From positions 3,886,553 to 3,950,552 of the forward strand of contig OZ020520.1 in NCBI GenBank assembly GCA_963971425.1: DNA of 64,000 nt. The letters run 5' to 3'. Shown here piece by piece: positions 1 to 64,000 of this stretch; position 1 is the first letter of the stretch; each line of letters opens with the position of its first letter. The DNA comes from Bryoerythrophyllum caledonicum. Taxonomy: Eukaryota > Streptophyta > Bryopsida > Pottiales > Pottiaceae. The translations under genes were made by a program, and so were the position numbers. A model generated the notes under the pieces. That model did not search any database. It was not told the DNA's origin and saw only the letters and a list, made by a program, of their open reading frames with translations.

Positions 1-538
1 CGAACACTACTAGGTTGGTTCTGAGTCTTGCAGTGCATGGTTTTTCTGCTCAGACCACATGCACGGATTAAGGAGATGCACGGATTTAGCACCGTCTACC
101 TTAATCACGGTGAAGAATGGCATATCATTATTGCGAACGCTTGATCCAAAGGAAGCCAACGTGGACTATTGTGATTACAAATATGTTGGAGCATCAAAAT
201 GGAATACAAGATGTTGGACTTGTCAGTACAAAATTGACAAGTGCCCAATGAATAAGTACTACGTAAAACCATCTGGTTTATCGTTCTTTTGTTTCGTTCA
301 GCACCTATTCATTTGGTCATTCCTTTTGAGATTTGATGGATGTACCCACGGCATAGCCACATTTGAGTTGATTCACTTGCTCTTTTCATCCATATCCATG
401 TGTTGTAATTGAGGTTGACACATATTAATACATTACCTACCCCTCCTTTTGGAATCAAGTCCAGTTTACTTCTGCTATGCATGAACTGATGGTGTGCAAA
501 TTGTATTTCTAGTTTCAACCATAGATCTCATTTAGCAC
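1..538. other. unassigned AT-rich DNA
   Basis: No gene is recognised here. An ATG-initiated frame of 117 codons runs from 59 to 412 on the plus strand and contains scattered Cys residues, but it matches no family known to me and has no splice or codon signal that would make it convincing. The stretch ends at the TTAA boundary of the next element. Confidence 0.4.
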
Positions 539-2232
539 TTAACCCCTTAATTTCCAAGAGTCCCCTCAAGGGACTCTAGGAGGTTTGGGCAGGTACCTCC
601 TGCATTAATTTATAACATTATTTTTTGAAATTTTTAATGTAGATGGAAGTTACTAAAAGCTTTGGGTAAGTCCAATTTTTTCCTAAATCCAACATTTTAT
701 GAAAAAGTTATAGGGTTTTGAAGTTCGAATGGAGAAAGTGGGCACATTGGGCAACTCCAAAAACTTTTGCTAGGACACTCTATTGAATGCGAGATTTTCA
801 AGCTAATTTTCAAGCTAATTCTAGCTAATAATATTATTTCCTTTCATATTGTCAAAAAAAATCTCTTGTAAAAACATACAAATCCAAGTCAAACATTTTC
901 ACGCATTATCGTACATTGTCGGGCAAGGTACCAAAAAAACTTCTTCATTTTCACATAAAACTTTGAGGTCATCATATTTTTAACTTCTTATTTTTTTTGC
1001 AAAATTATGTGGTGTACACCTTCTCATTCTAAAACATACTAAGTTCACAAAAAAATATAATGCAAATGACAAATTTTGAACCTCCACTGCGTGCACAATT
1101 TTTTTGAATATGCTACACCCTGTCTCTACTCCTAAAAATTGGAGTACAAGGAACTGATATCATGCTTGACATGATGGTGATGGATTTAGACCTTGTGTAG
1201 TGCAAAAATTTGACACCAAGAGAAATCAAAATCAGCTAACCTACAAAACGCAGGGAAGAAAATAAACCCTTTTCTCTACTTCAAACACTATAATATTACA
1301 ATCCGTGGGGTCAAACTTTGTGAATTTTTAAAGTAAGTTACTCAATAATTTTTAGTGAGATCCTACGGTTAGAACTAGAAGTTAAAGTTTTTTGTTTTGT
1401 CCCTCAATAAATAATATACTCACAAAATTCTATCAACTTTGACCGCATGGATTGAAAGATTATAGTGTTTGAAGTAGAAAATATGGTTCATTTTTCATCC
1501 CTACCTTGAGTGGATCAGCAGACTTTGACTTTACCTAATGTCTAAGTTTTGCAATAAACAATGTCTAAATTTTATATCATCATGTTGATCATGATATTAA
1601 CTCCTTTCACACCAATTTTTAGAGGAAGAGAAGGGGTGTAGCATATTCAAAACAATTGTGCAAGGACTGGAGGTTCAAAAGTGTCAATACACGTTCTAAA
1701 GCTTTTGGGAACAAAATATGTTTTAGAATGATAATCAAACAGTCTATTAGAAGATTTACACCCCGTTTTGTTTGTTAACAAGGAGAAAAAAAAGTGAAAA
1801 GTATGAAGATCTCAAAGTTTTATGTGGAAAAGAAGAATTATTTTTTGGTTCCTTGCCCGACAATGTGTGGCAATGTGTGAAAATCTTGTAGTGGGATAAA
1901 ATGCACTTTTTCCCTAAAGACAAGAAAAGTTTTTTGACAATATGAAAGAAAATACTATTTCTTGCTAGTATTAAAAATCTCAAATTTACTAGTGTCCTAG
2001 CAAAAGTATTTGGAGTTGCCCGACGTGCCTGCACTTGACAATTATTTCTTTAAGATGGCATAACTATTTTCTAATAAGTCTGATGAGAATAAAAATTATA
2101 CTCGTACGTACCATTTGTCTTCTTGCATCTCTGTTCAAAATTTCAAGAATTGCCAACATAAATTGCAACCATGGGAACGTGCCCGAGATTTGCAAAAGCC
2201 CACCTCGAGGCTTTTTTTCATTTAGGGGTTAA
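539..2232. mobile_element. TTAA-bounded foldback dimer (family A, copy 1)
   Basis: Both ends carry TTAA followed by the inverted motif CCCCTWAA (left 539-550, right 2221-2232). The two halves are inverted copies of one unit: the left half, to about 1400, reads in reverse complement what the right half reads forward. Landmarks shared in inverted form are a block around GAATATGCTACACCC near 1108 and its complement near 1640, and a block around TTGTCGGGCAAGG near 915 and its complement near 1855. Single units of the same family lie at 25243-26225 and 35531-36473. A TTAA target and a C-rich end are hallmarks of piggyBac-type elements. No transposase is present, so this is a non-autonomous copy. 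Family assignment is inference. Confidence 0.75.
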
Positions 2233-2326
2233 TCGTCAACTTGTTCACAAAATAGCGTAGTGGGGTAATTACAACGTCATAGAATCTGTGAGTATGCGAC
2301 TTGATAGGAAAATAACCGTGTAACGA

Positions 2327-5300
2327 TCACTCTTCGTCAGCTTCTGTGTCGACCGGTACGGGTCTGTCAAGATAACTCGGCAGGAAAGGCTCGTAAGTGC
2401 AAATGATCGTCAAACACACTATGAAAGCCAGACTGAAGAAGACCAGCTGGTTGCCTGCATGGTAGATTATCGCCGTCAATACTTTCTCCCACAGAAATAA
2501 CCATGGTTGAGCAATCAACATTCCTTATTAGAGAAGAAAAGGAACAGGTAATAAACTTGGCATGCCGATGAGTTTGTTATCTTAGTATGAATTTGCACCT
2601 GGAAGGATTTCAGTCTGCCGGCGCTGCGCCCACGCAAAACTGTCAAGAATCATCCAAAAAGAATATTTAGCATGAACCTCTATCATCAGATGAAGTGTGA
2701 GGTTTCGAATTTAGCAATAATATAACTTATGCTGTTGTAATGACTCGTTGATGATATAACATGCATCTTCTATCATGATTCTCGCAGTCCAGTCACATCA
2801 AAGCAATTTTGCAGAAACAGCAACAGCAGTCAGATATGAGCAGTCCCTTTAAGAGAAAATTTCGAACATTCAGACGGTATGCCAGATCTTTCGAAGATGT
2901 CTAGCCGAAGGAAACTTCCATATCAACAAAAAGATCTGCATGATAACCACCAGAATGAGGCGGCGGAGATGAACTTACATGCTGCCACCCCCAGCTGGCC
3001 CAACAGCTTTAAACAGGGACACCAAGCTCATGGCAAGTCCATTTGCTGCTCCCCTTTGGTCTTGTGTCTGCAAATCAATCTTTGCTGTGAGCAACTATGC
3101 AGCAGAGTTCTCCGGGATGTGCAATTCGCACTTCACTCATCCATGGAAGTGAGTGCATGGATACCTCAGCAAGCAATCAGAATCATCTGTTTTGAAAACT
3201 TACCACTGCATTGTTCACCAATATGAAAGTGGACGTAAAAATCGCAGTCTGCATTTCAGAACATAGACAAGACGTTCAGGATTTCGATGTAATCTTTAAG
3301 ACTAACAGGAGAAAGTCATCCGAAAAACATGCTTAGTTTTGAGCTCAAAGATAGCCCACACTGAGTTCCAAGGATCACTTGTCATTTACCTGTACTAAGA
3401 GAATTGATAAGGTAAGGGCATGTTTCGATGTTCCAAAATTCATGCTCAGTAACCATTTCAATTTTATATTTCAGTTTAAGAATATCAGCTGGGAGAAATA
3501 TTGAGAACCGAAGTATGAGAATCTCACCCCAAAAATGGTCTTGAGAACAGACACGATATTAAGAACCCACCAGAGCGTCGTTCCGTGCAGCGTTGTCATG
3601 AATGGATAAGCAGCCATGAGTAAAAGTGTAAGAACCTGACATAGATCACGAGGTGTTCATCAAATCAACACAGTAATTTATGACGTACGAAAAGCACAGA
3701 AACCAGTTTCAGATTTTTCAATGTTTCATTTACCATCACGAACAAAAAATGTTCACGACAAGCTGAATTGTTACACCAAACAACGTACCTCAGATATTTG
3801 GCATAAACGTACTGCTCCCAGCGCATTAACCAAGGCGGCAAACATAAAGAGCTGAAACACCAACATAGTAAATCCTGAATTTCATTGGTCAGTTCAACAT
3901 CATTAAAACCGACCCGTGATTAACATTCTAATTAATCGGAGTAAGAGCACTAACTTTCATACTTCAAGAAAGTACTGAACTATCTCCAAGAGTTCTAGCA
4001 ACAACTCTGCTTCAATTTTCTCGAATTAAAAACAACGTACCTGAAACCGCAAGTATCTGACCGACATCGGTTGTACTCAACCCCAGACCTCCATTTGAAG
4101 TAGGACTGACACACCATAAAGAAAAAATCTGCACAGACGCACTTCACACTGCTTGAGGCCTAGATAATACTACCAATTTTACTCTCAGAGATTGACAGAA
4201 AGAGTGTCACTCGCATTTAGAGCTACTGTTTAACTCGCATTTAAGCTATCGGAAAAGAAAAACGCACACTGGAAAAAGGAAAACCAATGTTTCATAGGTA
4301 TGTTACTTGACATCCTTCAACTCAGCTTGTGAGGATAAGACAAGATTTAATGAGGAGAAAGGATCAAACCTCACTGTACGCCATATCATGTAAGGACCAT
4401 AAGCAATAAACAAAGATAGAAGCCATGAGGGGATGATTCGTAAGCAGTGACTTATTTTTCTTCGCAGCACGATTCGGCTTTCGCTCCGAGGATGCCAAAA
4501 GTTTGTTCTCCTCTAGAACGTTTGTTGAGTGCACTTGATATTCTGGACCACAGTACCTTTCCATCAGAAAATATTAAGATTTCAATGAAGCTAGAGATGA
4601 ACAGTTGATCTTCTATTTTGCCTACTATGGCACAGAAATTAGATGTGTCACCTTGGGTATCCTTAGCCGTCTCCACCCCCGATAAGATTTTGTAATCATC
4701 ATTAGCATCCGCACGTCCCTCGTTATCACGTCGGCTTCGCGATGAGCTACTCCGAGATGGAACCCGATCAAAATTTTGTGATCGTCTTCTTTCTGAATGC
4801 TGAAGGTCATCGTCGGGTATGCTTCCGAATGGAGAGATCAGAGCCGGACTCTCGATCCCCTCACAAACAGAGTACTTTCTGCTCCCAGATCGCGACATAC
4901 TACCAGGGATTGGAAGTGACATTAAAGTTTCGTCTTTCACTACTTCTACCTTCTCCACCTCTTCAGTGTCATGTTTGTGCAATGTCTCCTGAAATCATGT
5001 AATTCCTCAACGTGAAGACATTGAAAACGTAAAACTCTCCATAGACACAGTAATCCCGTTATGAGGCAATCGGCCAGATTGTGAAGCAAAGACAAAACCT
5101 GGTACTCTATACTTTCAAGATTGAAAAGGGTCTGAGACATTACTATTTTACTAATATATTAGTAATACACCAGATAAATGATCATCCACTGCCTCATACA
5201 GCTTTCAGATTACGATACAGAGATAGTACCAACTTACAGGAAGATAAAATGTGACGTAAAGGGTTGGAAATGCGAAAGCAACGACGACAAGGGACGGCAA

Positions 5301-7786
5301 AAGGTACGGAAATCTATCGCCACACCAAAAAGAAACCAGAAACATCTGTGTTAAAAAGTGCTTGCTAAGGATCACAATAAAGTTTCATGAATAGGACACC
5401 GAGTAAAATGACAAAGGTAGGAAAACCAGTACACTTCAAATCACCAAAACTAAAACTAATCTAGATTGAATACCAAAGAAAAGGAGGACAGCAAAAAAAT
5501 GGCTTACCGATCAAACAGCGAACCAGGTGGGAACACGTTCGGATACTTTACTGCAGGCTGTTAATCACATATACACACGATTAGAAAACTATGTTTGCAA
5601 ATATGGAGATCAGCAAAAAAAATCATAGCAAATCCAGTCTGAGGCGGAAAATTTTTCTAAATTTTTGGTTTCTTCTGTGAATTGATGATTCTGTTCACAT
5701 TCATGACTTCGAGAATTACCTGGGAGAAGTAGCCACCCATAGCCGGTCCAATTATCAATCCGAGACCCCAAACAGTGCCCACCTAAGAGGTACAGAGCCA
5801 ACACACGGCTGAAGGCAATAATAAACATTATGCTCTGAGGATACTAACATATAACTGAGCAAAGCGGATTCTCCAATCGATAGCGGAGAACAAAATTCAT
5901 GAAATGATACCGAAGTGAGGAGAAATTCTTACAATAGAAACACTTATGGCTTGGTGCCTTTCGTTGCAAATTTCTGCTGCATATGCCTGTCAAGGTATTC
6001 CGAAAGATTAGTTCCTACATGAAAGACCGTAGGGACCGGTTCCCACATATATGTCAAATCCAGCTCTTAGAATGTAAAAAACTCACCTATGAGTACAATT
6101 ACATCAACCATACTGCAGAAGTCATCCTCACCTTAACAGTTCCAAGCATACCATTGAAACTACCGAGCAAAAATCTCGAAAATACTGACATCCAGAAGGT
6201 CGTGCTCGCTCCAAACAATGTGTGAAATACTATGCTGCCATCACAAAATTTACAAGCAAGTTGAAGTTGATCTTCACCATCTTCACTTCTCAAATTCTGA
6301 ATATCTGTTTGACATTGCGAAACACACAGGGACTCTTTTTTTTTGAAGGATAAAAATCCTCCAACGCTTCGCAAATTACCAGTAATAATATGAAAACGAG
6401 AGTAACAGAGAGGTTACGAAACGAACACAGAAATGATGCCAATAATCATAACAGGTACCCGCCCATATTTGTCCGCCGCCATGCCCCAATGAACAGAGGT
6501 TAGGAACCGCCCAATCATAAATGCCGATCCTGAAAAAGTGAGGATAAATGCAAAAGCAAATTAAGCTCCAATGCTAACCATCAAATATAAGAGAACAATT
6601 TAGGTTTTTCCTCTGTAAAAAGTGCTCTCTTGAATCAATTTCTGAAAATTTAAATAAATAAATAAACAATTCCTACTTGAAACCAGGTACAAGAAGCTGA
6701 TGGGAACCTGGGCTGCTGCATCCTCATAGTTACTGTCAAACCTTTAGAAAATCTCTAATAAGCTCACCTATATATCCAGCATAGAATCCAATATCCTTTT
6801 CAGATTTCGCAACATTGAAATCTCGTACCTGCAGTTTAAGAACATCTAAATCAGCCATAACTTATTACAAGCATACAACAGCTCGTAAAACATCCGGAGC
6901 CTAGTCCCCTGCACATTCTGCATGGTCTCTCTGAGGGTAATTTCCCATGGAAGTCGATTAACGACATAAGCTCCGGAGTCTTTGCATAGCGGTGACAGAA
7001 ATCAAGGCAGGTACAACCAATATGAGTCCTGGGCCGCTAGAGTTGTTTTCACACACAAAATCCCCCTTCATCGTGCTCCTAAGTCCCCAATTGCAGAAGT
7101 CCATCTAGTCAATGGTGGGCTGGTACTATATCAACCTGTGCGTTTACTCGAAATCTCACCAAAGAGTCCCCGACTCTAACCAGTAACCGTAGTGGCAAAC
7201 TAATTCACGAATGGATCGAGAGGAGACATAGCTCACCATAAAATATAAAAATGGATAGAGTGACGAAATTGGCAAAGCTGCAAAATGGCCAGGATAGACA
7301 CATCGTTAACACGTCCATAGCCATCTCAGTTCTTGAGTTTGCCTTATCTAGCACAGCGCACTGTCGTTCCAACTCACGCTCAATAGTGCACCAAATGACG
7401 AGAGAATGATAAATGATGAAAACAGAAAACCAAAACTATTCCACTCCTCAATTTATGGCAACTTTCACAAACTGATCAATCAACAGCCTAAGCAATACAA
7501 GGCACACAAAAACTTGCAAACTCCGTAAGAGGGATTTACTATCTTCCTTCAAGCCGCTCTCTCCATCAAAAAGAAACAACCTATGCGAAGACTGAAAATT
7601 CAGCTGCCGCGTACCGGCCACGAGCGTGAGCGCCGCCAAGGTCGACAACTCCCGCAACGGAGTTTTGGCATCCGCGTCCTGCAAGTAGCTATTCTTACAA
7701 CCAGGACAATTCGGATACTCTAACGCCCGCGCCACCTTCTCCTCCTCCAGCAGCGGTTGCTCCACGTCCACCGCCATACCGCTCAT
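2327..7786 (-). CDS. ZIFL-type major facilitator transporter
   Basis: Multi-exon MFS transporter of the plant ZINC-INDUCED FACILITATOR-LIKE family (proton-coupled export of Zn/nicotianamine, K or auxin, by family knowledge). Exons read from splice sites (plus coordinates): 7615-7786, 7237-7277, 6768-6828, 6427-6529, 6132-6234, 5933-5986, 5720-5782, 5508-5557, 5238-5313, about 4630-4988, 4370-about 4560, 4041-4128, 3789-3874, 3528-3635, 3204-3248, 2979-3067, and a last exon ending at 2327. Exons 1-9 join in frame to 241 codons. Seen: N-terminal YPNCPGC, membrane segment [14 protein letters not shown], the MFS loop signature [21 protein letters not shown], a Ser/Arg-rich central loop, and LHDMAYSE before TM7. 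The junctions of exons 10/11 and 16/17 are not resolved; for the last exon the strong GT donor at 2974-2978 does not keep the expected frame. Start chosen at [10 protein letters not shown], just ahead of the conserved Cys motif. Confidence 0.9.
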
Positions 7787-8462
7787 TCTCCAACAACCAA
7801 AACACTCTTCTCTACCTCCTTCCACAAAACTACATTCAACTCCTGCTCTCTTCTCTCTCACAAGCGACGAAACGAAAAGAAAAAGAAAACGGCTACCGGT
7901 ATTCCAATGCTGTCTTCCTCACTCAGCTGCTCTCCTCCGTATCCTTCCAACGAATTACAACGAACTCTCGCTCTCCTCTCCTCTCCTCTCTCTCCTCCTC
8001 AAAAGGAAAACAACGACGCTGCGATTCCAAATCTCCCGATCGACAGGCGCTCTCCTCCACACAAAAAAATTGCCGAACTCCAGCTCGTTTCTCTCCTCTC
8101 TAATCCGCACACATTAACAAACGAAGCAAACAACAGCGAGCCGTTCTCCTCCAAATCCTCAAAAAAGAGCTCCGGTGTTCCTCAATGTTCACAAGACAAA
8201 ATTTCACCCGAGCATTCAGCCGCAGACGCTTCTTGCTCCCTCCTCCCTTCTCTCATCACACAACAAAAACTGCAAAAAGCTCGACTCCCTCTTCTCTCAA
8301 AACCTCTGCCTCGCCCAAGCGAAACATCAGAGATTGAAGCGTCCAGACGGCGGAGCACCTCATCAGAATGCTACCTTCACGTCTGCGAAGACATCACCGT
8401 CTCCCCATTTCCTGGACTGTAGAAAAGGAACATGTGCACCCTCCTTCGATCAAGGTAGCTTA
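7787..8462. promoter_or_regulatory. 5' flank of transporter gene, CT-rich
   Basis: Upstream region of the minus-strand transporter. A CT-rich run (about 7965-8000, CTCTCCTCTC type) reads as GA-rich on the transporter's coding strand. Long open frames cross it (7757-8422 and 8175-8867, plus), but they are Ser/Pro/Lys-rich products of low-complexity sequence and resemble no protein family. No TATA box was identified with confidence. Confidence 0.35.
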
Positions 8463-8712
8463 GGACGAGAATTCCAGACGAGAAGTCCAGACGAGAAGTC
8501 CAGACGAGAAGTCCAGAGGAGAAGTCCAGACGAGAAGTCCAGACGAGAATTCCAGACGAGAATTCCAGACGAGAAGTCCAGACGAGAATTCCAGACGAGA
8601 AGTCCAGACGAGAATTGCAGACGAGAATCCCAGACGAGAATTCCAGACAAAAATTCCAGACAAAAATTCCAGACAAAAATTCCAGACGAGAATTCCAGAC
8701 GAGACGAGAAGT
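8463..8712. repeat. 13-bp minisatellite, about 19 copies
   Basis: Tandem array of the unit GACGAGAAGTCCA with two common variants (AATTCCA and ACAAAAATTCCA types). The period is 13, so three units are needed for each repeated peptide; this keeps frames open on both strands and explains the large repetitive ORFs here. The array starts about 680 bp upstream of the transporter start codon. Confidence 0.95.
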
Positions 8713-9128
8713 CGTGGTTGCCAAGACGAGCATTCAATGAGGGATCTATTATCTATGTACTTTTTCCAGAATGTCGACCTTTCGTAGATAAAGGAAGTGT
8801 GAGTTGGTTAGTGAGCGCTTTTGGAGCGTCTTCCGAGATGGATAGTGCCTTGTTTTGGATACGGTGACGGGTTTAGGGAATTGGGTGGTTGAATGGGTTT
8901 TAGGAGCTTGGTTTTCATACAAGCATCTTGGTGGGTGTGTTTCGGATATAGTACACTATGGAAATGCTATAACTTTTTGCTTTTGAAGGAAATTTTCGTT
9001 GAGAGCACAACTATTTTGAAGAGGGGATCCTTATAAACATTGTTGGTAAGAGTATTCATAAAGAGTAAAAACTTACAGCATTTACAAACAAATTCGTGTG
9101 CTTAACACTGAGTATCATTCTTACTGTA
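8713..9128. other. unassigned spacer
   Basis: Nothing recognised between the minisatellite and the next MITE. Confidence 0.5.
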
Positions 9129-9480
9129 AGGTAAGCCCCCCTAAAACCGACAAGTTAAGGAATGTGCATATATGGAGAGAGGAGATAATTATACTACTAT
9201 TTTTCAGTCATAGTCAATAGAATTACAATTCCAACCCAAGTGATTTCATATTTTTTCGATGAAAACTAAATTAGTTATGGATTTTCAAACTGTGCAGCCA
9301 CGTTAAGTGGGTGGCTAGCAGTATGTACCCCTCATAACCAACAACCAAAAGTAAGGGTCTTGACTAATAGCAAACCTCCATTTGGAGCTGAGTTGGTGGT
9401 AATGGGATGGAGGAGGGTTGGATATACCCCAATTTTATAGGCGTTGGTTATGGGTTTTTGTGGTTATGGGGGGTTTACCT
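9129..9480 (+). mobile_element. TA-flanked MITE, family C, copy 1
   Basis: A 352-bp element with inverted ends AGGTAAGCCCCCC and its complement, flanked by TA on both sides (9127-9128 and 9481-9482). Two more copies are in the window (27878-28239 inverted, and 28723-29076). Non-coding. The TA target duplication suggests mobilisation by a Tc1/mariner-type transposase (Stowaway-like), which is inference. Confidence 0.85.
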
Positions 9481-9482
9481 TA

Positions 9483-10948
9483 GTGCTTTTCCACAGGAAT
9501 GTTCTTTGGCATCAAAGAGAAGATGCACTAAAGCTGATTAATGATGCTATTCCCACTGCCTCTGTTGTGGTTGAGTGAGCAGTCTGTCTGTTTTTGGCTG
9601 TGTGACTTGCACCCGTACATGCCAGCTTTTACATGTTGACATATCCTATTCTGATGGGCCAGCAGAATAAGACTATGACATTAGTTTAGATTTAGTTCCA
9701 CCTTGCATGCACCAGTTCCTTTATGTAGTTGACGTGGAATGTTAACCTGTCCACATCATGTCCTTGTGTAAAGCAGATGAGTTCCTTGGGTTACGTGTTT
9801 CAATTTGGGATGTGTAGTGTCCCAGTGGGTGCAGTGGTCACTTCGTACATAATAGTTCATTCATAATGGAGAATGTCCAAAAACTCAAGAGATTTGTACA
9901 AATTCATGTACCTGGACAGCAGGAGCTGATGGTCAAAATTCCTTGAACTGTATTCAAATTCAAACTTGCATCCTCTTGGCTCATAAAGAAACGCATGGCA
10001 TGTGACTTTGACAGTCTCTGAGAGAAGGACCACCACAAACTCAGACATAATGCTCCAAAATTGGGCAGGCTTTTTGGCCACAATCTTTTCGTGGGATCGC
10101 GTTAACCTACAGTCGAAAGCCCTCAAAACTGCCAAAAACCCTCAAAACTGCCCTCTTTCAATGCAAGGTGAAAATTTTTAACTTTGACAAATTTTCGAGT
10201 AAGTAACCGTAAGATCTAGTACCTAACTTGTACATGTACATGCATACCGAATCTTAGATTCAAATTCCTCACCATTTGTGAGATCGTAATGTTCAAAGTT
10301 GAAAAAAAAGATTTTTTCCTTGTTGTAGAATGGAAAACTAATGTTTTGGGGGCCAAAAAAACCATTTTTGAAAGGAAATTTGACATGAAGCTCTTCAAAT
10401 TCTTGTTCCTATGTGAGTAAGGAATATGTCCATATAATTTTTACCCTCATAGGACCTATAAAACCTAAAGAAATGCTTAATTTTTCACATGGAGGTATGT
10501 TGAAATACAAATACAAATGCCCATTTTCAACAATTAAAAAGGCATGTAAAAAATTATTGGATTGAAAATCCAAACGGTGAGATCATGCTTTACTACCTCT
10601 TTTACATGTATGAAAATCAAAATTCGAAAAAAGTAAAATCTCAATTTTTGGTGAATTTTTGAAGTTACTGCGATCTAATTGATTTTGGGCAGATTTTGAG
10701 AATAAATGAGCATATACCGCAGTTTTGGGCAGATTTCAGCATGCCCTAACAGTGTTTTCAAACTTTGACCGTGAATATCTCCTAAAGTATGAGGAATTTT
10801 GAAGCATGAATGGTGTCATTTTAAAGGTATGGGAAAACTCTACAACCTTCCTAAAGTTGAACTTCATACGATCTAAATTTAGTAATTGAGAGCCTGACCA
10901 GAGTCAGATCGACCACATTCTGGTCGATTTCGACTTTAGGGGTTAAAA
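9483..10948. other. unassigned AT-rich DNA
   Basis: No gene recognised; only short shadow frames. It ends in the sequence TTTAGGGGTTAA (about 10935-10946), which matches the right end of the TTAA-bounded families, but no matching left end was found, so it may be the remnant end of such an element. Confidence 0.4.
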
Positions 10949-10991
10949 CACCCCGGCGAGCGTTGCACCAAGGCGCAGGCTCGTCGGGGTG
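10949..10991. other. strong GC-rich hairpin
   Basis: CACCCCGGCGAGC at 10949-10961 is the inverse complement, with one mismatch, of GCTCGTCGGGGTG at 10979-10991, leaving a 17-nt loop. It stands directly after the TTTAGGGGTTAA end and before a GC-rich pyrimidine tract. Confidence 0.7.
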
Positions 10992-11933
10992 CTTTGACTC
11001 GGGCTCCAAGCCTCCTAGCTGCCCGTCTCCCTGCCCGTCCCCTTCTCGTTCCTGATCATGTTCCCGTTCTTATGTGCTTAGGGTTACATCAGCCTTCGTC
11101 TCTCTGCCACAGTCGCTCCTCCTCTCCCCAGCCGCTCCTCTTGTTCGCGCCGCTGCTTGTTGCCTCCGCCATTGCATTGCTGCTCTGCCGCGCTCCTCCT
11201 ACTTGCTTGTGTTCTCATCGTGTTGTTCCTCCTCTGTTCTTTTCTTATGTTGGTCATTGTGTTGCTCGTCTTGTTCCTACTTGTCTTGTGTTGGTCCTCT
11301 TGATGCTTCTCGTTTCATGTTGGTCATCGTGTTGATATCTTGAAGATCAGTCACGGCCGCCTTTGCCCCACTGCTTTTTGTGACGTACTGATAAGAAAAT
11401 AATTGCAACAACAGAACTGCAAAGAAGTGGCATACTTTTGATGATAGTGCTTCTCGTGTAGATAGAGGTAGGTGTACATAGGGCGAGATGATGACTTAGT
11501 TGTGTGTTGGGAGTAGGGTAGCTTTTTAGTAAATGTGAGTTTTGAGCAATTATAGTAAATCAAAGCTCTTTTTTTTTTAACAAGATTGTGTGCATTGCCT
11601 CAAGGTGATTAATTGTTTGATTTGCTATTATTATTGATATTGGTGGATGACATGTCATTTGATCTGTCCTTCATCCTTGTTGGTTTGTCGTAGTGTTGCA
11701 AAGTCCTCTTGATTCTTTTGATGATGAAGGTGTTGCAAATTCCTCATGATATGGAAGATGATTGAAATATGACTGTATGACACAACTCCAACTGCGAGGC
11801 TTATACAGCGAGGGGCGCATAAAAAAACAAGGGAAAAGAAGAAAAAAACAGTGAAAAAATGGTTTTTTTTTTTTAAGCAGCTGACAGCAATAGACGAGAA
11901 ACATGAGAAACATGAGCAGCAACGAGGCAATTC
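10992..11933. other. pyrimidine-rich tract then AT-rich spacer
   Basis: 10992-11345 is unusually C/T-rich for the neighbourhood and gives overlapping Leu/Ser/Cys-rich frames on the plus strand. These look compositional rather than genic and no domain is recognisable. 11346-11933 is AT-rich with nothing recognised. Confidence 0.35.
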
Positions 11934-12726
11934 ATAAACTTTGACCGCATGAATTGAAAGATTATAGTGTTTGAAGTCAAGAAAATTGTTCATTTTCTTC
12001 CTTGTGTTGAGTAGATTCACAGGCTTTTACTTCATTCGGTGTCAATTTTTCACTACACAAGATCTAAATCCATTACCATTGTGGTGAGCATGGTGATAGT
12101 TCCTTATAAACCAATTTTTAGAGGAAGAGAAAGGGTTTAGTATATTCAAAACAATTGTACAAGGGGTGGAGGTTCAAAAAGTGCCAATTCCCGTTTTAAA
12201 TTTTTTGGAAGAAAAATATGTTTTAGAATGATAATTCGAACGGTCAATAACAAGGTTTACACCACATCTTATAATAGAAAAAATAAAAACTGAAATACAT
12301 GAAGATCTCAAAATTTTATGAGGAAATGAAGGAGTTTTTTGGTGCCCTGCCCGACCATGTGTGAAAATGATTGACTTGGGATAATATGCTATTTTTCACT
12401 AAAGACAAGAGATTTTTTTTGACAACATGAAAAGAAATAACATTATTTGCTGCTTGAGAAAATCTCACATTTGATAGAGTGTCATAGCAAAAGTTTCTGG
12501 AGGTGCCCAACGTGCCCACTCTCCCCATTTGAAATTCAAAATCCTATAAATTTTTCATTAAATGTCGGAATTAGGAAAAAATTGTTCTCCCACTGAGGCT
12601 TTGGTATTGCCCCATACCCTTCTATAATAAAAACTTCAAAGAGGAATGTCAAAAATTGACACCACAGGAAACAAACCGAAGTTTCAAAAAGCCCATTTTG
12701 ACACTTGATCCTTTCGGGGTTAAAGT
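11934..12726 (+). mobile_element. family A element, 5'-truncated (copy 2)
   Basis: Begins inside the family A unit at the block containing CTTTGACCGCATG and runs to the right terminus GGGGTTAA (12717-12724). The last 190 bp match the right end of the copy at 54885-55786 rather than that at 25243-26225, so the family has at least two right-end subtypes. Confidence 0.7.
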
Positions 12727-12910
12727 TTAGCAAGACTTACACCTTTGGATTGAAGGTTCTTCAACTAACATTTTTCATTTGGATGTCATTTCAATATCTG
12801 AACTTTATCACATTCAAATACGACATCATACATGTAGAATATTGTGGCCACTACAAGGTCGTTATGACATTCAAGGGTTAACCTTTGCGGATTAACCTTT
12901 GCGGGTTAAC
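12719..12910 (+). mobile_element. family D MITE remnant with GGTTAACCTTTGC triplication
   Basis: Contains the family D core (GCAAGACTTACAC, then CATACATGTAGAATA) also found intact at 24168-24391. At its right end the motif GGTTAACCTTTGC is repeated three times in tandem (12876-12910), each with its own TTAA. Confidence 0.6.
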
Positions 12911-13105
12911 CTTTGCAAAGTTAGAATCTGGAATCTCTTATCTCTGGTTTTCAACAAGTTAAATATCCTCTTCTTTTTCCTCTTTTTCCTATGCCTCTTC
13001 TTTCTAGTCACCATTCACTCCATTGTATGGTTACAGTCCGCTTAGTCTCCTTTCATAGTACCAGTTGTGTTAAAATTCAAATTGTCTCCTACACAAGAAG
13101 ATGTG

Positions 13106-13660
13106 TTAGGTGGAGACACCCATTCCAATAACTTAAGCAAGTTGAGGTCTCAAATGACATTGTATGTCAAAAGAAATTATACTGAAAGATGTGGAATTAG
13201 GAATGAAACTCAACAAACATTTTTTCATATTCAATCTAAAAAATTTGGAATTGACATGAAATTTGAAAGTCCAAAAAACATCAAAGCCCAAAGTTGTTCT
13301 GTAGAGTATGTAGTAGTTGCTATAAGGTGGGTTGGATTTTGCACCCTCCTTTGCCCAATGCTAATAAGTGACAATGATAGAAGTCATGCCATGCAATTCC
13401 GATAACATGCATGACCCAATTCCGCACCCCCTTTTGAGACTTTTGAGGCAAGGCCACCAATGAGGAGCTTGAGTGGGGTGGTACAACCAAAAATTGCACA
13501 CCTCATGACCCAATGTCGCTACTGATTATTTTAAGTTACTGACATTTTTAAGATTTTTGAGCGGTTATAGATGTGTGGGTGGATGGGTGGGTGATCGGCA
13601 TTGGGTCGTTCTACATAGCAGAATTGGGTGGATGATTGGAATTGGGTGTCTCCACTTTAT
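13106..13660. mobile_element. non-autonomous TIR element, family B, copy 1
   Basis: About 555 bp with inverted ends: GGTGGAGACACCCATTCC at the left and its near complement at the right. A second copy at 29997-30534 shares the termini and much of the interior (for example GGAATTAGGAATGAAACTC). No coding capacity. Confidence 0.75.
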
Positions 13661-14324
13661 GTGCACCTCGTATCTTAACTCTTTACAATATATAAAGGCG
13701 GAACGATCTCATACAGGGTGTTTTGGCACAAAAACCTTTGTAGCTAGCGCTACATGCCACCTTCAAGGAAAAAATAGACCATGACTTAGAGGTGGAGGAA
13801 GATGGGCATCTATTGAGACCATTGTCACGACAATTAAGGCAAGCATCGGCAACCTGCTGTGATTTTTGTAAAAAGAGTACGTAAATTTTTGTGCTAAAAT
13901 GGACCAAGTGCGTAGATGCCACTCAACATGATCTATAACACCCGTAGATTCTCACATGCTAGAAAAGCTCATAATCCTCAAAGGATTAAATGCCTTATGT
14001 ACTCCAAATTGTACCCTTCTTGATTTGCTGAACCACATCCTATAGCGCTAGCTCCAATGCGTCTTTCCGCTGCAATCTTATTGCATCCTTGAGTACTACT
14101 TCTGTCGCGCTTTGCTCAGCTAGGTGGCTTAGAGCATTTCGGCCCCTGATGCTAACCCGGGCACGCCAAGCTGGGGGATGCCCGGGTAGAGGGATTGACA
14201 GATCTCAACCGGGAAAAAAGTTGGAGCGCGACATTGGACATAGGGCTAAACGTCAGTCAGGAAGCATATACATAGGTAAGTATTATACTCTGTAGAATAT
14301 AGAAAATAATATTCGAACTTATTA
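13661..14324. other. unassigned spacer
   Basis: Nothing recognised. The only feature is a modest rise in GC around 14100-14260. Confidence 0.4.
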
Positions 14325-14690
14325 TTAGTAAGGCTTACACATTTGGATTGAAGATTCTTCTGCTCACATCTTTCAATTGGAGGTCATATCAATATGAGAA
14401 CCTCATCATGTTCAAATATGACACCATACATGTAGAATATTGGGTCTACCATCGGCACCTTTTGGCGTTTAACTCTTAAAGGTATGTGCGGAACCATATA
14501 TATGGTAACGTGTTTTACTCCCAGAATACAAATTTGTATCACAATTTAGCACAACCGACACACCTTTGGATTGAAGACTTTTCAATTTAACATCTTTCAT
14601 CTGGAGGTCATTTCAATATGTGAACCTTATCATGGTCAAATACGACACCATACATGTAGAATACATGATCATTTTGCAACTTCTCAAGCC
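14325..14690 (+). mobile_element. two adjacent family D MITE fragments
   Basis: The family D core (ACACATTTGGATTGAAG and CATACATGTAGAATA) appears twice in the same orientation, at 14336-14440 and at 14565-14665, separated by the family's terminal region GGCGTTTAACTCTTAAAGG. This reads as two tandemly arranged, diverged copies. Confidence 0.6.
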
Positions 14691-14877
14691 ATTTTACTAG
14701 CAGGTGCCAAAATGATCTAAATTGAAATTGTCATGTGTCATTGGATCGGTCTCAATACAAATACAAACTCCTGTAACTATCGTATACATCAATTCTTACA
14801 CCTTATATGTCAAACACACAAAAAAAAAACATCATGTTGTGAGGCTCCTCATACCCTTGAGGGTTAAGGATGAAAGA

Positions 14878-15060
14878 GGGAACGGTGTGGGAACACAAAG
14901 GAATGGGTGGGAACAGGAGGGAACGGATGGGAACATAGGGAACGGTGGGAACATGAGGGAACTTTGGGAACGGTGGGAACATGAGGGAACTTTGGGAACG
15001 GTGGGAACATGAGAGAACTTTGGGAACGGGTGGGAACATAGGGAACGGGTGGGAACATGA
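14878..15060 (+). repeat. GGGAAC minisatellite with 28-bp higher-order unit
   Basis: About 18 copies of GGGAAC spaced 9-13 bp apart. The centre shows a regular 28-bp repeat made of three sub-units (GGGAACGGT, GGGAACATGA, GGGAACTTT). It ends 115 bp before the FKBP19 start codon. Confidence 0.9.
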
Positions 15061-15174
15061 GCATTTGTTATCCAGTTCACGAGCTCTGGCCACTGCTTTG
15101 ACAACCTTCGAAGTGCGTTTTTGAGCTCACGTTTTGAGAAGCAATCGATCCCGCAACACACACACGCAGGAGCG

Positions 15175-17397
15175 ATGGCATTGGCGTCCACGCTGAACTC
15201 TCTTCTCTTCTCGCAATTTCCTTCATCGCCGCTACAGGCAAGCACCGCGATGCCCGCCGACCTCATCCTCCTTCAATTTCCGCTCAATTCAGTTCCAAAC
15301 TCTCTCTCAATTCTCACCTTAGGGTTCGGAATCGATGCGCCGCTCTTAACACTTTTTTTTTTTTTTTGGTGTAGGTATGGTATCAGCAAAGTGGAGTAGC
15401 GGCCTTCACAGAAAGGAAGCAGAAAAGCAGCGGCCGATTGTTCGTCAATGCGAGTGCAGAAAGAGCGCCAGGTAATGCTGCTGCGTCACAATTTAGTGTT
15501 GATTACGGGAGAGAAATTCATTTCGGACATCTTGATTTTGGTGCTTGACATTCTCCAGATGTTAGGATTTTCACAATTTAGTGTTGATTACGGGAGAGAA
15601 ATTCATTTCGACATCTCGATTTTGGTGCTTGACACTCTCCAGATGTTAGGATTTGAGATTCTGGACTAAGGATTTTCAATGTTTACTGATGTTCGTGGCA
15701 GGTTCTGATGAGATTTCGGTGTCTGATACGTCACGTCGGCAGCTTGTTACGTTTCCTTTGGCAAGTGTTTGCGCTTCTTTTGCCACAACGTTGGCCGCTG
15801 CAGCGTCAGAATTCGCCGACAGTATGTAATTAATCAGATACTTTTTTCTTCATCTTTTATATGAAACTCTCTCTCTTCATTTGATGCTGCTGCTGTTGTG
15901 TTTGTGTTGGAGGAGATCATTTTTTCTATTGGTTGTAAGGCTTGGGATAGTCACATTGTTGTTTGGTAATTTCTGCAGTGCCAGCCTTAAGAGGGAAGGA
16001 CTATGGCAAAACGAAGATGAAGTACCCTGATTACATAGAGACTGAGTCTGGTCTGCAATACAAGGTGTGCTGCCTTTTTTCCCGGTCACATCACTTTGGC
16101 TCCTGTAGCATATAAATATGTTAATGTTTCTGTTTTTAGATGTGAGGTTTTTGTTGCCTTACATATTTTATGGTGTCTAAGTGAATTGTCATCATTTCTC
16201 TCAGGATTTGAGGCCAGGATCTGGACCTGGACCTAGTGTTGGAAACATGGTGGTGGTAAGCCGAGAGAGCTTTTTTTGAGCTGTTGGCAGGTTCTTTTAC
16301 TCGCAATAGCCTCACCTTTCTTTTGCTCTTGGCAATGATATCCATGTCGACATTTGTAAGTCTGGAATTTCGTTGGCCTGATAGAGAAGAGGATTTGTAA
16401 TGAGGTTTTACCATGTGGGAGTGGCGTTCAGGTAGATTGGGACGGATATACTATTGGTTACTACGGGCGCATATTTGAGGCTCGAAACAAAGCAAAAGGT
16501 GGTTCCTTTGAGGTATCAAGCTCTTCGTTGCACAGCAAATTTAGTAGTAGAAACTTCGAGGATATGAACAGGCTTGTGGAATAAAAGCACGAGTGGGGAC
16601 TACCATCATCCTAAAACATAAGCACATGTGAATACGAATAGTATTTCCATGCAGTGATGTCTTCGTACTTGTTGACCTGAAGCTTTTACAAACAGATGAC
16701 AGATGAACATATAGGTCTTTCTAGTCATCTTCTTAAGCGCAGCTTCCTCTGCTTGGATGTGTAGGGTGATGATAAGGCTTTCTTCAAATTCAGATTGGGA
16801 AATTCTGAGGTAAGCATTGACTAGGGCACATAAAAACATACGCCTTCAAAGAATTTTGCTGTGCACATATTTCTTTTCAGTTACATTAAATGTTATTCCT
16901 CACCCTTTCAATTCTTGAACGGTTGAAATAGCCTGTAACGTTCGGATTGAGTGCATCGTATCTGAAGTCACCCTTGTTGTCCAGGTCATACCTGCTTTTG
17001 AAGAGGCTGTTGCAACAATGAAAGTTGGTGGCATACGCAGGTACGAAAAGAAGTCAAAATTTGAAGCTGTATAAAATTCATTCTTTTTTCACCCCCCTGT
17101 TCGTGGTTTAACCGACTTGGTCTGCAGGATAATTGTGCCTCCTGAACTTGGTTATCCTAACAGCGATTTCAACCAAAAAGGTCCCCGGCCAGCCACATTC
17201 TCGGTGGGTTTCAGTTCATTTCTTCGACGGCTTTGCAATCTTGTTCCTTTTTTTCCCTCCTTGGGGCTGACTCACCGAAGTCTCTGTTGTTTGCAATACT
17301 GCAGGGTCAGCGAGCTTTGGACTTCGTATTACGCAATCAGGGCTTGATTGACAAAACTTTGTTATTTGACATTGAACTCATCAAAGTTGTTGCCTAG
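15175..17397 (+). CDS. FKBP19: FKBP-type peptidyl-prolyl isomerase FKBP19, thylakoid lumen
   Basis: Lumenal immunophilin, cis-trans isomerisation of prolyl bonds. Exons: from 15175 (first donor not fixed), about 15377-15470, 15702-15821, 15979-16064, 16205-16255, 16432-16512, 16765-16809, 16985-17040, 17128-17203, 17305-17397. Exons from the second onward join in frame. N-terminus: Ser/Leu-rich transit peptide, then a twin-arginine signal SRRQLVTFPLASVCASF ending AAAASEFAD, as in Tat-imported lumen proteins. Mature part begins MPALRGKDYGKTKMKYPDY, the FKBP19 hallmark, followed by VVVDWDGYTIGYYGRIFEA, VIPAFEEAV, GGIRRIIVPPELGY and the C-terminal LRNQGLIDKTLLFDIELI. Family knowledge: lumenal FKBPs often keep the fold with reduced isomerase activity; FKBP19 has no settled client. 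Start chosen because MALAST opens a transit peptide. Confidence 0.95.
15486..15655 (+). repeat. 85-bp tandem duplication inside FKBP19 intron
   Basis: TCACAATTTAGTGTTGATTA begins at 15486 and again at 15571; the two 85-bp copies differ at only a few bases, which points to a recent event. It lies in the intron after the second exon. Confidence 0.9.
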
Positions 17398-18309
17398 AGA
17401 CACATGCCTGACCAGATGCATTTGCTTCCAAGGTAACTCCGCTGCACAGCTGCAGAACCAATGCGGGATTCCAGAAGTGCAGAAGCAATGTGAGGAGCAT
17501 CTCACTTCTAGTCCTCGTCACATACATAAGAATGTAGTTTTGACTCAACAAATGTGCAACAAAACCTGGCTTCAACTCCTTCAACAGATTGAAGGCAAAA
17601 GCGTTGAATGTTGTAAGTTTATACTCTTGATCATTTATGTAATTTAGTGATTGATTGTAAACCACTCATTGATTTATAAATGATGTAAGTTTATACTCTT
17701 GATGAATACTTATACCAATTATGTTTACAATGGTCCTCCTTTTTGAATAGTAAAGATACAGTAGTTGTGCTTTTAGTAATTTGAATCTCCATCCAAAATT
17801 AAAAGATTATAGCATGTTCAAATTAGTTAGTGTGGTCATATTGAATATCATTATTAGTGTAGAGGTTATAGCTTAGCGGGATGTAACTTATATGAGGGAT
17901 AACTGTATACCTTCTGAAGTTGAGTTGTTCCAATGATTCTAATTCTAGTGTGCAGTTGAAGGTTTTTCATAAGAAGGGTGATTTGGTGGATTCACAAAAT
18001 AGTTTTTTTCTGATACAAGGTACCTTGTCTTTTTTTCCTAATAGGTCTCTTGTCCTTTTCCTCCTTTTTCTAGTTTGCTACTCTACTATTGTGTTTGAAA
18101 TTGGGTATAACTGATAGTTAATGGAATGTTATGTCAAGCTCCACTACTCCCTTTTTTTAATTTTTGAAATAGAGATTAGTGCAACTTTGCATTTGTTTTG
18201 TAGTGAAAATTGGATTAACCCCTAAAGAACCTTGACATTTTAGCACCCAAACTCATTGAAATTGCCAATTTCTACGCATTCAACACAAAATGCAAATAAA
18301 CACAATTTT
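17398..18309. other. FKBP19 3' flank, AT-rich
   Basis: No gene. A sequence containing GTAAGTTTATACTCTTGAT occurs at about 17611 and again at about 17685. A TTAACCCCTAAA end motif sits at 18215-18226, apparently the left border of a TTAA-family element whose right border was not found. Confidence 0.45.
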
Positions 18310-19680
18310 TTACATATCTAATTGTAGGATCTTGTACTAGGATTGTATAGTACCTGGCAATAAGTAAACGTTTATGTATGTTTCCACACTACATTGCTGC
18401 CAATTTTGACATCCTCCTGAGGGCTGAAAAATTGTCATTTTACCATGAAATTTTTGGCACAAGATCATTTCTATGTTGACAATATGTGTGCGAAATTTCA
18501 AGGCCAAAGGATGAATACAAAAAAAGGTATTCAAAATCTACCAACATTAGTAGTTGTGAGCCATTCACAGCTGCCAACTTTGACGCCATCCCTAGGGTTG
18601 ATTTATAAAAAAAATTACGGCGAGATTTATGGCACAAGATCATCTCTATGTTTATAACAAGTGTGCCAAATTTCAAGGCCACATGATGAATACAAAAAAA
18701 TGTTACTCAAAAGTTACATATGTTGGTAGATTTTGAAGATGGATTTTTGTATTCATCTTCAGGCCTTAAAAGTTGGCACACATTACATCAACATAGAGAT
18801 GATCTTGTGCCAAAAAAATCATGGTCATGTAACAATCTTTCAGACCGGGGAGGGTGCCAAAGTTTGGCCAAAATCTAAATGGTTTGACCTAATTGTTTCT
18901 CACAACTACACGTGTTGGTAGATTTAGATTTTTTTATTGTTTTTGAGGATCTTTTGGACTTGAAATTAAGCACACATATAATCAATATAAAGATGGTCCC
19001 AGGTCCAAAATTTCATGGGAAAAAAGAAAAAAATTAATCCTTGGGAGGGTGTCAATGTTGGCAACAGTGAAATGTTTCTCACAACTACACATGTTGGTAA
19101 ATATCAAAAATCTTTTGTTATGTGTATATTTTAGCCTTTCAATTTGGCACACATGTAATCAACATAGAGATAGTTTCATGCCAAAAATTTCATGGGAAAA
19201 ACAAAAAATTCAATCCTTGAGAGTGTGTCAAAGTTGGCCAAGAGTGAAATGTTTCTCACAACTACATATGTTGGTAGATTTGGAAATTATTTTTGTGTGG
19301 ATCTTTTGGACTTAAAATTCTTTCCACATGTAATCAACTTAGAGATGGTCTCATGCTAAAAATTTCATGGGCAAAAAAATCATTCAATCCTTGCAATGGT
19401 GTTAAAGTTGGCAGCTGTGAAACTTTTCTCATAGCTACACATGTTGGCAAATTTTGAATATCTTTTTTTTATTCGTCTTCTAGACTTGAAATTTTGCACA
19501 CATGTTGTCAACGTAGGAATGATCTTGTGCCAAAAATTTCATGGTAAAATGACAAAGTTTTAGCCCTTAAAAGGGTGTCGAAGTTGGCAGCAGTGTAGTG
19601 TGGAAACGTGCATAAGTGAAAAGAACGTGTACTTATTGTCGGGTACTGTACAAGTGTGGTAAATTTTTTGATCAATTTGA
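18310..19680. mobile_element. foldback element with tandem-repeat arms (family E)
   Basis: Large inverted repeat. The outer left arm contains GTTTCCACACTACATTGCTG (18379-18398) and the outer right arm its complement (19589-19608). Inside, units of about 170-180 bp carry a fixed series: GGCACACATGTAATCAACATAGAG, ATCTTGTGCCAAAAATTTC, CAAAGTTGGC, CTCACAACTACACATG (each word listed separately). About two units run in one orientation (18400-18720) and about five in the other (18725-19600), with the switch near 18725. This is the architecture of Foldback/Galileo-type elements. No ORF of substance. Confidence 0.8.
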
Positions 19681-20461
19681 TCACTCGGATTAAAAGATAT
19701 TAGCCTTTGAAGTGAGAATAAACTCTTCTTGAGGTCATACAAAACACCTTCAACAATCTTTGATCACCTTTTATGACAGATTTTTGCACTACGGGCCGTG
19801 CATTTCTAATTTTAACTTTAAAAGGATCATGTTAGGCACATGTGCACCAACACTTAGAAGTAGAAGAGGAATAGAAGATGTCCTTAAAAATCCTACAATG
19901 CGACTATGTGCTGAGAATTAACAATATACTAATAAGTTTTGCATAGATCACATCCTTATCATTTTTTTGAAATTCAAAAATCCGTACAGTAGATGCAAAG
20001 ATTTCCATTCCCTTTCCAAGAAGATTTTTTTTTAAAAAAAATGGACAAAAACTCAAATTTCTATTGAACTTAGAATTAATTAAAGTTTTGTTAATAAATT
20101 TGTTACATGTCACACAAAATTGCTACACTATTTATTTATTTTACTAAAAAAATGTTTGTAACTTTTGAACCGTAAGTTAGATTTCTACAAGAATTATGTC
20201 AACAAAAAGCTATTAATAAGTTGCCCATTCATTAAAAAAATCTCAAATAATCATGCCAAAATTTGAGATTGAGGAACTCAATTGAAACTCAAAGTGTTCC
20301 CCAAGAGAACTCTGGTCCTTCAGGGGTTTCTATTCAAACACACCACCGACTTCATCCATAATAGTCAAGTCTTCATCCATATATATTCATTTTGTAACTT
20401 AATTCCAAATTCCAAATTTCATATTAGTCAAAGTCTCATCCATATATATTCATTTGGAAAG
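19681..20461. other. unassigned AT-rich DNA
   Basis: Nothing recognised. It serves as the target of the LINE insertion that follows. A short direct repeat (CATCCATATATATTCATTT) is present at about 20373 and 20437. Confidence 0.45.
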
Positions 20462-20470
20462 AAATTGATA

Positions 20471-23400
20471 GGAGGGGAGTACACCAGGATGATTCAAGAC
20501 AGCCTCTGTCGTGGCAAACTCCCACAGGGAGTAACGAACGGGATGCTCGCACTACTGCACAAAGGAGGTGTGCGCACGGTTCTTACGAATTGGCGACCTA
20601 TCTCGTTGCTCAACATCGCGTTTAAAATATACGCGAAAGCATTGCAGCTGCGCCTACAACCCATCTTAATGGAGATAATTAGTACGGAGCAGTCAACATT
20701 CTTACCACTCAAATTCATCCTTGACAACCTGTTGCTAACTCATGAGACGATGGCGTGGGCAGAGCAATCCAGTCAACCTCTCCTCTTCTTGAAACTTGAT
20801 TTCACCAAAGCGTACAACATGGTGGACTGGAGGTGTATGTTCAAAATTATGGAAGCCATGGGCTTCCCATCCGAATTCGTCAACATGATACGGTTACTTT
20901 TTTAGGAGGCATCATCAACAGTCAAAGTTAATGGGAGCCCATCACCACCATTCAATATCGAACGTGGAGTAAGACAGGGGTGCCCTCTCGCACCGTACCT
21001 CTTCATTATCATGGCGGAGGCCTTGAACATTATGGTTAAAGAGGAGGTACACAGTGGCAAGGTGGCAGGGATTCGGTTACCCTGCAAAAATAGACAACAA
21101 ACTATGGCACAGTATGCAGACGATACCTCATTCACTCTTTTGGGCAGTGAGGAAACTGTGAGAAACCTTGTCTATATGCTGGGAGTGTTCTGCTTAGCGA
21201 CTGGGCTCATCATCAACTGGGAAAAGTCGTGCGGATATTGGCAAAGCTGGGATGAGCACGGTCGACCTGCGTGGACGGACCAGCTCGGGATCAGCTGGGC
21301 AGAGAACAGTGAAGTAAGCAAGTTGTTAGGCGCTCCCTTCGGCATGGCTCTGTCGTCAAGTGACATAGATAACTTCATGTATGAACGTGTGGCGAAAAAG
21401 CTGATACGCTGGGGCTCCGTCAAGATCAACCCAACGGGACGCAGTGTCATCGCCAATAGTGTCTTATTATCTACACCTCTATTTTTCTTATCAATATGGG
21501 GGGGAACGAAGAAAGGAGTGCAACGCGTCCGCAGCTTGGTGATGAACTATTTGACGACTGGGACCTCGAGACGCTCAAGAGTAAAGGTCAGCTGGATCCA
21601 GTGTTGTCAACCTTTGGGCAAGGGAGGGCTTAATCTAATCAACTTGGAAGATGTCACGACGGTGTTGATGTCGAAATGGATCATCAAAGCACTGGAGCCA
21701 GGGACGTCGAACCTACACCTCCTGTTGCGGTATAGATTGGAAACTTTGCAACCATACCCAGGTGGGCGGTGGCCAGGCAGCCTTGAATATTTTACACTCG
21801 CGAAGCACCAAGCTCGAAGCGGCTCGAAGATTTGGAATAGAGCCACAGTCGCCTGGAAATCCCTACTGCCTGAACTAAAGTTTGTACAACCCACTAACTT
21901 CGAAGAATTGCTTAACTGCAGCTTTTGGTTCTGTCCAGGTTTCCAGAATATTGGCCCAGGCTTCTCCAGGAACCGCGCACTAACGCTCCATAGAAACGGA
22001 CTGACGAGATTCAGAGATGTATGGCAGGACTCGAGCTTCATGATCTTCGAAGAGGCGCAGGATCGCTTTGGGATGTATGATGCCGAACGAGGGGCATGGC
22101 AAGTCTTACTTGTGAAACTCAACAACGAACGAAGACTGCGTTTTATGTACACATCAAACACGACGGGATACGGCGAATGGATCGCTGTATTTAGCTCGGT
22201 CACTGCTAGTAACCCGGACATTGTCACCAAAACTGAAGAACGATTCCACCCTGCTACAGGTTGGCAGACAGTTCGGATTCCCTCAAACACCGAAGTTTTT
22301 CACGTTGGAGAGACGACGGCATACTTACAACCGTTAAGTTGGGAGGACAGAGAACATGGTGCTAGTTGGGACACTGGGGGGGACGATCAGGTGTCCACTC
22401 ACACGGGGTACATTAGACGTGTAAGAGTGGTCGTGGTCAAAAAGGGGCCGAAAATGACCCCGGTTCACATGTACTACGGGCGCGTCGACTCACTCGACTG
22501 GGACCCAGATCGGTACCAGTGGACTGGCGACATTCCGTTCATGGCCTTGACGGTCAAACTCGGACGCAGAATGCTCCAACGACGACATCTGGTCGTGTCC
22601 GTCGTAGAGAAAAAGTGGGAAGGTACCTTGCCAAGTTCCTACAAACTGCGATGGAATAATACGTGGGACAGTGAACGCATACGCAAGGAAGCTGGACTCA
22701 TATGGTTGATATGGCATAAAGCTGTCGCGGTGAATATTTGGAGGGGCAAGGTGCATGAGACTGTCGATCAACAGTGTCCAGTCTGCACGTGTGGCACGCC
22801 TGAATCGGTGCTCCACAGATTCTGGGAATGCCCCTCTACGAAGCAAGCCTGGTTTTGGGGTGCCGAAATAATGCATGCCCTTGTGCCGCAAAACTTGGCA
22901 ATTACGAGACGTCGACAACAGGAACACAACCTGCGTGGCACTGGGGTGGACCTGTCTATCCTGCCGGCGGAGCTTTCTATGCCTGAACAAAGGGAGCACG
23001 AGGACTCCCCGCTGTCTGGTGTCAGTAACGAGGGCAGCCCGTCCTACACCGGGAATGACCACAACCCCGTCCCTTTTACGTGGAAGCATGGAATTTTTGC
23101 GTATCGTATCCCACGAAGGTTCAGGAAAGTTAGTAGATTGTGGCTCCTTATTAGAGGAGTTATTATGTGGGCCCTCTGGTTCGAGCGCAATGATGCGGCG
23201 TTCAACAATGAGAGATGGTCCAAGCAAAAGTTGAGGGCGAAACTCCGCTCCAACCTGATTGACTATGGGAGAGCGGCGTGGTCCAAGATCCGGAACAAAC
23301 GCGAACAAGCTCCCGAGAAGAGCACCAAGCTCACCAAACACTTCAAAGACTTATGGTGTTGCAATGACGTGCTCGCTTCGTGGGTGGACGAGCGGCCTAG

Positions 23401-23601
23401 ATGGAGGGTGAATTCCAGTACCAATAGTTTGTATATTAACAGTAGGCCGTTGCATGTTACTAACGCTAACTTGTATGTGTTAACTAACGACTAACTTGTT
23501 TCAGGTCCTTTCCTGGCCTCGCCGGACCTGGCGGGGTGTCGCTTTGTTTCCGTTTTCTTTTCCTGCAGTAAAGGGTCCTTTACTTGTGCCAAAAAAAAAA
23601 A
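20471..23601 (+). pseudogene. 5'-truncated LINE with reverse transcriptase and zf-RVT (family 1)
   Basis: Non-LTR retrotransposon flanked by a 9-bp target duplication AAATTGATA (20462-20470 and 23602-23610) and ending in an A-run (23591-23604). The single frame runs from the truncated 5' end to 23494 with one in-frame TAG at 20903-20905. Seen in order: NWRPISLL, motif A FLKLDFTKAYNMVDW, motif B GVRQGCPLAPYLF, motif C QYADDTSF, motif D NWEKS, a zinc-knuckle region CPVCTCGTPESVLHRFWEC, and a C-terminal WALWFERNDAAFNNERW typical of plant L1-like elements. The endonuclease and first ORF are missing through 5' truncation. One stop in about 1000 codons implies a fairly young copy. Confidence 0.93.
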
Positions 23602-23803
23602 AAATTGATAACTTTTATGGGAAATGCCAAATTAAATCTTTGATTCAAGTAGATAATCAACAGTGCCAGAATCTTGGAGGAATTGCATTACCTGTCAGGC
23701 TGTCAAGAATGTTTAACAAAGGAGTGCTAAATAATGTATAGTGCTAAATTAAAACATGATATTATTTTTGGGAATTGTTGAGTACATATCAAAGAACTTG
23801 TGG

Positions 23804-24025
23804 TCCTCGCCTCCTAGGTTGATAGGAGACCAAAGTGGAAGTTCTTCTCCAGTTTGTGTGATAGTAGTAGAGTTAGTACTAGGGCTCACTCTAACCTTGT
23901 GTTACTCTCTAACATCTGACCTGGCCCGGGCTTCGGCCCGGCCTCGCCGTCACTGGCGGGGGTCCGCCTTTTTCCCTTTTTCTATAGTAAAGTTCTCCTT
24001 TGCTTGTATCAAAAAAACAAAAAAA
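23804..24025 (+). mobile_element. 222-bp 3' fragment of the same LINE family
   Basis: Shares the 3' tail of the preceding LINE (GCCTCGCC, then AGTAAAG, CTCCTTTGCTTGTATC, then an A-run) and is bounded by its own 9-bp target duplication AACTTGTGG at 23795-23803 and 24026-24034. It is therefore an independent, extremely 5'-truncated insertion rather than a piece of the first copy. Confidence 0.85.
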
Positions 24026-24167
24026 AACTTGTGGGCATGCCCAAAAGCTGGAGGAACTACTCTCCTGGAACCCAAGGAATTTGGAACTCTCCCCAATGTT
24101 GTAACTTAGAAAAGGCCAATTGTGGAAACATCATATCAATTTTTAATACCCATGGACACTACTAGGG

Positions 24168-24391
24168 TTAACACTTAAACGTCACACGGGAACCGTATAT
24201 ACAGGACTGTATTTAACTCAGAAAATGTACTAAAGTTTAGCAAGACTTACACATTTGGATTGAAGGATCTTCAACTAACATCTTTCATTTGGGAGTCATT
24301 TCAATATCTGAACCTTATCATGTTCAAATATAACATTGTACATGTAAAATACGGTGACCACCACTAGCACCATCTGACGTTTAAGGGTTAA
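24168..24391 (+). mobile_element. TTAA-bounded MITE, family D, intact copy
   Basis: 224 bp between two TTAA sites, with imperfect inverted ends CACTTAAACGTCA and TGACGTTTAAGGG. Non-coding. The right TTAA (24388-24391) is shared with the left end of the next element, so two TTAA-targeting elements abut without spacer. Confidence 0.8.
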
Positions 24392-24705
24392 CCCGTAAAG
24401 GACCATGACAGGTTCACACCAAAAACACTTCAAAACTTGTTGACTTTAGTGCAATGAATAAGGAAGGGAACAAAAAACTTTTGTTTCCAGTTTTGATCAT
24501 AGGATCTCAATTAAGATTTATTGAGTAACATACCCACAAAATTTCATAAACTTTGACCGCATGGATTGAAAGATTATAGTGTTTAAAGTTAAGAAAATGG
24601 TTCATTTTCTTCCCTGCGTTGAGTGGATCAAGAGGCTTTGACTTCACTTGGTGTCAAAATATTGCACTACTCAAGGTCTGAATCCATTACGGTCGTGTTA
24701 ATTGC
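24388..24705 (+). mobile_element. family A element, 3'-truncated (copy 3)
   Basis: Begins TTAACCCGTAAAGG and follows the family A left arm through the CTTTGACCGCATGG block to about 24705, where similarity stops. Confidence 0.7.
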
Positions 24706-25242
24706 CCGTTGGGAACAACATGGGGTTTACTAGTCCTTGTTAAGTATGGAAGAGCTTGATGGTCTCCTAATTCAAGTTAGAAGTAGGTTTAGTTACCTTC
24801 AAAAATGAACAAACAAGAGATTAAGTTGTCACCTTTTTTTCTCTTGAAAATTTTATAGAAACTTGCAACTATTTCAGGTTGAATACTTGAGTGTTCATAG
24901 CTATTTGATAATAAAAATGAGAAAAGAGGTCACAACTAATGGTATTGTTGCCTCACTTCACAAGTAACTGTATTATATTAACATGGTACAATACGGTGCA
25001 TATAGCATGGTACGATTGTCGAATACAATACGGTGCAAATAGCATGGTACGATTGACTAAGACTAACAAAAGGTCATAGAAACAGTTTGAGAGTCACTTC
25101 TTTGTGCAAAAGTCTTAGATTTGGTGAATCTGGAGTATTTTTAGGCTTTCATAAAAAACTCTAAGTATCACAGACAACTGAATTTCCAGTTCACACTCAT
25201 CAAATCTGTATTGACTACCGTATCTTGATTGCTGATATGTAT
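24706..25242. other. unassigned spacer with a short tandem duplication
   Basis: No gene. A 38-40 bp direct duplication with ACAATACGGTGCA and AGCATGGTACGATTG occurs at about 24988-25055. Confidence 0.5.
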
Positions 25243-26225
25243 TTAACCCCTAAAACTTCCTTGACATTTTCACACCAAAAACACTTTAAAACTATTAATT
25301 CTAGGGCAATGAGCAATGAAGGAAAGAAAAACATGTGTTTCTAGTTTTAACCGTAGGATCTCATTTAACACTTGATAAGTAACATACTCACAAAATTTCA
25401 TCAACTTTGACCGCATGGATTGAGAGATTGTAGTGTTTGAAGTAGAACAAGTGGTTCATTTTCACCCCTGAGTTGAGTGGATTAGCAGACTTTGACTTCA
25501 CTTGGTGTCAAAGTTTTGCACTGCTCTAGGTCCAAATTATATATTTTCATGTTGATCATGTTATTAACTCCTTGTACACCAATTTTCAGAGGTAGAGAAA
25601 GGGTGTAGCATATTCAAAAAATTGTGCAAGGAGTGAAGGTTCAATAAGTGCCAATTTGTGTTTTAATTTTTTGGGAACAAAATATGTTTTTGAATGAAAA
25701 TCCGAAAAGTCAATAAGAAGGTTTACACCATGTCTTTGTAATAGAAAAACTAAAAAGTGGAAAATATGAAGATCTCAAAGTTTTGTGAGGAAAAAAGGAA
25801 GTTTTTTTGGTTTCTTGCCCGCCAATGTGAGGCAATGTGTGAAAATCTTTGACTTGGGATAAAATGCATTTTTCCACTAAAGACAAGAAATGTTTTTTGA
25901 CAACATGGAATGAAATAATGTTACTTGCTAGTCTTGAAAATATCAAATTTACTAGAGTGTCCTAGAAAAAGTTTTTGGAGTTGGCCGACATGCCCGCACT
26001 GGACAACTTTTTTTGTAAGTCTGAGGAGAACAAAATTTATTCTCCAACATACCTCTTGTCTTCGTGCATCTCTATACCAAATTTCAAGTATTGCGAATTT
26101 AAATTGCAACCACGGGAACGTGGCCAAGATTTTATTTATTTTTGAGGCAAATTAAAAAACTCTAACTGCAAACGTGCCCAAGATTTGCAAAAGCCCACCT
26201 TCAGACTTTTGGATTTAGGGGTTAA
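25243..26225 (+). mobile_element. family A element, full length (copy 4)
   Basis: 983 bp between TTAA sites (25243-25246 and 26222-26225), starting CCCCTAAA and ending TTTAGGGG. This is the reference single unit for the family. No transposase frame; the piggyBac-like assignment rests on the TTAA target and the ends only. Confidence 0.85.
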
Positions 26226-27319
26226 TTTTTTTAATCACAGAACAACACTGAGCACAATGACATATTTATCAGTGAGCACGCACCATGCTCATCTCCTAAT
26301 ACAAGAAATTCAATGGTCAAGACAGATCATAATACAAATAAAACTTGCATGATATCACTGCCACTGATCTTTCAAGTTAACTGGTCTGTAGTAAAAATAT
26401 GATGACACAACGTACTTTTACTTTTTCACTTTTCAACATTACAATGTCCATTTGATCCCGAATACGATCCCAATGTTGCACCCACCGGATGGATGGAGAT
26501 GGATGGGAGTCGTCCCCTTTCCGTTCCCCGAATGACGAGGTTTTTGGGTTTAGGATTCATTGATCAAAGTTTAGAGTTTAGGGTTTTGGATTCAAGGTCG
26601 GGGCTTGAAGTTTATAGGTGATTTTAGGATTTAGGGTTTGAATAAGACTATGGGAACATGCAGGGGGACGAGGCTGCCGGAATAGAGAGGGGATGACCTC
26701 ATCCATCTCCGACCATCCCTTGGAGGAGCAACTAGGGGATCACTCCATGCTGACCATTTCAGACTCTTTGAAGTCACCAATGGTAAAGATTGAGATTATT
26801 TATTGGGGCAATATTAGCCAATGCGGTATTTCAAGGCAAGGGAAACCCATGAGTGTATTAGATAATGCACAACAATATCCACACATAGGATACATCTCAC
26901 ATTGACCTTACTTCACAAAAATCATTGTAGCTCTCCAATGCTTGCACTGATGGGCCCAATAATTGCTCCATTTGATGCATATGAACTACACTAAAAATCT
27001 CATTTAGTGTATCCACACATAATGATTTGGAAGCGCTATAGTCTTTTACTTGTGATAAAAAGTTTTTACTGAGAGGACTACTATCTATACTACTCAAAGA
27101 GGTAGATCATTGTAGACATAGTTGGTAAAAATATCCATCAAAAGTAAAAAATTCAGCATTTGCAAATAAATTTGTGTAGATACACTAATTTAATGAGGTT
27201 TTTTGTGTAGTGCTAGATAGGCTTCCAACGAAAAAAACTACATCTAACTTACACATAAGGAGTTGTACCCCAGATAGCACCAAACTCGACCAAAAAACGA
27301 CCACCTCGCCACTATCAAG
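26226..27319. other. unassigned AT-rich DNA
   Basis: No gene recognised. A patch at 26535-26640 has several TTTAGGG-like words, too degenerate to call an interstitial telomere. Confidence 0.4.
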
Positions 27320-27767
27320 TTAACCCCTAAATGACCATGTGTACCTGCGGGGTACAAAATCTATCACTTTAACTGCAATATGTTGCAATCCGTACAGTCA
27401 AAATTCACAAAGTTCTTACCACATCATCTCATGTACCCTACACCGTGGTCGCTTTCCCACATAATTAATTCAAAATAGAGAGTTGTCCAAAATTTTGGAA
27501 AATATAAAGTTTTTGTCGAGGTGATTACCCATGTAATGTCAAGGTGCTAGTCCTACAGTGCATAGGTGATATCCATGTAATACTTAGGTGTTACCTGCTT
27601 GGTCCAGATCATTGTGTAAAAGAAAAAGAATTCTTTTGACATAGAGGTGTTGAAAGCAACCACTAGGTACAATAAGTTTAGAAGAAGATCCTACCGTTAT
27701 ATTCTTAAAAAGTTAATCTTTGCAATTTCTAATCAATGGAGTAGAGATTCCTCTAAAGGGGTCAACC
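27320..27767 (+). mobile_element. probable TTAA-bounded element
   Basis: Starts TTAACCCCTAAATG at 27320 and has a matching right end CTAAAGGGGTCAA at 27755-27767 (one base from TTAA). About 450 bp, non-coding, interior unlike families A and D. Confidence 0.5.
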
Positions 27768-28338
27768 CTTAAACGTTAGAAGGTACCACTGGTGACCACA
27801 ATATACTACACGTAGAATGTCGTATTTGAACATGATAAGGTTGAGATATTGGAATGTAAACCGAATAAAAGATGTTAAGGTAAGCCCCCCCCCCCCCGTA
27901 ACCAACAAAAACCCATAGCCAACGCCTATAAAATTGGGGTATATCCAACCCTCTTCCATCCCACTACCACCAACTCACCTCCAAATGGAGGTTTGCTATT
28001 AGTCAAGACCCTTACTTTTGGTCGTTAGTTATGGGGGGTACCTACTCCTGGCCACCCACTAAACATGGCTGCACAATTTGAAAATCCATAACTAATTCAC
28101 TTTTCATCGAAAAAATATGAAATCACTTGGGTTGGAATTGTAATCCTATTGGCTATCACTGAAAAATAATAGTACAATCATCTCCTCTCTCCATATATGC
28201 ACATTCCTTACCTTGTCGGTTTTTAGAGGGGGGCTACCTTAGTTGAAGAGCCTCAGGATCCCAAAGGTGTACTAAGCTAGACTTCAGTACTTTTTTGGTA
28301 TTCTACAGAGTAAAATACGTCCCTGTATATACGGTTAA
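27764..28338. mobile_element. family D MITE split by a family C MITE
   Basis: Left end CCCTTAAACGTTAG and right end GTATATACGG-TTAA (28335-28338) belong to family D in inverted orientation. The interior is interrupted by the 362-bp family C element. Outside the insertion the D sequence resumes. Confidence 0.75.
27878..28239 (-). mobile_element. TA-flanked MITE, family C, copy 2 (nested)
   Basis: Inverted relative to copy 1, flanked by TA (27876-27877 and 28240-28241), with a run of 13 C at its left end where copy 1 has 6. Confidence 0.85.
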
Positions 28339-28661
28339 CCTCCACCTATATTTACCACCTAAATCTCTCAAGGCGCAGCTTGCCCCTGATTCTATCAAGG
28401 TGCAAGAATGATTAGTTGCCAAATAAAACCCCCAGTTACTATGCTCTCGGGGTCCCTTTCGCTGGCGGAAAGCTGCCCTGCATCTGTTACGCGGCGCCTC
28501 GACCCGTCCCCGGACCGCTGATGCGGAGCCCAGGCTCCATCGTGGCCGTCCATCGCGCTCTTCAACGTCGGCGCATCTTCGCCGTTGATAGCAGGCCCTT
28601 GCAATGAATTTTTAGAGTTTGCATTGATGAATCCCATTTCAGCTTGTCTGGCGTGGAAGGG
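28339..28661. other. GC-rich island between two family D ends
   Basis: 28440-28610 is markedly GC-rich against AT-rich surroundings, and an 80-codon frame on the minus strand (28395-28637) crosses it without a recognisable domain. It is bounded by family D termini on both sides (TTAA at 28335-28338 and 28662-28665). It could be captured host sequence; I cannot name a source. Confidence 0.35.
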
Positions 28662-28722
28662 TTAACCGTATATACAGGGACTCTCGATACATTTTAATGG
28701 TGGATGAGGCGTGAAAGGATTA
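28662..28722 (+). mobile_element. family D internal-deletion remnant
   Basis: TTAACCGTATATACAGGGAC at the left and GGCGTGAAAGGATTAA at the right correspond to the two family D ends with almost the whole interior missing. Confidence 0.5.
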
Positions 28723-29076
28723 AGGTAAGCCCCCCTAAAACCGACAAGTTAAGGAATGTGCATATATGGAGAGAGGAGATAATTACACTATTATTTTTCA
28801 GTGATAGCGAATAGAATTACAATTCCAACCCAACTGATTTCATATTTTTTCGATGAAAAGAGAATTAGTTATGGATTTTCAAACTGTGCAGCCATGTTTA
28901 GTGGGTGGCCAGCAGTAGGTAAGCCCCATAATCAATGACCAAAAGTAAGGGTCTTGACTAATAGCGAACCTCCATTTGGAGGTGAGTTGGTGGTAATGGG
29001 ATGGAAGAGGGTTGGATTTACCCCAATTTTACAGGCGTTGGCTATGGGTTTTTGTTGGTTATGGGGAGGCTTACCT
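28723..29076 (+). mobile_element. TA-flanked MITE, family C, copy 3
   Basis: 354 bp, same orientation as copy 1 and nearly identical over its length. Left TA at 28721-28722; the right dinucleotide has changed to TT. Confidence 0.85.
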
Positions 29077-29377
29077 TTACAGTTTATACAGGTCAACTTA
29101 CCACTTCCATCCACTTTCTGGCGTCGCTTGAAAACATTCCCAGCTGCTTCTCTGCATATTCTTTTCACTTTTATATCTTGTGGGGTACGGGGTACTACTT
29201 TTTGCAACCCATGGCACACGCACGAGTAGTTGCTTGCATCTTGAGGGCAAGACTTCCCCATCTGAAGAGGCAATTTGGCCAAATACCCCCCCATGCTTGT
29301 ACCTTTTCTGCCTATCCAAAATGGGAGTGTTATATGAAAGCTAATTAAAAATACAGGGATAACCCTAGTTTCCACCC
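29077..29377. other. unassigned spacer
   Basis: Nothing recognised; several overlapping short frames without family resemblance. Confidence 0.4.
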
Positions 29378-29453
29378 GAAGAAGAAGAACTCAGGTCTCG
29401 GGGCCGGAGTGAATAAAGTGTCTGTTCGTTCTACCACTAAACCAGTGTCCACC
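29378..29453 (-). repeat. tRNA-like short SINE, copy 1
   Basis: On the minus strand the sequence has a good RNA polymerase III A box (TGGTTTAGTGGTAGAAC; complement at about 29428-29444) and a weaker B box beginning GAGTTC 52 nt later, then a TTC-rich tail. The same core (GACACTTTATTCACTCCGGC) is found in four other places in the window. Confidence 0.7.
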
Positions 29454-29996
29454 ACTTTCCAACACAATAGTGTCTTGTAGTTCAATGTCCTCTCCAACCT
29501 AGATTGCAATACCAAGGCAAGCAAAGGATCATTCATACTAAAAGGACGGTCTAAAAGTATCTATCCGAAGCGGCAATAGCTCTATTCCACTAACCTATAT
29601 CCTACAAACAAAAGCTCAGTGGAGATTTAAAAAAAACAAACACTATATTTGTGATGATTTCCGAGGCTAGAGAGGAGGCCAAAGCACTGGTGAGGCCATC
29701 AACAATGGTTATCAATCACTTGGGGTTATAGTTAGCGACATCATAACGTATCATACATATAACTTTTAGGAGGAATGAGTGTACACACGTAAAAAAAACA
29801 AAAGAAAATGAAATCAAGAGGAATGGAAAAGCTTACAAGAAATGAGAAAAAGTGCCAAAATGAAGAGCCCAAAGTGCGAAACACATGAGAAAAAGAGGTA
29901 GAAACGAATCAGAACCAAGGTTATCAAATACATGTATCCGGACATCGAAATACATAAATTTAGATGTATTTGTTGTATACATGTATTGAGATGTAC
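29454..29996. other. unassigned spacer
   Basis: Nothing recognised. Confidence 0.4.
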
Positions 29997-30534
29997 TAAG
30001 GTTGAGGCACCCAATTCCAATCACTTAAGTCAATTGGGGACTCAAATGACATTGTATGCAAAAAACATTTATGTGAAAGATACGGAATTAGGAATGAAAC
30101 TCAACAAATATTTTTTCAAATTTAATCACAAAGATTTGGATTTGATATAGAATTTAAAAGCCTCGAAACCACCAGAGCCCATAATCAAACTGTAGAGTAA
30201 GTGAGATTGGTGCCGACCTTCACCAAATGCCAACAAGTGAGAGTGAGTAAAAGAGAAAAGACATGCCATGGATAATCAACTCATGGAGAGTACCCAATCC
30301 TTGTTTGACTTTCAAAGCAAGGCCACCAATGAGAGCTCAAGTGAGGTGGAGCAACCCAAAATTGCACACTTCATGACCCAATGCCGATAATGACAAGGAT
30401 TTTCAGATTTTGAGTTATCGGTTTCGGGTTGCTCCATGCACCATTTCATGCATTTACCATTTTCATGCACCATGCCATGCATACTCTACTGATTGGAATT
30501 GGGTGGCCGATCGGAATTGGGTGCCTCTACCTCA
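29997..30534. mobile_element. non-autonomous TIR element, family B, copy 2
   Basis: Inverted ends GGTTGAGGCACCCAATTCC and its near complement; GTAC flanks both sides (29993-29996 and 30535-30538), which may be the target duplication. Interior homologous to 13106-13660. Confidence 0.75.
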
Positions 30535-31225
30535 GTACACGTTGTTGCTAAGGGTGAATTTATCCCTGCTTCCTACCTCACTCAATCATGTATTTGGGCG
30601 TATTCACAAAACTTGATGAATTGTGCTAAATACAAAATACACGTATTCCGTATTTTTATAGCGGCAGACAAAGCAGCTACAGTCGAACAAGAATCATTCA
30701 AGCCTATCTATCTTCAACTGAGAATCTCATCTCGTAGATGGGAAGGTTCCAAAATGCAGACTTTCTCGAGAGGAAGCACAGTCTGCGGCGTTGAAATCGC
30801 CCTCCACACACACACACACAGACACACAATCACATGACAGGAGAGCACTTTCGGCATCTTCGACAGCCAGGACGTCCGTTTGACCACCAGTGGAGCAGAA
30901 TCATCAAAGGTGGCGCATCTGTTCGCGAACCCCCAAAACCACGGCGCATTTTCCAAAACGGGGCTCCCTTCACGTCTCGTTTAAAGACGCCGACGTGCTC
31001 GTCTCCTCAGGTGTTGGATTTCGAAGGAGAGAGAGAGAGAGAGTGCTGCATTGGTTAGTCCACCGATGGAACAGGGAGCGAGGAAATGGTTTGGCGGAGG
31101 GAACGACTGATTGGTTGATCGTTGTGGATCTGTGGTTTTTGTTTTTTTGTTTTTTTGGTGTCGGTAAGAGGTTCGGGGCATGAAGTGGTGGTGATTTTTG
31201 TTTTGGTTTTGGAGTGGGGTTGGCG
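30535..31225 (+). promoter_or_regulatory. 5' region of AMT2 with CA and GA microsatellites
   Basis: Contains a (CA)n run at about 30802-30822 and a (GA)n run at 31026-31041, about 185 bp before the AMT2 start codon. GC rises steadily from about 30830. No firm TATA box seen. Confidence 0.4.
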
Positions 31226-32877
31226 ATGGCGGGTGCTTTGGTGCCGACGGCGTACAACAACACGGGCGGGGTGACGCCTTTGTGGTTGAACAAGGGCGAC
31301 AACGCATGGCAGCTGACGGCGGCGACGCTGGTGGGGCTGCAGTCGATGCCAGGGTTGGTGATACTGTACGGGAGCATCGTGAAGAAGAAGTGGGCGGTGA
31401 ACTCGGCGTTCATGGCGCTGTACGCGTTCGCGGCGACGCTGCTGTGCTGGGTGGTGTGGGCGTACAAGATGTCGTTCGGGGAGAAGCTGCTGCCGCTGTG
31501 GGGGAAAGGGGGGACTACACTGGGGTACACGTTCCTGCTCGCGCAGGCGGAGCTGCCGTCGACTATTCACTTGTACGGGAACGGCACCGTGGAGATGCAC
31601 GAGGTTGAGGGCTTCTACGGCATGGCGGACATGGTGCTGTTCCAGTTCTTCTTCGCCGCCATCACCGTGATTCTCCTCGCGGGGAGTGTCCTCGGCCGGA
31701 TGAGCTTCCGCGCGTGGATGCTCTTCGTGCCGCTCTGGCTCACGTTCTCCTACACCGTCGGCGCGTTCAGCGTCTGGGGCGGCGGCTTCCTCTGGCAGTG
31801 GGGCGTCATCGACTACGCCGGCGGCTACGTCATTCACGTCTCCTCCGGCGTCGGCGGCTTCGTCGCCGCCTACTGGGTACGCCTTTCTCTCAATTCTCTC
31901 ACTTCTAATGTAGCTAGCTGGAGTAATATAATCTCTGATCACCTTGAGGGATTTTGCAGGTGGGGCCGCGGCTGCCCAAGGATCGCGAGCGGTTTCCGCC
32001 CAACAACGTGCTGCTGATGCTCACGGGCGCCGGGCTGCTGTGGATGGGGTGGTCGGGGTTCAACGGCGGCGCGCCTTTCAGCGCAAACATCGTCACGGGG
32101 CTTGCAGTGCTCAACACGCACATCTGCGCCGCGACGAGCCTCCTGACATGGACCTCGCTGGACGTGATCGTGTTCGGAAAGCCCTCCGTCATCGGCGCAG
32201 TCCAAGGCATGATGACGGGCTTAGTAACCATCACACCCGCCGCAGGTACGCGAGAAACGCTCTCTCTTTTTCTCGGTCGATCGAGTGGCTGCATGGATTG
32301 TTGATACGCGGCGTCATGTGCAGGGTTTGTGCCTGGCTGGGCGGCGATGGTGATGGGCGTGTTGGCGGGGAGCATTCCGTGGTGGTCCATGATGTGGCTG
32401 CACAAGCGGTGGTGGCTGCTGCAGCACGTGGACGACACGCTGGGCGTGTTCCACACGCACGCGGTCGCTGGGGTGCTCGGCGGCGTGTGCGTGGGGCTGT
32501 TCGCGGAGCCGCGGCTGTGCAGGTACCTGGGGCTGGCGGTGACGAATTCCAACGGGCTGTTTTACGGCGGGAACGGCGGCATGCAGGTGGTGAAGCAGCT
32601 GGCGGGCGCGGCGTTCGTGATCGGCTGGAACATGGTCGTCACCACGCTCATCATGTTCGCCATCGGCTTCGTCATGCCGCTGCGCATGTCGGAGGAGCAC
32701 CTCATGGTCGGCGACGACGCCGAGCATGGCGAGGAGGCGTACGCGCTCTGGGGCGACGGCGAGCGCTTCGACACCCGCACGCCGCCCCTGCCCACCCACC
32801 TCGACCTCGAAATGGACCCCATGAACGGCCGCGCCGCCCACCAGCCCGCCAGTCGCAACGCCGTCCTCCACATCTAG
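31226..32877 (+). CDS. AMT2: AMT2-type ammonium transporter
   Basis: Plasma-membrane channel-like transporter for ammonium of the plant AMT2 (MEP-related) clade. Three exons: 31226-31876, 31960-32245, 32324-32877; splice phases close and give 496 residues, the usual size. Eleven hydrophobic segments are expected and visible. Seen: N-terminal [40 protein letters not shown], the pore region [17 protein letters not shown] with the first conserved His, [27 protein letters not shown], and [15 protein letters not shown] with the second pore His. The tail [15 protein letters not shown] is the conserved C-terminal regulatory segment whose phosphorylation controls AMT trimers in known members. Start at [11 protein letters not shown] is preferred over the upstream in-frame ATG at 31214 because AMT2 proteins begin MAGA. 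Codon use is extremely GC-rich, unlike neighbours. Confidence 0.97.
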
Positions 32878-33163
32878 ACACCATCACCACAATCGCACAT
32901 CAACAAACAATCATCCTCGACCTCCATCGCCGCATCGACCTGATGCACCCACTTCTCGAGTCAGTGCCGACGATTCACGTCGGCTTGATCGTGCATGGCG
33001 ACGTGCATGCGGCGAATTCTTCCAATTGCAACCAGTAATTTTTTTGTAACTTCAATCAAATGTAGATTCCATCAGCACCTTTTGTTGTAATATCACGTCA
33101 GAACATATTTCGAGATAGAATGAATTAGGAAGAGAGTCCATGGAGATGATTCATCATGGATCA

Positions 33164-33247
33164 GCGCTCACTATTAATTTAGATCCTGCACAAGTGAATT
33201 AGTGAGCGCTCACTATTAATTTAGATCCTGCACAAGTGAATTAGGTG
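33164..33247 (+). repeat. 42-bp tandem duplication
   Basis: GCGCTCACTATTAATTTAG starts at 33164 and again at 33206; two nearly identical copies in the AMT2 3' flank. Confidence 0.85.
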
Positions 33248-33262
33248 TGGTTCAAGTAATGT

Positions 33263-33340
33263 GTGGTGGACATGGATTTAGTGGTGGAACAAACAAACAC
33301 TTTATTCACACCAGCCCCCCTTGGGGATTGGAGTTCTTTA
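33263..33340 (+). repeat. tRNA-like short SINE, copy 2
   Basis: A box TGGATTTAGTGGTGGAAC at 33273-33290, B-box-like GGAGTTCTTT at about 33330. Lies about 390 bp left of the mariner element, in the orientation opposite to copy 3 on its right. Confidence 0.7.
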
Positions 33341-33729
33341 ATGTTCACGCAGTCAACGAGTAGACTGTGCTATGCTCCGATCATGTTGAAACTCCGATAA
33401 GGTCAAATTATAGGGTACAATTTTTTGCAGCACTTGGATGTGGTTTTGAGATATTGGGAATTTGGAGGCATTTCACAAACTTTGGTGGTTTAGGGTTTAA
33501 GTTTTGGGATTTAGGGTGAATCTTGTATCCTGAACCCTAAACCTTCATCCCTATAAACCTAAACTTGAAGTCCATAGGTTTTAGAGATTCCCTAGATGCC
33601 AAGATTTCCTAAACCGTGATCTACTACTCTCTGAATATCTCTAATGGTGCGTCTGATACTAAATCTCAAAGTACTCTCTCTTTTACGAAATCTAAGAAGT
33701 ATACTAAAAATATCATTTAGTGTAGTGCA
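33341..33729. other. unassigned spacer
   Basis: No gene. Several TTTAGGG-like words at 33485-33545 in both orientations, not a clean telomere array. Confidence 0.4.
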
Positions 33730-35432
33730 CAGTCCCCTCTACAAAGTAAGGTAACCTTCCATGGGTCAGCTCACATGTGTTACCTAGTTGATTTAATTGA
33801 ACATCCAAATTAGGAAGTTGATCCAGCCACAATAAATTGCAATTATATTATTGTAGTATCTGAGAATGCATTTACGAGTCGTCAGTGGCTTCTAGACTAG
33901 CAATTCCATGTGTTACATCAATTTGAGTATCATGTGGTATGTGAAGCTTTTTGAAACAATGCAGATATTTTTGAGAATAGGGAGCTCTGTGAGTACCTAA
34001 GTCGCTCAATTTTGGTTGCAATGTCATGAAGTTGAGTAGTTGTGATGCTCTGTGAGTTGAGAAGGTCACTCATACCTAGAAGGTTTTGCTACAAAATTTG
34101 ATTTCTTGTGATGTTGTAGTTGTTGATTTAGTAGCTCATAGAATTGTTGTGTCTGTCATTTTGCAAGTTCATTTTCACTCTCCCTCTCTAGTGCCATGAC
34201 AAGTTACTTCTTATTAGTAGAAGAGCAGAGTTTTGTTGAAGGAATGAACACAGCTAGAGCATCTTTGAGTGAAATTGCAAATGTAGTTGGAAAATTAAAA
34301 AAGAGCATTTCATTAGTCCTCAAGAGACATCGAGAGCGAGGTTTAGTACAAATAGCAAAAAGATCTGGACGTCCAAAAGAGTTGCAAGAGATTGATCGAC
34401 AAGTTCTCAAATATGAGATTGTCAAGAAATGTAGAATACCTCTTGATTAACTTGCTAGTAGCTTGCCCATTTCTGTGAGTATGAATACCATAAGAAAAGA
34501 AGTGCAGGACCTTTGATTTAGCAACCGAATTGCCAAGAAGAAACCTTTCTTGAATGAGAGACACAAGAAATTGAGGCTAGCCATTGCAAAAGAGCATAAA
34601 CATTGGACGGTGGAACAATGGAAGTTGGTTATTTGGAGTGATGAGTCGTCATTTGAAATCGGTGATTATTCACGTCAAACACGAGTATGGCGGACTACTT
34701 CACAAAAATTTCACTCACAATGTTTAGCACCAACATTCAAGTCTGGAAGGATGTCAATCATGGTTTGGGGTGCTTTTACTGCAACTAGTAAGTGTTTTTT
34801 TATTTTAATTCCTTTTAGACAACGCACTGCTATGGACTTTGTAGAGATTGTATGTGAGCAAGGATTATTGCCCTACTTCTACCACCATGCTAACCATGAA
34901 GAATTAGTATTTATGTTGGATGGTGCACCAACACATACAGCCAGAGTGACAAAAAATTGCATCAAAGATATTGGTTTAAAGATGCACAATTGGCCTCCAA
35001 ATACTCCTGACTTAAACCTTCTAGAAAACATGTGGATGATTTGTAAAGATAGGGTCCAGAAGATGAAAAGACAAAAAAAACAAAAGAAATTGTGGAATGC
35101 AGTGCAAGCAGCTTGGGAGAGCATACCAATGGAGATGTTAGACAAGTTAGCTGCAAGCATGCCAAAACGGATACAAGCTGTTATTGATGCCAGAGGAGGT
35201 AGTATACACTGGTAGTAGTAGTTGTTGATCAATCCAATTTTGAGGTTAGAATGAATACAAAATATTTGTATTTTTTTAGCTAGAAGCTTCTACATGTATA
35301 AAGCTAATTATTTATGGAAAATTTTCTATATTTGATGTGTACATGAGGTAGCATTAGTCAAGTTTTCTTGTTGGTCTCTTCCTGTGTGTGTGAGAAACAA
35401 CAAGCGGTTACCTTACTTTGTGGAGGGGACTG
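33730..35432 (+). mobile_element. Tc1/mariner element, near complete
   Basis: About 1.70 kb with terminal inverted repeats CAGTCCCCTCTACAAAGTAA at the left (33730) and its complement at the right (ending 35432). The right flank is TA (35433-35434) and the left is CA, a decayed TA duplication. It contains a transposase frame with two stops. Confidence 0.88.
34196..35215 (+). pseudogene. Tc1/mariner transposase, two in-frame stops
   Basis: A 340-codon frame with stops at 34448-34450 (TAA) and 34514-34516 (TGA), otherwise open. N-terminal helix-turn-helix part (SLSEIANVVGKLKKSISLVL), then the catalytic triad: D in VIWSDESSFEIG, D in VFMLDGAPTHTARV, E in PDLNLLENMW. Thirty-four residues separate the second D from the E, that is, DD34E as in Tc1 elements. 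All catalytic residues are intact, so decay is recent and limited to the two stops near the end of the DNA-binding region. Confidence 0.9.
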
Positions 35433-35434
35433 TA

Positions 35435-35530
35435 CAAGAAGAAGAAGAGGAACTCCGGCCCCTGGTGGGGGCCGGAGTGAATGAAGTGTCAGTTTGTTCC
35501 ACCACTAAATCTATGTTCACCGGACCCAGG
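35435..35530 (-). repeat. tRNA-like short SINE, copy 3
   Basis: Fits exactly between the mariner right border (TA at 35433-35434) and the TTAA of the next family A element (35531). On the minus strand: A box region GATTTAGTGGTGGAAC, B-box-like GGAGTTCCTC, and a perfect GC-rich stem in the middle (GGCCCC / GGGGCC). Confidence 0.65.
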
Positions 35531-36473
35531 TTAACCCCTAAATTTCCAAGAGTCCCCTCGGGGGAGTCTTGAAGGTTTGGGCAGGTTCCTACGATGTCAA
35601 TTTAGAAGAAAAAAAAACTGAGATTTTTACTCTAGATGGACATTACCAAAAGCTTTGTTTCAATTCAATTTTACCTAAATCGGACATTCAATGCAAAAGT
35701 TATGCCATCTTGAAGCAAAACTTGGCCACCTCGGACACATCAGGCAACTCCAAGAACTTTTGCTAGGAAACTCTATTGAACGTGAGATTATCAAGATTAG
35801 CAAATAATGTTATTTCCTTCCTTAATGTCAAAAAATAATTCTTGTCTTTTGTGACAAATAGCATCTTAATCCAAGTCAACAAATTTCAAACATTGTCACA
35901 CATTGTCGGGCAAGGTACCAAAAAACTTCCTTTTTTCTACATTAGAACTAGAAATCTTAATGTTTTTACTTTTTGTTTTTTCTACTATAAGATGTGTTGT
36001 AAACCTTCTTATTGGATTCTCATTCTAAAACATATTGAGTTCACAATGAAATGTAACGTGAATTAGCAATACTTGAACCTCCACTCCTTGCACAATTGTT
36101 TTGAATATGCTACACCCCTTCTCTACTTCTCAAAATTGGTGTACACAAAACTAATAGCATGATCAACATGATGGTTTAAAATTTAGACCTTGTGTAGTGC
36201 CAAAGCTTGATACCAAGTGAAGTCAAAGTCTGTTGATCCATTCAACGCAAGGAAGAAAATGAACCATTTTCTCTACTTCAAACACTATAATCTTTTAATC
36301 CATGCGGTCAAAGTATTTGAAGTTTTGTGAGTATGTTACTTAATTAGTCTTAATGGAGATCCTACAGTCAAAATTGGATATTAAGTTTTTTGTTCCTTCC
36401 TAACTCATTGTACTAGAATCAACAATTTTGAAGTGTTTTTGTGGGAATTTGTCATAGAAATTCAAGGGTTAAG
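35531..36473 (-). mobile_element. family A element, full length, inverted (copy 5)
   Basis: TTAACCCCTAAATT at the left and AAGGGTTAA at the right (36470-36473 is TTAA). The interior is the reverse complement of the 25243-26225 unit; the left terminal 60 bp (AGAGTCCCCTCGGGGGAGTC) is the alternative subtype seen also at 539-600 and at the end of 54885-55786. Confidence 0.85.
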
Positions 36474-36633
36474 TAGTATGAAACTACTCCCTCTTTCAAG
36501 GATAGACACTATTTACCCAATAACCAATAACAAGGAACTATGGACCAATCAGAGCCTCAAGGCTCAATTCTGAAAGATGGTCTACAAAGGTTAAATGTAT
36601 GTTTTGAGAGGATTTAAGGGATATCACATAATT
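36474..36633. repeat. short repeat shared with 54766-54890
   Basis: The block starting AGTAGTATGAAACTACTCCC and continuing through a CCAATAACCAATAAC motif matches 54766-54885 in the same orientation. At both places it lies next to a family A element. Nature unknown. Confidence 0.5.
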
Positions 36634-37757
36634 CTAAGAGAGGTTGGTTATTTTCAAGTTTTCTTCTATGTAGAAGTATGGACATTGCATCTTGGATAGT
36701 GATGGTGTTGATTTTGGTGATTGTCTTTTGATTGGATTAATGGAGATATTGAATGTCTTTGCAAGACTTTTCATAGAGGGGATAAAGGTAGTAGCTCTAG
36801 CTCCAGCGGTGATAACAATAGGGGGGTCAACTTTCCATCCAAGGGCGACAATGTCATTAATAAGTGGTTTGTCTTTATTAGTTTTGTTTTTGATTTCTTG
36901 TGGGAAAAATCTATCATTACAATATTTGAATTTAATAAATTGGATAGTATAGTCTGTATTATTGTGGTCCGGTGGAGGGTCTTTACATGGTAGTCCTTTA
37001 CATAGTTTGTGTCGTTTAAATCTGGCGTTACAATGTCTGGGTTCCATATGTGTATGGGAGTAGCCATGGAGGGAAGGTGTTTTCTTGTGGGTTGTTGTTG
37101 AAGGTTCCAAGGTTCATAATTATAAAACACCTGGGTTTGTCTGAGGATACAATCAGTTTTCGGATTTTCCATACTGCTTTATTGTGCCTTTTGACGATCA
37201 AGGAGTGTATGTGATGGTTTTGACATTCGAGGAGTACGTGTAGCCATGTATCCGGGTCCATGGAGGTGCATATTGGGCATGTCATGGATGAAAATTGTTC
37301 TATCCCAAAGAAGAGTTATTTGCGGGCATTTCCCATTTATTGCCTAATACAAACTTGATATGGAATGTTTTTTGTGAATATATTACTGTGGAATTTTTCC
37401 AAAAACTTGTAGAGAGTTCAATATTGATGTTGTTGTTATCGGTCCATTCGTCTATGTTAGGAAAACTTTCTAAGATTAAATCAAGGTTGTTAATTAGATC
37501 ATGGTTTTTGAGATATTTGTTCAAAAATCTGATGGGGTTTTTGTTCGGGATATCATCCATAGAAGACCAACTTTCTCTTTGGAAGTAGTATGGAGTAGCG
37601 TGGGCATGTTCGTGTGGGTGTTTGGCATTTCTATGGAATTTTCCTAGTCCTTCTTTAGCTAATTTATCCGCAAGTTGTTCGTTTCCTTCTATATTGACAT
37701 GTGCTCTAACAGTATGGAGGATTTTAATTTGTGTGCAATTTTGTAGCATTTGAACCA
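36634..37757 (-). pseudogene. second LINE, left copy: C-terminal segment
   Basis: C-terminal part of a LINE polyprotein on the minus strand. Seen: end of the RNase H domain (RAHVNIEGNEQLADKLAKEG, 37675-37710 region), then a Zn-binding motif CPICTSMDPDTWLHVLLEC at about 37230-37285, and a long basic tail. Frames 37300-37749, 37028-37285 and 36634-37110 show shifts between them. The segment stops at 37757 where the 7.84-kb element is inserted and resumes at 45597. Confidence 0.85.
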
Positions 37758-40599
37758 GGACAAGGCTATTTTGCGAGCGTAGACATGCGAGCGGAGAGTG
37801 GCGAGCCTTGATTCGTGAGCCTAATACACAAAAAGTAGAGAATTTTGAAGAACAAGTAAAAGTTTACTAGATTATTTTGGGAAAAAAACACTAAATTTAT
37901 TATGTCACTGGGCTTATTACCGTCGAGTAGGTGGCTGATACATTGAGCAAGCCAAAATAGTTTTTGACAATAAAAAGACTTCAAGAGGAAAAAATTGCAA
38001 GTCATCATGAAGAAGGCCTATGACCGTGGTGATAATTTCAAATGATGAAAATATATGCTTTTGGAAGTTAGGAAGATAAGGGAGAAGTAACGATAAATGG
38101 GTGGATAGTGAGAGAGCAAATAGAAGTTGGTAGCACGAACATACCTGAGATGGATAAAAAAAATGACGGTGAAAAGAATTGGAATGGAGGGATTATGAGT
38201 CGTATCGATAAGGGAGTTCATATGGGAAAATGGTGATAAACAAGGAGAGTGAGAAAGTAACGTTTTAGAGATGGAAAATGTTAGTTTAGGATAGAGATAC
38301 GATTTAGGGGAATTTTGATGGAGATCAAGTTAGGACATGATGTTTGTGAAAGGAACAACTAGGGTCGAAGGAATGCATAGAGGTGTAGGGAGACCAAAAA
38401 AATTCTACAAGTGCAGAACACATGAGCAATAAACATCCATCTCGTCATTCTCATGTGGTATACAATAAATTGCTCATGAATGAAATATTGAAGTGGTGCT
38501 TTTTGTCTTACCGCAATTTTTGTAGAATTGAAAGAAAATAGTACCCTATATTTTAAGCACCGTAGTGTTTTAGAAGCAAAATCTAAAAGAATCATTTAAC
38601 CTCATTCCACGTGAAACTAGGAGTGTGCATGAAGACATCTAGGTCCTAGTCAAATCCATATACTATGGTAAAGATGTAGTAGAGGTGCTTGAAGTAGGTC
38701 CACACACCACGCTTGCCAAATGACTTGTTTGACATATCTGTGAAATATGGATAAAAATTGGCCAATTGTCAACACATAGCATGAAACCTTTGAAATGCTA
38801 TTGGATTGTAAAGTTATAATGTAGCCAAGAGTTGCAAGCGGTACGATAAGGATATCGCAGATCTTTGCAGCTATTGATAGTGCAAAGGCAAAATTGTTAT
38901 GGTGTTTAGTAGTCGGAGCTTTAAGATTCATGCGGATGTTCTTTCCAAATTTCTTGGTAGAATGGTCCGAAGGATTGGAAGGAAGAAGGTAATCCTCGAG
39001 ATTTACTGAAATGCCTTTTTACTGAATAGCTTTTGAGGATAAATCTCTACATACTTGGCAAATCTCAAGTCGCCGCACTTGAGAGGAAGTATTTTGGACC
39101 TGCTAAGGTTAGTGCCCATCTTCACCGGCCAGACGTCTAGGACATGGGGTTTTGAAACCATTCACGGTCGTTGAGGATTGTGGACACATCGATAATTATT
39201 GTCTTTGTAGAAGAAAAATTGCATCTTCTCCAGTCTGCTCTTTTTATAATTTTTTATCAGATCAATATAAATTGGAGCAGTTGTAGGTCGCCTATTCTAC
39301 ACAATCCTTGTTACACAATACTTCTTGCCCTACATGGCAATGCAAGTTTTTCTTGAGGTCTTGGCAAGTCTTGTGATGTGCCCTTGCTCCTTGTCACGAT
39401 CAGTCTCTTGAATAGATTTAACGTATTGCATAAGAAAAATCAACCTCGTTTAGTAGATGTCTGCATTTAGAGGGCATTTCAGAGCCATCAGCTATGAGAT
39501 CAGTAAATTTCAGATCATTATGCCATCTTCTAAGCCGTGGATGAAATAAACGGATCTTGTCTAGGCAATGGGAGTCAAATTGAGAACACAAAGGGAGTTT
39601 TGCTTTTCGATTCAACGAGACAAATTCTTCTTTACTTTCCAAGTGAGGATCTCGTGTGCAGGATTTGTCCGCACTGGGCATTGTGCAAGAGCAGCACAAA
39701 GAACCTTCGCATTTCCAATGTGCTGAGCTATACGATAGAGACTACAAAGTTACAATTCTTCTTTGTCAGGACCAGCTCTCGGCTTCCCACTCTTGATAAA
39801 TTGGTAATAGACAATAACCTACATGAATGCACACCATGTCATCCACAATGACGACATACAAATCGTCTTTTTTTTTGCCGGACTATTGCAGTCATTTGTT
39901 GTGAACCGTCTATGTCAAATTACATGACAACATTTCCGCCATCTTAATATCAAATAGAACTTGCCATGAAGAAGATTTATTAGCAATGACTTGGCAGGTG
40001 AAGTTGGAACTGCAAACAAAGACTGAAAGTGATTAGAGTAGTATAGGGGAAGACGTCGTAGAGCATGGCTGATGTCGGCTATACTTAAGAATTGGAACCA
40101 AACAAAACCATTTGTTGCCATCAACGATGAATGTTATATCCTATCGGGCTTATATAGGCAGTCGACATCAGCATCACAACAAGCTTCCATGGAAATATTA
40201 TACTACCCAATAAATGCTAAGGTATTTTGAAAGCATTGGTACTGGCAATTCATAGAGCGGACACCGCAAGCAAGAACGTTGCCGATGCCGGGTACGTTCA
40301 ATTGGCAAAACAAAAGACATTTATAGTGACACTATGAAGAGGCAGCCGATATTGGCGGCTTATGATCAGCATAGAGAAAAATTCAACGAAATGAAAACTC
40401 CCAAAAAATCATGGAAAAAAATAGAAAAATATAATTAAAAAATGCGCTGCCGATGTTGGCAGTGCGTCATCGTAGAACGAAAAGGGAAAATCATTAACAG
40501 AGTAGATTGCATTATCGATGTTGACGAACACAAAATTTTGACCTTACTTGAAGATAGACTTCTTTAATTGTAGAAGGAATCTCTTGAAGAAGTCTCTAA

Positions 40600-42670
40600 T
40601 ATTGGTATTTTTCTTGAGGGCCCTTCATATATTTGAAAAGGGAACTTTCAAAAGGGTACTAAGGGGGGTTTCACACTAGGGGCCGAGCTCGAGGGGCCGA
40701 GCAAATCTAGCAATTTGATTGGCCTAGAGTTGAAAATCGGCCCGTGGGCCTTCACACTAGGGGCCAAGGGCCAAGGGCCGAAGGGCACCAAAATGCTTAC
40801 ATGGCAGTACTTTTTGAGAATTTTGGCGCCAATAGTTCGGCCCCTCGAGGAGAGTTTGGGTCTAACAAGAATAGAAACCCAAACTCTTGCCGAGGGGCCG
40901 AACATTTTCTCATTAAAATAATTTTAATAATTTTTTACAACTCCAAAACTCAGCCCCTCGGCATAGTTTGGTCTTCAATGGAGTTCGGCCCTAACATCAA
41001 CATTCCTCTAAGGAGCCCTTTCAATGTTTAAAAATGAAACCTCTAGAGCGGATGGCTACATGGACAATCCTTAAGAGGGCCTTAGACTGTTTAAAAAGGG
41101 AACCTACATAACAGGTGCCGACATCGATACTGCTCGAGAGCACTCATCCGATATTTAAAGCGAAACCTCTACAAGGGGCGCTGATATCAAAATCCCATTA
41201 CATGATTCTTAATGTTTATTAATGAAACCTTAGAAAGGAATCCCAACATTGGTACCTCTTTAGATGGCCCCTTCAACATTCAGAAAGAGAACCTTCGAAA
41301 TAGGTGCCAACATCGGTACCTATTAAAAGAAATCCTCCTCCAATGTTTGAAAAATACATCTTTAAAAGTGATACCGACAACAAAACTATACTGCAAGGCC
41401 CTTCAAATATTTATTAAGGGAACCTCCACAAGAGGTGCCAACATCAGCATCCCTCCAAAAGCCCCCCCTCCAAATATTTGAAGCAAACCTCCAAAAAGGC
41501 TACCAACAATGGCACCCCTTTAGAGAGCCCGTCCAGTTTTTATCAAGCAAACCTCCAATAAGGTAGACAACATTGGTGCCCTTCAAAAGACCTCCTTAAA
41601 TTTATATCAAGGAAACCTCTTAAAAAACAGCCGACATTGGCGCCCGCAAAGAGGACCTTTTAAATGTATATGAAGGGAACTTCCAATAGGGTAGCGGACA
41701 TTGGCAACTTCTTAGAGGATCCCTTAAATGTACATTATGGAAACCTCCAAAAAGATAGCCGACATCGGCACCCTTCTACAAGACCCCTTCAATGTATGTA
41801 AGGGAACCTCCAAAAGGGCAGCCGACATTGGCTACCCCTAAAGTATACAACCACGCTTTAGAAAATTTGAAGATATTTCTGAAATGGTATTACATTTTAT
41901 CATTGGACATTGTACGAATGAGTTATTTGCGGATGAAGTTATGAGATTCAAAACTTCATCCATTGATAACTCATCCGTACAATGTCCAATAATAAAGTGT
42001 AGTACCATTTCGGAAATATCTTCAAATTTTCGAGAGCGTGTTGCACATTTTAGAGGCAGCCGATGTCGGCTGCCCTTTTAGAGGTTTCCTTAGTATACAT
42101 TTAAAAGGTCCTCTAGAGGATCGCCAATGTCCGTTGCCTTTTTGGAGGTTCCCTTAACATAAATTTTAAGGGTCTTCTAGAGGGGCGCCAGTGTCGGCTA
42201 CCCTTTTTTTTGTTCCCTTAATATACATTTACGGGGCCCTTTAGAAAAACACTAATGTCAACAGCCCTTTTGGATGTTCCCTTAATATATATTGAAGGGA
42301 TTTTCATGAGGGGCGCCGATATCGGCTGCCGTGTTGGAGGTTCACTTGATATACATTTAAGGGGTCGTCTTGGAGAGGAAAGATGTCGGCGATCATTTTT
42401 AAGGTTCATTAATATACATTTAAGGGGTCTTCTAGGAAGGCGCCGATGTTGGCTGCCATTTTGGAGGTTTTTTAATATACATTTAAGGGGTTCTCTTGAA
42501 GGGCGCTAATGTCGGTTGCTCTTTTGGAGGTTCCTCTAATATACATATAAAGGGACCTCTTAAGGGGCACCAATGTCGACTCTACTTTTGGAGGTTTCTT
42601 AAATATAAATTGGAGAGGCCCTCTAGAAGGGTGCCAATGTTGGCAGTTCCTTTAGAGGTTCCTTTTTAAA
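40600..42670. repeat. inverted array of about 65-bp units carrying GCCGACATYGGC
   Basis: About two dozen degenerate units of 64-68 bp. Each has an A/T-rich word resembling CCCTTAAATGTATATTAAGG, the word AACCTCCAAAAAGG and a near-palindrome GCCGACATCGGC. Examples: 41628, 41694, 41759, 41820 forward; 42058, 42122, 42188, 42318, 42444 in the complementary form. Orientation reverses at the central palindrome. A GC-rich patch (40655-41005) with repeated AGGGGCCGA words interrupts the left part and may be a separate small insertion. Confidence 0.75.
41861..42031. repeat. 171-bp palindrome at the centre of the array
   Basis: GAAAATTTGAAGATATTTC at 41861 pairs with its complement ending at 42031; the arms stay paired through TCATTGGACATTGTACG and GAATGAGTTAT-type blocks to a centre near 41946. 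Only scattered mismatches. Confidence 0.9.
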
Positions 42671-43059
42671 ACCTTAAAATTGGCGTCTACATAGGTGTAG
42701 ATGTTGACATCTTCTTTGAAGTTCTCTAAAAAAAATAAGAGTGCTCTTTAGAAAGGTATAATTGTCTCATGGGTTGCTGAAGTAGCAAACTTCCAAGCGG
42801 ACATTAAATTCAACCTTCCTTTTGTAGGTAGTTGATATTACCAATTGCTAGTTTAAGTAAACTACAGTCTAGGAAATTCTTGCAACTAAGCGGCTGCCGT
42901 CAAGCGGAGATCGTAACGCATGTTCCAAGTCTCTATCTGGGGTCTGCCGATATTGATTGCCTCCATATCGTGACGTGCTATTATCGTAGTTTAGAACATT
43001 AGTGCACTCTCACCTATCCTTCATTGCATCCTTTGTTGATGCAATCGTATTTTTATAAT

Positions 43060-44913
43060 TCAGACACAATTTGATAATGCCGTTCCAATGCAACTCGGAT
43101 GTTTCAAGAGAAATTTTCTAGATAAGTCAACTGAGTGGACAACGGTGGTCAACAAAGTTCTGATGAAAGTGGAAAAAAATGACATCTATGTTGAAGAAAC
43201 TACTGCCCATTGCGGACCCTCAGTACACTCCACAGTCCCTTGAACAAATCAGGCTAGATAATCAGAGTCTGAAAGATTATCCAAAGATGTCTCAAAAAAA
43301 TTTGATTTATCCCTCAACCTTTGCAATAGACGCTGCCAGAAAGGTCAAGTGGCTGGAGTGCGATAATAAGCTAGCTTCTTTGCGAGTTTTACTAAAATTT
43401 CAAATGGGAAAACTTGCAGACCATTTTTTTCTTGAATAGCTAATGAAGGCAAATTGGTAAGCACATGTTTGTTTCAATACCTTCAATAATCTTGATTCTA
43501 AACTTGTTCATATGATCTCACTTGAGATGCTTCTACAACTTTCAATTGAGGTGGTGGTCTTATTTGATTCTACATTATCTGAACTTGGAGAGGCGATTGA
43601 CTTACATCATTCAGGCTTTTAGAGAGTGTCTCGTCCTATTGATTCAGGATTACGTAGAGCGGACGCGCATTTAGCTATGGGACTTGATGGTTCTCGACAA
43701 GTTGGATGTGAAGGGTGTGCACAAGAATCGCATTGCAGAGTTGGGCGTCGGACTTTCATAGGCCATGGCCTAGGTCTTATACAAATACTATTCTACATCT
43801 TGTATACAAGGAAGGCGGCGTTAAAGATGCGTGCATACTTTGAAAGTTACCTAGATTGTGATGGCAACAAGTGCATTCTAGCTGAAAACATCCCAAAAAG
43901 TGGGCCCATCTGCACTAGCATAAATGTGGGTGATACTTTGATTCCCCAGTGACGAAGCCCCCATCATTGACATCAAACTCAGAAATGGCATCTAGCCCGA
44001 TGAAGTTGGCAGTGAGATTATGGTTACTCCGCTAGATGCTGCAGCTCCTACAAAGTAGACAAGAGGAACGCAGAAGAAGGCGGTTGAAGCTGAAGAGGCA
44101 AAGAAAGAGAAAGCAGCGGTGGAGGCAAAAATAGCCGCGGAGGCTGAAGTTGTTATGAAGTTGAAGGTTGTGGTTACCAAGGCCGAAGCAAGGATGAAGT
44201 TCTTTGCTGAGGTTGCTATTGCTGAGATGACAACAAAGTAGGCGGCTCATAATGAGACCCTCGTGGTAGTGGATTTAGATGTCGACACATATATCATTGA
44301 TCTAGTCCACATTATCCTAATTGTTGCGGTTACTGCTCAGAGCCATTACGCTGGCCCACTACCGGTAACAGAGGATGGATGAAGTCCCCTCTCCTTTATT
44401 ACACAGATATTGAAGTAGAAAGTAGATGTGTTGTCCGCTTCATTTTGTCACATCATGCTTCAATCTTTGTTGAGCCCACGAGTATCAAGAAGATAATGGA
44501 AGTATTGTCTAGTGTTCATGCTTGTATACCAAATCTGAACAACTTTGTCTTTTAAATTCAATTTATTTTTCCACTCTTTGTACTTATGTTAATTTACTCA
44601 TTCTTTTGTCTTCGTTCTTGAAATCCATGTCGATGTTGACAATGAACAAAGTACCTCTGTGGAGAGTGTGGAGACATCCTCATTGGTCCCACAAAGGTGT
44701 TGCATTGCGCATCAGCACCTCAGTAAGAGAGTGCCAAAATTGACATTGATTGAAGGAAGTGATGACTTTAGATTGCCATTGCATTTCTTACTTGATGTCG
44801 TCGTTTTGATTACATTGCATCACTACAATGTTTCAGAGTCGTTGATTTCAAGCTCTTTTCTTCATCCTATTCAAACTCTACAACGGATAGAATATCCACT
44901 ATGGAAAATATAA
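43060..44913 (+). pseudogene. decayed coding-like region inside the TIR element
   Basis: Short frames follow one another on the plus strand (43179-43439, 43626-43952, a stretch at about 44056-44239, and 44659-44913). The third gives an Ala/Lys/Glu-rich coiled-coil-like peptide (AEEAKKEKAAVEAKIAAEAE). No conserved catalytic motif of a transposase or other enzyme is visible. It may be the ruins of the element's own gene or captured host exons. Confidence 0.3.
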
Positions 44914-45596
44914 ACACTACTCTCGTACTACTAAACACGCTCTTCCCCTCCAAACAATCTTTAAAATCACTCTAGATTAGTTCATACGGATATTTGCTAT
45001 AGTAATCCAGTATGTGGCCCCTCACTATGTCCATTTGAAGATATATTGCTTCTTGATTTCTTCTTAGAAAAATCATTTAAATACCAATATTAATTCCACA
45101 TACATGGTTGGAGTCCCTCAGTCAACAGAAATCACGATTAAAATTTCCATTTAATTCAAGTTCAGAGTCTCCCTCCTTAAATCTCACTTACTCGTTGGAT
45201 ATTTATAAGTCTTGATGAATAACTAGTTGAAATTGTACTTGGAATCCAACTTTCCTCTCATCTTTTTGTGCAAAGAATTTTTTTCATCAAAACACAATTC
45301 ATCCACGGTCATAGGGTAGTAATACCCATTTCATTGGTCAGTCCCTACTCTAATTTCACTTCTAGTGGCAATTTAGTACATCTTAATAGCACTTCAATCT
45401 CAGATCTAGTCCAATTTTCATGGCTATAGGACCCTACCCTAAATGTTCACTTTTACTTTTCCTTTAACATTAACTTTAAGTTTCCGTAAACTTTACCTTT
45501 TTTTCCTTAAACTCTCTACTTTTTGCGCTCTGGGCTCGCGAACCAAGGCTCGCCACTCTACGCTCGCAACTCTATGCTCGCAAAATAGCTTTCCCC

Positions 45597-48500
45597 ATTT
45601 GAACCATAGATGTTAGTATGGCTTGGTCAAGATGGCTATCGTGGAGGTTAGGGTGTGTTATTTGTGTATTTAATAGATACAAGATGTTTATACAATCTAT
45701 AAAGATGTGTGCAAGTTCATTAGCGTATTGTGTAGTGATCATTTGGAGGGTTTAATGGAGGGCCATCATTTCTACTCTGAGGATATTTTGAAGTCCATGT
45801 AGTCTTTTGGATATTTTTATTCCTTTGGTAGGGTTATATATACCATATCTAGCTTTTTCTCTATGCCAATGCGCCAAGCTAGCTTCTGTAGGTTCTTTGA
45901 AGGAACCATCTGTGTAGTAACTATATACGAGGGCAAATTTTAAGGGGATATGGTTACAATATGCGGGGAGAGGGTGGAATGATGAGGTGGGTTTGTGTTG
46001 TGTTGGCATATCTAAGTTGGGACTATTTCTTGTTGCATTCACTTTGATTTGGAAAGGCATGGTGGGGCTATTTTTTTATATAGTTGGCGTATGTTGAGTT
46101 TATTACGAAGGTAAGTTTGGCAAGTTGTTTCGTGACCAGTATAATGCGGGGAAAATAATAATACTGGTACTGGTGCCAGTATTATTATTTTGGAAGTGTA
46201 TGCATAGTATCCATATGGTAGATGGCTCGAGCCTAGGTTTATTTAATAATTCAGGTAGTAAAGTGGATTCTTCATATGGTACCAAGTCTGCCTCGGATAG
46301 AGCAATGATGTAAGAATTTGGAAATGGGCCTGCATGCGGGTTTAGAGTTTAGAGTTTTGATACCAATTATTGTCTTGTGTAATAATAAGAGTGGACGTAT
46401 AGTTTCGATCATTTTTGGCCGCAAGTCTTGCCTAATGTATTGCTTTTGTGTTTCTTCTGCATTGTGAGGGTGTGCAATACCATTTCCAATCCAATTGTCG
46501 TCAAAGGCGTTTCCTAGTGAGCCAAAAATTTGGTCTCTTCCGAAAGGTGAATAAGACTTAGTAAGTAGGACGGAGCATGTGACGGAGGATGAAAAGTACG
46601 ATTGTTGGATGCTGAAGGAGGATATTAGTGAGTCTAGAATGGGCGTGGGTAGTGTGTATTGTGCGAGTTTGAGGGGGTCATTTTTGGGATGCGATATTTA
46701 TATCTTTGGTATAGCCAAACTTTTTTTTGGTTTCAAATTGTTAAGTTATTGGCTCTAAATTGTAGAAGTTTATAATTTGTTATGGTATTGGTTCCATAGC
46801 CATTGGAGTCTAGTGATAGAAAAAATGATTAGATGCCTTCTGTTGTATTTGTATATATGTGCGTGGTCTTCATTGATATAATTGTATTGCTTGATGTGAG
46901 AATGTCTTTTTTGGGGTAACATTGGGTTGTGTGTATATTGAGGAGAGGAATGAGTATGGGTGGGCTAATGGATCTTGAGTCACAAAAATTGTTCTTAACG
47001 ATGGTGGGCTTGAATGATTTCCAAGTAGAATTTGTTTTGGATGTTTTGATAATATTGTATTAATCGTGTGGAATTATGGGTAAAGGTGTTTTGGTCATGC
47101 TATGGAAAGAGGTTATGTTTGGGTAACCATTTGTTGGAGGTGTTATTACTGTGTTGCTATTGGCATAAGTATTTGGTATCATTCTTTATAATTTTGTTTG
47201 AGTCAATATGCTTTCCGTGTTTATGGTCAATAGTGAGATTTATGAGATATATAGATGGGTTTTTAGGGATGTTTGCTGGGGGGAAGAAAGGAAGTCTATG
47301 ATGGATGGGGGGATGAATTGGCATGGGGTTGTTTTATAGAAGAATGTTATTGTTGGAGGTGACATATGTCTTTAAGTGTCTAGGGGCTTGAGTGTGTAGA
47401 GCATGGTGAGGTGCATGTATTAGGGCATAAGGGGTAGCAAAATAGTTGTTGGGCAATATTAGGAGCACTTTTTACTAGTTTGAATGGTTTTGCATGAAAT
47501 GTTTAGAAGTCATTGTGGTTCATGATGTGTGTTCCATTTGGTAATATAATCTCTTGTAAGTCGGTAATATTTACTGAAATTGTTTTTGTAAAAGTTTTTG
47601 GGAGAGGTGTTGGTTAATTCTTGTGTCATTTGGGGTTTCTTGTAGCCACATTTGCTCTAAAGGTAAGGTTCTAAAAGGAATTCTCTGGAAGTGGTTTTAA
47701 GGTAAACTTTTCCTTCATTTTTAGAAGAAAAAATGTTTGGATGATTGGTGATCTAATGCAATTGGCGTTGTTTATTTTAGGAATGTTTTTAGCACCACCA
47801 TGTTTGGTGAGGATAGAGTAGGTGAGGCCTTTGTATATCTTACCAAGTCTACCTTTGTCGTTGGGTGCATTTTGAAGTTGTTCCCCTATACATCGGAGGT
47901 ATGTATTTTAAAGGGAAAAAACTCCTAATCCAAATAAATTTTGTAGGAGTTGGGTTACAACATTGACATACATTTTAGGAGGCTACAATTGAATTTTTGT
48001 ATGGGTATAATTTTTGTGTAGTTTTTTAATTGCACGCATAGAGTATGGGATTGCATAGAAATTGTATGCTACTCCGGGTCTAAGTACTGTGTCTACCATT
48101 TTTATTTTTTGTTACATAGGGCCAAGGCATGTTATTGATTCTTTGCATTGTTTAGTAAGTTTTGTGGTAGTGGTGTGAATTTGTATCTTCCATTCTAGCG
48201 ACGGGTCAAGATGTGTGCCTAGATATACGTATGGTTCATTTTGATGTAGTGTAGGAATAGGTCGGTTACAGTATTCATGTTGGCGGCTTGCATAAGTGCT
48301 TTGAATGCGTTCAGGTTCATTTTGGATTTTTTTTGGACATCTCGTGGCGGGACATCTTTGGGTGCCAACATTTATATCGGATCAATCGCATAATTTGTCA
48401 ATATTATTAAGTTGGACTTGCATTGCTTACAATTTCTATGCCGCTTACGTAGTTTAGTTTTAGCAGCAAGGTCACCAAGGTAAGCGACCGGGTTTTGGTG

Positions 48501-48799
48501 ACTTGTAATGTTTCAAAGGTCTTGCCGTTATTTCCCCTTTGCATCCATCTTATGAATGGTTCTATAAAAATAATGAATAGATATGGGCTTAAGGTATCAC
48601 CTTATATGGTTTTGTTTTGTATGGATATGGGATGGATTGTTCAGAAATATTCTTCAATGTGTGGGGTGGAGTAGTGAGAGTAGATGCTCCCAGCTAGTGC
48701 GATTGCGTCTCTGGAGTATCCAAGGTCTGACATAATTGCTAAAAACCTTGTGTGGTCAATAGAGCCAAATGCATTTTTGAAATCAATTTATAGAATATA
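45597..48799 (-). pseudogene. second LINE, left copy: RT to RNase H segment
   Basis: Minus-strand continuation. RT motif A IDFKNAFGSIDH (about 48730-48790), motif B GDTLSPYLFIIF (about 48560-48610), and at the left the RNase H start YTDGSFKEPTEASLAHWHRE with VEMMALH (45752-46060). Many frame changes and stops between. It joins the 36634-37757 segment across the TIR element and the 50455-50604 segment across the mariner. Confidence 0.85.
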
Positions 48800-48969
48800 G
48801 AATGACCTCAAGAATGAATCTATGTGATTGACTGTATTATAAAAGTGACAATGTTGTGAGCATGAATGATCAAAGTAGAAAACGTTGAATACAAACGTTG
48901 TAGAAGATGAAGTAATACACAACTTAAAGATAAATGAATTTCAATTGCCCAATATTTATCAAATTACAT

Positions 48970-50110
48970 AAATCCAAAGTTGATTATTCACATAGACTCA
49001 TTTTTTGAGGCCACATCTAAAAAGTAGACAAAAATTTGTCCACTTGCCATGAGTAGCCAAACTGTTGCAATTCAATCGGGCATACTGGCATACAATCTTT
49101 CACACTCATTTGTAGTAGTGGTATGGTGATGGTGGTACAAACAGACACTTTAATCACGCAGGCCGCCTTTTGGCGACCGGTGTTCTTATTTATTTCGTGG
49201 TATGGAAACTCTCCTCCACACGCTCCTATAATTGAAGAAGACTGGTAGGAGTTGAATAGGAATTCAGACAACGTTTGAGAGTAGCCCAAACATGTCCAAT
49301 TGAATTGAGGTCTGGAGATTTTGTTGGCCACTCTAAAGTACTAAATGGTTGCTCCAAAAGCCATTTCTAAACTATCTTCGCTTTATGTATAGGAGCATTT
49401 TCATGTTGGAAAATGACTTTGTCAAGATTGAAGTACCCTAATCTTTCCAAACTCAAGTACAAATCCCTATGTAAGAGTACAATATAGTCTTCAGCATTCA
49501 TACACCCTTCCACCCTTTGTAAATCACCTAGACCTTTTATTGCCATGCAGCTCCACAACATTACAGACCCTCCACCATGCTTCACAGTTTGCTTTACAAC
49601 ACGATTAGGGACACTTTCCTTGTCATTGACCCAACACCAAGACCTCACATCAGCATTGAAGCAATTGATCTTTGTCTCATCAATAAACACTACTCTTTTT
49701 CCAATCCTCTACAATCCAATCTTTGTGAATCATTGCAAAACAAAGTCTCTCCTGTATATTCTTTTGTGACAGACAAGGCTTTCAAATCTTCTCATAAGCC
49801 CTCAATCCCACATCTCTCAATGCATTTCGCAGTGTGTTGTCACAGAATCCTACTTCTTTGTCCAATCTCAATACCTTTATCGCCTCAATTGTTGTTTCTA
49901 GCCCTCCAACAGTGACCAAGCGCAATGCAAGTTGATTCTTTGAAGGAGTAAGAATCTCAAGGCAACCTCGTTGTGGCAATTCTAGGCTATTGCAATGTTT
50001 CCTCCTCGCTCTATTCACTATGGATTGTGAGAAACCCAAAGAATTTGCAGCCTCTCCTGTACTTTTGCCTTTGATCAAAAGTGCAACAATGTCTACTTCA
50101 GCCTCTCTTC
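48970..50110 (-). pseudogene. Tc1/mariner transposase relic with altered catalytic residues
   Basis: Helix-turn-helix part GKSTGEAANSLGFSQSIVNR (49782-50078 frame), a frame change, then MFIDETKINCF (first D) to VIFQHENAPIHKAKIV, a stop at 49367-49369, and EWPTKSPDLNSIGHVW. The second catalytic position is E instead of D (HENAPIH for QDNAPIH) and the third is G instead of E (NSIGHVW for NPIEHVW), with DD34E spacing kept. The end of the gene is split by a 70-bp SINE. It is older than the mariner at 33730-35432. Confidence 0.88.
49127..49196 (+). repeat. tRNA-like short SINE, copy 4, with target duplication
   Basis: Inserted in the mariner transposase relic and flanked by the 9-bp duplication GTGGTATGG (49118-49126 and 49197-49205). 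Without the insert and one duplication copy the transposase reads on as …NECERLYASMPDRI…, the expected family sequence. Insert length is 70 bp, the shortest possible description of the mobile unit. Confidence 0.85.
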
Positions 50111-50454
50111 AAATTGGCTTCATCTTGCCAATGCTACCTCAACAACTTTGCTAAATGTCCTATAAGAATGTAGGAAAGAGAACACACAAAAAATTTCAAC
50201 AGAAAATAAGAATTTGCTAGCTCAATTTGCTCATTAGAGGTTATTTGAACCTTGCCTCAACAAATGAGTCTATGAGGGTGCACTCACTCTTTAAACCCCA
50301 ACTCAAATTCTCAATATTTTTTGAGAAAAAATTCCGCGTTGTGTGAATCTATATTTCATTGGGAATTTATTTTAGAATATGGCACATTTTTCTTTCATAT
50401 GTGTATCTCCAAAGTTGATAGCTACATGCGTTGATTCATTTGTTGAGCTCACTG

Positions 50455-50604
50455 TATTGGTCTTGGTTTGTAAATCGTGCTTCTTCGAGTGCGGCTAGTA
50501 TGGTTTGAAGTTGTGTAGCGGTACTTCTTTCCGCTTGAAAGCCTTGGTTGTTGTATAAGATTTGATGTTTTTCTTCACATAAGGATAGTATAGAATCTCG
50601 TCAA
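50455..50604 (-). pseudogene. second LINE, left copy: 5'-most RT segment
   Basis: Encodes CEEKHQILYNNQGFQAERST, the RT region ahead of motif A, ending TNQDQY at the mariner junction. At about 50604 it meets the second LINE copy, which runs the other way. Confidence 0.8.
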
Positions 50605-53600
50605 CTTCATACAATGAAGAATATTTCAAAACAACCTGTCCCATTTCCATACAACGTGGAACTATATAAGGTAATACCTTAAGCCCATATCTATTCATTA
50701 TTTTCTTAGAACCACTCCTAAAACGGATGCAAAGGAAAAATAACGCCTACACCTTCCGAACATCACAAGTCACCATTAACTCGGCCGCCTACGCAGATGA
50801 CCTTGCCGCCATAGCCAATAAACTAAAATCACTAGAAATCCAACTCAATAAAATTGACAAATTCCACGATTGGTCCAGTATGGATGTTGGCACCCAAAAA
50901 TGTGCCGCCACGGGATGTCCAAACAAATCCAAAATGAACTCCACCGCATTCAAAGCACTTATGCAAACCACCAACATGAAATACCGTAATCAACTCATTC
51001 CAATGCTACATCAGAATGAACCATATTGTACATGTATCTAGGCACACATCTTGACCCCTCACTAAAATGAAAGATACAAATTCACACCACTACCACAAAA
51101 CTTAGCAAACAATGTAAAGAACTAATAACATGCCCGGCAACTATGTAACAAAAAATAAAAATGGTAGACACAGTACTTAGACCCGGAGTAGCATACAATT
51201 TCTATGCAGTTCCATACTCTATGCGTGCAATTAAAAACTACACAAAAATTATACCCATACAAAAATTCAATTGTAGCCTCCTAAAATGTATGTCAATGTT
51301 ATAACCCAACTCCTACAAAATTTATTTGGATTAGGAGCTTTTTTCCTTTAAAATACATACCTCCAATGTATAGGGGAACAACTTCAAAATGCACCCAACG
51401 ACAAAGGTAGACTTGGTAAGATTTACAAAGGAGTCACCCACTCTATCCTCACCAAATACAGTGGTGCTAAGAACATTTCCAAAATAAACAAAGCCGATCG
51501 CATTAGATCACCAATCACCCAAACATTTTTTCTACTAAAACATGTAGCAAAAGTTTACTTTAAAAACACTTTCACAGGTTTCCTTTTGGAACCTTGCCTT
51601 TGGAGCAAATGTAGCTAAAGGAACTCCAAATGACACAAGAATAAACCAACACCTCTCCCAAAACTTCTATAAAAACTCTTTTCACTAAATATTACCGACT
51701 TAAAACAAGTTACATTATCAAACAAAACACACATTATGAACCACACTGACTTCAAAACATTTCATGCAACACCATTCAAACTAGTAAAAAGCGCCCTACA
51801 TATTGCCCAACAACTATTTTGCTACTCCCATGCCTCAACTCATGCATCTCACCATGCCCTACATACCTAAACCCCTACACACTCAAAGACAAATATATCA
51901 CCACCAACAACAACATCCTACCCATAAACAACCCTCCGCTAGTTCACCCCCCAATCCACAACATCCATTCCTCCCTCCATTCCTCCTTTCCTCCACTATA
52001 CATCCTCAAAAACCCATAAATCTCATTATTGACCATGAACATAATTGACTCAAACAAAATTATAAAGAATGATACCAAATACTTATGCCAATGGCAACAC
52101 AATAATGAAACCTACAACAAATGGTTATCCCAACATAACCTCTTTCCATGGCATGACCAAAACACCTTTACCCATAATTCCTCACGATTAATACAATATT
52201 ATCAAAACATCCAAAACAAATTCTACTTGGAAATCATTCAAGCACACCATCCTCAAGAGCAATTTTGTGACTCAAGATCCGTTACCCTACCCATACTCAT
52301 TCTCCTCCTCAATATACGCACAATCCAATGTAACCCCAAAAAAGACATTCTCACATCAAGCAATACAATTATTATCAATGAAGACCACGCACATATATAC
52401 AAATACAACGGAAGGCATCTAATCACTTTTCCCATCACTAGACTCCAATGGCTATGAATCCAATACCACAACAAATTACAAACTTCCACAAACATAAAGC
52501 CAATAACTTAACCATTCAAAATTGAAATAGTTTGGCTATAGCAAAGATATAAATATTGCATCCCAAAAATGACCCCCTCAAACTTGCACAATACACACTG
52601 CCCACACCCATTCTAGACTCACTAATTTCATCCTTCAACATCCAACACTTGTACTTCTCATCCTTCGTCACCTACTCCATCCAACTTACTAAGTTCTATT
52701 CACCTTTCGAAAGAGACCAAATTTTTGGCTTACTAGGAAATGGATCCATTTTTGGCTCATTTGTTGACCACAAATGAATTGGAAATGGTATTGCACACCT
52801 CCGCAATATAGAAAAATCACAACAAGGAATAAATTGGAGAGGACTTGCGGCCAAAAATGATCCAAACTCTATGTCCACTCTTATTATTACACCGAACAAT
52901 AACTCATACCAAAACTATAATCCACACTCAAGCCCATCTCCGGATTCTCATATCATTGTTCTATTTGAGGCAGACCCAATACCATACAAAGAACTCACTT
53001 TACCACCCAAATCATTTAATAAATTTAGGCTTGAGCCATCTACCATACGGATACTATGCATACACTATAAAAAATAATATAGATACTTCGTAACAACTTG
53101 CCACACTTACCTCCATAACAAATAACCTCAATATATGCCGACTTCATACAAAAATAGCTCCACCTACACCTTCCCAAACTCCGGTGAACCGTTACAAAAA
53201 ATAGTCCTAACTTGGATATGCCAACACAACACAAATCCACCTTACCACACCACCCCCTCCCCACATACCGTGACCATATCCCCTTAAAATTTGCCCCCGT
53301 ATATAGTTACTACACAGATGGTTCCTTCAAAGAACCAACGGAAGCGGGTCTGGGGCATTGGCATAGAGAAAAAGCCGGATATGGCATATACAACTCCACT
53401 AAAGGAATGCAAATATCCGAAAGACTACATGGACTTCAAAATATCCTCAGAGCAAAAATGATGGCCCTTCATAAAACTCTCCAAATTATCACTATACATT
53501 TTGCTAATGAACCTACACACATCTTTACAGATTGTATAAATGTCTTGTATCTATTAAACACGCAAATAACACATCCCATCCTCTACAACAGTCACCCCGA

Positions 53601-54556
53601 CCAGACCATATTAACATCTTTGGTTTGAATGCTACTAAATTGCATACAAATCACAACCCTCCATAGAATTAGAGCACATGTCAATATAGAAGGAAACAAA
53701 CAAGCGAATAAATTAGGTAAAGAAAGATTAGGTAAATCCCATAGAAATGCCAAACACATGCATGAACATGCCCATGCTACTGCATACTACTTCCAAAGAG
53801 AAAGTTGGTCTTCTATTGACGATACCCTAGACAAAGGCTCCATCATATCGCTGGATAAACATCTCAAAAAACAAGATCTAATTAACAACGTCAATTTAAT
53901 CTCAGAAAGTTTTCCTGACATAGATAAATGGATTGGTAACAACAACATTGATAACAAACTTTTTTCAAATTTTTAGAAAAATTCCACAATAATAGATTCA
54001 CAAAAAACATGCCTTACCAAATTTCGTACTAGAAGGTATATGGGAAATGCCCGTAAACAACTCTTCTCTGGAATAGAACAATCTCCATTTGTAACATGTC
54101 CCATATGCACTTCCACTAACCTGGACACATGGCTACACATACTCCTCAAATGCCGAAACCATTACATTCCCTCCCTGATTGTCAAAAGGCTCAATACAGT
54201 CATATGGGAAATCCAAAAACAAATCGTATCGTCAAACAGATCCCGATGCTTCATACTTATCAACGATGGGACCTTCAACAACAACCCATAAGGAAACACG
54301 TTCCTTCCATATCTACTTCCATGCACATGTGGAAACCAAAGATGTCATTGCAATGCCAAATTTAAACTATATATACTATGCGTCAAAGGACTACTGTATA
54401 TAGCTCCCCGAGTGGACCACATAGATACAAATCTTACCATCCAATTTATCGAATTCAAATAGTGTAATGACGGATTTTCCCTAGAAGCAATTGAAAACAA
54501 AATTAATAAATACCAACCACTTATCAATGACATTGGAGTTCATGGATAGAAAATTG
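50605..54556 (+). pseudogene. second LINE, right copy (plus strand)
   Basis: Starts before RT motif B and runs to near the 3' end. Seen: AYADDLAAIANK (motif C, 50727-51041 frame), a long decayed linker, RNase H YTDGSFKEPTEAGLGHWHRE with FTDCINVLYLLN and RAHVNIEGNKQANKLGKE (53212-53976), and the Zn motif CPICTSTNLDTWLHILLKC (54040-54291). The RNase H glutamate is replaced (RAKMMAL for RVEMMAL in the left copy) and the last aspartate is Asn (QANKL for LADKL). Multiple frame changes; inactive. Presence of RNase H places the family apart from the LINE at 20471-23601. Confidence 0.88.
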
Positions 54557-54667
54557 ACCCCCTTATTTTAGGGGTTAAAGTTCATATTCTCATGTATAAC
54601 TCATCTTTGGCAACCGGCAGACGCTTTTATTATTCCCAAGGTCAAAGATGCGTGGACAATGCAATGG
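54557..54667. other. junction with TTTTAGGGGTTAA end
   Basis: The LINE copy stops where TTTTAGGGGTTAA begins (about 54556-54571), a right-end motif of the TTAA families without a matching left end nearby. Confidence 0.4.
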
Positions 54668-54755
54668 GAGAAGAAGAACTTTGGATTTCGAAGGGGAGGC
54701 CGGAGCGAATAAAGTGTCTCTTCGTTCCTCCACTGAATCCATGTCCACTGGACAT
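54668..54755 (-). repeat. tRNA-like short SINE, copy 5
   Basis: Minus strand: ATGGATTCAGTGGAGGAAC (A box region), GACACTTTATTCGCTCCGGC core, weak AAGTTCTTCTTC in place of the B box. The most diverged copy. Confidence 0.6.
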
Positions 54756-54884
54756 AGGATTAGTAGTATGGAACTACTCCCCTCTCTTGAGGGTAGACAC
54801 TATATAACCAATAGGCAATAACTAGTAACCAAGAACCAAGAACCAAGGGCCAACCAGTGCTGCAGGGCCCAATTTCTAAGCTAC

Positions 54885-55786
54885 TCATTCTAGTGCAATC
54901 AGTAAGAAGGAAAACAAAACTTTTAATTCTACATCCAACCATAGGATCTCAATTTATTTTGATTTAGTAGTGTCGTTACAAAATTTCATAAACTTTGACC
55001 GCATAAATTAAAAGATAATAGTGTTTGAAGTAGGGAAATGGTTCATTTTCTTCCCGACGTTGAGTAGATCAACAAACTTTGACTTCGCTTGGTGTCAAGT
55101 TTTTGTACTACACAAGGTCTAAATTCATTACCATCATATTAATCATGATGTTATTTCCGTGTATACCAATTTTTAGAGGTAGAAAAGAGGTGTAGCATAT
55201 TCAAAACAATTGTGTAAGGAGTAGAGGTTCAAAAATTGCCAATTCACGTTTTAAATTTATGTGAACATATTATGTTTTAGAATGAGAATCCAAATGGTTG
55301 ATAAGAAAGTTTACACCACATCTTGTAGTAGAAAAAACAATTGGGTAAAAAGAATGTAGATTTCAAGTTTTATGTGGAAAAGAAGAAGTTTGTTTGGTCC
55401 CTTGTCTGACAATGTATGACAATGTGTGAAAATGTTTGACTTGGGTTAATGTGCTATTTTTCACTAAAGACAAACAATGTTATTTGGCAAAATGAATGAA
55501 AATAATACAATTTTCTATTATTGGAAATTTCACATTTGATACAGTGATCTAGCAAAAAATTTAGGAGTTGCCCTACATGGCCGCTCTCCCCATTTGAAAT
55601 TCAAAATCCTATAACCTTTTCATTAAATGTTGGATTGAGGATAAAATTGTACTCGCACAAAGCTTTTAGAAATGCCCTTCTACAGTAAAAATTTCAAAGA
55701 GGAATGTTACCAATCGACACCATGGAAACCGGTCCTAACCTACAAGAGTCCCCTGAGGAGACCCCTGGGTCTTTAGGGGTAAAGAC
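54885..55786 (+). mobile_element. family A element, left end missing (copy 6)
   Basis: Follows the family A unit from the block CTAGTGCAATSAGTAAG to the right end TTTAGGGGTAAAG (TTAA degraded to GTAA). The right end carries the AGAGTCCCCTGAGG subtype. Confidence 0.75.
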
Positions 55787-56034
55787 AATTTTTTTAGCTA
55801 AACCGCCGTCAGTCTGGGGGTGATATAATGCCCCGTACAATTATCAACTCAATTATATTTAGTATAGTTATGAATATTAAGGTTGATAGGCTCATGGTTC
55901 CGCAAAAATGAATTGGTCCATCCATCCCTTTAGCCATGTACTCCGGGAATAAAATCCTCTTTAAAACTCCATCTTAACACACTCCCATAGTAGAATCCTC
56001 TACTGGGGTAATTGCTATTTGAATTAGAGTCATA

Positions 56035-56170
56035 ATATGCTAAGGTTACTCATTTTTGGGCAAAAATAGAGAATCCAATGAAAAAATAATTTTTTTTGGA
56101 ACATTTCGTTCAGTTGGTGAAGGAAGTTAACTTGATTCAACATGTGGGCCTAAACACAAGAAGAACCCAC
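56035..56170 (+). repeat. direct repeat left of HSP70
   Basis: A sequence with TTACTCATTTTTGGGC, then TTGATTCAACA, then GGCCTAAACACAAGAA recurs in the same order and orientation at about 59145-59270, on the other side of the HSP70 gene, with moderate divergence. Confidence 0.65.
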
Positions 56171-56580
56171 AAGAAAAACCTAAAAGAAAAAAGAAAAAGA
56201 AAAACCCAGAAGAAGAACCGAAAAGTAGAACCCAGAAGAAGAACCGAGAAGAGAAACCCAAAAGACAAACCCAAAAGAAGAACTGAAAAGAAGAACCGAG
56301 AAGAGAAACCCAAAAGAAAAGCCCAAAAGAAAAACCCAGAAGAAGAACCGAAAAGAAGAACCCAGAAGAAGAACCGAAAAGAAGAACCCAGAAGAAGAAC
56401 CGAGAAGAAGAACCCAGAAGAAGAACCGAGAAGAGAAACCCAGAAGAAGGGCCCAAAAGAAGAACCCACAAGAAGAATCTAGAAGAAGAACCCAAAAGAA
56501 GAACCCAGAAGGAGAACCGAGAAGAAGAACCCAGAAGAAGAACCCACAAGAAGAATCCAGAAGAAGAACCCAAAAGAAAC
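56155..56580 (+). repeat. 13-bp minisatellite, about 30 copies
   Basis: Units such as AGAAGAAGAACCC and AGAAGAAGAACCG in tandem with scattered indels. Same 13-bp period as the array at 8463-8712 but a different sequence. It opens long Lys/Arg-rich (plus) and Phe/Leu/Ser-rich (minus) frames that are not genes. Ends about 330 bp before the HSP70 start codon. GAA triplets occur in one direction only, without the TTC partner of a heat-shock element. Confidence 0.92.
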
Positions 56581-56908
56581 AGTGATCCGAGCACACCAAC
56601 CGACATTCACCAAATCCCGTCATCGCCAAGACCTAAAACCGTCACCTGGAAAGAATAACGGGATTGGGGCAAAGGGAAGAAGCGTCTAGATGTTAGGGCT
56701 AGGTCCAAGTTAGGGTTGGGTCTCGCTTTCCCGGGAACCGACGATGGCGCTGGAGCTACAAAGGGCCTCCAACCCACTCTCACCACCGTCACCGTGGCCT
56801 GTTCCTCCCTTCTTCTCGTCCCCAGTTCGCGTTCCCTGCAGACCGACCTTCTCATTTTTGCGGAGTGTAGACAGCGATAGACACTGATCATCTTCCATTT
56901 GAGCAGTC
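56581..56908 (+). promoter_or_regulatory. HSP70 5' flank and leader
   Basis: GC-richer than the surroundings, with TTCCCGGGAA at about 56727-56736. No canonical heat-shock element (nGAAnnTTCn) and no clear TATA box were found, which would suit a constitutive HSC70-type promoter. ATG context at 56909 is GTCATGGCTG. Confidence 0.4.
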
Positions 56909-59097
56909 ATGGCTGGCAACGGCGAGGGCCCGGCGATCGGTATCGACTTGGGCACCACCTACAGTTGCGTCGGAGTCTGGCAGCATGATCGCGTCGAGAT
57001 CATCGCTAATGACCAGGGCAACAGGACCACGCCGAGTTATGTTGCGTTCACGGACACCGAGCGTCTCATCGGTGACGCCGCCAAGAACCAAGTAGCCATG
57101 AACCCTACCAACACGGTGTTCGGTAAGCTTCTCAATCTGCATATCGTATGTTGCGTCGGTTTTGAGGACCCAATGATAGGGTCGTTTGTTGTTTTCTCTT
57201 TTTAGGATGTGTGTAGAGATTGTACGTGTTTGTATGCGGTTAGGATTGTGTTTTTTTTTTTCTGGTGGATTTTGGGTGTCTCTTTGTTGCGTGAGTAGTT
57301 CTCGAGTTTTTATCTACCTTTGAGATCGAAGGTATTGATCTTTTTGGTTTTGATTGTGGCGCAGACGCAAAGAGGTTGATTGGGAGGCGGTTTAGCGATG
57401 CTTCCGTCCAGAGCGACATGAAGTTGTGGCCTTTCAAGGTGACCCCCGGGCCAGGAGAGAAGCCGATGATCAGCGTGCAGTACAAGGGTGAGGAGAAGAC
57501 CTTCGCCGCCGAGGAGGTTTCCTCCATGGTGTTGATCAAGATGAAGGAGATTGCGGAGGCTTACCTCGGAAACGCTATCAAGAACGCTGTCGTGACGGTG
57601 CCAGCGTATTTTAACGACTCTCAAAGGCAGGCTACCAAGGACGCCGGAGTGATTGCAGGTTTGAACGTGCTGCGTATTATTAACGAGCCTACTGCCGCTG
57701 CCATCGCGTACGGTTTGGACAAGAAGGCGACATCCGTCGGGGAGAAGAACGTGCTCATCTTTGACTTGGGAGGTGGTACTTTCGATGTGTCTATCTTGAC
57801 GATCGAGGAGGGTATCTTCGAGGTGAAGTCCACCGCGGGAGACACCCACTTGGGAGGCGAGGATTTCGACAACCGCATGGTGAACCATTTCGTGCAGGAG
57901 TTCAAGCGCAAGTACAAGAAGGATATCAGCAGCAACCCCCGTGCTCTGAGGAGACTGAGGACTGCGGCTGAGAGGGCGAAGAGGACTCTGTCGTCCACCG
58001 CCCAGACGACCATCGAGATCGACTCGTTGTACGAGGGTGTCGACTTCTACTCGACCATCACCCGTGCCAGATTCGAGGAGTTGAACATGGACATGTTCAG
58101 GAAGTGCATGGAGCCAGTGGAGAAGTCTCTCCGCGACGCGAAGATGGACAAGTCATCAATCCACGATGTGGTGCTTGTCGGTGGATCGACGCGTATCCCC
58201 AAGGTGCAGCAACTTCTGCAAGACTTCTTCAACGGAAAGGAGCTCTGCAAGAGCATCAACCCGGACGAAGCAGTAGCGTACGGTGCCGCCGTCCAAGCCG
58301 CCATCCTCTCGGGTGAGGGTAACGAGAAGGTGCAGGACCTTTTGTTGCTCGATGTCATTCCCCTCTCTCAAGGCCTGGAAACTGCAGGAGGAGTGATGAC
58401 CGTGCTCATCCCCAGAAACACCACCATCCCCACCAAGAAGGAGCAGGTGTTTTCAACCTACTCCGACAACCAGCCTGGAGTCCTGATCCAGGTGTACGAG
58501 GGCGAGCGCGCGCGCACCAGGGACAACAACCTTCTCGGCAAGTTCGAGCTCTCCGGCATTCCCCCTGCTCCCCGCGGCGTGCCCCAGATCACAGTGTGCT
58601 TCGACATCGACGCGAACGGTATCCTCAACGTCTCCGCCGAGGATAAGACCACCGGCCAGAAGAACAAGATCACCATCACGAACGACAAGGGGCGTCTCTC
58701 CAAGGACGAGATCGAGAAGATGGTTCAAGAGGCTGAGAAGTACAAGTCGGAAGACGAGGATCATAAGAAGAAGATCGAGGCGAAGAACGGGCTTGAGAAC
58801 TACGCGTACAACATGAGGAACACCATCAAGGACGAGAAGATCGCTTCCAACTTGGACGCTGCCGACAAGAAGAAGATTGAGGACGCTGTGGAGGCGGCGA
58901 TTCAGTGGCTCGACCAGAACCAGCTGGCCGAGAGCGATGAGTTTGAGGACAAGATGAAGGAGCTTGAGGGTGTGTGCAACCCCATCATTGCGCGTATGTA
59001 CCAAGGAGGCGCTGGAGGTGAGGGCTCTGCCCCATCATACGCTGGCGACGACTCTCCCCCTGCGGGTGCCGGTCCCAAGATTGAGGAAGTCGACTAG
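56909..59097 (+). CDS. HSP70: cytosolic heat-shock protein 70 (HSC70 type)
   Basis: ATP-dependent chaperone of cytosol and nucleus. Two exons, 56909-57122 and 57365-59097, joined within the Asp codon of [13 protein letters not shown], the intron position conserved in plant cytosolic HSP70 genes. The product is 648 residues, normal length. Seen: [10 protein letters not shown] (phosphate-binding loop), [42 protein letters not shown], the linker and substrate domain with [11 protein letters not shown] and [11 protein letters not shown], a lid domain, and C-terminal EEVD, which binds TPR co-chaperones and marks the cytosolic form. No disruption anywhere. Partners would be J-domain proteins and nucleotide-exchange factors, none encoded here. 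Confidence 0.99.
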
Positions 59098-59144
59098 GTT
59101 TAGTGTAGGGTATCTTTATGTGCACTAGAGTCATGGTTTACTTA

Positions 59145-59270
59145 GATTACTAATTTTTGGGCTAAAACAAAATTCAATTATAAAATGAAATTAGAAATTT
59201 ATCATTTTTCTGGTTAGAGGAATCTACTTGAATCAACAAATTTTGGCCTAAACACAAGAAAAATATCCAA
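59145..59270 (+). repeat. direct repeat right of HSP70
   Basis: Partner of the repeat at 56035-56170: TTACTAATTTTTGGGC, then TTGAATCAACA, then GGCCTAAACACAAGAA, begins about 50 bp after the HSP70 stop codon. Confidence 0.65.
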
Positions 59271-59479
59271 GAACATACAAGAGCCGAAGGGCACCCCTAC
59301 CGGCTTTGGTCGTCGAATTTGGCAGGGCGCAGTTGAAGCGGAGTGGTTCCGACCTGTGGACCCGCAGCAAGCCGCGGTAAAAATCCACGCGCCATCCACT
59401 ATCTGCGACGTTGGCAGAAAAGTACCCTAGACATACAGTGTCCAGCTCTCCTGTCGACAATAGGTGTTCAGCAGCTTAG

Positions 59480-60237
59480 TCTATGGCAGTACGGCTTGTG
59501 GTTTTTTAGCTTGCTGCAAAATGGATGCTTGGAGGGAGAGTTTAGTAGCAGGTTTGACAGCTATAATGGAGGATGAAGAGCAAAGCAAGATTGTCGCTGG
59601 CATATTCTTTAGTGCAGGATGAAGAGCAAAGCAAGATTGTCGCTGGCATATTCTTTAGTGCAGAGCAAGGCAACGATGAGGAGTTTTTAGCCTTTTGCAG
59701 AGGTTATCCTTCAGGGAAAGCTCCAAATATTGATAGAGGTAGGCATGGAATGACTACTTTTCCGCCACTCCCGTTTTCGGTCTGCGCTTATTTCGACGGT
59801 GATTTTGAATACGGTGGTCTCTTTTCTTGACAATCTTGGGAGCAGTTTGTGAGCGTGATGCATACTTTGTTTAGAAATGGGATGTTGCGGACGTTTTGGG
59901 ACTGTCTCTACACCAAAAAATCACCGCCGCTCTACGCATCTTAGCCTACGGAGTATGTGCGGATGTAACTGATGAGTACTGCCGCACGAGCGAGGCCACC
60001 GCGATGGAGTCATTGAAGAGGTTTTGCGTAGCTATCCGTGAGGAGTACGAGGCGCATCATCTGCGACAATCTAATCAAGGTGATTTTGAGAGGCAATGTG
60101 CAATTAATCGTGAGTGTGGCTTTCCTGGTATGTTCGCATCTTTAGACTGTATGCATTATCAGTGGAAGAATTGTCCAGTTGGGGGGCAAGGGGATTATGG
60201 GAATAGAAAACACGAAATTAAGCAATTATGCACTTAG
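59480..60237 (+). pseudogene. PIF/Harbinger (HARBI1-like) nuclease relic
   Basis: Plus-strand relic of a PIF/Harbinger transposase. N-terminal piece QGNDEEFLAFCRGYPSGKAP (59573-59830 frame), then after a frame change ERDAYF…LGLSLHQKITAALRILAYG (59896-60237 frame), DEYCRTSEATAMESLKRF, FERQCAINRECGFPGMFASL and LDCMHYQWKNCPV, which contains the first catalytic Asp. The match ends shortly after the LDCMH motif (GDYGNRKHEIK), so the remaining catalytic acidic residues are missing. Terminal repeats were not found. Confidence 0.9.
59570..59661 (+). repeat. 46-bp tandem duplication within the Harbinger relic
   Basis: AGGATGAAGAGCAAAGCAAG starts at 59570 and again at 59616; the two 46-bp copies are identical as far as read. 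46 is not a multiple of three, so it shifts the frame. Confidence 0.95.
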
Positions 60238-60240
60238 CCA

Positions 60241-60840
60241 AGTGCACTGGTTGCTGGTAGAAAGCCGCAAGTTATTTGCTCATAACGTTTTTAAAAATCA
60301 AAATTTGGCAAAAGTTTAGTATGTTTTTTGTCAAATTTTTTTGGTGTTTGTCGTGTCATACATTGGCATCTTCATGTTCATATCAGTAATATATTTGTTA
60401 CATTCGCTACCTTTTTTTAGAAAATATATGATTTCTAATCTAGTTTGCAAATCCTGCTACAAAATTATGATCATGTGCCCAAAGAGATTATAAATGTGTT
60501 ATGAGTTACTATAGGATTTTAGAGTACTGCACTACAAATACAATGTGTAAGAGATACAAAAATATATATGCAATTTCCTAAGATAGTGTAAAGTACTTCA
60601 CTGTATTTTATAATGTAGAAACATACATAATCAAGCAACTCCACACTATTGCTGAGGAATTCTAAAATCAAACGTATCATATGGACCACCCAATGTATAA
60701 ATATATACAACCCACCGAACGATAGACACATCTCAAACTGCATTATACTAACGTACTTGCCACCTAAAATGCGTGCATGTTGAGATGCTCTACTATAGTA
60801 TATAGCTCCAGGGCTCAGAGCTCATCTTCTGACGCAACGA
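60241..60840. other. unassigned AT-rich DNA
   Basis: Nothing recognised. Confidence 0.45.
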
Positions 60841-61610
60841 CTCCCTCCACGTGTCCAATGGCGCTATCTACCACAACGGACAGTTCATGAGCATGCATTG
60901 GACGATCTCCCACATCTTCGATGCCAATGGACGCACACTCAACATATCAATATTTGCCAGGAACACCCTCCCGCGTATGCCTTACGCTATCTTCATTGTA
61001 GAAAAAACCATCCTCTACATTGAAGGACATCTCTCGCTTTGATGAGAAGGCCTCCTGAAATGCAATGATGTCTTTGGATACGTTAGATCTTAGAACGGAA
61101 GGCAAACCTGGTCCGGTATTACTCTCAGTACCTCCGAACGTCTCTTGTGTTTCTGATATAGGCTCCGATTGAGAAGGCATCAAAGGCTGTGGAATCCTCC
61201 TCTGCACCGAAAAAAAATTCATATGAATCCAATTCTTCTTCCTCCATCTCCAGCCTAGGACCATCAAATGTACGCCCCCCTCCTACCTCTGCCGCCAAAC
61301 TAACATCTACTACACCGGTATCTTACATCCTCTCTGTAGGTGTTGCAGACATGTCCTCTAAAATATCTCCCACCGCCAACTGTGTTGATGAAATCCTCAC
61401 TCTTGGAGGACATTGGTTCATTTCAACTTCATCGGTGTCTGAAGTCTTGTAGCTCGAGCTATTGCGAGATGAGGAATCTTCTATGTTACCTGAACGTGGC
61501 AATCTCTCATGCAAACCACCTCCATCCTCATTGTCGTCTTCATTCCTCACTCCACCAACCGCCTCTTTGGTCTCAACTACGATGTTGCAACCAGTCAGGG
61601 ATACCAATCA
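60841..61610 (-). other. possible coding remnant, function unknown
   Basis: Two adjacent minus-strand frames, 61323-61607 (94 codons, acidic and Ser-rich, ending near ISSTQLAVGDILEDM) and 60947-61267 (106 codons). Base composition and open frames differ from the AT-rich DNA to the left. No family recognised; they could be exons of one gene or an element's accessory gene. Confidence 0.25.
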
Positions 61611-61619
61611 GACGTCCTT

Positions 61620-62060
61620 GGCGGTCAGAGAGCGTTCTAGGACGTCCCAGGACGAGGACGTCCTGACGTCACGTCGGACGCAGCATCCAGGGGGTTAACA
61701 TGCATTTACGGAAGGCCCTGGTAAGTTTTATGGACCGTCAGATTTGACGAAGTGCCACGCGGCAAGATCTCAGCCGTCGAAATGAGACAAGTCGTCCAAT
61801 CGGTCCCTGCCGTCGGAGAGATCGGACGGCATCTCGGCCGTCCGCCTGATCGGACGGCCGAAGGACCGATCGTACGGCCCCGATTTGATCGCGGGGGCAC
61901 ACGACGGCCGTCCGATTAGGCCGACGGCTCTAGGGTCGACCGAGCGGGCGGACGGCCATCCGATCCGCGGCCGTGGTGGCGGTCGACCTCATGGCCGTCC
62001 GCCACCCTATAAAAGGCCGTCCGCCAACCAAAGCCTCTCACTTTTTCCTTCCTTTCTCGA
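61620..62060 (+). promoter_or_regulatory. candidate promoter with GGCCGTCCG cluster and TATA box
   Basis: GC-rich block in which GGCCGTCCG or its complement CGGACGGCC occurs about seven times (about 61822, 61835, 61851, 61905, 61949, 61991, 62015). One pair forms a perfect 10-bp stem (61835-61844 with 61851-61860, 6-nt loop). A consensus TATA box TATAAAA lies at 62008-62014, so transcription would start near 62040, giving a leader of about 365 nt ahead of the kinase-like ORF. Repeated GACGTC words at 61610-61680 lie at the left edge. Confidence 0.65.
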
Positions 62061-62189
62061 AATATATTTTCGAGTGGATGCGGAGTGGCTTTGGCTGGCA
62101 TTTTTCCATCCATTGGCTCCTCATCTTTGGGAGGGAAACAGTTATTCACATTGGGGGGAGTTTTTGCGGTTTTTTAAAAGTTTTTTTAA

Positions 62190-62400
62190 AAACTTCTTCG
62201 AAACATAGTTTTTCTCGTAGTTTTTTTTTAGAACTTGTTCCAAACTAGTTTTTTCTTCAAGTTTTTTTTAAAACTTGTTCTAAGAAGTTCTTTCTCATAG
62301 TTTTTTTTAGAACTTGTTCCAAACTAGTTTTTTGCTTTAAATTTTTTTTAAAACTTGTTCCAAAAAGTTTTTTTTAAAAACTTCGAACGGCGGCGGGTTT
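62190..62400 (+). repeat. 40-bp tandem repeat in the leader of the kinase-like gene
   Basis: The word RAACTTGTTC recurs at 62231, 62271, 62310 and 62351, about 40 bp apart, each preceded by a T-run of 8-9. Three of the copies continue into CAAACTAG or CAAAAAG. GAAC and GTTC within the word are complementary. Confidence 0.85.
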
Positions 62401-62406
62401 AAGAAG

Positions 62407-63891
62407 ATGCCGAAGGACAAGAAGAAGCAGAAGGTTGCGGACTTCGGAGTGAAGCTTCATCCAATCCACGACGTTCCATCTGAGGCTTGCAAGAATTTCC
62501 TCATAGGACTGACTGTCAGATTCTATGAGGAAAATTCTATTCGATCATTGGAGAGCAAGTACGTCAGATACAGAGATGAAGGCCCCGAGAAGTTCCGAAC
62601 GGACATGCGGAAGCACATGATGGACGTGCTTCAAGCCCCGATGTGGAATACGGAGACCCAGAAGCACGGATTTTTGAAGTTCTTGGATGCCAGAGTGCAC
62701 GATTCACTCTGGAATGTCAAAAACTTCTTGACCAAGTTTGGAAGGTTCAATCGCGCGGCGGATGAAGTTTTTAACAACATGCTATTGAAGGCGGACTTGT
62801 TCGTGATCCAGATGAAGCCATTCGCCAAGAATCGAAACCGGCGTGGCTCCGTGGGATGGTGGAACTCGATAGAGGGGCACCAAGAGGACCTGCTGCGTAA
62901 AGCCCATCTTATTGCCATTCCGCCAACAGCCGCGGTTATACGAATGGACAGTGCGAACAGGAGAGGTGGATACGCCACCATTCGCAAAGTCCGCATTGAG
63001 GATGCTCCGGGCAGTGAACCATTCTGGGAATTTGCCGCCAAATTGTCTAACCAATCGGAGACACGGCCGGATTTGGCAAAAGTGGAGCATCAGAACAAGT
63101 CGATGGCGGTGAGGATTCCACATCCGGGTGTCATCCGTTTCGTGGCCATTCATCCGGACAAGTACAAAAGCTATGCGTATTGGTGGAATGGCGGGACAAT
63201 TCGGGATATGTTGAACCGGGATATTGAGCTTGGTGACGATGTCATCACACATTTGAACTATGGGAGATTTCCCGATGATGAGATTATTCGAGTTCAACAA
63301 TTGGTTCGTTTTCGCAAAAAACGGACCGAGCTTGTATGGGCGTTGTTGCGCATCATGAACGAGGTCCACAAGAGCAACAATCTCCACAATGACTTCTCTC
63401 CGGACAATATCCTCCTCCACTTCCCGCCAGGTGAATCGCGAGTGTATATTGGAGTATGCGATTGGGGCATGACCACGAAGGTTAACGAACCAATGCAATC
63501 TCTTTATACGTTCACAAAGCGTGAAGACATGGCCGAGACTCTGCGAAAGCGATGGTGGGTCGATCCGCGGGTTGCATACTTGCACAAACCAGATGCGGAT
63601 GTGCAAATGATTCCGAAGTTATCGATGGCTTCGGAGGAGTTCGCTACGGCCCGAATAGCGCAACGAATCAACGCGCGGACAATGTCCATCGACTACGAGA
63701 ATCTGCAACGGGAATCTCGGAGTTCCGTAGTATTCTCAAATCAAGAATTTGCGGATACATTTCATATGTACATGGAGAGAGTCTGCAACGAAAACCGAGA
63801 AAGCGCTGGAGGGTTGTTTCATATCATTACACGCTTCAGCGACACATACAACTGGCCCACGCCTCATGAGCATTATAGGTCAACGTATTAG
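62407..63891 (+). CDS. divergent protein-kinase-like protein, intronless
   Basis: Unbroken 494-codon frame without introns. Residues 1-180 form a basic N-terminal region (MPKDKKKQKV…) with no known domain. From about 187 a protein-kinase fold can be read: Gly-rich loop RRGGYATIRKV (185-195), a VAIK-like EFAAKLSN with candidate Lys212, HPGVIRFVAIHPD (239-251) and WWNGGTIRDML where hinge and helix D are expected, then the catalytic loop LHNDFSPDNILL with Asp329 and Asn334, and VYIGVCDWGMTTK with Asp352 as the metal-binding DFG equivalent. The HRD arginine is Asn and the DFG phenylalanine is Trp. All three acidic/amide catalytic residues and Lys are present, so activity is possible. I do not recognise the subfamily; the gene could be host or belong to a mobile element. 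Start chosen as the first ATG after the leader repeats. Confidence 0.85.
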   Translation: MPKDKKKQKVADFGVKLHPIHDVPSEACKNFLIGLTVRFYEENSIRSLESKYVRYRDEGPEKFRTDMRKHMMDVLQAPMWNTETQKHGFLKFLDARVHDSLWNVKNFLTKFGRFNRAADEVFNNMLLKADLFVIQMKPFAKNRNRRGSVGWWNSIEGHQEDLLRKAHLIAIPPTAAVIRMDSANRRGGYATIRKVRIEDAPGSEPFWEFAAKLSNQSETRPDLAKVEHQNKSMAVRIPHPGVIRFVAIHPDKYKSYAYWWNGGTIRDMLNRDIELGDDVITHLNYGRFPDDEIIRVQQLVRFRKKRTELVWALLRIMNEVHKSNNLHNDFSPDNILLHFPPGESRVYIGVCDWGMTTKVNEPMQSLYTFTKREDMAETLRKRWWVDPRVAYLHKPDADVQMIPKLSMASEEFATARIAQRINARTMSIDYENLQRESRSSVVFSNQEFADTFHMYMERVCNENRESAGGLFHIITRFSDTYNWPTPHEHYRSTY

Positions 63892-64000
63892 TAATACATA
63901 GGTTTTATTTTATTCCTTTCGGCATTATTAGACTATACTAGATAGCATGCACATTTTGAAGTGACTATAGCAATAGTCTTAGATTTATATGTATTGCATG
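63892..64000 (+). other. 3' flank of the kinase-like gene
   Basis: AT-rich, no polyadenylation signal that can be called with confidence before the window ends. Confidence 0.4.

Follow-up and report, generated by a model that had tools for sequence, protein, structure and literature searches.

A kinase-like gene at the left end of a high-copy hAT transposon in Bryoerythrophyllum caledonicum

The kinase-like gene and its surroundings

The window, by which we mean the entire 64,000-nucleotide stretch of Bryoerythrophyllum caledonicum DNA that was analysed, contains a kinase-like gene near its right-hand end (Table 1). As the original prediction had described it, this gene is an intact, intronless frame without internal stops, and on base composition alone the chance of 494 stop-free codons is about 4e-12. 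K212, D329, N334 and D352, together with the HND and DWG triplets, were found at the positions claimed for them, and the N-terminal 180 residues form a basic region with a net charge of +11 and a pI of 9.9. Upstream of the gene, a TATAAAA box occurs within 600 bp of the ATG in 26 of the 30 copies of the gene that we fetched from the genome, and in 23 of those it lies at -486 to -491. The spacing between this box and the ATG in the window copy is about one unit of the intervening tandem repeat below that of most other copies.

Table 1 Features of the window copy of the element (window positions unless a contig is named)
Feature	Position	Strand	Remarks
Host DNA CAACCAGT, candidate left half of an 8-bp target duplication	61588..61595		Directly outside the left terminus
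Left terminus of the transposon, CAGGGATACCAATCAGACGTCC (most copies CAGGGTTACCAATCCGACGTCC)	61596..61617	+	Sharp homology boundary, 811 bp before the kinase ATG
Subterminal stretch rich in GACGTC / CGTCC	61596..61685		Putative transposase-binding array
TATA-box-like TATAAAA of the kinase gene, within the left end of the element	62008..62014	+	-399 from the ATG in the window copy
T-rich tandem repeat, 41/80-bp unit, presumed 5' leader	62170..62372		Found with TRF; unit number varies among copies
Kinase-like gene, 494 aa, left-end gene of the transposon	62407..63891	+	ATG to stop
RGGYA, residues 186-190, glycine-rich loop-like	62962..62976	+	Read directly; PK_Tyr_Ser-Thr match begins at residue 187
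Lys212 (FAAK), candidate ATP-binding lysine	63040..63042	+	Weak 5.1-bit alignment to the FAAK lysine of a CaMKII chain; 30/30 copies
Glu227, candidate alpha-C glutamate	63085..63087	+	Same weak 5.1-bit segment, KLERE of the CaMKII chain; invariant in 19/19 aligned copies
Catalytic loop HNDFSPDN, residues 327-334	63385..63408	+	HND is 327-329; HNDLSPDN in most copies
DWG, residues 352-354, candidate metal-binding Asp	63460..63468	+	DWD in 1/30 copies (L004)
Element DNA after the kinase gene	63892..64000		Element continues past the window end
413-aa gene of the window copy	C8:3954841-3956070	Opposite to kinase	Downstream of the window

Elsewhere in the window, positions 45596-53631 hold a long imperfect inverted repeat, made up of 14 paired pieces that are 78-94% complementary, with arms of about 3 kb and about 1.9 kb between them. 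This structure fits a flip in GC skew, from +0.44 at 46-48 kb to -0.32 and -0.40 at 50-54 kb. Of three further open frames of the window, the one at 21011-23494 resembles a LINE reverse transcriptase, that at 34550-35215 a transposase of the Tc1 type and that at 59896-60237 a PIF/Harbinger-like protein.

Comparison of the window protein with Pfam gave matches to Pkinase (E 4.1e-5, 23.5 bits; curated cut-off 31.7) and PK_Tyr_Ser-Thr (E 0.0018, 18.1 bits; cut-off 23.1). Because both fall under the curated cut-offs, we term the protein kinase-like and do not file it as a member of either family. The stretches of strongest similarity cover the catalytic loop and DWG, and Pkinase was matched at E up to 1 by all 19 copies that were scanned, with a best E of 7.3e-6. 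The set of residues characteristic of eukaryotic protein kinases (K212, E227, D329, N334 and D352) is complete, with the register of the Lys/Glu pair taken from a weak alignment. The PDB yielded no sequence match at E < 0.005. Its best single-protein match was 6vvg (E 0.0059), an HND-bearing chain of 279 aa whose file is labelled 'Arginine kinase' and whose sequence we presume to be of the baculovirus PK-1 type; the top profile-based PDB matches were cellular kinases. With a poxvirus kinase model, 17 of 19 copies gave matches at E up to 1, the strongest of them at E 0.05, and scans of the window protein against PHROGs and NCBIfam returned weak, uninformative matches only. FunK1, which we take to be an expanded kinase family of fungi, was considered and was absent among the three Pfam matches at E up to 10. 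Two single-sequence structure models of the protein had mean pLDDT values of 36.8 and 33.4, which are too low for a fold to be assigned. At the level of sequence, the similarity to protein kinases is real, if weak.

K212, D329, N334 and D352 are unchanged in all 30 fetched copies, which were the best-scoring ones, and this conservation makes a working phosphotransferase plausible. The protein could instead be a pseudokinase, a kept fold serving as a binding scaffold that tethers, for example, the transposase or a host factor without phosphorylating anything. Such a reading would suit the replacement of HRD by HND and of DFG by DWG, the low similarity to all Pfam kinase models and the C-terminal 44 residues, which have the lowest dN/dS of the protein (0.04, on very few changes). 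We nevertheless consider it improbable, as the five catalytic-set residues, E227 included, are both present and conserved, and kinases with another residue preceding the catalytic Asp are often active.

Copies, ends and gene order of the element

We searched the window's own assembly (437 Mb in 894 contigs) for further copies of the gene. From 2106 first-look candidates, 87 near full-length copies were scored, and a 33-base piece of the catalytic loop had 277 matches in the genome at up to 3 mismatches (reversed control, 0). Scored copies are 90-95% identical in protein, with the exception of the window copy itself, which is rather divergent: it differs from the 29 other fetched copies by 57-72 nucleotides, and mean dS is 0.03 among those 29 as against 0.11 between them and the window copy. 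No in-frame stop was present in 30 of the 87 scored copies, whereas 57 had at least one. The description of the frame as undamaged in a decayed region is therefore true of the window copy, but an open frame is not unusual for this gene.

Homology among the copies starts abruptly at CAGGGTTACCAATCCGACGTCC or a near variant of it in 29 of the 30 fetched copies, with unrelated flanks outside. The left terminus pattern has 500 matches in the genome at up to 2 mismatches and the right terminus, GACGTCGAGCGTCCTGACAACCCTG, has 420 at up to 3; the reversed control gave 0 in each case. Both ends start with CAGGGTT (left, CAGGGTTACCAATCC; right, as reverse complement, CAGGGTTGTCAGGACG), and only these first 7 bases match in order, after which the two ends share GACGTC motifs. 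The hAT superfamily is characterised by short terminal inverted repeats of this CAGGG type. In the gap-free element at C1:44192192-44208554, five of the six GACGTC motifs lie within 60 bp of its two ends.

We examined 14 pairs of ends for target duplications and found eight with identical 8-mers, one matching at 7/8, two at 6/8 and three unmatched. Ten of these pairs were chosen among combinations of the listed places where the left or right terminus occurs with zero mismatches; they comprise five identical pairs, one at 7/8, one at 6/8 and the three unmatched ones (3/8, 4/8 and 1/8), which may reflect wrong pairing. The other four pairs consist of three identical ones and one at 6/8.

Elements that contain both termini, the kinase gene and a transposase gene measure about 15-23 kb. 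The order of their genes is left terminus, kinase (forward), a gene for a 413-aa protein (reverse), a RING gene (forward), a hAT transposase gene (reverse) and right terminus. Four loci hold all four genes in this order, namely C1:13.55 Mb, C1:44.2 Mb (where genes are broken), C2:2.01 Mb and C9:24.45 Mb. The gap-free element on C1 spans 16,363 bp, has a 6/8 duplication and contains broken kinase, 413-aa and RING genes together with a transposase relative. Among the elements flanked by 8/8 duplications are C1:57881340-57896373, which is 15 kb long including a run of N and holds the kinase, the 413-aa gene and the transposase, and C2:4962317-4985976, which is 23.7 kb long and holds the kinase, with no transposase among the matches listed. 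Copies of about 9 kb had been considered as complete elements; this idea was dropped, as runs of N lie near the right ends of five of five copies and the gap-free copy is 16.4 kb long.

The transposase of the copy at C1:57.88 Mb scores above the cut-offs of DUF659 (E 9.7e-34) and of Dimer_Tnp_hAT (E 7.3e-9). The 413-aa protein has a C-x2-C motif and internal repeats, and no Pfam match above cut-off was found for it. The product of the RING gene matches zf-RING_2 above cut-off. In one stretch (L048), three open segments follow one another in one frame with single stops between them and hold, in turn, an N-terminal domain, weak coiled-coil matches and the RING; this N-terminal domain is 37% identical to that of the 413-aa protein over 122 aa (E 2e-19). 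We infer that the three segments belong to one RING gene. At C675:2209-3453 the RING match lies inside an open frame of 1080 aa, in agreement with a single long gene, and the full RING protein may exceed 1000 aa.

These arrangements recur throughout the genome. Among the 87 scored kinase copies, 55 are followed by a convergent 413-aa gene within 25 kb, 13 by a same-strand RING gene within 30 kb and 8 by an inward hAT gene within 30 kb, with one case of another arrangement for each of the three. A hAT gene is followed by a convergent RING gene within 8 kb at 33 of 58 places, with 0 other arrangements. Pooling the scored copies with 100 listed motif places gave 14 of 138 for a kinase followed by an inward hAT gene, with one other arrangement, compared with 0.26 (maximum 3) at random; a 413-aa gene was followed by a hAT gene within 20 kb in 9 of 102 cases, compared with 0.12 (maximum 2) at random. 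The random control consisted of 500 placements of the hAT places over 13 large contigs, the length of one of which (C15) was guessed, and the linkage counts rest on the best-scored or first matches listed. Seven hAT places chosen by hand are left out of the counts of a hAT gene following a kinase or a 413-aa gene. Transposase and kinase are thus linked well beyond chance. At the same distances, a listed transposase in the expected arrangement is missing from 79 of the 87 scored copies and a listed 413-aa gene from 32, and part of these missing partners is explained by runs of N, the use of lists of best-scored places and short contigs.

Homology among the copies persists for more than 5 kb beyond the stop codon of the kinase gene. 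The DNA downstream of the window copy (L031 and L072, 20 kb) matches the gap-free element as far as a position beyond the 413-aa gene; after a run of N, nothing in these 20 kb matches the right half of the element, and no transposase was found. Neither the right terminus (at up to 6 edits) nor a partner of CAACCAGT was found in the same 20 kb. Either the window copy is truncated or the assembly is broken at this point. A LINE-like RNase H remnant (L031 1978-2748, minus strand; Pfam RNase_H E 1.5e-11) lies within the element that carries the window copy of the kinase. It is resembled by a stretch of another copy (L033 3563-3877), which suggests an old nested insertion that has been carried along.

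Other structures with related ends were also seen. Two loci, C6:26469900 (L036) and C2:1352700 (L040), are bounded by sequences similar to the element's left end (77-96% over parts) but enclose other open frames, and may be sister elements that carry a different cargo. Because its flanks mirror each other, the C6 locus L036/L037 was regarded as a probable artefact of assembly and left out of consideration. C2:33397979-33400236 (L038) and C6:7341603-7342412 (L039) are fold-back derivatives with the left end on both sides, each with a run of N. An LTR retrotransposon carrying the kinase was rejected, as comparison of the left end with five downstream stretches in four copies gave no match at E 1e-5. 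A search of the genome for the KDZ transposase (PF18758) had no match and was equally silent in all 14 control genomes.

These data show that, in this plant genome, a hAT DNA transposon present in many copies carries the kinase-like gene at its left end. The original prediction had left two origins open, and the one that invoked a mobile element has stood, on the evidence of the terminus, the 8-bp duplications, the dispersed copies and the linkage to hAT. The other, a lineage-specific host kinase family arising by ordinary duplication or retroposition, could account for an intact intronless frame in hundreds of copies; we reject it as having next to no likelihood, because the copies examined share sharp termini, 8-bp target duplications and a linked transposase. 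Descent from an endogenous virus was suggested by the HND-bearing 6vvg chain as best single-protein PDB match and by the matches to the poxvirus model. It is very improbable given the hAT transposase, the terminal repeats, the target duplications and the cellular kinases that lead the profile-based PDB matches. Searches sensitive to close relatives only confirmed no relative in viral contigs and found none in prokaryotic genome contigs.

Selection on the genes

Comparison of the window copy with the 29 other fetched kinase copies gave a dN of 0.026, a dS of 0.113 and a dN/dS of 0.23; these 30 copies were those scoring best against the window protein, a choice that favours low dN. By part, dN/dS was 0.20 for the N-terminal 180 residues and 0.31 for residues 181-450. 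The 413-aa gene had values of 0.29-0.36 when six distinct copies were compared with the window copy (nine comparisons, three of which repeat a locus), and transposase pairs had values of 0.42-0.54 without the C1:44.2 Mb copy and 0.66-0.75 with it.

We then divided the changes in the kinase gene into those present in a single copy and older ones. Among single-copy changes, C>T and G>A predominate, and CG and CHG contexts are hit hardest (33 of 108 CG, 13 of 53 CHG and 20 of 175 other C sites show C>T), a spectrum as expected of methylated, silenced DNA. Under this spectrum, the neutral ratio of nonsynonymous to synonymous changes is 2.02. The single-copy changes comprise 124 nonsynonymous and 83 synonymous ones (ratio 0.74 once scaled to the neutral value) and 12 stops where 11.4 were expected; they are nearly neutral, stops included. 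Shared changes are 16:18, with one stop in addition, and fixed differences of the window copy are 17:18. Together these older changes number 33:36 against the neutral 2.02 (scaled ratio 0.45; P 0.0012, on the assumption that changes are independent and with sharing between copies standing in for a tree), and they show constraint. Compared directly, single-copy and older changes differ with a Fisher P of 0.09, which is not significant alone. The notion of many broken copies in neutral decay, which accompanied the original prediction, thus fits the single-copy changes but not the older shared ones. Individual insertions decay like dead methylated copies while the transposing lineage keeps its kinase, which is the pattern of a gene owned by the element.

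The near-neutral decay of single copies would also be expected if a host kinase had been captured once and amplified with the element while being of no use to it, as in Pack-TYPE elements. Such passive cargo would agree with the lack of a listed linked transposase at most scored copies, which could be mobilised in trans, and a drifted gene might show just the weak kinase similarity seen here. We consider this explanation rather unlikely in view of the constraint on older changes. It also sits poorly with a left terminus at similar distance in 29 of 30 copies, a TATA-like box that 26 of 30 have in their terminal region, three further genes alongside the kinase at four loci and four catalytic residues intact in every one of 30 copies. 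No donor host gene was found, by searches unable to reveal a distant donor. As the older changes are constrained, the word 'passenger' in the original prediction may be too weak for a gene of this mobile element.

Proposed role and comparison with known systems

We think it probable that the left-end gene of this hAT element encodes an active, divergent kinase that has been kept through transpositions by helping the element, most likely as an accessory factor acting in trans. Read from its sequence, the protein would be a divergent and probably catalytically active kinase that lacks the usual Arg ahead of the catalytic Asp. It would have stayed with the element through many transpositions by helping the element rather than the plant, a benefit that we infer. 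Its likeliest role would be that of an accessory trans-acting factor, together with the two zinc-binding-like proteins, comparable to accessory genes in other multi-gene plant transposons. By analogy with VANC of VANDAL transposons, it may modify either host silencing factors or the transposase complex. A more elaborate proposal, which we offer tentatively and hold to be doubtful, is that this large plant hAT represents a type not described before, whose two-arm protein-modifying module of kinase and RING ubiquitin-ligase-like protein would jointly disarm host silencing or control the transposase, so that an element of 15-23 kb could reach hundreds of copies. The third protein would then share with the RING protein a new C-x2-C domain that binds DNA or protein.

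Plant DNA transposons that multiply a gene for a protein-modifying enzyme have a precedent in MULEs, which reportedly (Hoen 2006) carry ULP-like SUMO-protease genes; those elements differ from the present one in being MULEs rather than hATs and in carrying a protease rather than a kinase. VANDAL transposons likewise belong to the MULE superfamily. In VANDAL elements, VANC acts as an anti-silencing protein, and the regions that it targets form tandem repeats (PMC10398659, PMC5735166). Like VANDALs, the present element is a plant DNA transposon with several genes, has tandem repeats close to them and may possess an accessory anti-silencing function. It belongs to another superfamily, and for VANC the domains named are DUF1985 and DUF287 rather than kinase or RING (PMC10398659, PMC5735166).

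Large class II elements with cargo are also known from wheat-pathogenic fungi. ToxhAT, or ToxTA, is a class II element of 14 kb that carries a cargo gene; it has been reclassified as Tc1/Mariner-like on the basis of its TA duplication (PMC12506042). That duplication, its single copy and its likely non-autonomy set it apart from the element described here. Pack-TYPE elements, among them Pack-hAT, are defined as non-autonomous and as carrying captured fragments of coding genes (PMC8903248). They too are plant class II elements with coding DNA other than a transposase, whereas here whole open frames recur in one order and a transposase is also present. We did not assign the element to this class, given the transposase within its termini and a whole open frame rather than a fragment, although copies without a transposase would fit the 'no transposase' half of the definition.

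No description of a hAT carrying a kinase gene, or a kinase and a RING gene, came up in searches of the titles and abstract openings of open-licence PMC papers, and a term search of the main text of a 2026 review on how plant transposable elements capture genes (PMC13317346) returned neither 'hAT' nor 'kinase'. The element also calls for care in annotation, as copies with intact frames may be labelled a 'kinase family' of the host in this plant and its relatives.

Plant hATs typically have one transposase gene and a length of a few kb, and hATs are usually regarded as one-gene transposons. With the Ac/Ds type the present element shares 8-bp duplications, short repeats that start with CAGGG, a transposase with DUF659 and hAT dimerisation domains, and arrays of subterminal motifs; it differs in its size of about 15-23 kb and in three extra genes, including those for the kinase-like and RING proteins. 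A hAT of 15-23 kb that keeps kinase-like, RING and zinc-binding-like proteins would offer a new place to study how host control is evaded or steered, and a direct test of the use of accessory enzymes by an element.
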